In this document: positions 1-64,000 of the stretch, piece by piece | Layout: the number at the start of each line of letters is the position of its first letter | Position numbering within the stretch: the stretch's first letter is position 1 | From: Zoogloea sp. 1C4 | GTDB lineage: Bacteria > Pseudomonadota > Gammaproteobacteria > Burkholderiales > Rhodocyclaceae | Direction: 5' to 3' | Assembly (NCBI RefSeq): GCF_009469605.1 | Contig: NZ_SSXU01000007.1 | Location: 124,001-188,000 of the forward strand | DNA length: 64,000 bases | Program-made: the position numbers and the translations under genes | Notes under the pieces: generated by a model | The model's database searches: none | Seen by the model: only the letters and a program-made list of their open reading frames with translations | Told to the model about the DNA's origin: nothing

Positions 1-132
1 CACGGCTTCATCGATCACGAACTGCTCGATGGCGGCCGCGGTTTCCTTCGGGGCCACATCGCCGGTTGCGGCACGGCGCGGGGCGGGGCGGGCAGGGCGC
101 GAGGTGGTCTTGGCGTTTGTTTTTTCAGTCAT
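1..132 (-). CDS. Unidentified protein, N-terminal fragment (runs off the left edge)
   Basis: An open frame starts at an ATG complementary to 130-132 and continues to the window edge, giving 44 residues. It begins MTEKTNAKTT, has an Ala/Pro/Arg-rich stretch, and then turns more acidic and helical (AAAIEQFVIDEAV). The start abuts the stop codon of the upstream 309-residue gene with no gap, so the two are probably co-transcribed and translationally coupled. Too little is visible to name a family. The low-complexity basic leader looks like a disordered N-terminus before a folded domain. Confidence 0.55.
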   Translation of the reverse strand, partial: MTEKTNAKTTSRPARPAPRRAATGDVAPKETAAAIEQFVIDEAV

Positions 133-1062
133 TTACGCTTCCTTTTTCTCCGTTTGTGTCCGTTCTGCGCAGCGCGCGGCGTAGTTGCCGCAGCGCTCGA
201 TATAGTCTGCGGTGCTCTTGGGCATCGGGGTGCGGGCACGGGTGATGTAGCTCACCAGGTCGCGGCCCTGCTGGACGAGCAGGCGGCCGTCGGTCACGAG
301 GTGCTGGTCCTCACTGTTGCTGGGCATCTCGGCGGCGTTGAAGTGGGCGCAGAGGCGCTCGCCGGCGGTCACGAAGCTGGTCCAGATGTCGAAGATGTCC
401 GGGTCGGTACGCAGGGTTTCGGTCTTGATGTGGGCAGCCTTGGCGAAGGTGCGCACGTGGGGGGCGATGCCCCGGAAACAGGGCAGCGGGTCGAAGTATT
501 CGACCATGGCGTTGGCGATCAGGTCGATGTCGCGCAGGGTGAGGGCGATCTTGACGTAACGGCTCTCGTAGAAATCTTCGAGGGGGATCGAGAAGGCCTT
601 GAAGGGCTCGCCCCACAGCTCGTCGATGCCCTCTTCGCCGGAGCGGTGCAGCACCAGCCGGCCGAGGCCGAGGGCTTCCTGCAGACATCGGCCGCATTCG
701 CGCATCAGGGCGTTGTCGGACTGGATCTCGATGCCGACGCTCTGCAGCTCGACGAGCTTGGTGAAGATGTCGGCCGCGCGGTTGAACAGCGCACCGGCGA
801 GCATGGCGCCTTTCACGCGGCGGCGGTCGGTGTCGGGTTCGTCCTCGTAGCTCTTGCGGGCTTCGTTGAGGCGGCTGCCAGGGATGTTGAGCCCGTGCTC
901 GACATGGTTGAAGAGTCGCCGGGTCAGCGCGCCGATGAGCTTGCGCTTGGCCTGGAGCGTGTCTTCGGGAACGGCGTAGGTCTTGACCCAATAGCCGGAA
1001 TAGAAGACGCGTTCCCTACCGTCGATGACCAGGCGGGAGCCTTCCGGAATGTCGTCGTCCAT
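133..1062 (-). CDS. Conserved hypothetical protein, 309 aa
   Basis: The frame runs from an ATG (complement of 1060-1062) to a TAA and encodes a soluble, mostly helical protein without signal peptide or membrane segment. I do not recognise the family. Visible features are a basic first third, a Cys pair in MRECGRCLQE near residue 125, and a charged tail ending QTEKKEA. It lies 132 bp downstream of moeA in the same direction and directly upstream of the partial gene at the window edge, so it may be the first gene of a separate small operon. No cofactor-binding motif links it to molybdenum metabolism. Codon use matches its neighbours. Confidence 0.75.
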   Translation of the reverse strand: MDDDIPEGSRLVIDGRERVFYSGYWVKTYAVPEDTLQAKRKLIGALTRRLFNHVEHGLNIPGSRLNEARKSYEDEPDTDRRRVKGAMLAGALFNRAADIFTKLVELQSVGIEIQSDNALMRECGRCLQEALGLGRLVLHRSGEEGIDELWGEPFKAFSIPLEDFYESRYVKIALTLRDIDLIANAMVEYFDPLPCFRGIAPHVRTFAKAAHIKTETLRTDPDIFDIWTSFVTAGERLCAHFNAAEMPSNSEDQHLVTDGRLLVQQGRDLVSYITRARTPMPKSTADYIERCGNYAARCAERTQTEKKEA

Positions 1063-1194
1063 GGTTCGTTGTTGGCTGCATTTCGATTACGGGAATTTGA
1101 AATTCTGCACCAGAATCGGCGTCTGCTGGCGCTCTGGCGCGAGAATTTCACGGGCCTGCCAAGGTGGCAGGCGCGCTATGACAACGTGGCAGGC

Positions 1195-2469
1195 TCAGAC
1201 CAGTCCGTCGAGCACCTGGACCTGCACGGTGTCGCCTTCGGCCACGTTGCCCTGGGCGGGGCCGAGGACGATGAAGCAGTTGGCGTCGGCCATCGAGCTG
1301 AGGATGCCCGAGCCCTGGGCCGGGGTGCTCTTCACCTGCCAGCCGGTGTCGCCCTGGAACAGCACGCCGCGGATGAATTCGGTGCGGCCGGGCTGCTTGC
1401 GGATCGGGGTGACGCAGGGCACCGGCAGCAGGGGCGGTTCGGGGATCGGGTCGATGCCCGCGAGACGCATCAGCGCGGGGCGGGCGAACTGGTAGAAGGT
1501 GACCATCACCGCCACCGGGTTGCCGGGCAGGCCGAACAGCCAGGCGGCGCCATCGTTGCCGCCGATGCGCCCGAAGGCCATCGGCCGGCCGGGTTTCATG
1601 GCGATCTTCCAGAACAGCACTTCGCCCAGGCGGGCCATCACCTCGCGGGTGAAATCCGCCTCGCCCACCGACACGCCGCCGCTGGTGATGACCGCGTCGG
1701 CAATGCCGGCGGCTTCGCGCAGGGTGGTTTCGAGGGCGTCGGGGTCGTCGCGGATGACGCCGATGTCGATGATGTCGAAGCCCAGGCGGCTCAGCATGCC
1801 GAAGATCGTGTAGCGGTTGCTGTCGTAGATCTGGCCCGGGGCGGCCGGGGTGCCGATGGTGGCGATCTCGTTGCCGGTGGAGAAGAAGGCTACGCGTAGG
1901 CGGCGGCGCACGGCCACCTCGCCGATGCCCAGCGAGGCCACGAGGCCCAGCTCGGCGGGGCGGATGAGGCGCCCGGCGGGCAGGGCCGGGAGGCCGGCGC
2001 GCAGGTCTTCACCGGCGCGGCGGACGTTCTGGCCACGGCGCTGGCCGGCGGGGATCGTCACCTTGCCGTCGGCGGCGCGGGTGACTTCCTGCATCACCAC
2101 GGTGTCGACGCCGGCGGGCAGGGGCGCGCCGGTCATGATGCGCACCGCCTGGCCGGGGCCGACGCTGCCGTCGAAGCCCTGGCCGGCAAAGGCGCTGCCG
2201 ATGATGTCGAGCACGGTGTCGCCGTCGGCGGAGAGGTCATCGCCGCGCAGGCCGTAGCCGTCCATGGCCGAGTTGTCGTGGGCGGGCACGTCGATGGGCG
2301 AGATGACCGGCTGGGCCAGCACCCGGCCGAGGGCGTCGCGCAGGGGGATGTGCTCGATGCCGCTGATCGGGCTCACCGCGTCGAGGATCAACTGGCGGCC
2401 GAGATCGGCATTGAGCGCGGTCGGGTCGTAGGCGTCGTGGCAGCTGAACTGCCGGGCGAGGGAGGTCAC
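1195..2469 (-). CDS. moeA: Molybdopterin molybdenumtransferase MoeA
   Basis: 424 residues. MoeA inserts molybdate into adenylylated molybdopterin in the cytoplasm to finish the basic molybdenum cofactor. Family marks: HDNSAMDGYG near residue 70, the MTGAPLPAGVDTVV segment, the STGNE motif, and the MogA-like core with TSGGVSVGEADF and MKPGRPMAFG, then GLPGNPVAVMV. The length fits the family (about 400). I chose the GTG at 2467-2469 because it overlaps the mobA stop as GTGA. The longer upstream frame only shadows mobA. It is the third gene of moaA-mobA-moeA. Confidence 0.95.
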   Translation of the reverse strand: MTSLARQFSCHDAYDPTALNADLGRQLILDAVSPISGIEHIPLRDALGRVLAQPVISPIDVPAHDNSAMDGYGLRGDDLSADGDTVLDIIGSAFAGQGFDGSVGPGQAVRIMTGAPLPAGVDTVVMQEVTRAADGKVTIPAGQRRGQNVRRAGEDLRAGLPALPAGRLIRPAELGLVASLGIGEVAVRRRLRVAFFSTGNEIATIGTPAAPGQIYDSNRYTIFGMLSRLGFDIIDIGVIRDDPDALETTLREAAGIADAVITSGGVSVGEADFTREVMARLGEVLFWKIAMKPGRPMAFGRIGGNDGAAWLFGLPGNPVAVMVTFYQFARPALMRLAGIDPIPEPPLLPVPCVTPIRKQPGRTEFIRGVLFQGDTGWQVKSTPAQGSGILSSMADANCFIVLGPAQGNVAEGDTVQVQVLDGLV

Positions 2470-3071
2470 CGGGGGAAATCTCCAGCTTGGTGTGCGCGGA
2501 GTTCGTCCGGCGTGTTGATGTTGGCGAAGGCGTCGGGCGCGTCGTCGAAGGGGCAGGCGACCCACTTGAGGCGGCGCAGCCAGAGCTCCATCTTGCGTCC
2601 GCCGGCGCGGGTGAAGGCCTGCAGGTCGGGCAGGGCGAAGCTGCGCATCAGCGCGAACACTGGCTGGAGCTGGTCGCCGGTGCGGGCGACGGCCACGCTG
2701 GCGCGCTCGGCGCACAGGGCTTCGGCGAGGCGCGGCACCAGATCGGGCGGCAGGAAGGGGCTGTCGCAGGGGGCGGTGGCGAGGTAGGGCGTGGTGCATG
2801 CGGCGAGCCCGGCCTCGAGCCCGGCCAGGGGGCCGGCAAAGCCTTCGAGGCGGTCGGGGATCACCGGGCGGCCGAACATCGCGTAATGCTCGGTGCTGCG
2901 GTTGGCGCTGATGAGGATGGGCCCGACCTGGGGGGCGAGGCGGTCCAGCACGTGGCTGACCATCGGCCGGCCGTCGAGGAGGGCGAGGCCCTTGTCGACG
3001 CCGCCCATGCGGCTGCCGCGGCCGCCGGCGAGGATCAGGCCGGTGATGTTTTCCGGGCTGGCGGGGATCAT
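2466..3071 (-). CDS. mobA: Molybdenum cofactor guanylyltransferase MobA
   Basis: About 201 residues. MobA transfers GMP from GTP to Mo-molybdopterin, making the guanine dinucleotide cofactor used by DMSO-reductase-family enzymes such as nitrate reductase and formate dehydrogenase. The N-terminal signature LILAGGRGSRMGGVDKG is the nucleotide-binding loop, and TAPCDSPFLP holds the metal-binding Asp. I prefer the ATG at 3069-3071, one base after the moaA stop, because GGTGG lies five bases upstream of it. A GTG at 3078-3080, overlapping moaA, is the alternative. The gene is coupled to moeA by a GTGA overlap. Confidence 0.93.
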   Translation of the reverse strand: MIPASPENITGLILAGGRGSRMGGVDKGLALLDGRPMVSHVLDRLAPQVGPILISANRSTEHYAMFGRPVIPDRLEGFAGPLAGLEAGLAACTTPYLATAPCDSPFLPPDLVPRLAEALCAERASVAVARTGDQLQPVFALMRSFALPDLQAFTRAGGRKMELWLRRLKWVACPFDDAPDAFANINTPDELRAHQAGDFPR

Positions 3072-3072
3072 C

Positions 3073-4161
3073 TCAGCCACCGATATAGGACATTTCGATC
3101 TTCCGGAGCGGCGCGGTGGCGGCGGTGCGGATCTCGGAATAGCGGTCGCCGCGCTGCTGCCAGATGCTGCCGATTGCCGCGGAGAGTTCGGCGTCGCTGC
3201 GATTGTCGCGCATCAGGCTGCGCAGGTCGTGGCCGCTCTGGGCGAACAGGCAGGTGTAGAGCCGGCCTTCGGTGGACAGGCGGGCCCGGGTACAGGTGGA
3301 GCAGAAGGCCTGGGTGACCGACGAGATCACCCCGATCTCGCCGCCGCCATCCACATAGCGCCAGCGCTCGGCTACTTCGCCGGTGTAGTTGGGGTCGATG
3401 GCTTCGAGGGGGAAGTGTTCGCCGATGCGCCGGATGACCTCGGCCGAGGGGATCACGTCGTCCATCCGCCAGCCGTTGGAGCTGCCCACGTCCATGAACT
3501 CGATGAAGCGCAGGATGTGGCCGCTGCCGCGGAAGTGGCGGGCGAGGGGGACGATCTCCTGGTCGTTCATGCCGCGCTTGACCACCATGTTGATCTTGAC
3601 CGGGCCGAGGCCGGCGGCGGCCGCGGCGTCGATGCCGGCCAGCACGTCTGAAACCGGCACGTCCATGTCGTTCATGGCCTTGAAGACGGTGTCGTCGAGG
3701 GAATCGAGGCTCACCGTGACCCGCGACAGCCCGGCGGCCTTGAGGGCCGCGGCCTTCTTGGGGAGCAGCACGCCGTTGGTGGTGAGGGTGACCTCCATCC
3801 CCGGGATGGCCGCCAGCTGGGCGACCAGACGTTCGAGGTTGCGACGCAGCAGCGGCTCGCCGCCGGTGAGGCGGATCTTGGTGACGCCGTGGGCCGCAAA
3901 CAGCCGGGCGATGCGGGTGATCTCCTCGAAGCTGAGGAGGGATTGCCGCGGGAGGAAGGCGTAGTCCTTGTCGAACACTTCCTTGGGCATGCAGTACACG
4001 CAGCGGAAGTTGCAGCGGTCGGTGACCGAGATGCGCAGATCCTTCACCGCACGGCCGCGGCTGTCCAGCAACTGGCCGGTGGGGGCCGGCAGGTGGGCGG
4101 GGATCTGGGGCTGTTGGCCGAGCAGGCGCTCGTCGACCAGGGGAATGACTCGCTGATTCAT
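3073..4161 (-). CDS. moaA: GTP 3',8-cyclase MoaA (radical SAM)
   Basis: 362 residues. MoaA carries out the first step of molybdopterin synthesis, converting GTP to 3',8-cyclo-GTP with radical SAM chemistry. The N-terminal 4Fe-4S motif is CNFRCVYC, and the C-terminal substrate-cluster motif is [10 protein letters not shown] followed by a third Cys in LYTCLF. The protein ends in Gly-Gly (SYIGG), the conserved tail needed for catalysis. The start [11 protein letters not shown] at 4159-4161 gives the usual length. The longer frame upstream adds 44 unlikely residues. It is first in the moaA-mobA-moeA operon. Confidence 0.96.
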
Positions 4162-4221
4162 CGTCTCGCAGGGGGTTGGCAACGCGTGCCGCGTTTGTAG
4201 CGCGGCGCGCGTGCAGCCGCC

Positions 4222-4746
4222 TTGTCGTGGGGCAAGGCTCGGGTGTTCCGCCAGAAAATTATCGGCGGCGAAACGACGCAGGGCAAGCGGCACCTGAAAC
4301 CGCCGCCCGCACCGGGGCGATTCGCGCCGTGGTGCATGCCGTGGATGACGCGAATGGGGGCGGGGAGCAGGTGGCGCAGACCAAACTGCCAGCTGGATCT
4401 TCGGGGGTGGGCAGGGTTCAACCCGGACTTGAACCGGCTCAACCCGGACTTGAACGAGTTCATCTTTGACTTGAACAACTTCACCCTGAACTTGAACCGC
4501 TTCAAGGTCGACTCAAACGTGTTCGGCCCGGACTTGAACCGGTTCATCTTTCAGTTGAACGAGTTCAAGCCCGGGCCGAACCAGTTCAGGTTTGCGCTGA
4601 ACACGTTCAAGTCGGACATGAACCCGTTCAAGTCCGAGGCAGACAGGTTCAAGTCCCGGACAAACACGCTGCCCCCAGCGGGGAGCCGGTTCATCCCGGG
4701 CTTGAACGTGCCATTCCCGTACCCCGGAAAGTCCGTCCCGGTGTAG
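4222..4746 (+). CDS. Possible repeat protein with seven-residue units (uncertain)
   Basis: This frame of up to 174 codons (TTG at 4222, or an ATG near 4338) is the only one of six that passes through all fourteen 21-bp units without a stop. Translation gives fourteen heptapeptides of the form F-x-x-D-L-N-[RE], with Phe at position 1 and Leu at position 5, ending PYPGKSVPV. No ribosome binding site is evident. The flanking residues are Arg/Trp-rich and look non-coding. The reverse strand gives similar heptads (FKSGLNR) because each unit boundary is a dyad, but that reading is broken by a stop near 4548. It could equally be a non-coding structural or binding-site array. Confidence 0.25.
4417..4710. 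repeat. Fourteen tandem 21-bp units with TTGAAC/GTTCAA dyads
   Basis: Units begin at 4417, 4438, 4459, 4480, 4501, 4522, 4543, 4564, 4585, 4606, 4627, 4648, 4669 and 4690, each exactly 21 bp. The approximate consensus is TTCAASYCSGACTTGAACSG. The join of two units reads TTGAAC-2-GTTCAA, an inverted repeat. Units differ considerably from each other (unit 13 is nearly unrecognisable), yet no insertion or deletion breaks the phase over 294 bp. The tract fills the 674-bp space between the divergent moaA and reductase genes. The rest of that space (4162-4416, 4711-4835) shows nothing I can name. Confidence 0.9.
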
Positions 4747-4835
4747 CGTGCAGCCCCCTTGATCCTCGACACAATCTTTCTTCCCCACCGGCCTTACCCT
4801 CGCCGGCTGGACTGTCTTTTGCCGGAGTTGCTGAA

Positions 4836-6155
4836 ATGAAACGCCCGCTCGCCCTCCTCGCCGCCATCCCGCTGCTGCTGTGGGGCATCTTCGTGATGCC
4901 GGAGGTCATCGCCTCGGCCAAGGGGCCGTGGGACTGGCGCCATGCCCTCATCCCCGCCTCGGGCGTGCTCGCCCTGTGGTGGATGAGCGCCGGCATGGTG
5001 CTGGCTGCGCGGCTGCCGCGGGTCGAGCAGTTTTTCGGCGGGCTCGATCGCCTGTACCGCCTGCACAAGCACGTGGGCATCGGCGCCGGGGTGATCGTGT
5101 TCACCCACTGGATGCTCGAATGGCTACCCAAAAACCTCGCCAAGGCCGGGTGGATTGCCCGCCCGGCGCGGGGCCCGCGTCCGCCCAAGGGGCCGGAGGA
5201 TTTCTGGATCGACATCGCCAAAGACGTGGGCGAATGGGCCGGCTACATCCTGCTGGCGATGGTGGTCATCGCGCTGGTGCGGCGCATCCCGTACCGCTAT
5301 TTCCGCTGGGTGCACAGGCTGCTTCCGCTGGTCTTTCTCGCCGGTGCCTTCCACGGTCTGATGCTGATGCCGGCCGCCTTCTGGCTGCAACCGCTGGGCT
5401 GGCTCACCGCTTTCATGGCTACCCTCGGCGTGGTGCCGGCGGTGATGGCGCTCACCGGGCGCATCGGCGCACGCCGGCGGGTCGAGGCGACGATCGAGGC
5501 GGTCACCCGCCATCCGGACGGGGTGCTGGAAATTGCCTGTCGACCCGCTGCCGCGTGGCCCGGTCACCAGTCTGGCCAATGCGTGCTGGCGGATTTCGGC
5601 CCGGTGGGCGAGGGCGCCCATCCCTTCACCATCGCCAGCGCCTGGAACCCCGCCGATGGCCGCCTCACCCTCGCCATCAAGGCCCTGGGCGACTACACCC
5701 GCCGCCTGCCCGAACGGGTGGCGGCCGGCCAGACGATCCGCCTCGAAGGGCCCTACGGCGGTTTCACCTTCGACGCAGCGCGTGGTGAAGCCAGCCAGGT
5801 GTGGGTGGCCGGCGGTATCGGTGTCACGCCATTCTTGGCCCGGCTGCGTGAGCTGGCCGCGCGGGGCGGTACCCGGGCGCCGGTGGATTTCTTCTACAGC
5901 ACCGCAGGTGCCCGGCCCGGCTTTCCGCCAGACCTGCCGGCCCTGTGCGCCGCCGCCGGGGTGCGCCTGCACCGCCGCCACACCCAGCTACACGGCCCGC
6001 TGCCCGCCGACGAGGTGGCCGCCTGCCTCAAGCCCAGCCGCACGGTATGGTTCTGCGGCCCGGCCGCGTGGGGCGAAAGCCTCGCCGAGCACCTCACCAC
6101 AGCCGGCCTGCTCAAGCCGGCGGGCTTTCGTCGGGAGCTGTTCGAGTTCCGCTGA
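4836..6155 (+). CDS. Ferric-reductase-like flavocytochrome (membrane heme domain plus FAD/NAD reductase)
   Basis: 439 residues. The N-terminal half has about six membrane segments, starting with LALLAAIPLLLWGIFVM, and paired His residues (HKHVG, FTHWMLEW, VHRLL, GAFHGLML) typical of heme ligands in the ferric reductase/NOX transmembrane domain. The C-terminal half is a ferredoxin-reductase module: FAD site HPFTIASAW, NAD site VAGGIGVTPF, late motif WFCGP and the terminal FRRELFEFR. It should move electrons from NAD(P)H through FAD and heme across the inner membrane. The acceptor is unknown. The ATG follows GGAG by 6-8 bases. It converges on katG, with a shared hairpin between them. Confidence 0.85.
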   Translation: MKRPLALLAAIPLLLWGIFVMPEVIASAKGPWDWRHALIPASGVLALWWMSAGMVLAARLPRVEQFFGGLDRLYRLHKHVGIGAGVIVFTHWMLEWLPKNLAKAGWIARPARGPRPPKGPEDFWIDIAKDVGEWAGYILLAMVVIALVRRIPYRYFRWVHRLLPLVFLAGAFHGLMLMPAAFWLQPLGWLTAFMATLGVVPAVMALTGRIGARRRVEATIEAVTRHPDGVLEIACRPAAAWPGHQSGQCVLADFGPVGEGAHPFTIASAWNPADGRLTLAIKALGDYTRRLPERVAAGQTIRLEGPYGGFTFDAARGEASQVWVAGGIGVTPFLARLRELAARGGTRAPVDFFYSTAGARPGFPPDLPALCAAAGVRLHRRHTQLHGPLPADEVAACLKPSRTVWFCGPAAWGESLAEHLTTAGLLKPAGFRRELFEFR

Positions 6156-6188
6156 GCGTCCAGCCGCGACCATCCCGCGGATAAAAAA

Positions 6189-6220
6189 AGAGGGGGCACC
6201 CCGGCCGGGGCGCCCCCTCT
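6189..6220 (-). terminator. Intrinsic terminator of katG (probably bidirectional)
   Basis: A 16-bp inverted repeat with one mismatch (6189-6204 against 6205-6220) has the core GGGGGC/GCCCCC. On the minus strand it is followed by CTTTTTTTAT, a good U-tract, 19 bases past the katG stop. On the plus strand the hairpin follows the reductase gene but the tail is weak. Confidence 0.85.
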
Positions 6221-6238
6221 GCGTTTACCCCGCGAGAA

Positions 6239-8516
<2,278 letters not shown>

Positions 8517-8586
8517 TTGCATTTGGCGATGGTGCCCATAGGGGCGGGCGGAGGGGAAGGACCACCGTGAAGAGGGGCGGGTCAAA

Positions 8587-8622
8587 AGCAAAAAGCCAAC
8601 CCTCGCGGATTGGCTTTTTGCT
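8587..8622 (-). terminator. Intrinsic terminator of the tRNA-Asn operon
   Basis: A 13-bp inverted repeat (8587-8599 with 8610-8622, core AAAAAGCCAA/TTGGCTTTTT) lies six bases beyond the tRNA CCA end on the minus strand. The A/T arms supply a U-rich 3' side in either direction. Confidence 0.8.
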
Positions 8623-8627
8623 TGTCT

Positions 8628-8703
8628 TGGCTCCTCGACCTGGGCTCGAACCAGGGACCTACGGATTAACAGTCCGGCGCTCTACCGACTGAGCTATCGA
8701 GGA
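8628..8703 (-). tRNA. tRNA-Asn (anticodon GTT), copy 2
   Basis: A 76-nt cloverleaf with encoded CCA, read on the minus strand from TCCTCGATAGCTCAGTCGG. The anticodon loop CTGTTAA gives GTT, reading AAC/AAU. The T-loop is GGTTCGAGCC. The gene is identical to the upstream copy at 8757-8832, 53 bases apart. Confidence 0.97.
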
Positions 8704-8756
8704 TCTGACGGGTTGGTCATGTGTTCAACGAACAAACACATTACCGCAAATTGTTC

Positions 8757-8832
8757 TGGCTCCTCGACCTGGGCTCGAACCAGGGACCTACGGATTAACA
8801 GTCCGGCGCTCTACCGACTGAGCTATCGAGGA
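8757..8832 (-). tRNA. tRNA-Asn (anticodon GTT), copy 1
   Basis: A 76-nt gene with encoded CCA and the same sequence as 8628-8703. It is first in the two-gene minus-strand operon and begins about six bases downstream of the expected transcription start of the promoter at 8845-8873. Confidence 0.97.
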
Positions 8833-8844
8833 ACAGAGGCGCGC

Positions 8845-8873
8845 ATTTTAGAAGCCGGCCTTCGTTACGTCAA
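8845..8873 (-). promoter_or_regulatory. Sigma-70 promoter of the tRNA-Asn pair
   Basis: On the minus strand TTGACG (8868-8873), a 17-base spacer and TAAAAT (8845-8850) lie just upstream of the first tRNA-Asn. A GCGCGCC discriminator, typical of stringently controlled stable-RNA promoters, follows the -10. Confidence 0.85.
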
Positions 8874-8929
8874 GGCCTTTTGCGCGTTTTTTTGCCCCCG
8901 GCGAGCCGGGGGCGGTGAAGCTGTACTAC

Positions 8930-10138
8930 TTAGGCCTTGATGACGGCGGCGATGGCGTCGGCGACGTAGTCGAGGTTCTTGCTGTTGAGGGCGGCCAGGC
9001 AGATGCGGCCGGTGCCCACGGCGTAGATGCCGAACTCATCCTTCATGCGCTCGACCTGGGCGGCGGTGAGGCCGGTATAGGAGAACATGCCGCGCTGCTT
9101 GATGACGAAGGAGAAGTCCTGGTCGACCTTGCGGGCGGCGAGTTGCTCGACGAGGCCGGTGCGCATGGCGCGGATGCGGTCACGCATGCCGGCCAGCTCG
9201 GCTTCCCACTCGGCGCGCAGGGCGGGGGTGGACAGCACCGCGGCGACGATGGCGCCACCGTGGATCGGCGGGTTGGAGTAGTTGGTGCGGATCACGCGCT
9301 TGAGCTGGGACAGCACGCGGGTGGATTCGTCCTTGTTCTGGGTGACGATGGACAGGGCGCCGACGCGCTCGCCGTACAGCGAGAAGCTCTTGGAGAAGGA
9401 GCTGGACACGAAGAACGACAGGCCGGAGGCCGAGAACAGGTTGACCGCGACGGCGTCCGGCTCGATGCCGTCGGCGAAGCCCTGGTAGGCCATGTCGAGG
9501 AAGGGAACCAGGCCGCGGTTGGCACAGGCCTTGACCACTTCGGCCCACTGGGCTTCGGTGAGGTCGGCGCCGGTGGGGTTGTGGCAGCAGGCGTGCAGCA
9601 CGATGACCGAGCCGGCAGGCAGGCTGTTCAGCTTGGCGATCATGGCCTCGGCGTTGGCGCCGCGGGTTTCCGGGTTGTAGTAGGGGTAGTTCTCGACCGG
9701 GAAGCCGGCGGCTTCGAACAGCGCGCGGTGGTTTTCCCAGGACGGATCGGAGATGTAGACGGTGGCGTCGGGGACGATGCGCTTGAGCAGGTCGCCGCCG
9801 ATCTTCAGGGCGCCGGTGCCGCCGAGGGCCTGGGCAGTGACGACGCGGCCGTCACGGATGATGGCGCTGTCGGCACCGAACAGCAGGGTCTGCACGGCGT
9901 TGTTGTAGGCGGCCGGGCCTTCGATGGGCTGGTAGCCACGGGGCGGGGCAGCTTCGAGGCGGGCCTTCTCGGCGGTCTTGACGGCGCCGAGGAGGGGGAT
10001 CTTGCCGTTGTCGTCAAAGTAGACGCCAACGCCGAGGTTGACCTTGGTGCTGCGGGTGTCCGCGTTGAAGGCTTCGTTGAGGCCGAGGATCGGATCGCGG
10101 GGGGCCAGTTCGACTGCAGCAAAGATCGAAGAGCTCAT
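8930..10138 (-). CDS. Aspartate/aromatic aminotransferase (class I, TyrB/AspC type)
   Basis: 402 residues. This is a cytoplasmic PLP enzyme exchanging amino groups between aspartate or aromatic amino acids and 2-oxoglutarate. Marks: NLGVGVYFDDNGKIP near the N-terminus, LHACCHNPTGADLT (PLP ring contact), FLDMAYQGF and the Schiff-base Lys in SSSFSKSFSLYGERVG. Length and sequence fit the TyrB/AspC subgroup. Substrate preference cannot be decided by eye. The start MSSSIFAAVELAPRD has GGAG five to eight bases upstream. A 43-residue extension in frame is not family-like. It is divergent from uvrB. Confidence 0.93.
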   Translation of the reverse strand: MSSSIFAAVELAPRDPILGLNEAFNADTRSTKVNLGVGVYFDDNGKIPLLGAVKTAEKARLEAAPPRGYQPIEGPAAYNNAVQTLLFGADSAIIRDGRVVTAQALGGTGALKIGGDLLKRIVPDATVYISDPSWENHRALFEAAGFPVENYPYYNPETRGANAEAMIAKLNSLPAGSVIVLHACCHNPTGADLTEAQWAEVVKACANRGLVPFLDMAYQGFADGIEPDAVAVNLFSASGLSFFVSSSFSKSFSLYGERVGALSIVTQNKDESTRVLSQLKRVIRTNYSNPPIHGGAIVAAVLSTPALRAEWEAELAGMRDRIRAMRTGLVEQLAARKVDQDFSFVIKQRGMFSYTGLTAAQVERMKDEFGIYAVGTGRICLAALNSKNLDYVADAIAAVIKA

Positions 10139-10255
10139 GGGTTCTCCAGAAGGGGCGAAGGGTGCGGGCACTTTGTGGCGCTCGCTGGGTGATAATGCGG
10201 AGTTGCCCGCGGGGTTTGCGGGCGCCACCGTTTGACTCAAGACAGAAATTTTATC

Positions 10256-12340
10256 ATGGCCGATCAATCAGGTAGCGGGAGCGTGGTGGTTTTCGAGGGG
10301 AGCCCGTTCCGGCTTCACCAGCCCTTTGCGCCCGGTGGCGACCAGCCGGAGGCAATCCGGAAGCTCGTCGAGGGCATCGGCGATGGCCTGATGTTCCAGA
10401 CGCTGCTGGGCGTGACGGGCTCCGGCAAGACCTACACGATGGCCAATGTCATCGCCCGCTGCGGGCGGCCCGCGCTGGTGCTGGCCCACAACAAGACGCT
10501 GGCGGCGCAGCTGTATTCGGAGTTCCGCGAGTTCTTTCCCGAGAACGCGGTGGAGTACTTCGTCAGCTACTACGACTACTACCAGCCGGAAGCCTACGTG
10601 CCGTCCCGCGATCTGTTCATCGAGAAGGACTCGTCGATCAACGAGCACATCGAGCAGATGCGCCTGTCGGCCACCAAGAGCCTGATGGAGCGGCGCGATG
10701 TGGTGATCGTGGCGTCGGTGTCGTGCATCTACGGTATCGGCGATCCGGGCGATTACCACGCGATGGTGCTGCACCTGCGCGAAGGCGAGCAGATGGCCCA
10801 CCGGGATCTGGTGCAGCGCCTGGTGGCGATGCAGTACGACCGGGCCGACGTGGATTTCCGGCGCGGCACCTTCCGGGTGCGGGGCGACGTGATCGACATC
10901 TTCCCGGCGGAAAACGCCGAGTACGCGCTGCGCGTCGAGATGTTCGACGACGAGATCGAGCACCTCACGCTGTTCGATCCGCTCACCGGCCACCTCAAGC
11001 AGAAGATCGTGCGCTTTACGGTGTATCCGTCCAGCCACTACGTGACGCCGCGGGCCACGGTGCTGCGCGCCATCGAGGCGATCAAGGACGAGCTGCGCGA
11101 GCGCATCGCCCAGTTCCAGAAGGCGGGCAAGCTGGTCGAGGCCCAGCGCATCGAGCAGCGCACCCGCTTCGATCTGGAGATGCTCAACGAGCTGGGCTTC
11201 TGCAAGGGCATCGAGAACTACTCGCGCCATCTGTCGGGCCGCGAGCCCGGCGCGGCGCCGCCGACCCTGATCGACTACCTGCCGGCCGACGGCCTGATGT
11301 TCATCGACGAATCCCACGTGTCCATCGGCCAGGTGGGCGCGATGTACAAGGGCGACCGCTCGCGCAAGGAGAACCTCGTCGAATATGGCTTCCGGCTGCC
11401 TTCGGCGCTGGACAACCGGCCGCTCAAGTTCGAGGAGTTCGAGCGCCTGCTGCCCCAGACGGTGTTCGTCTCGGCCACGCCGGCGGCCTACGAGAAGGAG
11501 CATCAGGGCCAGGTGGTGGAGCAGGTGGTGCGCCCGACCGGCCTTGTCGACCCGATCATCATCGTGCGGCCCGCGTCCACCCAGGTGGATGATCTGCTGG
11601 GCGAGATCAAGAAGCGCCTCGATGTGAAGGAGCGCATTCTCGTCACCGTGCTGACCAAGCGCATGGCCGAGGATCTCACCGAATACCTGGCCGAGAACGG
11701 CATCCGGGTGCGCTACCTGCACTCCGACATCGATACCGTCGAGCGGGTCGAGATCATCCGCGACCTGCGTCTGGGCGAGTTCGACGTGCTGGTGGGCATC
11801 AACCTGCTGCGGGAAGGCCTGGACATCCCCGAGGTGTCGCTGGTAGCGATCCTCGACGCGGACAAGGAGGGCTTCCTGCGCTCCGAGCGCTCGCTGATCC
11901 AGACCATCGGCCGCGCCGCCCGCCACCTGCATGGCACGGCGATCCTCTACGCCGACCGGATCACCGATTCGATGAAGGCCGCCATCGGCGAAACCGAGCG
12001 CCGCCGTGCCCGGCAGATCGCCTTCAACGAGGCGAACGGAATTACGCCCAAGTCCGTGACAAAACGCATCAAAGACATCATCGACGGTGTCTATGATGCA
12101 GGATCGGAGGCCGATGCGACGTCCGCCGGGGAGGCCCGGAGCGACTACGCGGCCCTTGACGAGAAAGCACTGGCGAAGACCATCCGCCAGCTCGAGAAGG
12201 AAATGCAGGAACACGCCCGCAACCTGGAGTTCGAGAAAGCCGCGGCCGCCCGCGACAAGCTCTTCCGGTTGCGCCAGCAGGCATTCGGGGCTGACGCCCA
12301 CGATCTGCCAGGCGGGTCCCGACCGAACGCCACAGGCTGA
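10256..12340 (+). CDS. uvrB: UvrABC excinuclease subunit B
   Basis: 694 residues. UvrB is the damage-verifying helicase-like subunit of nucleotide excision repair. Seen: Walker A GVTGSGKT at about 52-59, the beta-hairpin region [18 protein letters not shown], helicase motifs through QTIGRAARH, and a C-terminal UVR domain (about 650-690) that binds UvrC. I chose the ATG at 10256. A TTG eight codons upstream lacks support. The long opposite-strand frame is a shadow. No convincing LexA box was found in the 117-bp divergent gap with the aminotransferase. uvrC is also in this window, at 41473. Confidence 0.98.
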
Positions 12341-12418
12341 GAGATTCGAAAATTGGTGCTTGCTCTTGTACGTTCCGCCCGCCGGCTGTTTAAATTGCCG
12401 GCAGGAGGGACACCCATA

Positions 12419-12910
12419 ATGAAAATACTATTCGTCTGCACCGGCAATATCTGCCGGTCGCCGACTGCAGAGGGCGTTGCACGTCGCTGGTTGGCGATGG
12501 CCGGGATGGATAGCGCGGTCGGCGTCGATTCGGCGGGCATCCAGGGCTATCACGCGGGCGAGGCGCCCGATCCCCGCACCCAGACGGCGGCCCTGAGGCG
12601 AGGCTACGATCTTTCCCGGCTGCGCGCCCGCAAGGTCCAGCCCAAGGACTACGCCGAGTTCGATCTGCTGCTGGCGATGGACCGGGATCATTTCCACTAT
12701 CTGCGCGACCGCGCCCCGGAGGGCTGCAAGCACAAGGTGCGGATGTTCATGAGTTTTGCCCAGCGTCATCGCCGCGATGATGTGCCGGACCCGTACTACG
12801 GCGGCCTCACCGGCTTTGATGCGGTGCTCGACATGTGCGAGGACGCCGTGCAGGGGCTGATCGAGGAGATCCGCCCGGAAGTGGAGCGCCGCCGCCAGTC
12901 GGCAGTCTGA
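12419..12910 (+). CDS. Low-molecular-weight protein-tyrosine phosphatase
   Basis: 163 residues. The P-loop CTGNICRSP (Cys7, Arg13) and the general-acid loop DVPDPYYGG identify the low-molecular-weight tyrosine phosphatase family, cytosolic Cys-dependent phosphatases acting on phosphotyrosine. The start is set by GGAGGG eight bases upstream. The Tyr pair in DPYYGG is the usual phospho-regulated pair. No cognate tyrosine kinase or exopolysaccharide gene is adjacent, so the target is unknown. It follows uvrB by 78 bp and is closed by a strong terminator. Confidence 0.95.
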   Translation: MKILFVCTGNICRSPTAEGVARRWLAMAGMDSAVGVDSAGIQGYHAGEAPDPRTQTAALRRGYDLSRLRARKVQPKDYAEFDLLLAMDRDHFHYLRDRAPEGCKHKVRMFMSFAQRHRRDDVPDPYYGGLTGFDAVLDMCEDAVQGLIEEIRPEVERRRQSAV

Positions 12911-12951
12911 CCACTCGCAGCGCGGAGCTGTCCGGCGCGGAAGCTACAAAC

Positions 12952-12984
12952 AAAAAGGCCAACCCCGAGGGGTTGGCCTTTTTG
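12952..12984. terminator. Bidirectional intrinsic terminator
   Basis: Inverted repeat AAAAAGGCCAACCCC (12952-12966) against GGGGTTGGCCTTTTT (12969-12983), with runs of A and T on either side. It terminates the phosphatase gene. Before the IS element inserted at 12992 it would also have lain about 20 bases past the rne stop and served rne from the other side. Confidence 0.9.
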
Positions 12985-12991
12985 CTGGGTG

Positions 12992-13016
12992 TGACCCGTC
13001 CTGAAATAGCTTGACA
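12992..13016 (+). repeat. Left inverted repeat of the IS3-family element
   Basis: 25 bp starting TGACCCGTCCTG. It matches the complement of 14306-14330 except at positions 3, 13 and 14. It is preceded by the target duplication GTG. Confidence 0.9.
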
Positions 13017-13043
13017 CTTTTTTGCCGCAGCAAGGAAGCGTCA

Positions 13044-13445
13044 ATGGAATCAAAGCACAAGCGGACCCAGCGGGATTACAGCCTGGCTTTTAAGCTCTCG
13101 GTTGTCGAGCAGGTTGAACAAGGCGAGCTGACGTACAAAGAGGCGCAGCGCCGCTACGGGATTCAAGGGCGCTCGACGGTGCTGGTATGGTTGCGCAAGC
13201 ACGGCTTGCAGGATTGGGATGTACCCGCCTCCCGTGCAGGAGACGCAGCGACCATGCCCGACAAGACAAGCAAGCCCCAAACGCCCGAACAGCGCATCAA
13301 GGCGCTGGAAGCCCAGCTGCGTGAGGCCACCCAGAAAGCGCAACTGTTTGAAGCCATCATCGAGCAGGTGAAGAAGAACACCGGGGTCGATCCACTAAAA
13401 AAGCCTTTGGGCAGGTCCTCGCACAAGCGCTCGTCCCGGGATTGA
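13044..13445 (+). CDS. IS3-family transposase OrfA
   Basis: 133 residues. The N-terminal helix-turn-helix is DYSLAFKLSVVEQVEQG to GIQGRSTVLVWLRKHG, and it binds the IS ends. A leucine-zipper-like segment (IKALEAQLREATQKAQLF) allows multimerisation. Near the 3' end the slippery heptamer A-AAA-AAG (13397-13403) lies in the correct phase for -1 slippage into orfB. Without slippage the reading ends at 13445. The ATG has GGAAG a few bases upstream. Confidence 0.93.
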   Translation: MESKHKRTQRDYSLAFKLSVVEQVEQGELTYKEAQRRYGIQGRSTVLVWLRKHGLQDWDVPASRAGDAATMPDKTSKPQTPEQRIKALEAQLREATQKAQLFEAIIEQVKKNTGVDPLKKPLGRSSHKRSSRD

Positions 13446-14281
13446 GCGTGTGCAAGGCCTGCCGTTACATCGGCATCAGCCGTCAGGCGTACTACCAGCG
13501 GCTGGGGGCGCAGCAGCGCAGCGCCGAACGCGACGCCCAGATTCAGCGTCTCGTGCTCGACGTCCGCTTACGCCAGCCCCGGATCGGGACACGCAAGCTG
13601 CACCACCTGTTGGCCTGCCCACTCAAGGCGGCGGGTATCAAGATGGGGCGTGACGGCTTGTTTGACGTCCTGCGCCGGGCGCGCCTGCTGGTAGCGCCCA
13701 GGCGGGCGTATCACAAGACCACCGATAGCCATCACCGCTTCTACCGCCATCCCAATCTGCTGAAGGAGGGGCCTGGGCAAATCGTTCCCACCGGGCCGGA
13801 GCAGGTCTGGGTCGCCGACATCACCTACCTGCCCACCACGGAGCGGGTGGCCTACCTGAGCCTGGTGACCGATGCGTACTCGCGCAAGATCGTGGGCTAT
13901 CACGTGCATGACACGCTGCAGGCGGAGTCCGTCAGTCAAGCGTTCAGGATGGCGCTCAGGACACGCCGCTCGCCGCTCTCGCTGGTCCACCATTCGGACC
14001 GGGGAAGCCAGTATTGCTCGGCCCACTACCAGGAGATCCACCGCAAACATGGACTGCGCTGCTCCATGACTGACGGCTATGACTGCTATCAGAATGCGCT
14101 GGCAGAGCGCGTCAATGGCATTCTCAAGAACGAGTTCCTGCTGCAACGTCCTGCCAACCTCGCGCAGGCAAGCCAGATGGTGGCCCAGTCGGTACGCATC
14201 TACAACGCTGAACGGCCCCACCTGTCCTTAAAATACAAGACGCCCGATGAAGTCCATCGGGCGTCTCAAATCTCAAGCTGA
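13442..14281 (+). CDS. IS3-family transposase OrfB (integrase core), made mainly as an OrfAB fusion
   Basis: 279 codons from the TTG that overlaps the orfA stop. The frame is open back to the slippery site at 13397, so OrfAB would be produced by -1 frameshifting. The DDE catalytic triad is visible: Asp in VADITYLP, Asp in HHSDRGSQY and Glu in NALAERVNGILKNE, plus the final Asn/Arg/Pro-His-Leu segment AERPHLSLKYKTPDE. A HTH_21-type region lies N-terminal. No inactivating mutation is seen. Confidence 0.93.
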   Translation: MSVCKACRYIGISRQAYYQRLGAQQRSAERDAQIQRLVLDVRLRQPRIGTRKLHHLLACPLKAAGIKMGRDGLFDVLRRARLLVAPRRAYHKTTDSHHRFYRHPNLLKEGPGQIVPTGPEQVWVADITYLPTTERVAYLSLVTDAYSRKIVGYHVHDTLQAESVSQAFRMALRTRRSPLSLVHHSDRGSQYCSAHYQEIHRKHGLRCSMTDGYDCYQNALAERVNGILKNEFLLQRPANLAQASQMVAQSVRIYNAERPHLSLKYKTPDEVHRASQISS

Positions 14282-14305
14282 TCGGCGAAACGGCACGCCG
14301 AAGGC

Positions 14306-14330
14306 TGTCAAGCTATAGCAGGACGGGACA
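14306..14330 (-). repeat. Right inverted repeat of the IS3-family element
   Basis: 25 bp whose complement starts TGTCCCGTCCTG, matching the left end 22/25. It ends 12 bp before the rne stop codon and is followed by the target duplicate GTG. Confidence 0.9.
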
Positions 14331-14342
14331 GTGGTGCCGGGA

Positions 14343-17333
14343 TTACTTCGGCCCGGTTTCCACCTGGACCAGCGGCTCTTCAGCCACGACGGCCGGGGCA
14401 CGGCGGCGACGGCCGAGGGGCTGCGCAGGGGCCTGTTCCGGCTGGAAGGACTTCGTCGCATCCGAACGGGTTTCGATCAGCACCAGGCCGCTCTCTTCAA
14501 GGGCGACGGACAGATCCGCCGGTGCGCTCGGCGCCGGGGCGGCGACGGGCTCGGTTGCAGCGACGGGTTCGACAACGGCCTCGACCGGCGCGGCGAAGGT
14601 TTCGACAACCACCGGCTCGGCTTCGACAGCCACCGGTTCGGCGACCACTTCGACCGGCGCTTCAACCACCGGGGTGGTTTCGGCTTCACGGGCGGCGGCG
14701 GCAACCTGTTCGATCAGGCTGGCAGCTTCAGCCACTGGCGCCGGCGCGACTTCGGCCTGCACTTCGGCAACCACCGGCTGGGCGGCTTCGACGACGGTCT
14801 CGACAACCGGGGTTTCGGCCACGGCCACTTCGGCAGGCGCAGCTTCGACGGCGGCTTCGGTCACTTCGGCAACCGGGGCGGCTTCGGCGGCCGGAGCGGC
14901 CTCGACCACGGCGCGGGCTTCGGCGACGACCGGCGCCTCGGTGGCTTCGGCCGGAGCGGCTTCGGTCACGGCAGGTGCGGTTTCGGCCTGGATGGCTTCG
15001 GCGGCGGGCTGGGCCTGATCGCCGATTTCCAGTTCGCCCTGGGCGGCGGCTTCGGTGCCGGTGCCTTCCTCGTTGCGACGACCGCCGCGACGGCCACGAC
15101 GACCGCGGCGGCTGCGTTCGGCGCCGGCTTCGCCATCGACGGCAGCCGGGGCGCCCGCTTCGGGGGCGGTGACGGCAGCCACAGCGGCGACGGCGGTCAG
15201 CTGCTCGGCGCTGGCGACGATGCCTTCGGCTTCGGCGGCAGGCTTGGCGGCCTGGCCGTTACGGTTGCGGCCGCGTTCGCCGCGCTCACCACGTTCTGCA
15301 CGCTCGCCGCTACGGCCTTCGCGCTCGGGGCGCTCGCCACGTTCCTGACGCTCACCGCGTTCCTGGCGTTCGCCACGTTGGCGCTGGGGCTTTTCGCGGG
15401 CCTCGGCCTGGGCTTCGGGGGCGGCAGCGTTGCGGTTGGTGTCGCGACCTTCGCGCTCGCCACGTTCGGCGCGCTCACCCCGTTCGCCACGCTCTTCGCG
15501 CTGACCGTCACGGCGGCCACGGCCACCGTCACGGCGACCATTGCGTTCGTTGCGGCCGCGGGATTCGCGACGCTGGGGTTCCGGCTGGGCAACCACCGGG
15601 GCCGGCGCAGCGGCGGGCTTCTCGCCACGGAAGAAGGCGAAGATGCGGGCGAGCAGGCCCGGCTGGCTTTCCGGCACGGGCGCCGGAGCCGGCGCGGCGA
15701 CCTTGGCTTCAACCACCGGGGCCGGCTGGTCAGGGGTGATGCCCTTGACGGCGGCTTCCTGGCGGGCCGGGCGGTCGGTGTTGGCCGACGGCGGGGTGTA
15801 GGTCTCGTCGGCCGGCTTGGTGGCCATGCGATAGCTCGGGACGGCGCTCTCTTCCAGGTTGAGCTGGTCGTGGCGCAGGCGGACGATCTCGTGCTGCGGG
15901 GTTTCGAGATGGCGGTTGGGGATCAGCACCAGGCTGACCTTGTGACGGATCTCGATCTTGGCGATGTCGTCGCGCTTCTCGTTGAGGAGGAAGGTGGCGA
16001 CATCCACCGGAACCTGGCAGTGCAGGGCGCCGGTGTTGTCCTTCATGGCCTCTTCTTCGAGGATGCGCAGGATGTGCAGCGCGGACGACTCGGTGCTGCG
16101 GATGTGGCCGGTGCCGTTACAGCGCGGGCAAGGGATGTAGCTGGTCTCGGCGAGGGCCGGGCGCAGACGCTGGCGGGACAGCTCGAGCAGGCCGAAGCGG
16201 CTGATCTTGCCGGTCTGGACGCGGGCGCGGTCGTAGCGCAGGGCGTCGCGCAGGCGGTTCTCGACTTCGCGCTGGTTCTTCTGCGACTCCATGTCGATGA
16301 AGTCGATGACGATGAGGCCGCCGAGGTCGCGCAGACGCAGCTGGCGGGCCACTTCGTCGGCGGCTTCGCAGTTGGTCTTGAACGCGGTTTCCTCGATGTC
16401 GGCACCGCGGGTGGCGCGGCCGGAGTTCACGTCCACGGACACCAGGGCTTCGGTGTGGTCGATCACGATGGCGCCGCCGGAGGGCAGGCTCACCTGACGC
16501 GAGTAGGCCGATTCGATCTGGTGTTCGATCTGGAAGCGCGAGAACAGCGGCACGTCGTCGTGGTAGCGCTTCACGCGGCCGACGTTCTGCGGCATGACGT
16601 GGGCCATGAACTGGCGCGCCTGCTCATAGACGTCGTCGGTGTCGATCAGGATCTCGCCGATGTCGGGCTGGAAGTAGTCACGGATCGCGCGGATCACGAG
16701 GCTGCCTTCCTGGTAGATCAGGAAGGCGCCTTCCTGGGCCTGGGCGGCGCCGTCGATGGCGCGCCACAGTTGCAGGAGGTAGTTCAAGTCCCATTGCAGC
16801 TCTTCGGCGGTGCGGCCGATGGCGGCGGTGCGGGCGATCAGGCTCATGCCGCCGGGCACTTCGAGCTGGTCCATCACGTCGCGCAGCTCGGCGCGCTCGT
16901 CACCCTCGACGCGGCGCGAAACGCCACCGCCGCGGGGGTTGTTGGGCATCAGCACGAGGTAGCGGCCGGCCAGCGAGACGAAGGTGGTGAGAGCGGCGCC
17001 CTTGTTGCCGCGCTCGTCTTTCTCGACCTGGACGATCAGCTCCTGGCCTTCCTTCAAGGCTTCCTTGATGGACGCACGGCTGGCTTCGACACCAGGCTGG
17101 AAGTAGGCGCGGGAGATTTCCTTGAACGGCAGAAAGCCGTGGCGCTCGGCACCATAGTCGACAAACGCGGCTTCGAGGCTGGGCTCGATGCGCGTGATGA
17201 CGGCTTTGTAGATGTTGCTTTTGCGTTGTTCCTTGGCGGCCGATTCAATGTCGAGGTCAATGAGTTTCTGACCATCGACAATGGCAACGCGGAGTTCCTC
17301 GGCCTGCGTTGCATTGAAGAGCATTCGCTTCAT
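14343..17333 (-). CDS. rne: Ribonuclease E
   Basis: 996 residues. Rne is the essential endoribonuclease of mRNA decay and of rRNA/tRNA processing. The N-terminal catalytic half has an S1 domain (about 35-120), the catalytic Asp motifs VSVDVNSG and VIDFIDMES, and the Zn-link CPRCNG near residue 400 that holds the tetramer. The C-terminal half is low complexity: an Arg/Gly/Glu-rich RNA-binding tract (NRNGRDGGRGRR-like) and then about 250 residues rich in Ala, Val, Glu and Pro, the expected unstructured degradosome scaffold. The start MKRMLFNATQAEE is the conserved one. The gene now ends against an IS element, with its old terminator beyond it. Confidence 0.97.
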   Translation of the reverse strand: MKRMLFNATQAEELRVAIVDGQKLIDLDIESAAKEQRKSNIYKAVITRIEPSLEAAFVDYGAERHGFLPFKEISRAYFQPGVEASRASIKEALKEGQELIVQVEKDERGNKGAALTTFVSLAGRYLVLMPNNPRGGGVSRRVEGDERAELRDVMDQLEVPGGMSLIARTAAIGRTAEELQWDLNYLLQLWRAIDGAAQAQEGAFLIYQEGSLVIRAIRDYFQPDIGEILIDTDDVYEQARQFMAHVMPQNVGRVKRYHDDVPLFSRFQIEHQIESAYSRQVSLPSGGAIVIDHTEALVSVDVNSGRATRGADIEETAFKTNCEAADEVARQLRLRDLGGLIVIDFIDMESQKNQREVENRLRDALRYDRARVQTGKISRFGLLELSRQRLRPALAETSYIPCPRCNGTGHIRSTESSALHILRILEEEAMKDNTGALHCQVPVDVATFLLNEKRDDIAKIEIRHKVSLVLIPNRHLETPQHEIVRLRHDQLNLEESAVPSYRMATKPADETYTPPSANTDRPARQEAAVKGITPDQPAPVVEAKVAAPAPAPVPESQPGLLARIFAFFRGEKPAAAPAPVVAQPEPQRRESRGRNERNGRRDGGRGRRDGQREERGERGERAERGEREGRDTNRNAAAPEAQAEAREKPQRQRGERQERGERQERGERPEREGRSGERAERGERGERGRNRNGQAAKPAAEAEGIVASAEQLTAVAAVAAVTAPEAGAPAAVDGEAGAERSRRGRRGRRGGRRNEEGTGTEAAAQGELEIGDQAQPAAEAIQAETAPAVTEAAPAEATEAPVVAEARAVVEAAPAAEAAPVAEVTEAAVEAAPAEVAVAETPVVETVVEAAQPVVAEVQAEVAPAPVAEAASLIEQVAAAAREAETTPVVEAPVEVVAEPVAVEAEPVVVETFAAPVEAVVEPVAATEPVAAPAPSAPADLSVALEESGLVLIETRSDATKSFQPEQAPAQPLGRRRRAPAVVAEEPLVQVETGPK

Positions 17334-18017
17334 TCGTCTTCTTCTCCCGCGTGGCACACGGGCAGGACGAACCGCACCACCGCTCAGTTGCGGTGACTTA
17401 GTTTGGCGTGATCGAGCCGATCCTTCATCAAGGGGAAATCAAACTAAAGTGGGTGGCGGGATTCGTCTATCGCACCCTGAACCGCATCTCGTGCTGAGGG
17501 CGCCGGAACGTTTTAGCGGGATTCGTCGGGCCCGGGCTTCCGGAGCGCAACGCACTCTCAGTGCGCTGCCGATCCTCAGCACGGGCGCCGGTCTGTCCGG
17601 CACGATTCGTTCATGCGCCCCGGGGGCTGCGAAGTGCCTGCAGCTTCGCCTGGTCTCGCAAGGCTGGAACGGCGTGCGTACGATCGGGTACGACGGCGTA
17701 TGGCGTTGCGACCTCGGGCCGGCTTGCAGGGAATGCTTCGCGGCCCCGGTTCAGGGCCGTCAATCTGCGTGTGCGCCTGCGCGCAATTGGTACAAGTTTA
17801 TTGTCGAATAAAGTACCATCGCCCTCTTTTTGTCCGGCGACGGACCTTCCTTTGGTTTTTCGGGAGCGGTGAGGGTGCCGGATAACTCGGCTTGGAGTCC
17901 TCTGCACAGAGTCGCTCTGGGGCGGCGCGGGCCGGTGTTGATTCACATGACAACACGCTTCTGGCGGGCGCGACGCATCAGGACCGAAAAAACCGCTCAA
18001 CAGTATATTTCAAAACG
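17334..18017. other. 684-bp divergent intergenic region between rne and rluC (rne leader)
   Basis: No credible gene is seen. The stretch should hold the long 5' leader through which RNase E regulates its own mRNA, plus both promoters. An AT-rich dyad, GGTAC-3-TTTATT-4-AATAAA-GTACC, lies at 17790-17818. I could not pick out a convincing -35/-10 pair for either gene. Confidence 0.5.
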
Positions 18018-18974
18018 ATGGCCTTGAGTAAAGCTCCCGCAGTGCGCCACGAGCGCGTCGACGACGCGAGCGCCGGTCAGCGCATCGACAATTTTCTGGT
18101 GCGCGTCTGCAAGGGCGTGCCGAAGAGTCACATCTACCGCATCCTGAGAAGCGGCGAGGTGCGGGTCAATAGCCGTCGGGTGGATCAGACCTACCGCGTG
18201 CAGATCGGGGACGAAGTGCGCATCCCGCCGATCCGCATTGCCGAGAAGGAGAATGCCGCGCCGGTGCCCATGGGCAAACCCTTCGACATTGCCTACGAGG
18301 ACGATGCGCTGCTGGTGCTCGACAAGCCGGCCGGGCTGGCGGTGCATGGCGGCAGCGGGGTGAGCTTCGGCCTGATCGAGCAGCTGCGGCGCCAGCGGCC
18401 GGAGGCGAAGTTCCTCGAGCTGGTGCATCGCCTCGACCGCGAGACCTCGGGCCTGTTGATCGTCGCCAAGAAGCGCAGCGCGCTGACGGTGCTCCACGAC
18501 ATGATGCGCGACGGCAAGGTGCAGAAGCGTTATCTGACGCTGGTGACGGGGCGCTGGCTGAACGCCCAGCAGCACATCAAGCAGCCGCTCCTCAAGTATC
18601 TGCTGGAGAACGGGGAGCGGCGGGTGAGCGTGAATCGCGAAGGCAAGCCGGCCCACAGCATCGTGCGGCTGGTGCGGCGCTGGGCGGGCTACAGTCTGCT
18701 GGAAGTCGAGCTGAAGACCGGGCGCACCCACCAGATCCGGGTCCATCTCACCCACGCCGGCTTTCCCTTGTGTGGCGACGACAAGTACGGCGATTTCGCC
18801 CTCAACAAACAGCTCGAGAAGGAAGGGCTGGGGCGGATGTTTCTGCACGCGGCGAAGCTGGCCTTCCGGCATCCGCTTACCGATCAGCCGATCGAACTTG
18901 CGGCGCCCTTGCCTGCCGAACTGGATGGCTTTCTCGCCGTTGTCGAACAAACCCGGGAGCGGGAATATGGCTAG
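18018..18974 (+). CDS. rluC: 23S rRNA pseudouridine synthase RluC
   Basis: 318 residues. RluC makes pseudouridines (in E. coli at 955, 2504 and 2580) in 23S rRNA. An N-terminal S4 RNA-binding domain (about 18-75) precedes the RluA-type catalytic domain with the active-site Asp140 in HRLDRETSGLL, then KTGRTHQIRVH. I chose the ATG at 18018. The longer frame adds 42 residues unlike the family. Its position beside rne is the usual one in proteobacteria. It overlaps the next gene by 8 bp. Confidence 0.95.
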   Translation: MALSKAPAVRHERVDDASAGQRIDNFLVRVCKGVPKSHIYRILRSGEVRVNSRRVDQTYRVQIGDEVRIPPIRIAEKENAAPVPMGKPFDIAYEDDALLVLDKPAGLAVHGGSGVSFGLIEQLRRQRPEAKFLELVHRLDRETSGLLIVAKKRSALTVLHDMMRDGKVQKRYLTLVTGRWLNAQQHIKQPLLKYLLENGERRVSVNREGKPAHSIVRLVRRWAGYSLLEVELKTGRTHQIRVHLTHAGFPLCGDDKYGDFALNKQLEKEGLGRMFLHAAKLAFRHPLTDQPIELAAPLPAELDGFLAVVEQTREREYG

Positions 18975-19629
18975 ACCGCAACGCTACGAACTGATCGTCT
19001 TCGACTGGGACGGCACGCTGATGGATTCGGCTGCTGCCATCGTCCAGGCGATCCAGGCTGCCAGCGCCGATCTGGGCCTGCCGCCGCCTTCTGATGCCCG
19101 GGCGCGTCACGTGATCGGCCTTGGCCTGCAGGACGCGCTGCACCACGCGGTGCCGGAGCTGCCTGAATCCGACTACCCGAAGATGGTGGAGCGCTATCGC
19201 CATCACTATCTGTCCAGCGATCACGAGCTGACGCTGTTTGATGGCACCCAGGCGCTGATCGCCGATCTCCACGCCCGCGGTCATCTGCTGGCGGTGGCGA
19301 CCGGCAAGAGCCGCAAGGGGCTCGACCGGGCGTTGGGTTTTACGGGCTTGGGCAAGTATTTCCACGCCACGCGCTGCGCCGACGAGTGCTTCTCGAAGCC
19401 CCATCCGGCGATGCTGTTCGAGCTGATGGACGAGCTGGGCGTGATGGCCGAAACCAGCCTGATGATCGGCGACACGACCCACGACCTCTTGATGGCGAAG
19501 AACGCCGGTGTGGATGGGCTAGCCGTGAGCTTCGGCGCCCATCCGGTCGATCAGCTGGTGGCCGAGTCGCCGGTGGCGTGCATCGACACGCCGGCCGGGC
19601 TGCGGGCGTGGCTGGAGGTCAACGGGTGA
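18967..19629 (+). CDS. HAD-superfamily phosphatase (phosphoglycolate-phosphatase-like)
   Basis: 220 residues. HAD motifs in order: VFDWDGTLMDS (nucleophile and acid Asp), VATGKSRKG (motif II Thr/Ser), Lys in FSKPHPAM, and MIGDTTHDLLMAKNAG (metal-binding Asp pair). A helical C1 cap lies after motif I. The substrate is not evident. This family member regularly follows rluC in betaproteobacteria. It starts inside the end of rluC and overlaps the Rieske gene by GTGA, so the three are coupled. Confidence 0.9.
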   Translation: MARPQRYELIVFDWDGTLMDSAAAIVQAIQAASADLGLPPPSDARARHVIGLGLQDALHHAVPELPESDYPKMVERYRHHYLSSDHELTLFDGTQALIADLHARGHLLAVATGKSRKGLDRALGFTGLGKYFHATRCADECFSKPHPAMLFELMDELGVMAETSLMIGDTTHDLLMAKNAGVDGLAVSFGAHPVDQLVAESPVACIDTPAGLRAWLEVNG

Positions 19630-19958
19630 TCTGCGCGTCGGCCGATCTCGTCGATGGCGGCGACGGCGTGCGCTTCGTGGTGCAGCGGGGCGGCCAGGAC
19701 GTGGCGGCCTTTGCGGTGCGCTATCGCGGCAAGGTCTACGCTTACATCAACCGCTGCGCCCACGTGGCGGTTGAGCTGGACTGGCAGCCCGGGCGTTTTT
19801 TCGACAGCAATGGGCTGTATCTGATCTGCGCCACCCACGGCGCCCTGTACCGGCCCGAGAGCGGCGCGTGCGTCGAAGGGCCGTGCCGGGGCGGTCGGCT
19901 GGAGATGCTGCCGGTGGTGGAGCGGGATGGCGGGGTGTTTCTCGCCCGGTCTGACTGA
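19626..19958 (+). CDS. Small Rieske [2Fe-2S] protein
   Basis: 110 residues. Cys44-X-His46 and Cys68-X2-His71 form a Rieske cluster site in NRCAHVAVELDW and LICATHGALY, followed by the GACVEGPC segment. There is no signal peptide or membrane anchor, so it is a free cytoplasmic ferredoxin-like protein. The GTG start overlaps the HAD gene stop. Partner oxygenase or reductase genes are not adjacent. Its position in the rluC-HAD-Rieske string is conserved in relatives, but I know no assigned role. Confidence 0.88.
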   Translation: MICASADLVDGGDGVRFVVQRGGQDVAAFAVRYRGKVYAYINRCAHVAVELDWQPGRFFDSNGLYLICATHGALYRPESGACVEGPCRGGRLEMLPVVERDGGVFLARSD

Positions 19959-19967
19959 GCGCTGCGG

Positions 19968-20687
19968 CTAGCCGGCCAGTAGCAGGAACACTGTGGGGCG
20001 CTTGGCCAGATCTGGTGCGGGGGTTTTCTTCCAGTCGGCGATCCGCCGGGTGGCGATCCATTCATCTGCTGTGGTGAGATCCCGGGCGATGCACAGGCGG
20101 GTCTCGGGGCCGCAGGCCTGCTTGAGCGCCTCGAACATCCGGTCGTTGCGGTAGGGTGTCTCGATGAACAGCTGGGTGCGCGAGAAGCGGGCAGATTCGG
20201 CCTCGAGCTCGCGCAGGCGGCGCTTGCGGGCTTCCTCGTCGATGGGCAGGTAGCCGTGGAAGGCGAAGCTCTGGCCGTTGAGGCCGGAGGCCATCAGGCT
20301 CAGCAGCAAGGATGACGGCCCGACCATCGGCACCACCTGGATGCCGGCCTCGTGGGCGCGGCGGACCAGCAGTGCGCCGGGGTCGGCCACGGCCGGGCAG
20401 CCGGCTTCGGACATCAATCCGCAGTCGAGCCCGTTCCTGATCGGCGCCAGCAGGCCATCAAGATCGGCCGGGCCCGGGTTTTCGGGTAGCTCGCGGATGT
20501 CGAGGTCGCGTAGCGGCCTGGGGTGCTCGAAGCGTTTGAGGTCGGCGCGGGCGGTCTTGGCGTTCTCGACGACGAAGTAATCGAGGCTGCGGGCGCGCAT
20601 GCCGACTTCGGCCGGCGTGGTGAGGGCGAGGGGCGCCTCGCCCAGGCTGACCGGAATCAGATAGAGCTTGCCGGCGGCGGTCGTCAC
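19968..20687 (-). CDS. SAM-dependent methyltransferase of the tetrapyrrole-methylase/RsmI-like fold
   Basis: 239 residues. The N-terminal [13 protein letters not shown] and the segments [57 protein letters not shown] (quoted in pieces) resemble RsmI: the SEAG-PAVADPG loop binds SAM and the GPSS/GLNG segments follow. It is shorter than RsmI and lacks its usual start, so it is a paralogue of unknown substrate. The GTG start overlaps the maf stop as GTGA. It converges with the Rieske gene, leaving 9 bp. Confidence 0.8.
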
Positions 20688-21259
20688 GGCAGGGCGACGC
20701 CTTCGTGGCGCAGCATCCGGGCCAGAGCGATCAGCGGCAGGCCGACGAGGGCGTTGGGGTCGTCGCCGGAAAGGGCGTCGAGGAGGGTGATGCCCAGGCC
20801 TTCCGACTTGGCGCTGCCGGCGCAGTCGAGGGGGCGCTCCTTTTCTACATAGCGGACGATCTCGTCGTCGCTGAGAGTGCGAAAGCGCACCTCGGTCGGC
20901 ACGACGTCGATCTGCGCTTCGCCCGTTGTCGTGTTGAGGAGCGCCAGCGCGGTGTGGAAGATCACGGTCTGGCCGCTCATCTGCTTGAGCTGCGCCACGG
21001 CGCGCTCGACGGTGCCGGGCTTGCCGAAGCGGATGTCGCCCATCGCGGCCACCTGGTCGCTGCCGATGATCAGCGCGTCGGCAAAGTTGCCGGCCACGGC
21101 GCGGGCCTTTTCGATGGCGAGGCGCTCGGCGGTGCTGCGGGGGTGTTCGCCGGGCAGCGGGCTCTCGTCGATGTCGGGGCGGGCAACTTCGAAGGGCAGG
21201 TTGAAACGCTGGAGGAGTTCGCGGCGATACGCCGAGGTGGAAGCAAGGACGAGTTTCAT
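20684..21259 (-). CDS. Maf-like nucleoside triphosphate pyrophosphatase, YceF type
   Basis: 191 residues. [17 protein letters not shown] is the Maf-family nucleotide loop in the form found in YceF, which hydrolyses 7-methyl-GTP. [10 protein letters not shown] and IGSDQVA supply further active-site residues (Glu, Asp). It sits opposite yceD-rpmF-plsX, the same neighbourhood as E. coli yceF. The ATG at 21257-21259 is preferred over an upstream start adding 19 residues. It is divergent from the strong promoter at 21310. Confidence 0.92.
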
Positions 21260-21309
21260 CGATCGGGGTGCTGCGGCGTGAAAAGTGCCGTCGGCCGCTT
21301 TGCAGAGTT

Positions 21310-21338
21310 TTGACACAGGGAGCCGAAAATAATATCAT
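21310..21338 (+). promoter_or_regulatory. Strong sigma-70 promoter of yceD-rpmF
   Basis: TTGACA (21310-21315), a 17-base spacer and TATCAT (21333-21338). The expected start site at about 21345-21347 leaves only a few bases before the yceD ATG at 21348, and no Shine-Dalgarno sequence is present between them. Confidence 0.8.
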
Positions 21339-21347
21339 GCCGCTCTT

Positions 21348-21842
21348 ATGTCGCAAGAAAGCTTCGTGATCGACCTTCGGGCGTTGGCCAGAGATGGGCG
21401 CCGCCTTGAGGGCGAGGTGCCGGTATCCCGGCTCGGCCGTGTTGCCGAGTCTGTGCTGGAACCCGCCGGAACGGTGGCTTTCGGGTTTCAGGGCGAGCGT
21501 GACGACGAGGGCAAGCTCCACGTCGATCTGTGGATCCGGGGATGTCTGGTTCTTCAGTGTCAGCGCTGTCTTGAGGCCCTGCAGTGGCCCTGTGAAGTGG
21601 AAAATCGTCTTCTGCTCCTCCGCCCCGGCGAAGCGCCGCCGGAAGATGAGCTCGAAAACGATGCGGAAGACGCCCTCGAGGTTGAACCGCTCACGGACCT
21701 CCTGGCGCTGGTTGAGGACGAGGTGTTGCTGGCCTTGCCCCTGGTGCCGCGTCACGATGATTGCGATCCGCCGGTCAAGGCCGGTGTTGATGAAGAGATT
21801 TCGCCCTTCGCCGTTCTGCGTCAGTTGCGCGGCAAGGTTTAA
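21348..21842 (+). CDS. yceD: YceD/DUF177 family protein (23S rRNA accumulation protein)
   Basis: 164 residues. Family marks are the opening FVIDLRALARDGR, the paired Cys region LVLQCQRCLEALQWPC near residues 68-84, and the acidic DALEVEPLTDLLALVEDEVLLALPLVP stretch before the PRHDDC segment. YceD is needed for normal 23S rRNA levels and is almost always co-transcribed with rpmF, as here (21-bp gap). The ATG has no ribosome binding site and lies almost on the predicted transcription start, so translation may be leaderless. Confidence 0.92.
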   Translation: MSQESFVIDLRALARDGRRLEGEVPVSRLGRVAESVLEPAGTVAFGFQGERDDEGKLHVDLWIRGCLVLQCQRCLEALQWPCEVENRLLLLRPGEAPPEDELENDAEDALEVEPLTDLLALVEDEVLLALPLVPRHDDCDPPVKAGVDEEISPFAVLRQLRGKV

Positions 21843-21863
21843 GTATTCCTCAAGGAGTTTTTC

Positions 21864-22043
21864 ATGGCCGTTCAACAGAACAAGAAGTCCCCGTCCAAGC
21901 GCGGTATGCATCGTTCCCACGATTTCCTGGTTGCGCCCCCGCTGGCCGTCGAGCCGACCACCGGCGAAGTCCACCTGCGCCACCACGTTTCGCCGTCCGG
22001 CGTCTATCGTGGCAAGAAGGTTGCCAAGGCCAAGGGCGAGTAA
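21864..22043 (+). CDS. rpmF: 50S ribosomal protein L32
   Basis: 59 residues beginning [20 protein letters not shown], the standard L32 N-terminus, with the basic tail [15 protein letters not shown]. It lacks the Zn-binding Cys pairs, so it is a Cys-minus type. AAGGAG lies seven to eight bases upstream. It is a component of the 50S subunit, linked by operon to phospholipid and fatty-acid synthesis genes as in E. coli. Confidence 0.97.
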
Positions 22044-22131
22044 TTCTCCTGGTTGCCAGACGGCGCGACGCCTTCGGGCGGTCGCGCCGTTTTCACAACT
22101 TGTCCACCCATTTCTCTCCGTTTAGCGCCGA

Positions 22132-23145
22132 ATGACTGTCACCCTGGCCATTGACTGCATGGGGGGCGATCACGGCCCTTCGGTAACGGTTCCGGCCGCG
22201 CTGCATTTTTTGCGCGCTGATCGCGACGCCCGAATTCTCCTGGTCGGTCGCCCGGAGGCCATTGAGCCTCATCTGGGCGGCGCGCTGCAGGAATTCGGTG
22301 AGCGCCTGCGCGTGCATCCGGCATCGGAAGTCGTCGGAATGGACGAGCCGCCGGCGCTCGCCATGCGCAACAAGAAGGATTCATCGATGCGCGTGTCGGT
22401 GGATCTGGTCAAGTCGGGCGATGCCCAGGCGGCCGTGTCCGCCGGCAATACCGGTGCGCTGATGGCGATCTCCCGGTTCGTCCTCAAGACCCTTCCCGGC
22501 ATCGATCGCCCGGCGATCTGCAGCACGCTGCCGAGCATGCGCGGCCTCACCCACATGCTCGATCTGGGCGCCAACGTCGATTGCTCGGCCGAGCACCTGC
22601 TCCAGTTCGGCATCATGGGCGCGATGCTGGTGGCGGCGGTCGAGCACAACGAGCGGCCGAGCGTCGGCCTGCTCAACATCGGCGAAGAAGACATCAAGGG
22701 CAACGAGATCGTCAAGCAGGCCGGTGAGCTCCTGCGCAACAGCGGGCTCAACTTCTACGGCAACGTCGAAGGCAACGACATCTACAAGGGTACGGTCGAT
22801 GTGGTCGTCTGCGACGGCTTTGTCGGCAACGTGGCGCTCAAGACCTCCGAAGGCCTCGCCCACATGATGGCGACCTTCCTGCGCGAACAGTTCTCCCGCA
22901 ACTGGATCACCAAGCTGGCGGCATTCTTTGCGATGTCGGCCCTCAAGGGGTTCAAGCACAAGGTGGATTCCCGCCGCTACAACGGCGCGGCCCTGCTGGG
23001 GCTGCGCGGTGTGGTGGTGAAGAGTCACGGCTCGGCCGATGCCTTCGCCTTCGAGCAGGCGCTCTGGCGGGCGGCGGAAGCGGCGCGCAACAGGCTCATC
23101 GAGCGGATCAGCGAACGAATGGAACGTGAAAGGCCTGCGGCATGA
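22132..23145 (+). CDS. plsX: Phosphate acyltransferase PlsX
   Basis: 337 residues. PlsX converts acyl-ACP to acyl-phosphate for the first acylation of glycerol-3-phosphate at the membrane. Marks: [10 protein letters not shown] at the N-terminus, [26 protein letters not shown] and [15 protein letters not shown]. The ATG lies 88 bp after rpmF. It overlaps fabH by ATGA. Confidence 0.97.
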
Positions 23146-24107
23146 TTCATGCGCGAGTGATCGGAACCGGCAGCTTTCTGCCTGGTGCGCCCGTCAGCAA
23201 CAACGATCTGGTGGCCCGGGGTATTGATACTTCGGACGAATGGATTGTCGAACGCACCGGCATCTGCCGGCGTCACCTGGCCGAGCCCGATGTCACGGCG
23301 AGCCAGCTGGCCTATGAGGCGAGCACCCGGGCGATTGCTGCCGCGGGCTGTCAGCCGGCCGACATTGACCTGATCATCGTCGCCACCTCCACGCCGGACT
23401 ACATTTTCCCGAGCTCCGCCGCGCTGCTGCAGTCGAAGCTGGGCATCACCAACGGCGGCGCAGCGTTCGACCTGCAGGCGGTGTGCACCGGTTTCGCCTA
23501 CGCCCTGTCGACCGCCGAAAAGTTCATCCGCTCCGGCAGCCACAAGCGTGCGCTGGTCGTGGGAGCCGAAATCTTCTCGCGCATCCTCGACTGGAACGAC
23601 CGTGGCACCTGCGTGCTGTTCGGTGACGGCGCCGGCGCCGTGGTGCTGGAGGCGTCCGACAAGCCGGGCATCCTCGCGACCGCGCTGCACGCCGATGGCA
23701 GCCACAACGGCATCCTTTGCGTGCCGGGTCAGGTTAATCGCGGCGGCATCACCGGCGATCCTTTCCTGCGCATGGATGGTCAGGCGGTGTTCAAGTTTGC
23801 CGTCAAGGTGCTGAGCGACGTGGCCCGCGAGGTGGTCGATCAAGCCGGCCTCACCATCGACGACGTGGACTGGCTGATCCCCCACCAGGCCAACATCCGC
23901 ATCATGCAGGCCACGGCCAAGCGACTGGGTGTGTCGACCGAGAAGGTCATCGCCACGGTCAGCGAGCATGGCAACACCTCGGCGGCGTCGATTCCGCTGG
24001 CGCTCGACCTTGCCGTGCGCGACGGCCGTATCCAGCGCGGCCAGAAGATTCTCCTCGAAGGCGTGGGCGGCGGCTTCACCTGGGGCGCCGCGCTCCTCGA
24101 GTTCTAA
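23142..24107 (+). CDS. fabH: 3-oxoacyl-ACP synthase III FabH
   Basis: 321 residues. FabH condenses acetyl-CoA with malonyl-ACP to start fatty-acid synthesis. The Cys-His-Asn triad is visible in [20 protein letters not shown] and HGNTSAAS. The C-terminal [13 protein letters not shown] is typical. The start overlaps the plsX stop, indicating coupling. Confidence 0.98.
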
Positions 24108-24134
24108 GCAGCATTGTCATTCAAGGATGGGATG

Positions 24135-25070
24135 ATGAATTTCGCTTTCGTTTTTCCGGGGCAGGGCTCCCAGTCGGTCGGCATGATGGCGGCTTACGGT
24201 GATTCCGCGGTGATCCGCGACACCTTCGCCGAAGCCTCCGCCGCCCTTGGCGAGGATCTGTGGCAGATGGTCGCCGACGGCCCCGCCGAAGTGCTGGCCC
24301 AGACCGTCAATACCCAGCCGCTGATGCTCACCGCCGGCGTGGCCGTGTATCGCGAGTGGATCGCCCGTGGCGGCGCCACGCCTAGCCTCGTTGCCGGTCA
24401 CAGCCTCGGTGAATATTCCGCGCTGGTTGCTGCCGGTGCGCTGGATTTCCAGGAGGCCGTCAAGCTGGTGCGCCTGCGCGCCCAGGCCATGCAGGAAGCC
24501 GTCCCGGCCGGTGAGGGCGCGATGGCTGCGCTGCTCGGCCTCGACGAACCCGCCGCCGCCGAGGCCTGTGCCGAAGCCGCCCAGGGCGAGGTCGTCTCCG
24601 CCGCCAACCTCAATTCCCCCGGTCAGATCGTCATCGCTGGCGCCCGCGCTGCCGTCGAGCGCGCCATGGCGGTTGCCAAGACCAAGGGTGCCAAGCGTGC
24701 CGTGCTTCTGCCGGTGAGCGCGCCCTTCCACTGCGCGCTGATGAAGCCGGCCGCCGAGCGACTGGCGTTGCGTCTGGCCGAGATCGAGATCAAGGTGCCG
24801 GCCATCGCCGTGCTTAACAACGTGGATGTGGCCGTCGAGACCGACCCGGCCCGCATCAAGGATGCGCTGGTGCGTCAGGCCTATTCGCCTGTGCGCTGGA
24901 TCGAGACTGTGCAGGACATCGCCCGCCGTGGCGCGACCCACGTTTTCGAGTGCGGCCCGGGCAAGGTCCTGGCCGGCATGACCAAGCGCATTGAAGGCAG
25001 TCTGCAGGGCGGCGCGATCGCCGATGCGGCCAGCCTCGCAGAGATTCTCCAGACGACGGAGGCAGCATGA
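24135..25070 (+). CDS. fabD: Malonyl-CoA-ACP transacylase FabD
   Basis: 311 residues. FabD transfers malonyl from CoA to ACP. FVFPGQGSQSVGM opens the protein, the nucleophile Ser is in AGHSLGEYSAL, and the catalytic His is in SAPFHCALM. I set the start at the second of two adjacent ATGs (24135), eight bases after AAGG. The first (24132) is equally possible, and the TTG at 24114 is unlikely. It overlaps fabG by ATGA. Confidence 0.97.
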   Translation: MNFAFVFPGQGSQSVGMMAAYGDSAVIRDTFAEASAALGEDLWQMVADGPAEVLAQTVNTQPLMLTAGVAVYREWIARGGATPSLVAGHSLGEYSALVAAGALDFQEAVKLVRLRAQAMQEAVPAGEGAMAALLGLDEPAAAEACAEAAQGEVVSAANLNSPGQIVIAGARAAVERAMAVAKTKGAKRAVLLPVSAPFHCALMKPAAERLALRLAEIEIKVPAIAVLNNVDVAVETDPARIKDALVRQAYSPVRWIETVQDIARRGATHVFECGPGKVLAGMTKRIEGSLQGGAIADAASLAEILQTTEAA

Positions 25071-25816
25071 GTCAGGTTCTGCAAGGGCAGGTGGCGCTGG
25101 TCACCGGCGCTTCCCGCGGTATTGGCCGGGCCATCGCCCTCGAACTGGGCCGCCTTGGTGCGACGGTGGTCGGTACGGCCACGTCCGAGGCCGGCGCTGC
25201 CGACATCCAGGCCGGGCTCGAGGCGGCGGGCATCCCCGGTCGCGGTCTGGCCCTCGACGTGACCGACGCGGCGGCCTGCGAGGCGGCCATCTCGGAGATC
25301 GAGAAGAGCCTCGGTCCGGTGCTCGTGCTGGTCAATAACGCCGGCATCACCCGCGACAACCTGGCGATGCGCATGAAGGATGCCGAATGGGATGCGGTGC
25401 TCGACACCAACCTCAAGTCGGTGTTCCGAATGTCCCGCCTCGTCATGCGTGGCATGATGAAGGCCCGTAACGGCCGCATCATCAACATCACCTCGGTGGT
25501 CGGCAGCTCCGGCAACCCCGGCCAGGCCAACTACGCGGCCGCCAAGGCGGGCGTGGCCGGCATGGGCCGCGCGCTGGCCCAGGAGCTCGGCAGCCGCAAC
25601 ATCACCGTCAATTGCGTCGCGCCGGGGTTCATCGACACCGACATGACCAAGGAACTGCCCGACGCCCAGCGCGAGGCCCTGCAGGGCAAGATTGCCCTCG
25701 GTCGTCTCGGCAAGCCGGAGGAGATCGCCTCGGTGGTCGGCTTCCTGGCGTCGCCCGCCGCATCGTACGTGACGGGGGCCACCCTGCACGTCAATGGCGG
25801 CATGTACATGGCGTAA
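25067..25816 (+). CDS. fabG: 3-oxoacyl-ACP reductase FabG
   Basis: 249 residues. A short-chain dehydrogenase that reduces 3-oxoacyl-ACP with NADPH. The cofactor loop is TGASRGIG, followed by LVNNAGITRDN. Catalytic Ser, Tyr and Lys are in TSVVGSSGNPGQANYAAAKA. It ends GGMYMA. The start overlaps the fabD stop. Confidence 0.98.
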   Translation: MSQVLQGQVALVTGASRGIGRAIALELGRLGATVVGTATSEAGAADIQAGLEAAGIPGRGLALDVTDAAACEAAISEIEKSLGPVLVLVNNAGITRDNLAMRMKDAEWDAVLDTNLKSVFRMSRLVMRGMMKARNGRIINITSVVGSSGNPGQANYAAAKAGVAGMGRALAQELGSRNITVNCVAPGFIDTDMTKELPDAQREALQGKIALGRLGKPEEIASVVGFLASPAASYVTGATLHVNGGMYMA

Positions 25817-25847
25817 TCCTCGCCGGACTGGCGAGGGTGCGCGTTTT

Positions 25848-25856
25848 TGGTAGAAT
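25848..25856 (+). promoter_or_regulatory. Candidate extended -10 promoter of acpP
   Basis: The sequence TTTTTGG-TAGAAT (-10 at 25851-25856) has a TGG just before it, an extended -10 pattern, 47 bases before the acpP start. No good -35 is seen. A separate acpP promoter within the fab cluster would fit the high demand for carrier protein. Confidence 0.35.
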
Positions 25857-25903
25857 GCGGGGGTTTTGAATTCACCCCGCTCAATCAGCGAAGGAGTTGC
25901 TAC

Positions 25904-26143
25904 ATGGAAAATATCGAAGCTCGTGTCAAGAAGATCGTCGCCGAACAACTCGGTGTCAACGAAGCCGAAATCAAGAACGAATCGTCCTTCGTTGACGATC
26001 TGGGTGCCGACTCCCTCGACACCGTCGAGCTGGTGATGGCCCTCGAAGAAGAATTCGAGTGCGAAATCCCCGACGAAGAAGCCGAGAAGATCACCAGCGT
26101 TCAGCAGGCGATCGACTACGTCTCCGCCCACCTGAAGAAGTAA
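25904..26143 (+). CDS. acpP: Acyl carrier protein
   Basis: 79 residues, acidic. The phosphopantetheine site is the Ser of [10 protein letters not shown] near residue 37. AAGGAG lies nine bases upstream of the ATG. It carries growing acyl chains for the fab enzymes and is activated by AcpS, encoded at 40049. It is placed between fabG and fabF as usual. Confidence 0.98.
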
Positions 26144-26161
26144 GATTCGCAGGAGCCTGCC

Positions 26162-27397
26162 TTGACCCGACGCAGAGTTGTCGTCACCGGCCTTGGCGCC
26201 ATCACGCCGGTCGGTAATACCGTACCTGAAACCTGGGACGCCATTGTCAATGGCCGTTCCGGCATCGCTCAGATTACCCGTTTCGACACCTCTGCCTTTT
26301 CGGCGAAGATTGCCGGCGAGGTCAAGGGCTTCGATGTCAGCGCCTATCTTTCCCCGAAGGAAGCGCGCCGTATGGATATCTTCATCCATTACGGTCTTGC
26401 GGCGGGCATCCAGGCCATCCGCGATTCGGGCATCGAGGTAACCGACGCCAATGCTCACCGCATTGGTGTCAATATCGGTTCCGGCATCGGCGGCTTGCCG
26501 ATGATCGAGGACACCCACGACGATTTCCTCGGCGGTGGTCCTCGCAAAATTTCTCCGTTCTTCATTCCCGGCACCATCATCAACATGATCTCCGGCAACC
26601 TGTCGATCATGTTCGGGATGAAGGGCCCCAATCTTGCTGTCGTCACGGCCTGTACCACCGGTCTGCACGCGATCGGCATGAGCGCGCGCATGATCGAGTA
26701 CGGTGATGCGGACGTGATGGTCTGCGGTGGCGCCGAATCGACGGTGACCCCGCTGGCCGTCGGTGGCTTTGCGTCGGCGAAGGCGCTGTCCACCCGCAAT
26801 GACGATCCCGCGACGGCAAGCCGTCCGTGGGACAAGGATCGGGATGGCTTCGTCCTCGGTGAAGGCGCAGGCGTGCTGGTGCTTGAGGAATACGAGCATG
26901 CCGTCAAGCGCGGCGCCCGCATCTACGCCGAGATTGCCGGTTTCGGCATGAGCGGCGATGCCTATCACATGACCGCACCGGATACTGATGGTCCGCGCCG
27001 CAGCATGGTGAATGCGCTGCAAAACGCCGACATCAACGTCGACGAAGTGCAGTATCTCAACGCCCACGGCACCTCGACGCCCCTCGGCGACAAGAACGAA
27101 ACCGAAGCGATCAAGCTCGCCTTCGGTGCGGATGTTGCCAAGAAGCTGGTGGTTAATTCCACCAAGTCGATGACCGGTCACCTCCTGGGTGGCGCTGGTG
27201 GTCTCGAATCGGTGATCACCACGCTGGCGGTCTATAACCAGATCTCGCCGCCGACGATCAACATCTTCGAGCAGGATCCGGAGTGTGATCTCGACTACTG
27301 TGCCAACGTGGCGCGCGACATGAAGATCGACATTGCCGTGAAGAACAACTTCGGCTTTGGCGGCACCAACGGCACGCTGGTGTTCCGCAAGGTCTGA
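26162..27397 (+). CDS. fabF: 3-oxoacyl-ACP synthase II FabF
   Basis: 411 residues. The elongating condensing enzyme. Active-site Cys is in VVTACTTGLHA, and the His residues are in NAHGTSTPLGD and SMTGHLLGGAGG. The start is TTG, supported by AGGAG seven bases upstream and the canonical opening TRRRVVVTGLGAITPVG. It ends GFGGTNGTLVFRKV. The C-terminus is complete. Confidence 0.97.
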   Translation: MTRRRVVVTGLGAITPVGNTVPETWDAIVNGRSGIAQITRFDTSAFSAKIAGEVKGFDVSAYLSPKEARRMDIFIHYGLAAGIQAIRDSGIEVTDANAHRIGVNIGSGIGGLPMIEDTHDDFLGGGPRKISPFFIPGTIINMISGNLSIMFGMKGPNLAVVTACTTGLHAIGMSARMIEYGDADVMVCGGAESTVTPLAVGGFASAKALSTRNDDPATASRPWDKDRDGFVLGEGAGVLVLEEYEHAVKRGARIYAEIAGFGMSGDAYHMTAPDTDGPRRSMVNALQNADINVDEVQYLNAHGTSTPLGDKNETEAIKLAFGADVAKKLVVNSTKSMTGHLLGGAGGLESVITTLAVYNQISPPTINIFEQDPECDLDYCANVARDMKIDIAVKNNFGFGGTNGTLVFRKV

Positions 27398-27423
27398 GTT
27401 CGCGGCACGGATTCCCGTGCATC

Positions 27424-27855
27424 GTGACAGTCATTGAAATCAAGCCGTCCCGGCTGCTCCTCGTTCTTGTGACGGGGATGCATGTCGTGGCGGCTTTTTC
27501 ATTGGGGTTCAGCGTCGAGCCGATGGTGTGGTTGTGCGGGCTGGCCGTGATTGTCGGCTCGTGTGTCCGGTTCTGGACGCAGTGGCGGAAGGCGGGGACG
27601 CGCCTGGGGCTGGCATCGGAAGGTGATCTGCTGATCGACCCTGATGGTGCTGCCGAGCGCCGTCTGAGGCTGGGGTCTGAAACAACGGTGACGCCTTTTG
27701 CAGTCTGGCTGGTCTGGCCACGGCAGGGTGGTGGCCGTGGCGGTACGCTGCTCGTGATGCGCGACCAGACCACGCCCGAGGCGTGGCGTCGGCTGCAGAT
27801 ATGGGCCCGGCTGAGAGCCGGGCCTGTTGCGGGGCGTGGCGTCGAGAACGCCTAG
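27424..27855 (+). CDS. YgfX/CptA-like small membrane protein (tentative)
   Basis: 143 residues. Two closely spaced hydrophobic segments ([17 protein letters not shown] and [16 protein letters not shown]) are followed by a cytoplasmic domain with [33 protein letters not shown]. The layout and the late Asp-x3-Pro-x2-[WF]-R-x-L motif resemble the YgfX family of small inner-membrane proteins. The start is GTG. It lies 26 bp after fabF and converges with nadB, overlapping it by four bases. Family assignment is by pattern only. Confidence 0.6.
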
Positions 27856-29441
27856 CTGGTCTTGCTGCGGCTGGGGCGGATGATGGTGTCGCGGGCCGCG
27901 GGCAGGGTGGTGGGGTAGTCGCGGCTGCAGTGCAGGCCACGGCTTTCCTTGCGCTTGAGGGCGCTGCGGACGATGAGATCGGCCGTGACCACCAGGTTGC
28001 GCAACTCGATGAGATCGTTGCTGACCCGGAAGTTGCTGTAGAACTCGTCGATCTCCCGTGCGAGCAAGCGAATGCGGTGCTGGGCCCGCTGGAGCCGCTT
28101 GTTGGTGCGGACGATGCCCACGTAGTCCCACATGAAACGCCGCAGCTCCTCCCAGTTGTGGGAGATCACGATGGATTCGTCGGCGTCGGTCACGCGGCTT
28201 TCGTCCCACTGGGGGAGCTCTGCCGCGTGGGGGCGCGGGTTGGCGAGGATGTCATTCGCGGCAGCCTCGCCGTACACCAGGCATTCGAGCAGCGAGTTGC
28301 TGGCCAGCCGGTTGGCGCCGTGCAGACCGGTGCAGGCCGTTTCGCCGACCGCGTAAAGGCCGGGTACGTCGGTGCGGGCGCGCAGGTCGGTGACGATGCC
28401 ACCGCACGAGTAGTGCGCGGCCGGTACGACCGGGATCGGCTGCTGGGTGATGTCGATGCCCAGTTCGGCGCAGCGGGCCAAGATGTTGGGGAAGTGTTCA
28501 CGCAGGAAGTCGGCCGGCTTGTGGCTGATGTCCAGGAAGACGCAGTCGAGGCCGTGCTTCTTCATCTCGAAATCGATGGCGCGGGCCACGATGTCGCGGG
28601 GGGCCAGTTCTTCCCGGCTGTCGTGCTCGGGCATGAAGCGGCTGCCGTCGGGGCGGCGCAGCAGGCCGCCTTCGCCGCGGACGGCTTCGGAGATCAGGAA
28701 GGACTTGGCTTGCGGGTGGTACAGGCAGGTGGGGTGGAACTGGATGAACTCCATGTTCGACACCCGGCAGCCGGCCCGCCAGGCCATGGCAACCCCGTCG
28801 CCGGTGGCGGTGTCGGGGTTGGTGGTGTAGAGGTAGACCTTGCCCGCGCCACCGGTGGCGAGCACCGTGTGACGTGCCGCAAATGTGCGCACTTCGTCGT
28901 TGGCGATGTCGAGGACGTAGGCGCCAAGGCAGCCGGCCTCGGGGCGGCCGATCTTGTGGCCGATGATGAGGTCGACGGCGATGTGCTGCTCGAAGATCTG
29001 GATGTTCGGATGGGCGCGGACCTGTTCGGTCAGCGTGGCCTGCACCGCGGCGCCGGTGGCGTCGGCCACGTGGATGACGCGGCGGTGGCCGTGTCCGCCT
29101 TCGCGGGTGAGGTGATAGCCGATCGGCGAGCTGGAATCGGAGGTGAAGGGTACGCCGTGGTCGATCAGCCATTGAATGGCGCGGGGGCCGTTCTCGACGA
29201 CGAAGCGGGTGGCCTTCTTGGAACACAGCCCCGCCCCGGCCGTGTGGGTGTCGGCGATGTGGGCTTCCGTGCTGTCGGTGGGGTCGAGCACCGCGGCGAT
29301 GCCGCCTTGCGCCCAGGCGCTGGCGCTGTCTTCGAGCGTGCGTTTGGTGACGAGGGCGACCTTCAGGGTGTCTGCGAGACGAAGGGCGAGTGATTGGCCG
29401 GCGAGGCCGCTGCCCAGAATGAGCACGTCAAAAGCGGTCAC
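27852..29441 (-). CDS. nadB: L-aspartate oxidase NadB
   Basis: 529 residues. A flavoprotein that oxidises aspartate to iminoaspartate, the first step of NAD synthesis. The FAD loop [12 protein letters not shown] opens the protein. [34 protein letters not shown] and [15 protein letters not shown] are hallmarks of the succinate dehydrogenase/NadB group, and the C-terminal helical domain is complete. GTG at 29439-29441 is chosen because the protein then starts at [10 protein letters not shown]. The longer frame adds 25 residues. It lies next to rpoE, as in many proteobacteria. Confidence 0.96.
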
Positions 29442-29532
29442 TTCGGAATTCCGCGGGGGGCGATAGTTCGGATGGCCGACTATAGCACGTGCAATCTGCC
29501 CTGCAGACGCCAACAAAACCCTTTGGGCGACT

Positions 29533-29559
29533 GAACTATGCGCCAGACGATGCGGTCAA
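29533..29559 (+). promoter_or_regulatory. Candidate sigma-E-type autoregulated promoter of rpoE
   Basis: GAACTA (29533-29538), 16 bases, then GTCAA (29555-29559) resembles the ECF sigma-E pattern GAACTT-N16-GTCNAA. It lies about 95 bases upstream of the rpoE start. Only a pattern match. Confidence 0.4.
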
Positions 29560-29653
29560 CCTCAGTACTTTGGCGGGGAAGCAGGACGCACAAGGTATAC
29601 TGCGGGGCTGTGACCGACCGGGTCACGCCTTACGAGGTAGCCCTTTCCCGACC

Positions 29654-30253
29654 ATGAGTGATCGCGAAATTGACCAACTGCTGGTCGAGCGCGTCCAACG
29701 CGGTGACAAACAGGCTTTCGGCCTGCTGGTCACCAAGTATCAGCGCAAGCTCGCCCGGCTGTTGTCGAGATTGATCCGAGATCCCGCCGAAGTGGAGGAT
29801 GTCGCCCAGGAAACGTTCATCAAGGCGTATCGCGCCTTGCCGTCCTTCCGGGGAGACAGCGCTTTTTATACCTGGCTGTATCGTATCGGGATCAACACCG
29901 CCAAGAACTTCCTCGTTTCGCAAGGCCGCCGCGCTCCAACCTCAACCGATTTCGATTCCGACGAAGCTGAAACCTTCGAGGATGGGGATCAGTTGCGCGA
30001 TATCAACACGCCGGAGCGGCTGCTGATGACCAAGCAGATCGGGGATACCGTCAATGTGGCGATGGAGGCCTTGCCTGAGGAATTGAGAACGGCGATCGTT
30101 TTACGGGAGATCGAAGGTTTGAGTTACGAAGAGATCGCCTCGATCATGGAATGCCCAATCGGCACCGTCCGGTCGCGGATCTTCCGCGCCCGGGAAGCAA
30201 TTTCAGAAAAGCTCAGGCCGTTGCTCGACACGGCTCCGAACAAGAGGTGGTAA
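29654..30253 (+). CDS. rpoE: RNA polymerase sigma factor RpoE (sigma-E)
   Basis: 199 residues. ECF sigma factor for envelope stress. Region 2 is seen as DPAEVEDVAQETFIKAYRALPSFRG and YTWLYRIGINTAKN, and region 4 as LSYEEIASIMECPIGTVRSRIFRAREAI. The ATG at 29654 gives the family length. The upstream extension of the frame is not sigma-like. It heads rpoE-rseA-rseB-rseC-mucD, the complete sigma-E control unit. Confidence 0.97.
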   Translation: MSDREIDQLLVERVQRGDKQAFGLLVTKYQRKLARLLSRLIRDPAEVEDVAQETFIKAYRALPSFRGDSAFYTWLYRIGINTAKNFLVSQGRRAPTSTDFDSDEAETFEDGDQLRDINTPERLLMTKQIGDTVNVAMEALPEELRTAIVLREIEGLSYEEIASIMECPIGTVRSRIFRAREAISEKLRPLLDTAPNKRW

Positions 30254-30257
30254 GACG

Positions 30258-30803
30258 ATGAAAGAAAAGGTTTCTGCCCTGCTGGATGGCGCCCTCGACG
30301 ATGAGGCTTCATCCCGAATGTTCGAATCGCTCAAGCGGGATGGGGCGCTTCGACGGGAATGGGAAAACTTCTGCCTGATCGGGGACGTGCTGCGGGATGA
30401 GCGTGGACTCTCGCCGGATTTCGCGCGAAACGTGATGCGCTGCATCGAGGATGAGCCGGCCATCGTTGCGCCCCATCGGCGTGAAGTCGGCAGCGGCCTG
30501 GTCAGGCATCTGATGCCGATCGCCGCGTCGGTCATGGGTGTGGCGGCCGTTGGCTGGGTGGCAATCACCCTCAACAGCGACGGCCCGGCGGCGGAGCGTA
30601 TCGCTGCTGCCAAGGTGCAGCAGCCGGTGGCGCTGGTGAGCGCACCGGCCGACACCGCAGCCCGCGCCACTGGCGCGACGGCCGAGTCGTCCGAGCGCGA
30701 ATACCTGTTCGCCCATCAGGCGATGGCGCCCTCGGCGGCCATGCCGGGCGTGGCGCTTTACGTGCGGACCGTTTCCGACAGCCGCGCGGTAGGGCAGCGA
30801 TGA
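30258..30803 (+). CDS. rseA: Anti-sigma-E factor RseA
   Basis: 181 residues. The N-terminal cytoplasmic domain (SALLDGALDDEASSRMFESL, FCLIGDVLR) holds sigma-E. One membrane segment near residue 95 (LMPIAASVMGVAAVGWVAI) and an Ala-rich periplasmic tail follow, where DegS-type and RseP-type proteases would act. The start lies four bases after the rpoE stop. The stop overlaps rseB by ATGA. Confidence 0.93.
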   Translation: MKEKVSALLDGALDDEASSRMFESLKRDGALRREWENFCLIGDVLRDERGLSPDFARNVMRCIEDEPAIVAPHRREVGSGLVRHLMPIAASVMGVAAVGWVAITLNSDGPAAERIAAAKVQQPVALVSAPADTAARATGATAESSEREYLFAHQAMAPSAAMPGVALYVRTVSDSRAVGQR

Positions 30804-31765
30804 AGCGATTCGTCGTACTTCTGGCAGCGTGTCTGACGGCGGGAGTGGCAGCCGGCGCGGATGCGTCGACCGATCCCCTCAGTTGGCTTGGCCGGATTTC
30901 CAGCGCTGCGCACAAGCTCAATTACACGGGCACCTTCAGCTATCAGAGCGGCAAGAACGTCGAGACCTCGCGGATCGCCCATCTGGTAGATGGCGGCGCC
31001 GAGTTTGAAAAGCTCGAGGCGCTGGACGGCAGCCCGCGGGAGGTTGTGCGCAACAACGAAGAGGTGCAGTGCTTTCTGCCCGACCAGAAGCTGGTGATCG
31101 TCGATCAGTCGGCGGCCCGGCGCGGGTTTCCGGCGCGGCTGCCGTCGTCGCCGAGCGCCCTGGCCGAGAACTACCGGATCCGGAAGGGCGAGGTCGTGCG
31201 GATCGCCGGGCTCGAAAGCCAGCAGATCATTCTCGAACCCAAGGACGACATGCGCTTCGGGCACCAGTTCTGGGCGGATGTGAACTCTGGCCTGCTGCTC
31301 CGCGCCCGCCTGATCGGCGAGAAGGGCGAGAGCATCGAACAGTTTGCCTTCAGCGAGGTTCAGATCGGTGTGCCCTTCGACAAGGAGAAGGTCAAGCCTC
31401 GTTTCGTGCGGGGGCCGGATTGGAAGGTGGCGCAGGCCCGGGGCAATGACGTGAAGGTCGAGGATACCGGCTGGATCTTCCGCAACTCGATTCCGGGTTT
31501 CAGGCAGGTCGTGTCGGTCACGCGGCCGGCGCGCAAGGATCGGGCCGAGGCTTATCACGTGGTGTTTTCGGACGGGCTGGCGGCGATCTCGGTGTTCATC
31601 GAGCCGCTGCCCTCCAAACCGGGGCACCAGAGTGGCATGAGCGCCAACGGCGCCGTCAATATATTCCGGCGCACGGTAGCCGATCACCAGATCACCGCAC
31701 TGGGCGAAGTCCCCCAGGCTGCGCTGGTGCGAATCGCAGATGGCGTGGAGGTTCGTAAGCGGTAA
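30800..31765 (+). CDS. rseB: Periplasmic sigma-E regulator RseB/MucB
   Basis: 321 residues. Signal peptide MKRFVVLLAACLTAGVAAGA with cleavage around residue 20-23. The mature part carries MucB/RseB features: LNYTGTFSYQSG, a large domain to about 220 and a smaller C-terminal domain ending in VADGVEVRKR-like residues. It binds RseA in the periplasm, protects it from cleavage and senses lipopolysaccharide or lipoprotein stress. Coupled to rseA and rseC. Confidence 0.95.
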   Translation: MKRFVVLLAACLTAGVAAGADASTDPLSWLGRISSAAHKLNYTGTFSYQSGKNVETSRIAHLVDGGAEFEKLEALDGSPREVVRNNEEVQCFLPDQKLVIVDQSAARRGFPARLPSSPSALAENYRIRKGEVVRIAGLESQQIILEPKDDMRFGHQFWADVNSGLLLRARLIGEKGESIEQFAFSEVQIGVPFDKEKVKPRFVRGPDWKVAQARGNDVKVEDTGWIFRNSIPGFRQVVSVTRPARKDRAEAYHVVFSDGLAAISVFIEPLPSKPGHQSGMSANGAVNIFRRTVADHQITALGEVPQAALVRIADGVEVRKR

Positions 31766-32220
31766 TGCGGGTCAAGGGGGTGGTGTCGCGGGTCGAATCC
31801 GGTTACGCGTGGGTGGATGTGAGCGTGGCCCAGGGCTGCGGTCGTTGCAATGAGCCCGGCGGCTGCGGTGGCGTCAATATCGCTAGGCCGCTGGCGTCGT
31901 CCAGTCAGGCTGTGCGGGTGCCCAACGGCATCGACGCGCGGCCGGGTGACGAGGTTGGCGTGGTTGTCGAGGATGGGGTTCCCCTGCGTGCGGCCCTGCT
32001 GGCCTATGCCTTGCCGGTGGTTGGCGTGCTGCTCGGTGCAGTTGCCGGCACAGCGGTGGCGCCGGTCGGTGGCAGTGTGGATCTGTCGGCCGGCATCGGT
32101 GCGGTGGCGGGGGGCGTGATGGCGTTTCTGCTGGCCCGAGGGCGATCTGCCTGGACGCGGGGTGCGGCCCCGCTGCGGCTTGAGCGTGGTAGCTCGTCGT
32201 CGGAGGTGTGCGGACGATGA
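31765..32220 (+). CDS. rseC: RseC/SoxR-reducing system family membrane protein
   Basis: 151 residues. An N-terminal Cys cluster, CGRCNEPGGCGG (near residues 25-36), with one more acidic strand, then two membrane helices (AALLAYALPVVGVLLGAVAG and IGAVAGGVMAFLLARG). This is the RseC layout, an inner-membrane protein with a small redox-type cytoplasmic domain. The start codon shares one base with the rseB stop. The stop overlaps mucD by ATGA. Confidence 0.9.
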   Translation: MRVKGVVSRVESGYAWVDVSVAQGCGRCNEPGGCGGVNIARPLASSSQAVRVPNGIDARPGDEVGVVVEDGVPLRAALLAYALPVVGVLLGAVAGTAVAPVGGSVDLSAGIGAVAGGVMAFLLARGRSAWTRGAAPLRLERGSSSSEVCGR

Positions 32221-33650
32221 GCGTCGGTCTGTCTTTCCATCGGGTATTTGTCTGGCTGGTGGTGGCTGCCATGCTGCTCTCCGGCCGTATTGCGCTGGCC
32301 AAGGAGCTGCCCGATTTTGCTGATCTGGCCGAGCGCCAGGGGGCGGCGGTGGTGAACATCAGCACCACCCAGGCGCTGCGCCAGGCGCGCCCGGGTGTGC
32401 CTAGCCTGGACGAGGACGATCCGATGTTCGATCTCTTCCGGCGTTTCATTCCGCGCGGGCCGTCGGCGCCGCGGATGGACCCGGACAATCGATCCCTCGG
32501 GTCCGGCTTCATCGTCTCGCCCGATGGTTACGTGCTCACCAACGCCCATGTGGTCGATGGCGCCGACGAGATCGTCGTCAAGCTCACCGACAAGCGTGAG
32601 TTCCGCGCCCGCCTGATCGGCACCGACCCGCGCACCGATGTGGCGCTGCTCAAGATCGACGCCACAGGCCTGCCCAAGGTCAGCTTCGGCGATCCGGGCA
32701 AGCTGCGGGTGGGCGACTGGGTGGTGGCGATCGGCGCGCCGTTTGGCTTCGAGAATTCGGTGACGGCAGGGATCGTCAGCGCCAAGGGCCGCTCGCTGCC
32801 GCAAGAGAATTTCGTGCCTTTCATCCAGACCGATGTGGCCATCAATCCGGGCAACTCCGGTGGGCCGCTGTTCAACATGAAGGGCGAGGTGGTCGGCATC
32901 AACTCGCAGATTTATAGCCGCACAGGTGGGTTCATGGGCCTGTCGTTCGCGATCCCGATCGATGTGGCAATGGATGTTCAGTCCCAGCTGCGCGCCAGTG
33001 GCCGGGTGCAGCGTGGGCGCATCGGCGTGGTGATCCAGGAGGTCTCTCGCGAACTCGCCGACAGCTTCAATCTCGGCAAGCCGGTGGGCGCGCTGGTGAG
33101 TTCGGTGGAGAAGGGCAGTCCGGCCGATAAAGCCGGCATCGAGCAGGGCGACATCGTCCTGCGCTTTGACAACCGGACGGTGGGCGTGTCGGGTGATCTG
33201 CCGCGCCTCGTGGGCAGCACGCGGCCGGGCAGCAAGGCGCCGGTGCAGGTGTGGCGCAAGGGCACGGTGCGGGATCTGGTGGTGATGGTGGCGGAGCTGC
33301 CGGAGGACAAAGCCCGCAAGGTTGCGCTCAAGGCGCCGCGGCAGGACGTGGCGCCGAACCGGCTCGGCATCGTTGTCGTCGAGCCCACCGCCGAACAGCG
33401 TCGCGACGGGCGTTTCCCCGCTGGCGGCGTGGTGGTGGATGCGCTGCGCAGTGCGTCGGCACGGGCTTCCGAGATCCAGGCTGGCGACGGCATCCTGGCG
33501 CTGGTGAGCAAGGGCGTTCGCACCGACATCCGCTCGGTGGAGCAGTTCAACCGGGTGGTGGGTGCCCTCGACCTCGGTCAGACAGTCACGCTGCTGGTGC
33601 TGCGTGGCGAAACCCAGACCTTTGTTCCGCTGCGAACCCTTGAGCGCTGA
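32217..33650 (+). CDS. mucD: Periplasmic serine protease DegP/MucD
   Basis: 477 residues. Signal peptide (FVWLVVAAMLLSGRIALA) then a trypsin-like domain with the triad His in TNAHVVDGAD, Asp in DPRTDVALLK and Ser in NPGNSGGPL, followed by two PDZ domains (about 280-370 and 390-470). It degrades misfolded envelope proteins and feeds back on the sigma-E pathway. The ATG overlapping the rseC stop is chosen over the GTG three codons upstream. Confidence 0.96.
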   Translation: MSVGLSFHRVFVWLVVAAMLLSGRIALAKELPDFADLAERQGAAVVNISTTQALRQARPGVPSLDEDDPMFDLFRRFIPRGPSAPRMDPDNRSLGSGFIVSPDGYVLTNAHVVDGADEIVVKLTDKREFRARLIGTDPRTDVALLKIDATGLPKVSFGDPGKLRVGDWVVAIGAPFGFENSVTAGIVSAKGRSLPQENFVPFIQTDVAINPGNSGGPLFNMKGEVVGINSQIYSRTGGFMGLSFAIPIDVAMDVQSQLRASGRVQRGRIGVVIQEVSRELADSFNLGKPVGALVSSVEKGSPADKAGIEQGDIVLRFDNRTVGVSGDLPRLVGSTRPGSKAPVQVWRKGTVRDLVVMVAELPEDKARKVALKAPRQDVAPNRLGIVVVEPTAEQRRDGRFPAGGVVVDALRSASARASEIQAGDGILALVSKGVRTDIRSVEQFNRVVGALDLGQTVTLLVLRGETQTFVPLRTLER

Positions 33651-33894
33651 TCGCCAGCTCATCGTGCTGAGCCGGATGTGGTGCCATCTGTGCCATGATC
33701 TGCTCGCCGCGCTCGCCCCGCTCCAGGATGAACTGGGGTTTTCGGTTCGGGTCGTGGACCTCGACACGGACGCCCCCGAACTCGAGGAAGTCTGGGGTGA
33801 GAAAGTGCCGGTGCTGCTCGACGGGGATGTGGAACTATGTCACTACTTTCTTGACGAATCCGCAGTCCGTGCTCATTTCCGGCGTATCGGTTAA
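33640..33894 (+). CDS. Glutaredoxin-family protein (thioredoxin fold)
   Basis: 84 residues. SRMWCHLCHDL holds a CxxC motif after the first strand, and VPVLLDGDVELCHYFLD contains the cis-Pro and a third Cys. This is a small glutaredoxin-like thiol protein of the kind often placed between mucD and lepA. The likely start is the TTG overlapping the mucD stop by 11 bp. No better ATG precedes the CxxC. Redox partner unknown. Confidence 0.82.
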   Translation: MSADRQLIVLSRMWCHLCHDLLAALAPLQDELGFSVRVVDLDTDAPELEEVWGEKVPVLLDGDVELCHYFLDESAVRAHFRRIG

Positions 33895-33927
33895 AATCCA
33901 ACCCTTTGTCAGGCAAACAATTTTTTC

Positions 33928-33952
33928 AAGGGTGCCCAACGGCACCCTTTTT
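33928..33952 (+). terminator. Intrinsic terminator/attenuator directly before lepA
   Basis: Stem AAGGGTGCC (33928-33936), loop CAAC, GGCACCCTT (33941-33949), then TTTC. It ends about nine bases before the lepA ATG, so it closes the rpoE-mucD-glutaredoxin unit. If transcription of lepA starts upstream it would also act as an attenuator. Confidence 0.8.
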
Positions 33953-33960
33953 CGTGGCCC

Positions 33961-35757
<1,797 letters not shown>

Positions 35758-35779
35758 GCCTGCTGACTGGAGCTGATAC

Positions 35780-36568
35780 GTGAATTTCGCCCTGATTCTT
35801 TTCCTGCTGTTGCTGGTGAGCGGCGTGCTGTGGGCGCTGGACCGTTTCGTCGCCAGCAAGCGGCGCAGCGTGGGCGCCAAGACGCCGTGGTGGGTCGAGT
35901 ACGGTGCGAGCTTCTTCCCGGTGATCCTGGTGGTCTTCTGCCTGCGCTCGTTCGTCGTCGAACCTTTCCGGATCCCGTCCGGCTCGATGATCCCGACCCT
36001 GCTGGTGGGCGATTTCATCCTCGTGAACAAGTGGACTTACGGCATCCGCCTGCCGGTGATCAACAAGAAGATCATCGACGTGAACGAGCCGCAGCGGGGC
36101 GATGTGATGGTGTTCCGCTTTCCGGGCGATCCGTCCCTCGACTACATCAAGCGCGTGGTCGGCCTGCCCGGCGACAAGGTCGAGTATCTAGACAAGAAGC
36201 TCACGATCAACGGCCAGCCGGTGCCGCAAAACGCCGCCGGCGACTACCTGCACACCGATAGGCTCTACTATTCGCCGAGCTTCGTCGAGAAGCTGGGCAA
36301 CGTCGAGCACCGGATCATCGTGGAAAATGCCGCGCCGGCATACGTTTCCCAGGTCACCAAGTATCCGTTCCAGGAAAACTGCACCTATACTAACCGCGGC
36401 CTTTCCTGCACCGTTCCCGCGGGCCACTACTTCATGATGGGTGATAACCGCGACGGCAGTTTCGACAGCCGCGGTTGGGGTTTCGTCCCGGAAAAGAACA
36501 TTGTTGGCAAGGCTTTCTACATCTGGTTCAATTCCAGCGACCTGAAACGGATAGGCAGCTTCCAGTGA
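35780..36568 (+). CDS. lepB: Signal peptidase I LepB
   Basis: 262 residues with two N-terminal membrane segments (NFALILFLLLLVSGVLWAL and FFPVILVVFCLRSFVV). The catalytic Ser69 is in RIPSGSMIPTL, the general-base Lys in YIKRVVGLPGD, and box E is GDNRDGSFDSRGWG. It cleaves signal peptides at the outer face of the inner membrane. The start is GTG. It is co-transcribed with lepA and coupled to the DUF4845 gene. Confidence 0.97.
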   Translation: MNFALILFLLLLVSGVLWALDRFVASKRRSVGAKTPWWVEYGASFFPVILVVFCLRSFVVEPFRIPSGSMIPTLLVGDFILVNKWTYGIRLPVINKKIIDVNEPQRGDVMVFRFPGDPSLDYIKRVVGLPGDKVEYLDKKLTINGQPVPQNAAGDYLHTDRLYYSPSFVEKLGNVEHRIIVENAAPAYVSQVTKYPFQENCTYTNRGLSCTVPAGHYFMMGDNRDGSFDSRGWGFVPEKNIVGKAFYIWFNSSDLKRIGSFQ

Positions 36569-36570
36569 TC

Positions 36571-36936
36571 ATGACGCGAAAAAGTCAATCGGGCCTGAGT
36601 CTTGTCAGCGTGCTGCTGGTCGGCGGCACGATGGCTGCACTCGTGGTGTTGGGCCTCAAGCTCATCCCGGTGGTCAATGAGTACTTCGGGATCAAGCGTG
36701 CGCTGGCCGCGGTGGTAAGCGCCTCCAACCCCCAGAGCGCGACAGTTTCCGAGCTGCGCAACGCCTTCTCGAAGCGCGTCACCGTGGATGACATCACCAG
36801 CGTCACCCCGGCCGATATCGACATCACCAAGGAAAACGGCCGCATCGTCATGTCGGTCGACTACGCCCGCAAGGTGCCGCTCTATGGCAAGGTGAGCCTG
36901 CTGATCGAATTCTCCGCGTCGTCCGACGCAAACTGA
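36571..36936 (+). CDS. DUF4845 membrane-anchored protein
   Basis: 121 residues. An N-terminal hydrophobic segment ([22 protein letters not shown]) with a pilin-like lead is followed by an exported domain ending [11 protein letters not shown]. The family is found between lepB and rnc in betaproteobacteria and has no assigned role. The ATG at 36571 is used. A GTG at 36565 would overlap the lepB stop as GTGA and is equally plausible. Confidence 0.85.
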
Positions 36937-36946
36937 GCCTCACCCC

Positions 36947-37614
36947 ATGAAGTTGGACGCCCTGCAGCAGGCCATCGGCCATCGTTTTTCCCGGCCGGCG
37001 CTCCTGGAGCAGGCGGTCACCCATCGCAGCTTCGGATCGCCCAACAACGAGCGGCTCGAGTTTCTCGGCGACAGCGTGCTCAACTGCGTGACCGCCGTCG
37101 CCCTTTTCGGGCGCTTCGACAACCTGCGCGAAGGCGACATGTCGCGCCTGCGGGCCAACCTGGTGCGCCAGGAAGCCCTGCACAAGCTGGCCGACGGGCT
37201 CAGGCTCGGCGAATACCTGCGCCTGGGCGAGGGCGAACTGAAGAGCGGCGGTCATCGCCGCCCGTCGATCCTCGCCGACGCCCTCGAAGCCATCATCGCG
37301 GCGGTGTTTCTGGATGCCGGCTTCGAGGCAGCCAAAGGGGTGGTCGATCGCCTCTACGAAAAATCCCTGGCTGCGCTCGATCCGGCCCGCGCCCTGAAAG
37401 ATCCCAAGACGGCGCTGCAGGAATGGCTGCAGGGCAGGCGGATGCCGCTGCCCAAATACTCGCTCGCCGATACCCGCGGCGAAGCCCACCAGCAGGAATT
37501 CGAGGTCGAGTGCGAGATCGCCGGCCTTGGCCTCAAGACCCGCGGCATCGGCGTGAGTCGCCGCGCTGCCGAACAGCAGTCCGCCCAGCGGGCGCTGGAA
37601 CTCCTACCCCAGAA

Positions 37615-37618
<4 letters not shown>
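36947..37618 (+). CDS. rnc: Ribonuclease III
   Basis: 223 residues. Double-strand-specific endoribonuclease. The signature [13 protein letters not shown] holds the catalytic Glu/Asp residues. A second acidic set is in [19 protein letters not shown], and the C-terminal double-stranded RNA-binding domain (about 150-222) ends [11 protein letters not shown]. It overlaps era by ATGA. Confidence 0.97.
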
Positions 37619-38529
<911 letters not shown>

Positions 38530-38550
38530 GCCGGCCCGGGGCAGCCTGCC

Positions 38551-39294
38551 GTGAGCGCCAAGCAGCGCGTCGACCAGCAGCCGGGCTTCGTGCTGCACAG
38601 CTACCCGTATCGCGAGACCAGCCTCATCGTCGAGGTGTTCAGCCGCGATCACGGCCGCGTCGGCCTGGTGGCCAAGGGCGCGCGGCGCCCGGCCTCGCAG
38701 CTGCGTGGTGTGCTGATGGCCTTCCAGCCGCTGTTCATCGACTGGAGCGGCGGCGGCGAGATGAAGACCCTGATACGCGCCGAATGGCAGGGCGGTCAGC
38801 CACTGCTTGGTGGTCAGGCGCTGCTCTGCGCGTATTACGCCAACGAACTCCTCATGCGCCTCATGCCCCGCGAAGACGCCCATCCCCGGCTTTACGCCGC
38901 CTACGGCGAAGCCCTGCGGGCGCTGGCGGCGGGGGATTCCCAGGAAGTCGTCCTGCGCCGCTTCGAGCTCGCCCTGCTGCAGGAACTCGGCTACGGCCTG
39001 CTCCTCGAAACCGATGCGGACGACGCGCCGGTCCGGGGCGATACCCGCTACGCCTATATAATCGAGCGCGGTCCGATCTCGCTGGAGGGCTTCGATGCGG
39101 CCGGCGACGAATTCGCCACCGTCACCGGCAAGACCCTGCTCGACATGGCCGCCGGCGATTTCCGCGATCCGGAAACCCTGGCCCAGAGCAAGGCCCTGAT
39201 GCGCCGGCTCATCCAGCATTACCTCGGCGGGCAGCAGCTCCAGTCCCGCCGCGTATTCACCGAACTCTTTGCCTTTCCCGGAGACCTCTCTTGA
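38551..39294 (+). CDS. recO: DNA repair protein RecO
   Basis: 247 residues. Recombination mediator loading RecA with Rec[22 protein letters not shown] and [12 protein letters not shown] are the N-terminal OB-fold signatures, and the helical C-terminal part includes [19 protein letters not shown]. No zinc Cys motif is present, as in many betaproteobacterial RecO proteins. GTG start. It overlaps pdxJ by TTGA. Confidence 0.95.
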
Positions 39295-40052
39295 TCGAAC
39301 TCGGCGTCAACATCGACCACGTGGCCACCCTCCGCCAGGCCCGTCGCACCTGGGAACCCGACCCCGTGTGGGCGGCCGTCGAAGCCCACCTGGGCGGGGC
39401 CGACGGCATCACCGTGCACCTGCGCGAAGACCGCCGCCACATCCAGGACGAGGACGTGCGCCGCCTGCGCGACCTCACCCAGATCAAGCTCAACCTCGAG
39501 ATGGCCGCCACCGACGAGATGGTCGGCATCGCCTGCGGCATCAAGCCCGAGATGGCGATGTTCGTGCCCGAAGGCCGCCACGAGGTGACCACCGAAGGCG
39601 GCCTCGACATCGTGTCCCAGGAATCGCGCCTGAAAGATGCGGTCTCCCGCCTGGCTGACGCCGGCATCATCGTCAGCGTCTTCATCGACGCCGAGCCGGC
39701 CCAGGTCGAAGCCGCCGCGCGCATCGGCGCCAAGGTCTGCGAGATCCACACCGGCCCCTACGCGCACGCCTTCCACGCCGCTGGGCGCGACGCCGAAAGC
39801 CCCGCCGTGCTGGCCGAGATCGACAAGATCGCCCGCGCCGGCGAGGCGATCCGCGGCCTTGGCCTGCGCTTCAACGCCGGCCACGCGCTCAACTACTACA
39901 ACGTCCAGCCGATCGCGCGCCTGCCGGGCATCCGCGAGCTGCACATCGGCCACTCCATCGTCAGCCGCTCGGTGTTCTCGGGCATGCGTGAGGCGGTGCG
40001 CGAGATGAAGCGCCTGATGCGCGAAGGCGCCGCCCTCGGCCGTCAAGCGTGA
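39291..40052 (+). CDS. pdxJ: Pyridoxine 5'-phosphate synthase PdxJ
   Basis: 253 residues. Condenses 1-deoxy-D-xylulose 5-phosphate with 3-amino-2-oxopropyl phosphate in vitamin B6 synthesis. [17 protein letters not shown] opens it; [16 protein letters not shown], the Glu in KLNLEMAAT, and [13 protein letters not shown] are active-site segments. The TTG start overlaps the recO stop and gives the exact family N-terminus. It overlaps acpS by GTGA. Confidence 0.97.
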
Positions 40053-40426
40053 TCCACGGCATCGGCACCGACATCGTCCGGGTCGCGCGCATCGCCGAGG
40101 CCCTGACGCGCCACGGCGCGCGCTTTGCGGCGCGCGTGCTGGATGCCACCGAGATGCCGGCGTTCGAGGCCGCCGCTCACCCCGAGCGCCTCCTTGCCAA
40201 GCGCTTCGCCGCCAAGGAAGCCTTCGGCAAGGCGCTCGGCACCGGGGTCGCCGTGCCGGCCACGCTCCACGCGGTGCGGGTTGGGCACGATGCTCTGGGC
40301 AAGCCCCTGTTCGAGTATTCCCCTGCGCTCGCAGACCACATGCGCGAGCGGGGCCTCACGGCCCACCTGAGCCTTTCCGACGAAGCCGAATACGTCGTCG
40401 CCTTTGCCGTCATCGAAAAACCATGA
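40049..40426 (+). CDS. acpS: Holo-ACP synthase AcpS
   Basis: 125 residues. Transfers 4'-phosphopantetheine from CoA to AcpP. The metal-binding residues are Asp in [12 protein letters not shown] and Glu in [17 protein letters not shown] start overlapping the pdxJ stop. Coupled to nagZ by ATGA. Its substrate gene acpP is at 25904. Confidence 0.96.
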
Positions 40427-41460
40427 AGCCTTCCCACGCCCAGCCCGGCCCGATTATGCTCGACGTGGCCGCCCACGAGGTCACCGCCGAAGAGCGCGAA
40501 ATCCTGCAGCACCCGCTGGTGGGCGGGGTGATCCTGTTCGCCCGCAACTACGCCGAGCCCGAGCAGCTGCGCGCGCTCACCGCCGCCATCCGCGCGGTGC
40601 GGCCGGAGCTGGTGATCTCCGTCGACCACGAAGGCGGCCGCGTCCAGCGTTTCCGCGACGGTTTCACCCGTCTGCCGGCGATGCGTCGCTTCGGCGCCGT
40701 GTGGAATGACGATCCCGCCGCTGCCACCGCCGCGGCACGCCACGCGGGCTTCGTGCTGGCCGCCGAACTGCGCGCCCATGGCGTCGATCTCAGCTACGCG
40801 CCGGTGCTCGATCTGGACTACGGCGTCAGCAGCGTGATCGGCGATCGGGCCTTCCACCGCGATCCCCAGGCCGCCACCGAGCTCGCCCGGGCGGTGATCG
40901 CCGGGCTGGCGGACGCTGGCATGCGCGCGGTGGGCAAGCATTTTCCTGGTCACGGCGCGGTCGAGGCCGATTCCCACGTGGCGATTCCCATGGATGGCCG
41001 CAGCTTCGATGCGGTGTGGGCCGACGACATCCAGCCCTTCCGCAACCTGGCGTTGGAACTGGGCGGCGTGATGCCCGCCCACGTGATCTTCGAAAACATC
41101 GATCCGCGCCCGGCGGGCTTCTCGCCCTTCTGGCTGCAGGAGGTGCTGCGCGGCCGGCTCGGTTTTGGCGGGGTGATCTTCTCCGACGACCTGACCATGG
41201 AAGGCGCCAGCGTGGCGGGTGACATCGTGGCCCGCGCCAGCGCCGCCCACAGCGCCGGCTGTGACATGGTGCTGGTGTGCAACCGGCCCGATCTGGCAGT
41301 GCAGCTCATCGACCGCTGGCGCCCGGAGGTGAGCGCCGACAGCGCCGCCCGCGTCGCCGCCCTGCGCCCGCGCCCCGGCACGATGCCGGCTGATCCGGAA
41401 ACCCTGGCTGGCTGGGCGCCCTACGTGGCTGCCCGCGACAGCGTGCTCGCCCTGGCCTGA
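40423..41460 (+). CDS. nagZ: Beta-N-acetylhexosaminidase NagZ
   Basis: 345 residues. Glycoside hydrolase family 3 enzyme removing GlcNAc from anhydromuropeptides in cytoplasmic cell-wall recycling. ISVDHEGGRVQRF, YAPVLDLDYG, the mobile-loop Asp-His motif GKHFPGHGAVEADSH and the nucleophile region FSDDLTMEGA are visible. Start overlaps the acpS stop. Confidence 0.96.
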   Translation: MKPSHAQPGPIMLDVAAHEVTAEEREILQHPLVGGVILFARNYAEPEQLRALTAAIRAVRPELVISVDHEGGRVQRFRDGFTRLPAMRRFGAVWNDDPAAATAAARHAGFVLAAELRAHGVDLSYAPVLDLDYGVSSVIGDRAFHRDPQAATELARAVIAGLADAGMRAVGKHFPGHGAVEADSHVAIPMDGRSFDAVWADDIQPFRNLALELGGVMPAHVIFENIDPRPAGFSPFWLQEVLRGRLGFGGVIFSDDLTMEGASVAGDIVARASAAHSAGCDMVLVCNRPDLAVQLIDRWRPEVSADSAARVAALRPRPGTMPADPETLAGWAPYVAARDSVLALA

Positions 41461-41472
41461 TCCGCCCGCGCC

Positions 41473-43269
41473 ATGAGCTTCGACGCGAAGGCCTTCCTGC
41501 GCACCCTCACCGAGGAGCCCGGCGTGTACCGGATGATCGGCGAGGGCGACGCGGTGCTCTACGTCGGCAAGGCCAAGAACCTCAAGCGGCGGGTGTCGTC
41601 CTACTTCCAGCGCACCCAGCTGTCGCCGCGCATCGCGATCATGGTGGGGCAGGTGGTGCGCGTCGATACCACCGCGACCCGCTCCGAGGCCGAGGCGCTG
41701 ATCCTCGAAAACAACCTCATCAAGAGCCTCGGGCCCAAGTACAACATCCTCTTCCGGGACGACAAGTCGTACCCGTACATCGCGCTGTCGGCCGGCGAGT
41801 TTCCGCAGATCTACTACCACCGCGGTGGCTTCCGGAAGGGCGAGCGCTACTTCGGGCCTTTCCCCAACAGCTGGGCGGTGCGGGAGACCCTGCATCTGAT
41901 GCAGAAGATCTTTCGCCTGCGCACCTGCGAGGACACCACCTTCTCCAACCGCTCGCGGCCTTGCCTGCTGCACCAGATCAACCGCTGCACCGGGCCGTGC
42001 GTGGGGCTGATCGACAAGGAGGCCTACGCAGGCGACGTGCGTCTTGCCAGCCTGTTCCTCAACGGCCGCCACGGTGACGTGGTGGATGATCTGTCCCGGC
42101 GGATGCAGGCGGCGTCCGACGAGCTCGCCTTCGAGAAGGCGGTCGTCTATCGCGACCAGATCCGCAACCTGCAGGCGGTGCTCCACAAGCAGTTTGTCGA
42201 GAGCGCCAAGGACGAGGACGTGGACGTGATCGCTGCGCTGGAGCGGGGCGGCATGGTGTGCGTCAATCTGGCGATGATCCGCGGCGGACGCCACCTGGGC
42301 GACCGGCCGCTGTTCCCCAGCAACGCCCAGGGCGTCGCGCCGCTGGATGCGCTGGTGGCCTTCGTCGAGCAGCACTACCTCGATCATCCGCTGCCCGGGC
42401 GCATCCTCGTCAACGGCGATCCGGCCGTGGTGAAGGAGGCGCTGGACGAAGTCATCGAAGGCAAGGTGACGGTCGTCGCCGCCCGCTACGAGAACGAGCG
42501 CGCCTGGATCGGCATGGCCGAGAACAACGCCAGCCTCGCGCTGCTGGCGCGGGAGCAGGAGTCCAGCCGGGGCGAACAGCGCCTCGAAGCCCTGCGCGAC
42601 GCCATCGGCCTTGGCGACGTGCCCAGCCGCATCGAATGCTTCGACATCTCCCACACCATGGGCGAGGCCACCGTGGCGTCCTGTGTGGTGTGGGACGGCA
42701 AGGCCATGAAGAAATCCGAGTACCGCCGCTACAACATCACCGGCATCACCGCTGGCGACGACTACGCCGCGATGCGTCAGGCGCTCACCCGGCGTTACGA
42801 GAAGGTGGCGGCGGGCGAGGGCGTGCGGCCCGACGTGATCCTCATCGACGGCGGCAAGGGCCAGATGGGCGTGGCGAAGGAAGTGCTCGCCGAGCTGGGG
42901 CTCGAATCCATCACCATGTTCGGCGTGGCCAAGGGCGAGAGCCGCAAGCCGGGCCTCGAAGAGCTGGTCTTCCCCGACGGCCGAGAGCCGGTGCATCTGC
43001 GCCCGGACGCGCCGGCCCTGCACCTGATCCAGGAAATCCGCGACGAAGCCCACCGTTTCGCCATCACCGGCCACCGCGCCCGCCGCGCCAAGACCCGCAA
43101 CACCTCCCGCCTCGAAGACATCGCCGGCGTCGGCCCCACCCGTCGCCGCAAGCTGCTGGCGGCCTTCGGCGGCATCGATGGTGTGCGCAACGCCACGGTC
43201 GAAGATCTGTGTCGCGTGGAAGGCATCAACCGGCATCTTGCCGAACAGATATATACTTCCTTGCGATAG
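41473..43269 (+). CDS. uvrC: UvrABC excinuclease subunit C
   Basis: 598 residues. The nuclease subunit of nucleotide excision repair. The GIY-YIG domain (PGVYRMIGEGDAVLYVGKAK) makes the 3' cut, the Cys-containing centre and UVR domain (FEKAVVYRDQIRNL) bind UvrB, the RNase H-like half (ECFDISHTMGEAT, LIDGGKGQ) makes the 5' cut, and tandem helix-hairpin-helix motifs (IAGVGPTRRRKLLAAFGG) close it. It lies 12 bp after nagZ. Confidence 0.98.
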   Translation: MSFDAKAFLRTLTEEPGVYRMIGEGDAVLYVGKAKNLKRRVSSYFQRTQLSPRIAIMVGQVVRVDTTATRSEAEALILENNLIKSLGPKYNILFRDDKSYPYIALSAGEFPQIYYHRGGFRKGERYFGPFPNSWAVRETLHLMQKIFRLRTCEDTTFSNRSRPCLLHQINRCTGPCVGLIDKEAYAGDVRLASLFLNGRHGDVVDDLSRRMQAASDELAFEKAVVYRDQIRNLQAVLHKQFVESAKDEDVDVIAALERGGMVCVNLAMIRGGRHLGDRPLFPSNAQGVAPLDALVAFVEQHYLDHPLPGRILVNGDPAVVKEALDEVIEGKVTVVAARYENERAWIGMAENNASLALLAREQESSRGEQRLEALRDAIGLGDVPSRIECFDISHTMGEATVASCVVWDGKAMKKSEYRRYNITGITAGDDYAAMRQALTRRYEKVAAGEGVRPDVILIDGGKGQMGVAKEVLAELGLESITMFGVAKGESRKPGLEELVFPDGREPVHLRPDAPALHLIQEIRDEAHRFAITGHRARRAKTRNTSRLEDIAGVGPTRRRKLLAAFGGIDGVRNATVEDLCRVEGINRHLAEQIYTSLR

Positions 43270-43284
43270 CAAGCGAACGCCGAC

Positions 43285-43857
43285 ATGCCTCTTAACATCC
43301 CCAATACCCTCACCTGGGCGCGCATTGCGCTGATCCCGTTTTTCGTCGGCATTTATTACTTCCCGGACAACGTGATCTCCCCTGAGGACAAGAACTTCGC
43401 GGCGACGCTCACCTTCATCGTGGCCGCGGTGACCGACTGGTTCGACGGCTACCTGGCGCGCTCCCTGGGCCAGACCTCGGCCTTCGGCGCCTTCCTCGAT
43501 CCGGTGGCCGACAAGCTGATGGTGGCCGCCGCGCTCATCGTGCTGGTGCACCTGGGGCGGGTCGATTCGCTGATCGCGCTGGTCATCATCGGGCGCGAGA
43601 TCACCATCTCGGCGCTGCGCGAATGGATGGCCAAGGTCGGCGCCGCCGGCAGCGTGGCGGTGGCCTTCGTGGGCAAGCTCAAGACGGCGGCCCAGATGTC
43701 GGCGATCCCGCTGTTGCTCTACGAAGCCCCGGTGCTGGGCTTCGACAGCATCGGGCTGGGCACCGTGCTGATCTACGTGGCGGCGGTGCTCACCCTGTGG
43801 TCGATGGGCTACTACATGCGCTGTGCGTGGCCGGAGCTCGCCAAGCGCAGCCGCTAA
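43285..43857 (+). CDS. pgsA: CDP-diacylglycerol-glycerol-3-phosphate 3-phosphatidyltransferase PgsA
   Basis: 190 residues with several membrane helices. The CDP-alcohol phosphotransferase motif DGYLARSLGQTSAFGAFLD with the downstream PVADKL is complete. It makes phosphatidylglycerol phosphate in the inner membrane. The uvrC-pgsA-tRNA order is widely conserved in proteobacteria. Confidence 0.96.
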   Translation: MPLNIPNTLTWARIALIPFFVGIYYFPDNVISPEDKNFAATLTFIVAAVTDWFDGYLARSLGQTSAFGAFLDPVADKLMVAAALIVLVHLGRVDSLIALVIIGREITISALREWMAKVGAAGSVAVAFVGKLKTAAQMSAIPLLLYEAPVLGFDSIGLGTVLIYVAAVLTLWSMGYYMRCAWPELAKRSR

Positions 43858-43887
43858 GGCGGGCTCTACAAAATCTTCCGAAAGTGC

Positions 43888-43915
43888 TTGACGCCGCAGT
43901 TACAGTGTCTATAAT
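43888..43915 (+). promoter_or_regulatory. Sigma-70 promoter of the tRNA Gly-Cys-Gly operon
   Basis: TTGACG (43888-43893), 16-base spacer, TATAAT (43910-43915), followed by a GGCGGC discriminator. The predicted start is about nine bases before the first tRNA. Confidence 0.88.
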
Positions 43916-43930
43916 GGCGGCTCTTTCAGG

Positions 43931-44006
43931 GCGGCAGTAGCTCAGTTGGTAGAGCGCAACCTTGCCAAGGTTGAGGTCGAGAGTTCGAGACTCTTCTGCC
44001 GCTCCA
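43931..44006 (+). tRNA. tRNA-Gly (anticodon GCC), copy 1
   Basis: 76-nt cloverleaf with encoded CCA. The acceptor GCGGCAG pairs with CTGCCGC. The anticodon loop CTTGCCAAG gives GCC, reading GGC/GGU. It is identical to the gene at 44142. Confidence 0.97.
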
Positions 44007-44055
44007 AGAAATTTTGAAGGGAAGCAGTTTTTGGATGCTTCTCTGTGAGGTACAC

Positions 44056-44129
44056 GGCGCGATAGCAAAGCGGTTATGCACCGGATTGCAAATCCGTGTA
44101 GGTCGGTTCGACTCCGGCTCGCGCCTCCA
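44056..44129 (+). tRNA. tRNA-Cys (anticodon GCA)
   Basis: 74 nt with encoded CCA. Acceptor GGCGCGA pairs with TCGCGCC. The anticodon loop ATTGCAAAT gives GCA. It lies between two identical tRNA-Gly genes. Confidence 0.97.
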
Positions 44130-44141
44130 GGCTAGAACAAA

Positions 44142-44217
44142 GCGGCAGTAGCTCAGTTGGTAGAGCGCAACCTTGCCAAGGTTGAGGTCGAGAGTTCGAG
44201 ACTCTTCTGCCGCTCCA
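44142..44217 (+). tRNA. tRNA-Gly (anticodon GCC), copy 2
   Basis: 76 nt, the same sequence as 43931-44006, only 12 bases after tRNA-Cys. In many proteobacteria this third position is a tRNA-Leu. Here it is a duplicate Gly gene. Confidence 0.97.
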
Positions 44218-44223
44218 GAACAG

Positions 44224-44260
44224 ACGGGGAAAACGATGAATCGTTTTCCCCGTTTTTGTT
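44224..44260 (+). terminator. Intrinsic terminator of the tRNA operon
   Basis: A perfect 13-bp stem (44224-44236 with 44241-44253), loop TGAA, followed by TTTTTGTTTTG. It starts seven bases after the last tRNA. Confidence 0.95.
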
Positions 44261-44371
44261 TTGTCCTGTCGCTGTAGCCTGTCTGCAAGACGCCTGTTTT
44301 CAGCCTGTCATCTCGCCTGCCCAGAATCGTCACGAACGGCGCGATACCTCATCCGCCGATTGGGGACAGGC

Positions 44372-44590
44372 ATGCAATCAATTCTTGAAACGGGCATCCG
44401 GCAGATCCTGCGCCGCCTCTTCGGGTCGGACGTGGAAGCCTTCATTCTGGACGACGACTGGCAGGGGTTGCTGTTCGTGCCGGATTTCGGTGCCGATCAG
44501 CGGGTGTGCGTGCCGGCCGAGCCGGTTGCTGAAGCGCATTTCGCGCAATGGCCCTACGCCGGCGACACCGCTCCGGCGGCGGCCGGCTGA
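44372..44590 (+). CDS. Small hypothetical protein, 72 aa
   Basis: MQSILETGIRQILRRLFGSD starts a short soluble protein with an acidic middle (ILDDDWQGLLFVPDFGADQ) and an Ala/Pro tail. GGGGACAGG lies just before the ATG. I do not recognise it. Its codon choice looks genuine, and it sits alone between the tRNA terminator and the minus-strand gcdH terminator. Confidence 0.55.
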   Translation: MQSILETGIRQILRRLFGSDVEAFILDDDWQGLLFVPDFGADQRVCVPAEPVAEAHFAQWPYAGDTAPAAAG

Positions 44591-44604
44591 GCTTCCGGCG
44601 CTCC

Positions 44605-44634
44605 AAACAAAAACGGCTGGCCTCAGCCAGCCGT
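44605..44634 (-). terminator. Intrinsic terminator of gcdH
   Basis: Stem ACGGCTGG (44613-44620) with CCAGCCGT (44627-44634). On the minus strand it is followed by TTTTTGTTTGG. It begins 18 bases past the gcdH stop. Confidence 0.85.
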
Positions 44635-44651
44635 CGCTCCGCCGGGGCGCT

Positions 44652-45821
<1,170 letters not shown>

Positions 45822-45934
45822 CGGGTCATCCTGGTCGGGTTGGGCGAACGCCCGGCGGGGCGCAGGCATTCATCATTCCGGATGATGCCGCAGCCCGGCC
45901 GGGGAATCACGCTGCGCTGCCGAAGGCGCGTTTT

Positions 45935-47242
45935 CTACATGCCCAGATAGGCGGCGCGCACCTGCTCGTCCTCGATCAGCTCGCGGCCGGTGCCGGTGAG
46001 GGTGACCGAGCCGGTTTCGAGCACGTAGCCGCGGTCGGCCAGCGCCAGCGCGGAGAACGCGTTCTGCTCGGCGAGGATGATCGACATGCCCTGGGCCTTG
46101 AGGGCCTTCACCACGTTGAAGACTTCCTCCACCAGCAGCGGGGCGAGGCCCATCGAGGGTTCGTCGAGCAGCAGCAGCTTGGGCCGGCCCATCAGCGCGC
46201 GGCCGATGGCGAGCATCTGCTGCTGCCCGCCGGAGAGCGTGCCGGCGGGGAGCTTCCGCTTCTCCTTGAGGATCGGGAACATGGTGTAGATCTTCTCCAG
46301 ATCGCCTTCCACCTGCGTCCTGGGCTGGGTGTAGGCGCCCAGGCGCAGGTTGTCCTCGATGGACAGCGGGCCGAACACCTGGCGGCCTTCCGGGCTCTGG
46401 CAGATGCCCCGGCGCATGCGCATGTCGGCGCGCAGCTTGGAGATGTCCTCGCCGTCGAAGACGATGCGCCCGCTCATGGGCTGCACGCCCGACAGGCTGC
46501 GCAGGAAGGTGGTCTTGCCGGCGCCGTTGGCGCCCACCAGGGCGACGGTTTCGCCGCGTCGCACTTCGAGGGTGATGCCCTTGAGCGCCTTGATGCGGCC
46601 GTAGCTGCTTTCGAGGTTGGACACCGACAGCAGCACGTCCGGCTGACTGGCGGCGGATTGCAGCTCGCCGGCGCTGCTGGCGCCCAGGCCCACCGACACT
46701 GGCGCGAGGCTGGCAACCTTGTGGAACAGCTCGCGGAATTCGGCCCGGGCGGCGCTGCCGAACACCGGGTCGTCGTTGTCGAGGAAGGCGGCGTCGATCT
46801 CGGCCCAGTCGGCGGGGGTGAGCACCTCGCTGGCGAGGCCGTAGATGTCGCGCTCCTCCCTCTTGATGTGAGCCTTCTGGTCGTTGAGGTAGAGCCGGAA
46901 GGCTTCGGCCAGGCCGCCGATGGTGCTGCGGCCGGCTACGGTGTCGGCCAGTTGCTGGCGCAGGGCGAGGAGGTTTCGGGGGCCGTTGCGGTGCTCGGCC
47001 TGCAGGCGGTCGAGGAGCGGGGCGGCGGCGTCAGCGCGCTGGCGCAGCACGCGGAACAGGTGCTCGTCCTCCTTGCGGTGGTGGCAGCCGTCCATGAAGT
47101 GTTCGAAGTAGTCGAGCACCGAGGAGAGGAAGGCTTCCTCCACCTTGCGGTCGCGCTCCATTTCGGCGATGACCTGCTCGACGGTGATGGCGATGCGCCA
47201 CAGATTGCGGTGCTCGTCCTTGATGATGCTGAGGGCTTCCAT
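45935..47242 (-). CDS. livF: Hemerythrin-domain/LivF fusion: ABC transporter ATPase
   Basis: 435 residues in one frame, about 190 longer than normal LivF. Residues 1-175 are a hemerythrin-like four-helix domain: His11 (DEHRNLWRI), His54/His55 with Glu58 and His61 (GCHHRKEDEHLFRVL), His84 (AEHRNGPRN) and His125 with Glu129 (AHIKREERD). A linker of about 25 residues (GLGASSAGELQSAASQ) leads to a complete LivF ATPase: Walker A GANGAGKTT (237-245), signature LSGGQQQML, Walker B LLLLDEPS, and the tail AAYLGM. The ATG at 47242 has AGGA six bases upstream. A GTG at 47260 overlapping livG is the alternative. The iron or oxygen-sensing role is inferred from the domain only. Confidence 0.93.
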   Translation of the reverse strand: MEALSIIKDEHRNLWRIAITVEQVIAEMERDRKVEEAFLSSVLDYFEHFMDGCHHRKEDEHLFRVLRQRADAAAPLLDRLQAEHRNGPRNLLALRQQLADTVAGRSTIGGLAEAFRLYLNDQKAHIKREERDIYGLASEVLTPADWAEIDAAFLDNDDPVFGSAARAEFRELFHKVASLAPVSVGLGASSAGELQSAASQPDVLLSVSNLESSYGRIKALKGITLEVRRGETVALVGANGAGKTTFLRSLSGVQPMSGRIVFDGEDISKLRADMRMRRGICQSPEGRQVFGPLSIEDNLRLGAYTQPRTQVEGDLEKIYTMFPILKEKRKLPAGTLSGGQQQMLAIGRALMGRPKLLLLDEPSMGLAPLLVEEVFNVVKALKAQGMSIILAEQNAFSALALADRGYVLETGSVTLTGTGRELIEDEQVRAAYLGM

Positions 47243-47256
47243 GGGGGTTCCTCGAT

Positions 47257-48021
<765 letters not shown>

Positions 48022-48036
48022 CTCAGGACTCCTGAA

Positions 48037-48098
48037 GGGCCGCCCCGAGGGAGGCCTGCGCCCCCTTGGGGGGCAGCGAACGAAGAGAGCGTGGGGGC
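48037..48098. repeat. GC-rich palindromic intergenic repeat between livM and livG
   Basis: GGGCCGCCCCGAGGGAGGCC is followed by GCCCCCTTGGGGGGC and, after GAACGAAGAGAGC, a GTGGGGGC tail. The nested palindromes fill most of the 81-bp livM-livG gap. The form resembles mobile palindromic repeats I associate with betaproteobacterial genomes, but copy number cannot be tested here. Confidence 0.65.
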
Positions 48099-48102
48099 AT
48101 CT

Positions 48103-49035
48103 TTATTCAGCCTTTCCAAACTTGCTGGCCAGCGTGGGCACCAGGCCCTTGGGCAGGAAGATCATGCAGATCATCAGGATGGCGCCGAAGGCGACGGTCT
48201 CCCAGCCTTCGAAGGTGGCCAGTGCCTGGGGCAGGGCGGTGAGCAGCACCGCGCCGATCACCGAGCCATACACGGAGGCCATGCCGCCGATGACGACCAT
48301 CGTGACGAGCTCGATCGAGTGGAAGAAATCCGCCAGGTTGGGGGTGACGAAGCCCACGTAATGGGCGGTGACGCTGCCCATCAGGCTGGCAAACACCGCG
48401 GACATCACGAAGATGGCGACCTTGTAGCGCACCACATCCACGCCCACCACGCGGGAGGCGACCTCGGAGCCGTGCAGCGCACGCAGGGCGCGGCCGAAGG
48501 GCGAGTCGATGAGGTTGAGGGACGCCCACACGCTCACCGCCAGCAGCGCGGCGACCACCCAGTACCACTGCTTGTCGCTGGAAAGCTCGAAGCCGGCCAG
48601 GCCGAAGGCGGGCACCGGCATGCCGTCGGGGCCGCCGGTCCATTGGGCCTCGTTGCGCACCGCGATGTTGATGATGATGCCGAGGCCCAGGGTGGCCATC
48701 GCCAGGTAGTTGCCCTTCAGCTTGAAGATCGGTCGGGCGACCAGCGCGGCGAGGATGCCGGTGGCGACGGCGCCGGCGATCATCGCCAGCACCGGGTGCC
48801 AGCCGAAGTGGGTGGGCAGCACCGCCGAGGCGTAAGCGCCCAGGCCCAGGAAACCGGCGTGGCCCAAGCTGATCTGGCCGGCGAAGCCGATCAGCAGGTT
48901 GAGTCCGAGCACGATGATCGCGTTGATCGCCATGCGGATCGCCAGATCCAGATAGAAGCTGTTGGGCAGCACGAAGGGCAGCACCGCCAGCACTGCGATG
49001 AGGATGTAGAGGCCGAAGTAGGCGCGTTTTTGCAT
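48103..49035 (-). CDS. livM: Branched-chain-type ABC transporter permease LivM
   Basis: 310 residues with about eight to ten membrane helices. LivM marks: GLNLLIGFAGQISLGHAGFLGLGAYASA and FALRGSE-like ALRALHGSEVASRVVGVDV, then GGMASVYGSVIGAVLLT. The ATG at 49035 is used. A GTG at 49041 would overlap the livH stop as GTGA. It forms the membrane channel with LivH. Confidence 0.95.
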   Translation of the reverse strand: MQKRAYFGLYILIAVLAVLPFVLPNSFYLDLAIRMAINAIIVLGLNLLIGFAGQISLGHAGFLGLGAYASAVLPTHFGWHPVLAMIAGAVATGILAALVARPIFKLKGNYLAMATLGLGIIINIAVRNEAQWTGGPDGMPVPAFGLAGFELSSDKQWYWVVAALLAVSVWASLNLIDSPFGRALRALHGSEVASRVVGVDVVRYKVAIFVMSAVFASLMGSVTAHYVGFVTPNLADFFHSIELVTMVVIGGMASVYGSVIGAVLLTALPQALATFEGWETVAFGAILMICMIFLPKGLVPTLASKFGKAE

Positions 49036-49037
49036 GG

Positions 49038-49913
49038 TCACACCCGGTCGGTCACCTTCGCGCCGAACAGGCCGCGCGGCATGAAGAAGAGGATGAAGAG
49101 GATCAGCACGAAGGGGATCGGGTCCTTGTAGGCCGACGACAGATAGCCGGCGCCCATGGCTTCGAGGATGCCCACCAGCAGGCCGCCCACCACCGCGCCC
49201 AGGCCGTTGCCGAGCCCGCCCAGCACCGCCGCGACGAAGCCCTTGAGGCCCAGCATGATCCCAACGTCGTAGGAGGTGAGGGTGATCGGGGTGATCAGGA
49301 TGCCGCCGAGCGCGCCCAGGGCCGCCGACATGGCGAAGCTCATGAACAGCACGCCGTTGGTGTTGATGCCGACCAGCTCCGCCGCGAGGCGGTTGTAGGA
49401 GGTGGCGAGCATCGCCTTGCCGGTGAGGGTGCGGTTGAAGAAGTACCACAGCACCACCACCACGATGGCGGTGACACCCATCACCCACAGGCTCTGGGGC
49501 ATCAGGGTGGCGCCGAGGATCTCGATGGGCGTATCGCCCGAGAAGGCCGGCAGGCTATGGGTGTTCTTGCCGAGGAAGACCTGCACCAGCCCGCGGATCA
49601 CCAGCGATGCGCCGATGGTGATGATGATGAGGGTCACCGTCTCGGCGCCCTTCACGGGCTCGATGGCCAGCTTCTCGATGAGGATGCCGACCACCGCCGG
49701 CACCAGGATCGCCAGTGCCAGCGCCGCCGGCAGGGGCAGCCCGGCCTGGGTGAAGAACACCGCCAGCATGCCGCCCAGCATGATGAACTCGCCCTGGGCG
49801 AAGTTGATCACGTTGCTGGCGTTGTAGATCAGCGTGAAGCCGAGGGCCGCCAGCGCATAGGTGGCGCCGACGGTGAGGCCGGAGAACAGGAATTGAAGCA
49901 GCTGGGCGAGCAT
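49038..49913 (-). CDS. livH: Branched-chain-type ABC transporter permease LivH
   Basis: 291 residues. MLAQLLQFLFSGLTVGATYALAALGFTLIYNASNVINFAQGEF is the classic LivH opening (seen here in pieces). GLKGFVAAVLGGLGNGLGAVVGG is the cytoplasmic coupling loop. GGGAGG lies six bases before the ATG. It is the first structural gene of the minus-strand liv operon, downstream of a predicted promoter and operator. Confidence 0.95.
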   Translation of the reverse strand: MLAQLLQFLFSGLTVGATYALAALGFTLIYNASNVINFAQGEFIMLGGMLAVFFTQAGLPLPAALALAILVPAVVGILIEKLAIEPVKGAETVTLIIITIGASLVIRGLVQVFLGKNTHSLPAFSGDTPIEILGATLMPQSLWVMGVTAIVVVVLWYFFNRTLTGKAMLATSYNRLAAELVGINTNGVLFMSFAMSAALGALGGILITPITLTSYDVGIMLGLKGFVAAVLGGLGNGLGAVVGGLLVGILEAMGAGYLSSAYKDPIPFVLILFILFFMPRGLFGAKVTDRV

Positions 49914-50046
49914 CACGCACCTCCCGTCGGTGCGTGGTGGGGTCGATGAGTCATCGTGTCTCCTCTCGATCGAGTGGGCCGATCCGGCGCCGGGGACCAG
50001 GGTGGCTCGGCGGCCGAGATTCTATATTTTGTAATCGGTTCTGTTT

Positions 50047-50075
50047 ATTAGAAATGATACAAAAAAGCTAGTCAA
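50047..50075 (-). promoter_or_regulatory. Sigma-70 promoter of the liv operon
   Basis: On the minus strand TTGACT (50070-50075), 17-base spacer, TCTAAT (50047-50052). It lies about 135 bases upstream of livH inside an AT-rich stretch and is overlapped by the operator at 50055-50092. Confidence 0.65.
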
Positions 50076-50092
50076 GCTAAATTTGTGTATCA
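50055..50092. promoter_or_regulatory. Inverted-repeat operator TGATAC-N26-GTATCA, probable PaaX site
   Basis: Half-sites TGATACA (50055-50061) and TGTATCA (50086-50092). The first lies in the promoter spacer and the second just upstream of the -35. The same arrangement occurs at 55982-56020 before the diiron gene. E. coli PaaX is reported to use similarly widely spaced TGATTC inverted repeats, so PaaX (52676) is the likely binder. IclR is the alternative. Confidence 0.55.
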
Positions 50093-50157
50093 AATCAAAT
50101 CGGCGTGATCGATGCCCACCCCGGCTGCCGATGCGGGGGCGGGCGAATACGGAGTGT

Positions 50158-50961
50158 TCAGCGGGGGCCGGGGGCTTCGCGAGTGGAGCCGAGGCGCTGG
50201 GAGAGGGAGTGGGCGGCGTCCTTGAGGCGGGCGATCACCGGGCTCTCGGCGCTCATGTCGATGGAGCCCTCGACGCCCACCAGCACGATGGACATGGTGA
50301 GTTCGTTCTTGAAGTTGAATACGGGCGCGGCCACCGCCTCGACGCCGCGGAACATGTAGTTGCCGGAGATGGCCGCCACGCCTCGGTTGCGCACGTCGGC
50401 CAGCAGGGCCTCGGCGTCTTCCGGCGTCTCGACGCCGGGGGGCAGGTTCTTGCGGGCGTCGAGCTCGCGGCGGAGGATCGCCTTGGTCTGGGCTGGCGGC
50501 AGCCAGGCGCCGAACACCCGGCCGACGGCGGAGCTGAGCAGGCCGAGGGTGGTGCCGGTGACTACGTTGACGGTGATCGGCCGGCGCGGGCGTTCCCAGC
50601 GCACGATCACCGGGCCGTTATCGCCCCACACGGCCAGGGCGGTGGTTTCATTGACGGCGTCGCGCAGCTCGGAGATTGCCGTGAGGCCGAGCCGGATGCG
50701 GTCGAGCCGGTCGATTGCGACGAGGCCGATGTTGAGCGCGAAGGGCCCGAGGTTGTAGCGCGAGGTGAGCGGATCCTGCTCGACGAGGCCGCTACGGATC
50801 AGGCTGACGAGGTAGCGGTGGGCCTTGGAAGGCGGCATGTCGGCGGCGGCGGCGATGTCCTTGAGCATCATCGAGCGCTTGCCGAACACCATCGCCTTGA
50901 GGATGCCCATGCCCACTTCGAGGGACTGGACGCCGTGTTTTCCTTCCAGCTCTTCGCTCAT
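50158..50961 (-). CDS. IclR-family transcriptional regulator
   Basis: 267 residues. The N-terminal winged helix-turn-helix is seen in MLKDIAAAADMPPSKAHRYLVSLIRSGLVEQD. The C-terminal effector domain has GVAAISGNYMFRGVEAVAAPVFN and ends after LSQRLGS. IclR proteins bind small acids. The gene lies 244 bp upstream of livH on the same strand and is divergent from paaY, so it may control uptake or the paa genes. Effector unknown. Confidence 0.9.
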   Translation of the reverse strand: MSEELEGKHGVQSLEVGMGILKAMVFGKRSMMLKDIAAAADMPPSKAHRYLVSLIRSGLVEQDPLTSRYNLGPFALNIGLVAIDRLDRIRLGLTAISELRDAVNETTALAVWGDNGPVIVRWERPRRPITVNVVTGTTLGLLSSAVGRVFGAWLPPAQTKAILRRELDARKNLPPGVETPEDAEALLADVRNRGVAAISGNYMFRGVEAVAAPVFNFKNELTMSIVLVGVEGSIDMSAESPVIARLKDAAHSLSQRLGSTREAPGPR

Positions 50962-51037
50962 GTTTCTGTATCCGGTGGTTGGTTGAACGTGTTACGTAAT
51001 GGTAAATTGATTTTAGAAAAAGTAATCATAATTCCCA

Positions 51038-51106
51038 AGTGAGGAGTAAGGAGGGAGGAGTGAGGAGGCCTTGGTTGGGGCTTGTGCGCTGGCGATTGGC
51101 GGCGCA
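51038..51106. repeat. Composite intergenic repeat, copy 1 (GA-rich arm plus GCGC hairpin)
   Basis: A purine-only-like arm of GAGGAGT/GAGGGAG heptads (51038-51068) is followed by GTGCGCTGGCGAT (51084-51096) and a TGCGC/GCGCA hairpin (85-89 with 102-106). The same 13-mer and layout recur at 63327-63433. The GA arm matches the complement of 54842-54872 with two mismatches in 29. Confidence 0.75.
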
Positions 51107-51169
51107 TGTGACCCCGAAGGCGTCGTCGCTGCGTCCCCGACACTCTTCCGCAGACCAGGAGATTCAGCC

Positions 51170-51787
51170 ATGACCCAGCTTCGTGTTTTCGCCATCGACG
51201 GCATCGTGCCCGTCGTCCATCCGTCCGCTTACGTTCATCCTTCTGCCGTGTTGATCGGTGACGTGATCGTCGGCCCCGACTGCTATGTGGGCCCGTGCGC
51301 CAGCCTGCGTGGGGATTTCGGGCGGCTGATCCTGGAGCGGGGCGTGAATGTGCAGGACACCTGCGTGATGCACGGCTTTCCGGGCACCGACACGGTGATC
51401 GAGGAAGATGGCCACATCGGCCACGGGGCGGTGCTGCACGGCTGCCGCATCGGCCGCAACGCGCTGGTGGGGATGAACGCGGTGATCATGGACAACGCGG
51501 TGATCGGCGAGGCGTCCATCGTGGCGGCGATGGCCTTCGTGAAGGCCGGGGTGGAGATTCCGCCGCGCTCGCTGGTGGCTGGGATGCCGGCCAAGGTGCT
51601 GCGCGAACTCACCGACGAGGAGATCGTCTGGAAGACCGACGGCACGCGCACGTATCAGGATCTGACCCGACGCTGCCTGGCGACGATGGTCGAGACTGAC
51701 CCGCTCACCGAGATGGAACCCGGCCGCAAGCGCTTCGAGATGCCGGACGTGGTGCCGCTGGTGGCGCTCAGGAAGAAGGACGCCTGA
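51170..51787 (+). CDS. paaY: PaaY, gamma-carbonic-anhydrase-like thioesterase of the paa pathway
   Basis: 205 residues. Hexapeptide-repeat left-handed beta-helix ([40 protein letters not shown]) with the three zinc His residues in [10 protein letters not shown] and [12 protein letters not shown]. PaaY hydrolyses dead-end CoA thioesters and supports phenylacetate degradation. AGGAG lies nine bases before the ATG. It converges with the GNAT gene, 3 bp apart, and is divergent from iclR. Confidence 0.93.
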
Positions 51788-51790
51788 GCA

Positions 51791-52255
51791 TCAGTCGCCG
51801 AGGCTGCGGGAATAGGCGAGGAACACGTCATCCCGCTTCCAGCCGAGCGATTCGTACAGGGCCTGGGCGGCGTGGTTGCTGCGCGCGGTGGTGAGGTCCA
51901 TTCGCGCCTTGCCCCGCTGCCGGGCCAGCGTCTCGGCCGCCTGCAGCAGACAGCGGCCCACGCCGGCGCGGCGGTGGGCGGGCAGCACGAACAGATCGTA
52001 GCGGCTGAAGATGGGCTTCGCCTCCACCGAGCAGAAGGTGGGGTAGAGCTGACAGAAGCCGAGGATCCAGCCATCCGCGTCGCAGGCGATGAGGATTTCC
52101 GACTCCTGCCGGGCGAGGCGCTCGAGCACGAAGCGCCCGGCGCCGGCCGGGTCGGCTGGCTGGTCGTAGAACTGGCGGTAGGCATCGAACAGCGGCGCGA
52201 TGGCCGCTGCATCTTCGGTGCCGGCGAGGCGGATGGACACGGCCTGCGCCGTCAT
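51791..52255 (-). CDS. GNAT-family N-acetyltransferase
   Basis: 154 residues. Single GNAT domain with the acetyl-CoA loop RRAGVGRCLLQAAE and the late motif NHAAQALYESLGWKRDDVF. Substrate unknown. The ATG overlaps the stop of the ABM gene as ATGA, so it is the last gene of the diiron-reductase-paaX-ABM-GNAT string. Confidence 0.88.
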   Translation of the reverse strand: MTAQAVSIRLAGTEDAAAIAPLFDAYRQFYDQPADPAGAGRFVLERLARQESEILIACDADGWILGFCQLYPTFCSVEAKPIFSRYDLFVLPAHRRAGVGRCLLQAAETLARQRGKARMDLTTARSNHAAQALYESLGWKRDDVFLAYSRSLGD

Positions 52256-52587
52256 GACTGGACGGCCTCGGACGCAGCACCGGGGATCGGCCCCAGCTTG
52301 CCGTCGCCGTAGGTGCGCAGCACCTGGGAGATGGTGACGTGATAGCCGTCGAGCCAATCGGCCTGGCGGGCCTTGGCTTCCCGGTGCAGCGGGTGGTCAA
52401 CCAGGGCCTTGAGGGCTTCGAGGCTGTCCCAGTAATACACGTTGGCGATCTGGCCAGACTGGGGGTTCTCCCAGCTGGTTTCACCCAGGTAGCCGGGAAT
52501 CGAGCGAGCAGCAGCGATCGCTTGGTCGAGGCGGTGGAACGCGTCGTCGAAGGCCCCGGCCTTGAAAACGAAGGTGGAGGTGTACAT
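52252..52587 (-). CDS. ABM-domain (dimeric alpha-beta barrel) protein
   Basis: 111 residues. YTSTFVFKAGAFDDAFHRLD, IPGYLGETSWENP, VYYWDSLEALKALVDHPLHREAK is the antibiotic-biosynthesis-monooxygenase barrel pattern, with conserved Trp and a HxxHREAK-like end. Such proteins range from heme-degrading and quinone-forming monooxygenases to stress proteins. GGGAG lies six bases before the ATG. Its place downstream of paaX and an oxygenase suggests handling of a phenolic or quinone by-product, which is inference. Confidence 0.8.
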   Translation of the reverse strand: MYTSTFVFKAGAFDDAFHRLDQAIAAARSIPGYLGETSWENPQSGQIANVYYWDSLEALKALVDHPLHREAKARQADWLDGYHVTISQVLRTYGDGKLGPIPGAASEAVQS

Positions 52588-52675
52588 CCGCAGCTCCCGG
52601 TTCAATCGGAAAAAAGCGGCGTATTAGACGCGCCTCTGCCCATGAGGACAAGGGCAAGCGATGCCTGATGTGGGA

Positions 52676-53629
52676 TCAGGCCAGTTCGGCCAGGGGGTCG
52701 TCTTCGCGGAAGCGTTCGTGGATGAGTCGGGAGGCCGGCGGCGTCTGGCCGCTGGCAAGCTGAAAGTGGGCGTCCAGGTGGCGCTCGGACGGGGCCAGCA
52801 GGCGTCGGTAGAGCTCCTTGCACAGCAGGCGTGCCTTCTGGCCGGGCCAGTCGGACGGCAGCAGCACGTCGGGGAGCTCCGGGTCGCGCAGCAGCAGGCG
52901 CCGGTAGTCGTGGATCAGCAGGATGCGCAGCAGGAAGGCGCTCTGGTCGTCGATCTCGTTGTTGGCGTCGGTGCGCAGCTGGTCGAGCACCGGCTGGTAG
53001 CGGTCGACGAAATCGGCATACACGCCGGCGAGACGTTCGAGATTCCACGCGCCATTGACCATGTCCACATCGTTGGCCGCGGTGCCGAACTGGGCATCGG
53101 CCGCCAGCAGCGGTTTGAGCCGGCCGAGGATGCCCGACAGCCCTTCGGCGTGGAGGGCGTCGAAGGCGGCGGTGAGATCGGCGCTGGGATGTACGAAGCA
53201 GTCGCCGCCGAGCACCCCGAAACCCTGCCAGAACAGCGCCCGGCGCAGGCCTTCACGCTCTTTCGGGGCGAGCTCGCCGACGGTGACGATGAGCCGCCAG
53301 CGGCGGTCCCACAGGGGGGCGCTGGAGGCGTAGATGTGGCGGGAGGCTTCCTCGAAGCGGCGCTGGCCGGACGGGGTGAGCAGGTAGTCGGTGCGCCGGC
53401 CGGAGGGCTCGGTGCGCAGCCATTCTTCCTTCACCAGCCGGAACACCGAGGTGCGCACCAGGCGCTCGTTGAGCCCGAGGGGTTCGAGCAGTTCGATCAG
53501 GCTGCCCAGCCAGATGCGGCTGCCCCGCGGCAGCACGGCATCCCCAAAGACCGAGATGATGAGCGAGCCCGCCTGGACGCGGTCTTGCTGGCGGAAGTCT
53601 TCGAGACGTTGCTGGGCTGGGGGGAGCAC
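52676..53629 (-). CDS. paaX: PaaX, repressor of phenylacetate degradation
   Basis: 317 residues. The N-terminal winged helix begins SLIISVFGDAVLPRGSRIWLGSLIELL with RLVRTSVFRLVKEEWLRTEPSGRRTDYLLT, the PaaX hallmark. The central and C-terminal parts (WRLIVTVGELAP, FLLRILLIHDYRRLLLRDPELPDVLLPSDWPG in pieces) match the family. It binds phenylacetyl-CoA as inducer in known cases. GTG at 53629 is taken as the start. No good ribosome binding site is seen, so the N-terminus may vary by a few codons. Confidence 0.95.
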   Translation of the reverse strand: MLPPAQQRLEDFRQQDRVQAGSLIISVFGDAVLPRGSRIWLGSLIELLEPLGLNERLVRTSVFRLVKEEWLRTEPSGRRTDYLLTPSGQRRFEEASRHIYASSAPLWDRRWRLIVTVGELAPKEREGLRRALFWQGFGVLGGDCFVHPSADLTAAFDALHAEGLSGILGRLKPLLAADAQFGTAANDVDMVNGAWNLERLAGVYADFVDRYQPVLDQLRTDANNEIDDQSAFLLRILLIHDYRRLLLRDPELPDVLLPSDWPGQKARLLCKELYRRLLAPSERHLDAHFQLASGQTPPASRLIHERFREDDPLAELA

Positions 53630-53724
53630 GATCTGGCCGAGTGTTGCCCGTGGATGGGCACAAAGATTGCTATTTTAGCGGCTCCCCCCGGTGCTGAACA
53701 GGCGACACGCCTTCACCTTGCAAT

Positions 53725-54774
53725 CTAGAAGCTCAGCAGGTGGGCCGCATCGGGGATTTCCGGCTGCTGCTGGGCGAAGAAGCCTTCGGTGTGGATGTGC
53801 TCGGTCTTTGCGCCGAGGGCTTTCACCGTCGTTGCGCAGGTCTCGACGAACTCCGGGCTGCCGGCGACGAAGATGGTGTGCTTCGACAGATCCGGGAACA
53901 GCCCGGGCAGCACCGCATCCACGCGCCCGGTCAGGTGGCCTTCGCGCTCCTCGCGGGTGAGGGTGATCTTGTAGTCGAAGGCCCGGTGCTTGGTGCGCCA
54001 CCAGGCCATCAGGCCCTGGCTGTAGACGTCGGCCTGGGTGCGGGCCGAGAAGAGCAGGGTGACGGGCTTCCTGAAGCCGCGCCGCAGGGCGGCTTCGGTG
54101 AGGGCCAGGATTGGCGCGAGGCCGGTGCCGGCGGCGAGGCACAGCACGGGCGTATCCACGCCAGGGTCGCCGATGAAGGTGCCGTAGGCGCCGGAGAGCT
54201 TGACGCTCTCGCCGATGTTGAGCTTGTCGTGAACCCAGTTGCTGGTAGTGCCGCCGTCGGCGCGGGCCACCTGCAGCACCAGCTCGCCGTCGGGACGCGG
54301 GGCGTTGGAGATGGAATAGGCGCGGGGCGGGATGTCGGCGCGCGGGTTCCCGAGGGTGACGTACTGGCCGGGCCAGTAGCGGATCGGCTGACCCACCGGC
54401 CGCAGGCGCAGCTCGACCACCCGGTCGGCCAGCGGGCGCTTGTCGGTGACCACGAAGAGGGCGTCCTCCCGCGGCGGGAAGAGCTTGGGCTTGGCGTCCT
54501 CGGTGCCCCATTCGATGGTCAGCTCGTCGGAGATCGGCTTGGCCATGCACATCAGGCCGTAGCCCTGGCGGCGTTCTTCCTGCGACAGCGCCATGTCGAG
54601 CACCATGCCCTGGTCGAACTGACCGGCGGTGACCTTCACCTTGCACTCGCCGCAGGCGCCGGCGCGACAGTTGTTGGGCAGCGCGTAGCCTGCCTTTTCG
54701 AGGGCCATCAGCACGGTGTCGCCGTAGGCGCATTCCACCGACTTGCCCGAGGGTTGCATGATGATGCGGGACAT
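53725..54774 (-). CDS. 2Fe-2S/FAD oxidoreductase, electron donor to the diiron protein
   Basis: 349 residues. An N-terminal plant-type ferredoxin domain (about 1-95) has Cys in NNCRAGACGECK and the fourth in GLMCMAK. A flavin domain with RAYSISNAP and an NAD domain with LCLAAGTGLAPILAL and FVAGSPEFVE follow. The ferredoxin-first order is that of soluble monooxygenase reductases, whereas PaaE has it last. It lies 105 bp downstream of the diiron gene on the same strand, so it almost certainly reduces it. Confidence 0.92.
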   Translation of the reverse strand: MSRIIMQPSGKSVECAYGDTVLMALEKAGYALPNNCRAGACGECKVKVTAGQFDQGMVLDMALSQEERRQGYGLMCMAKPISDELTIEWGTEDAKPKLFPPREDALFVVTDKRPLADRVVELRLRPVGQPIRYWPGQYVTLGNPRADIPPRAYSISNAPRPDGELVLQVARADGGTTSNWVHDKLNIGESVKLSGAYGTFIGDPGVDTPVLCLAAGTGLAPILALTEAALRRGFRKPVTLLFSARTQADVYSQGLMAWWRTKHRAFDYKITLTREEREGHLTGRVDAVLPGLFPDLSKHTIFVAGSPEFVETCATTVKALGAKTEHIHTEGFFAQQQPEIPDAAHLLSF

Positions 54775-54784
54775 GGTTTTTTCT

Positions 54785-54872
54785 CAGTGAGGGGTAAGGA
54801 GTGAGGAGCGAGGAGTTAGTAGCGAGGTGTCAGGGGGCGGTCTCCTTACTCCTCCCTCCTGACTCCTCACTC
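54785..54872. repeat. Composite intergenic repeat, copy 2 (GA arm facing CT arm)
   Basis: GA-rich arm 54785-54815 (GTGAGGGGTAAGGAGTGAGG) and CT-rich arm 54842-54872 are near inverted copies that can pair over about 30 bases around a short GGGGGC-containing loop. It fills the gap between the diiron gene and its reductase. The CT arm complement matches 51039-51067 with two mismatches in 29. Confidence 0.75.
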
Positions 54873-54879
54873 ATTCCCG

Positions 54880-55908
54880 TCAGAAGACGGGAATGATGTC
54901 TTCCATGTCGATGTCGCTGATTTCCTGGCCGGTGATGCCCACTTCGGGGATCGCCGGGAAGGGGATGTTGTAGCGGTCGAGCACGCCCTTCAGGTTGATC
55001 ATCGCGTTCTTCCAGTTCTGCAGCTTCATCTCGTAGGTCGGGATGCCGAAGCCGGCGCCGCGGGCCACTTCCTCGGCCTCGCGCTGGTTGTCGATGAAAT
55101 CGGCGGGCAGATCCCAGAATTCCATCGGCGGCTCGAACAGCACGGCCGACAGGAAGAGATAGCCGGCGCGGATCTGCTTGGTGACGATGGATTTGGTCTC
55201 TTCCTTCAGGCCCGGGTAGTCGCGCTCCATCACCGCCATGCAGATCGCCATGTGGCGGCCTTCGTCACGGCCGATGTTCTTGAAGCCTTCCTTGAAGACC
55301 GGCTCGCGGGAGTTGTCGAACATCTGCTTGAAGATGGTGGCGGCGGCGATCTCGCCCATCAGGAAGGAGCTGAACAGCACGGCCAGGTCGTACTTGGGCA
55401 CGGCCTGCTTGTAGCCGTTCCAGTAGCGCGAGCCATTGAAATACAGCCACTGCACGTTCTTCTGCAGGCGCTTGCCCAGCTCGGTCTTGGGCTGGTAGGT
55501 GATCGGGTCCGGGTGGCCGAGCATCTTGGTGATGGCCAGGCCACACATGATTTCGTGGTTCTGCTCGTCGCGGGTGACGGAGAAGAAGCACTTCCTCACC
55601 GGGTCTTCCTCGTGGACCTCGTAGGTCTTGATCAGCGCTTCGGCAAACACCGGGGGCGCCGAGGCGTCGAATACCGACAGCAGGCTCCACCAGTAGGCGA
55701 TGGATTCGCGCTCTTCCCAGCTGTAGCTGTCCACATCCAGGGTGTCCCAGGGCAGCTTTTCCGGATCCCAGTTTTCACGCAGGGCCGCCTGCCAGACTTC
55801 CTGCAGCTTTTTGGTCTTGCTGTTCCACGACAGCGGATAGATGTTGGGCTGCTGGATTTCCGGCGGGAATTCCATCTTGTCTGCAAAGCGTTCCTTGTTG
55901 CTGGCCAT
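54880..55908 (-). CDS. Ferritin-like diiron oxygenase component, probably aromatic (or aromatic-CoA) substrate
   Basis: 342 residues. A four-helix diiron site is visible: Glu90 (VFAEALIKTYE), Glu115-X2-His118 (TRDEQNHEIM), Glu186 (LMGEIAAATIF) and Glu216-X2-His219 (GRDEGRHMAI). The two E-x-x-H motifs, with 30 residues from Glu186 to Glu216, match the carboxylate-bridged oxygenase/desaturase/R2 pattern. It is neither PaaA nor BoxB as I know them. Strong ribosome binding site GAGGAGG. It heads the operon with its reductase and PaaX and is divergent from paaN. Substrate not shown by sequence. Phenylacetyl-CoA or a related aromatic is the contextual guess. Confidence 0.82.
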   Translation of the reverse strand: MASNKERFADKMEFPPEIQQPNIYPLSWNSKTKKLQEVWQAALRENWDPEKLPWDTLDVDSYSWEERESIAYWWSLLSVFDASAPPVFAEALIKTYEVHEEDPVRKCFFSVTRDEQNHEIMCGLAITKMLGHPDPITYQPKTELGKRLQKNVQWLYFNGSRYWNGYKQAVPKYDLAVLFSSFLMGEIAAATIFKQMFDNSREPVFKEGFKNIGRDEGRHMAICMAVMERDYPGLKEETKSIVTKQIRAGYLFLSAVLFEPPMEFWDLPADFIDNQREAEEVARGAGFGIPTYEMKLQNWKNAMINLKGVLDRYNIPFPAIPEVGITGQEISDIDMEDIIPVF

Positions 55909-55977
55909 GGTGCCTCCTCATAGGTGTGTGATGAACCGTTTGTCACCGCGCCCATGTCCCTTGGGCTGGTGTGGTTA

Positions 55978-56007
55978 ATCATGATACAAAAACAAAATAA
56001 ACGTCAA
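55978..56007 (-). promoter_or_regulatory. Sigma-70 promoter of the diiron-reductase-paaX operon
   Basis: On the minus strand TTGACG (56002-56007), an 18-base spacer and CATGAT (55978-55983). It lies about 70 bases before the start codon. A TGTATCA half-site, read on this strand, overlaps the spacer and -10. Confidence 0.5.
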
Positions 56008-56020
56008 CAAAAATGTATCA
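55982..56020. promoter_or_regulatory. Inverted-repeat operator TGATAC-N27-GTATCA, probable PaaX site
   Basis: Half-sites TGATACA (55982-55988) and TGTATCA (56014-56020) flank the -35. The left arm and its surroundings (ATGATACAAAAA) are identical over 12 bases to 50054-50065 at the liv promoter, and the spacing differs by only one base. Confidence 0.6.
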
Positions 56021-56190
56021 AAAAGATCGAGGGGCGGAAAATCGACTTGGCTGTTACAAATGCGCATTTCGGCCAAAATCCGGCAAAAATTCTTTTTAAT
56101 AGATTGAATATAAACAGATTTTCTTTTATGGAAGTGGTTTTGAAGTACGGAACAATGGAACGCACTGCCACAAAAATGCGATACCAAACA

Positions 56191-56219
56191 TTGACTTTGA
56201 TCAGATTGATTTGTACTGT
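56191..56219 (+). promoter_or_regulatory. Candidate promoter of paaN-G-H-I-K-J
   Basis: TTGACT (56191-56196), 17-base spacer, TACTGT (56214-56219), about 33 bases before the paaN start. A single partial half-site (GATACC) lies at 56180-56185, just upstream. Confidence 0.5.
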
Positions 56220-56258
56220 TTAACTCAGCAACCCAAAAACCAGACAGGAGACAGCCGA

Positions 56259-57926
56259 ATGACTCACCCCCTCTTCGAAAAGCACCAGGCCACGCTGGAA
56301 GGCGCCGTTGCCGCAATCGCCTCCCGCGCCTACTGGTCTGCCTACCCCGAGATGCCGAGCCCCAAGGCCTACGGCGAAAACGCGGCGGAAGAGGGCAAGA
56401 AGGCCTTCGAGGCCCACCTGGGCAAGGCTTTCGAACTGGGCCAGCCGGGCCAGAGCGGCTGGCTGGCGGGCGAGAAGTCGCCCTACGGCATCGCGCTGGA
56501 CGTGCAATACCCGGTGTGTGATCCGGAAGCGCTGATCGCCGCCGGCCAGGCCGCCATGAAGGGCTGGCAGGCGCTGGGCGCCGACGGCCGCACCGGCATC
56601 TGCCTGGAGATCCTCGACCGCCTCAACAAGCAGAGCTTCGAGCTCGCCCACGCGGTGATGATGACCACCGGCCAGGGCTGGATGATGGCCTTCCAGGCCG
56701 GCGCGCCCCACGCCCAAGACCGCGGCCTCGAGGCCGTCGCCTACGCCTGGCGCGAGCAGCGCTTCGTGCCCGCCGAAACCGTGTGGGAAAAGCCCCAGGG
56801 CAAGAACCCGCCGCTGGTCATGAAGAAGCACTTCGAGATCGTCGGCCGCGGCGTCGGACTGGTGATCGGCTGCGGCACCTTCCCCACCTGGAACACCTAC
56901 CCCGGCCTGTTCGCCACGCTGGCCACCGGCAACCCGGTGATCGTGAAGCCTCACAGCAACGCCATCCTGCCGGCGGCCATCACCGTGCGCACCATCCGCG
57001 CCGTGCTGGCTGAAAACGGCATCGACCCCAACCTGGTCAGCCTGTGCGTCACCGACAAGCGCGCCACCACCAAGGGCCTCGCCACGCATCCGGCGGTCAA
57101 GTCCATCGACTTCACCGGCGGCAACGTGTTCGGCCAGTGGCTGATCGACAACTGCCGCCAGGCCCAGGTGTATGCCGAGCTGGCGGGCGTGAACAACATC
57201 GTCATCGACTCCACCAACGCCTACAAGGCGATGCTGGGCAACCTGGCTTTCACCCTGTCGCTGTACTCCGGCCAGATGTGCACCACCTCCCAGGCCATCT
57301 TCGTGCCGGCCGCCGGCATCGAGACCGAAGACGGCCCCAAGAGCTACGACGAGGTGTGCGCCGATCTGGCCAAGGCCGTCGAGCGTTTCCTCGGCAAGCC
57401 CGAAGTGGCCCACGCCGTGCTCGGCGCGATCCAGTCCGCCGACACCCTTGAGCGCATCAAGCTCGCCAACAGCGGCGAGCTGGGCAAGGTGGTGCTGGCG
57501 TCCAGCAAGCTCGACAACCCGGACTTCCCGGGTGCCGAAGTGCGCACCCCGGTGCTCATCGCCTGCGACGCCGCCGACGAGCGCTTGTACATGGAGGAGC
57601 GCTTCGGCCCGATCAGCTTCATCGTCAAGGTGGCCGACACTGCCGCCGCCATCGCCCTCTCCGAGCGCGTGGTGAGCACCCACGGCGCGCTGACCGCCGG
57701 CATCTACTCCACGAAGCAGGACGTCATCGACGCGATGACCGAAGCCACCTGGCGCAGCAAGGTCGCCCTGTCGATCAACCTCACCGGCGGCGTGTTCGTC
57801 AATCAGTCGGCGGCGTACTCTGACTACCACGGCACCGGCGGCAACCCGGCGGCCAACGCGTCCTACGCGGATTCGGCCTTCGTCGCCAACCGCTTCCGCG
57901 TGGTTCAGCGTCGTTATCACGTCTGA
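56259..57926 (+). CDS. paaN: PaaN-type aldehyde dehydrogenase of the phenylacetate pathway
   Basis: 555 residues. Aldehyde-dehydrogenase fold with SIDFTGGNVFG and the catalytic Cys in YSGQMCTTSQAIFV. The acid is in NNIVIDSTNAY and the distal loop in EERFGPISFIVK. It belongs to the form without a C-terminal MaoC hydratase domain, so it should oxidise the ring-opened semialdehyde but needs a separate oxepin-CoA hydrolase. GGAG lies nine bases before the ATG. First gene of the plus-strand paa operon. Confidence 0.92.
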   Translation: MTHPLFEKHQATLEGAVAAIASRAYWSAYPEMPSPKAYGENAAEEGKKAFEAHLGKAFELGQPGQSGWLAGEKSPYGIALDVQYPVCDPEALIAAGQAAMKGWQALGADGRTGICLEILDRLNKQSFELAHAVMMTTGQGWMMAFQAGAPHAQDRGLEAVAYAWREQRFVPAETVWEKPQGKNPPLVMKKHFEIVGRGVGLVIGCGTFPTWNTYPGLFATLATGNPVIVKPHSNAILPAAITVRTIRAVLAENGIDPNLVSLCVTDKRATTKGLATHPAVKSIDFTGGNVFGQWLIDNCRQAQVYAELAGVNNIVIDSTNAYKAMLGNLAFTLSLYSGQMCTTSQAIFVPAAGIETEDGPKSYDEVCADLAKAVERFLGKPEVAHAVLGAIQSADTLERIKLANSGELGKVVLASSKLDNPDFPGAEVRTPVLIACDAADERLYMEERFGPISFIVKVADTAAAIALSERVVSTHGALTAGIYSTKQDVIDAMTEATWRSKVALSINLTGGVFVNQSAAYSDYHGTGGNPAANASYADSAFVANRFRVVQRRYHV

Positions 57927-57936
57927 GGAGGTCGCG

Positions 57937-58731
57937 ATGGAATTCAACAACATCCTCTTCACGGTTGAAGCCGGCGTCGCGCGCCTCACCCTCAACCGCC
58001 CGGACAAGCTCAACAGCTTCACCGGCGAGATGCACGCCGAGCTGCGCGCTGCGCTCGACTCGATCCAGGCCGACAAGTCCGTGCGCGTGCTGGTGCTCAC
58101 CGGCGCGGGGCGGGCCTTCTGTGCCGGCCAGGATCTGGCCGACCCGGACATGCAGAAGATCGACGGCAAGATGCCGGACATCGGTAACGTGGTCGAAGCC
58201 AACTACAAGCCGCTGGTGCTGCGCCTGCAGAACCTGCGCGTCCCGACCATCGCGGCGGTGAACGGCATCGCCGCCGGCGCCGGCGCCAGCGTGGCGCTGG
58301 CCTGCGATCTGGTGGTGGCCAGCAAGTCGGCGTCCTTCCTCCAGGCCTTCAGCAAGATCGGCCTGGTGCCGGACACCGGCGGCACGTGGTTCCTGCCCCA
58401 GCGCGTGGGCATGGCCCGGGCGATGGGCCTGGCGCTGCTGGCCGACAAGCTGCCCGCCGAGAAGGCCGCCGAGTGGGGCCTGATCTGGGAAGCCGTGGCC
58501 GACGACGCCTTCGCCGCCCGCGTCGACGCGCTGGCCACCCAGCTTGCCGCCATGCCCACCAAGGCGCTGGTGCGCACCCGCCAGGCCATGCACGCCGCGC
58601 CGGGCCACACGCTGGAGCAGCAGCTGTCGTTTGAAGGCAGCTTCATGCGCGAGCTGGGCTGGAGCCCGGACTACGCCGAAGGCGTCGCCGCCTTCATGGA
58701 AAAGCGCGCGCCGAAGTTCACGGGGGAATGA
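57937..58731 (+). CDS. paaG: 2-(1,2-epoxy-1,2-dihydrophenyl)acetyl-CoA isomerase PaaG
   Basis: 264 residues, crotonase fold. LNRPDKLNSFTGEMHAEL, the oxyanion segment AFCAGQDLADPD, and NGIAAGAGASVALACDLVVAS are present, with the catalytic Asp region FSKIGLVPDTGGTWFLP. PaaG isomerises the epoxide to oxepin-CoA and also moves double bonds later in the pathway. GGAGG lies six bases before the ATG. Coupled to paaH by ATGA. Confidence 0.94.
   Translation: MEFNNILFTVEAGVARLTLNRPDKLNSFTGEMHAELRAALDSIQADKSVRVLVLTGAGRAFCAGQDLADPDMQKIDGKMPDIGNVVEANYKPLVLRLQNLRVPTIAAVNGIAAGAGASVALACDLVVASKSASFLQAFSKIGLVPDTGGTWFLPQRVGMARAMGLALLADKLPAEKAAEWGLIWEAVADDAFAARVDALATQLAAMPTKALVRTRQAMHAAPGHTLEQQLSFEGSFMRELGWSPDYAEGVAAFMEKRAPKFTGE

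Positions 58732-64000: not shown

Follow-up and report, generated by a model that had tools for sequence, protein, structure and literature searches.

A two-gene diiron oxygenase and reductase module as a candidate minimal phenylacetyl-CoA epoxidase in Zoogloea sp. 1C4 and related bacteria

The stretch of DNA analysed here, referred to as the window, comprises 64,000 nt of the genome of Zoogloea sp. 1C4 (NZ_SSXU01000007.1, positions 124,001 to 188,000; GCF_009469605.1), and its relevant features are collected in Table 1. A preliminary description of this DNA drew attention to adjacent genes for a diiron oxygenase and a reductase, and both open reading frames (ORFs) are indeed present where it had placed them. 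The same description assigned the pair to one operon with paaX, which is borne out by a PaaX gene in the same orientation at a distance of 95 nt downstream; its product scores 279 bits against TIGR02277 (cut-off 264.6). Genes for the downstream steps of the phenylacetate pathway (paaN, G, H, I, K and J) are located within the window, again as described. The paaN ORF as listed starts at a TTG codon at 56211.

Table 1. Features of the diiron oxygenase locus (positions within the window)
Feature	Coordinates	Strand	Remarks
livHMGF-type ABC transporter operon; LivF with fused N-terminal hemerythrin domain	45935..49916	-	
Second copy of putative operator	50055..50092	.	Upstream of liv-type transporter operon
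IclR-type regulator	50158..50961	-	
paaY	51071..51787	+	
PaaX repressor, third gene of the diiron-reductase run	52676..53629	-	TIGR02277 above cut-off
Reductase, 349 aa, order [2Fe-2S]-FAD-NAD	53725..54774	-	Pfam domains
Diiron oxygenase, 342 aa	54880..55908	-	Proposed ligands D81, E115, H118, E186, E216, H219
Putative inverted-repeat operator, TGATACA...TGTATCA around TTGAC -35	55982..56020	.	Upstream of diiron gene
paaN (aldehyde dehydrogenase, PaaN_2), divergent from diiron gene	56259..57926	+	TIGR02288, 910 bits
paaG, isomerase of phenylacetyl-CoA 1,2-epoxide	57937..58731	+	TIGR02280 above cut-off
paaH	58728..60275	+	
paaI thioesterase	60247..60738	+	
paaK phenylacetate-CoA ligase	60784..62109	+	
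paaJ thiolase	62123..63328	+	

The region had also been characterised as a paa locus lacking paaABCDE, which proved to be wrong. A whole-genome check for PaaA and PaaC located both on the contig that contains the window, with scores of 329 and 301 bits, and ORFs ordered PaaA to PaaE occupy C118:189619-193498 there, beginning 1.6 kb past the right edge of the window, which ends at 188000. The absence of paaABCDE is therefore a window-edge artefact in this genome, and the idea of a genome without these genes was rejected. The associated proposal, that the pair may activate the ring of an aromatic CoA ester as a system distinct from PaaABCDE, loses the reason originally given for it, but its conclusion is backed by genomes elsewhere that have this pair beside paaN or paaG and no PaaA or PaaC above cut-off genome-wide.

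The E-x-x-H motifs ascribed to residues 115-118 and 216-219 of the diiron protein were confirmed as E115xxH118 and E216xxH219, both of which are invariant across nine sequences. Indeed, all six putative ligand residues, D81 and E186 among them, are unchanged in each of these nine, the most divergent of which is 49% identical, as well as in 19 of 19 closer aligned sequences. At the D81 column, L120, L121 and L018, all distant relatives, have Glu, as expected for an iron ligand. Each of four predicted helices (residues 64-82, 103-130, 175-199 and 203-233) bears one ExxH motif or a further carboxylate, and this predicted helical core with two ExxH motifs and two further carboxylates places the protein in the ferritin-like diiron oxygenase superfamily. 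The ligand order carboxylate-ExxH-Glu-ExxH is also that of R2lox and ribonucleotide reductase R2; however, the scores of the diiron protein against the corresponding NCBIfam models (10-11 bits) fall far below the cut-offs of 194 and 486.

The view that the diiron protein matches no characterised family has held, in that the window protein lies below the cut-off of every family matched, and no profile match to a known non-aromatic oxygenase or desaturase, the kind of result that would undermine the initial proposal, was found above cut-off. There was no match to PF05138 (PaaA/PaaC) at E up to 1 and none to the PaaA or PaaC NCBIfam models, and the BoxB model was absent among the NCBIfam matches at E up to 1; the four NCBIfam families that were matched scored 10-21 bits against cut-offs of 90-486. 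Searches of solved structures gave nothing usable (best E 0.37 by sequence and 0.16 by profile). The family names PaaA/PaaC, BoxB, AurF and R2lox were accordingly rejected on score.

A structure model of the diiron protein, based on 19 close sequences (pLDDT 73, pTM 0.79, 43 residues under 50), predicts a ferritin-like bundle. The best Foldseek matches were to ribonucleotide reductase R2 and R2lox, with E values of about 0.004 and none at or below 0.001, and in a second structural comparison (VIA) entries for VlmB, R2lox, PaaAC, ADO and sMMO were tied at Z 14-16, with the R2lox and ribonucleotide reductase R2 group at about 15. These tied matches indicate a diiron oxygenase fold, but not which one, and PaaA/PaaC is not singled out. 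The structural and profile matches do bring into consideration an enzyme that simply accompanies the paa genes, be it an N-oxygenase of the AurF/VlmB type, an R2lox-like oxidase or a desaturase. All 19 aligned members match AurF weakly but consistently (best 4.7e-6), with ribonucleotide reductase small chain matched by four of the 19 (best 2.9e-5) and rubrerythrin by 14, and VlmB heads the tied structural list at Z 15.8. The window protein itself, however, scores 23.7 bits against AurF (PF11583), under the gathering cut-off of 29.6, and has Ile four residues before E216, which we take to be the position of the third AurF His. Furthermore, unlike the AurF/CmlI/VlmB-type N-oxygenases, it has a dedicated reductase and a catabolic setting, and a partner reductase within a catabolic regulon fits ring oxygenation better. 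A passenger enzyme of this type therefore seems very improbable.

The ferredoxin domain of the reductase is N-terminal, as originally reported (PF00111, residues 7-80), and is followed by the FAD and NAD domains, all three exceeding Pfam cut-offs in the manner of a two-component, BenC-like reductase. The domain order is the same as that of BenC, whereas in PaaE of this genome the ferredoxin part is C-terminal. BoxB and BoxA likewise comprise a single diiron protein that acts with a separate reductase on aryl-CoA; however, the pair's reductase scores 25 bits with the BoxA model, for which the cut-off is 459, and on NCBIfam scores the pair does not fall within BoxA/BoxB. PaaABCE(D) has in common with the pair its operon context, an iron-sulfur flavin reductase, the proposed reaction and a ferritin-like diiron fold (model Z 14.9 to PaaAC subcomplex entries), but there is no sequence-profile relation between them and the pair uses one oxygenase polypeptide. 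Nor does the pair look like a form of PaaABCDE, with PaaB, PaaC and PaaD encoded alongside, as the 34 PaaA-less loci considered below contain no paaA-E ORF at 40% identity or more.

When one genome per species was scanned, 534 relatives of the diiron protein emerged; the best 80 of these (82-98% identity) were examined, the nearest (96 and 98%) being from Zoogloea and Zoogloeaceae. Among these 80, the pair is usually divergent from paaN, or from paaA in L074, L076 and L086, and is often followed by paaX or liv genes. LivF ORFs near the pair carry a hemerythrin domain in 39 of 41 cases. PaaA/PaaC status, judged with PF05138 in genome-wide searches for these two subunits, was established for the genomes of 77 of the best 80 relatives (L090, L096 and L100 were left out, although L100 has paaABCDE in its locus): 42 were positive, one had weak matches and 34 had none over cut-off. 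The reductase gene adjoins the diiron gene in 40 of the 42 PaaA-positive and in all 34 PaaA-less cases. Of the 42 PaaA-positive loci, 28 hold paaG/H/J/K/N. In L100 and L023, PaaABCDE adjoins or lies near the pair. The loci retrieved around the pair from Achromobacter, Parazoarcus, Azoarcus and Pseudothauera contained no paa gene at 50% identity.

In 31 of the 34 PaaA-less loci, the distance between the diiron gene and paaN or paaG is 100-461 nt; in the other three (L033, L073 and L083), the locus starts with a contig end that lies 392-749 nt ahead of the diiron gene. None of the 34 loci contains a paaA-E ORF at 40% identity or more. Most of these genomes are MAGs of unstated completeness; the 34 include that of L080 (G016), which is only 80% complete, and those of L081 and L103, despite sub-threshold matches of 24 and 22 bits. 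Twelve, however, carry no MAG label in their titles and are taken as isolates, namely Dechloromonas hortensis, D. denitrificans, two Azonexus hydrophilus, Insolitispirillum peregrinum, Brachymonas denitrificans, Comamonadaceae CD01, Castellaniella sp. S9, Castellaniella caeni, Castellaniella defragrans (with only a 22-bit match) and Alcaligenaceae CGII-56 and CGII-47. The PaaG encoded beside the pair passes the PaaG equivalog cut-off in the three PaaA-less genera tested (Azonexus, Brachymonas and Insolitispirillum), and the one PaaK tested, from Azonexus, passes its own. Retention of PaaG in PaaA-less loci suggests that the pathway there still expects the 1,2-epoxide.

Eight PaaA-less loci were inspected ORF by ORF, and their gene order is essentially SBP-paaJ-K-I-H-G-N followed by the divergent pair, with some genes uncalled in some loci and unmatched ORFs judged by eye. 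No oxygenase other than the pair was seen to be common to all eight. Three of the eight have other oxygenase-type genes 3-9 kb from the pair: L091 and L087 each encode a protein of the FAD hydroxylase family, and L103 encodes one resembling homogentisate dioxygenase. The pair is the best epoxidase candidate seen in several lineages, and the only one in most of the loci listed.

Distribution was also examined in 399 evenly sampled genomes of the order with completeness of at least 90%. The diiron gene was strong in 11 and weak in four (G037, G732, G839 and G840; E 6e-6 to 8e-11), the latter being counted as without the pair. PaaN_2 was above cut-off in 42 of the 399, comprising 10 of the 11 strong-diiron genomes and 32 of the 388 others (p 6e-10). 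Among these PaaN_2 genomes, PaaA/PaaC was absent from seven of 10 with the diiron gene as opposed to two of 32 without it (p 1.4e-4, or 4e-4 when the weak case G846 is counted as PaaA/PaaC-absent), although the seven come from three genera and the p-values consequently overstate independence. Three of the seven are single-contig genomes. The even sample overlaps with the set of relatives, and some of the seven recur among the 34 PaaA-less genomes: to judge from identical match positions, G785, G989 and G980 are apparently the genomes of L038, L036 and L103, and G833 may be that of L068. In G721 the pair and PaaA/PaaC are present and PaaN_2 is not over cut-off. Samples of the class and phylum contained the diiron gene in one of 274 genomes (this genome only) and two of 398 (this genome and G620), respectively.

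A further 46 genomes were chosen rather than sampled, and PaaN_2 was present in 38. Of the eight without it, G023 has PaaA/PaaC and the other seven have neither the pair nor convincing PaaA/PaaC. The match in G032, one of these seven, is just above the PaaA/PaaC cut-off (28.9 bits) and lies on a 496-aa frame. Three genomes with PaaN_2 (G899, G867 and G025) have neither PaaA/PaaC nor the pair over cut-offs. In G867 the PaaN-like gene is 41% identical and the only other paa gene in the 12 kb retrieved is a 38% paaJ, so that this is hardly a paa cluster, and in G025 paaN is at the end of a 3-kb contig. In G899, paaN is flanked by two PaaK-like ORFs with no oxygenase recognised, and this genome remains an exception. 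G846 and G030 have only divergent PaaA/C-like matches, at 73-89 bits. One of these is adjacent to paaN and accompanied by a flavodoxin-like gene; this arrangement, the neighbourhood of which was searched with Pfam in G030 only, looks like yet another stripped-down module.

A putative operator is shared by the diiron and transporter operons. The window contains two copies of TGATACA-N15-40-TGTATCA, each with TTGAC inside, one preceding the diiron operon and the other the liv operon; 100 shuffles of the window produced none. An initial k-mer and palindrome scan was swamped by coding sequence, and the GATAC motif was pursued afterwards. A looser form, GATAC-N20-34-GTATC, which occurs 0.5 times per shuffled window, precedes the diiron gene in 49 of 79 related loci, the other 30 lacking it in this form. 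Loci of the Dechloromonas type have a further copy that faces paaN. Three Achromobacter have the operator before the unlinked pair, and it is not found in the paa stretches retrieved from them, a distribution that counts against a simple regulatory story.

Taken together, we consider it somewhat more probable than the alternatives combined that the pair constitutes a phenylacetyl-CoA 1,2-epoxidase of a minimal, two-component kind, which takes the place of PaaABCDE without being orthologous to it and perhaps serves at low oxygen. The reductase would pass electrons from NADH via FAD and [2Fe-2S] to the diiron protein, at which the carboxylate/histidine site (D81, E115, H118, E186, E216 and H219) would activate O2. 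The ring of phenylacetyl-CoA would then be epoxidised at C1-C2 to yield the PaaG substrate, as with PaaABCE, with one oxygenase polypeptide and one reductase being sufficient. Several of the PaaA-less isolates belong to genera known as denitrifiers, and this, together with the hemerythrin domain on the adjacent transporter ATPase, suggests the low-oxygen role; in Zoogloea, where the pair coexists with PaaABCDE, the two systems may serve different oxygen ranges. The broader proposition, that an undescribed minimal epoxidase has replaced PaaABCDE in several proteobacterial lineages, many of them denitrifiers, probably for low oxygen and in a regulon with a hemerythrin-fused uptake ATPase, is one on which we find the balance even. 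Against the epoxidase interpretation stand the coexistence with PaaA/PaaC in 42 of 77 genomes, the unlinked pair in Achromobacter, Parazoarcus, Azoarcus and Pseudothauera, the three PaaN_2 genomes with neither system, and the other oxygenase-type genes in three of the eight loci inspected.

A 2026 survey treats PaaA and PaaC as robust markers of the pathway and, according to the part of the text available, its final filter retained sequences beside PaaABCDE, while a few betaproteobacterial arrangements without the epoxidase are noted (PMC13186573). The available part of another study describes an alternative oxepin-CoA hydrolase, as opposed to an epoxidase, the oxygenase there being paaABCDE (PMC9007349). 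Clusters of paa genes in Aromatoleum and Dechloromonas are mentioned elsewhere, and the accessible portions of these papers do not name a diiron-reductase pair of this kind (PMC9765128, PMC2907700). No published account of such a pair, and no growth, mutant or enzyme record for it, was found, most subscription journals and all bioRxiv preprints being outside the scope of the search, and no usable record of phenylacetate growth by the PaaA-less genera was found in the literature. Epoxidation of phenylacetyl-CoA is the O2-dependent key step of a central aromatic pathway, for which PaaABCDE is the enzyme named in the sources as available. If the proposed function is correct, PaaA/PaaC would be an unreliable marker of the pathway and surveys based upon it would miss whole groups of environmental bacteria, and an enzyme of two proteins would lend itself far more readily to study and use than one encoded by five genes. 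The idea is directly testable, since twelve isolates among the best 80 of 534 relatives hold the pair without PaaA/PaaC above cut-off.

Five plasmid records encode relatives, from Vitreoscilla (78%), Variovorax (three records, 53-54%) and Nonomuraea (49%). The Variovorax relatives, at 52-54% identity, occupy a different CoA-ester cluster, which in one case includes an annotated paaN, and this is counted in favour of the epoxidase interpretation. Their neighbours, however, encode an indolepyruvate:ferredoxin oxidoreductase-like protein, an FAD oxidase, a ligase and a thiolase, and this setting suggests that the wider family may use other aryl-CoA esters. A ring monooxygenase of the same regulon that acts on hydroxyphenylacetyl-CoA, phenylpropionyl-CoA or indoleacetyl-CoA, with its product entering the paa lower pathway, would also accommodate the unlinked copies in Achromobacter and Parazoarcus, whose genomes have PaaA/PaaC. 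It is nevertheless judged unlikely for the pair studied here, given that PaaG and PaaK of the PaaA-less loci tested exceed phenylacetate-pathway equivalog cut-offs and that no other common epoxidase candidate was seen in the PaaA-less loci listed.

The pair is evidently not needed in the 42 of 77 genomes, and in the present one, that carry PaaA/PaaC. Such coexistence would suit an auxiliary phenylacetate enzyme that clears a shunt product (2-hydroxyphenylacetate, a tropone precursor), with PaaA-less species relying upon an unrecognised epoxidase. That possibility is considered decidedly slim, as it does not account for the more frequent absence of PaaA from genomes that have the pair. The diiron gene is apparently broken in two Zoogloea-like genomes, both with PaaA/PaaC, which would be in keeping with an auxiliary role but fits redundancy with PaaABCDE equally well. 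In G005, residues 1-141 and 139-342 are encoded in separate pieces, which could reflect sequencing error, and in G021 residues 127-243 are missing.

Genes encoding a relative of the diiron protein (52-54% identity) and a reductase are also located on two Variovorax plasmid loci, L024 and L025, within clusters that additionally comprise genes for a dehydratase, enoyl-CoA hydratase, thiolase, AMP ligase, ABC transporter, FAD oxidase and indolepyruvate ferredoxin oxidoreductase, with an annotated paaN present in L024. These clusters are predicted to encode an uncharacterised CoA-ester pathway. A further gene set, found in G030 and G846, two genomes in which PaaA/C-like matches are divergent only, would likewise represent a reduced module for the epoxidase, in which the genes do not follow the order paaABCDE; the PaaA/C-like protein of L153, the locus covered by the Pfam search of this module, scores 86 bits. 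Elsewhere, oxygenase-type genes lie downstream of the pair in three loci from genomes without PaaA or PaaC matches over cut-off (L091, L087 and L103), and possibly specify a homogentisate-type branch.

The operator of the diiron operon also precedes the transporter operon that encodes a hemerythrin-LivF fusion. Of the 41 related LivF ORFs identified across the related loci, 39 have this fusion. An uptake system gated by oxygen or redox is possible. Apparently broken diiron ORFs were observed in two Zoogloea-like genomes, both of which have PaaA/PaaC. The acetyltransferase and ABM-like genes that separate paaX from paaY occur in one and three, respectively, of the 77 loci classified by PaaA/PaaC searches.

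Locations of additional features in the window and in related loci
Feature	Location	Remarks
Broken diiron ORF	L015/L020	Zoogloea-like genome G005
Broken diiron ORF	L016/L021	Zoogloea-like genome G021
Diiron relative and reductase in CoA-ester gene cluster	L024:4725-24391	Variovorax plasmid
Diiron relative and reductase in CoA-ester gene cluster	L025:7574-24473	Variovorax plasmid
GNAT acetyltransferase and ABM-like small protein	window 51791-52605	between paaX and paaY
paaN, flavodoxin-like gene and divergent PaaA/C-like protein, then paaG, paaI; paaK further on	L153:8446-10705	G030
paaN, flavodoxin-like gene and divergent PaaA/C-like protein, then paaG, paaI; paaK further on	L149:7332-9461	G846
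FAD hydroxylase-family protein	L091:18580-20244	NF006002, about 865 bits
FAD hydroxylase-family protein	L087:17036-18898	NF006002, about 865 bits
Homogentisate dioxygenase-like protein	L103:14028-15203	
LivF-type ABC ATPase with N-terminal hemerythrin domain	window 45935-47260	PF01814, 50 bits vs cut-off 25.3
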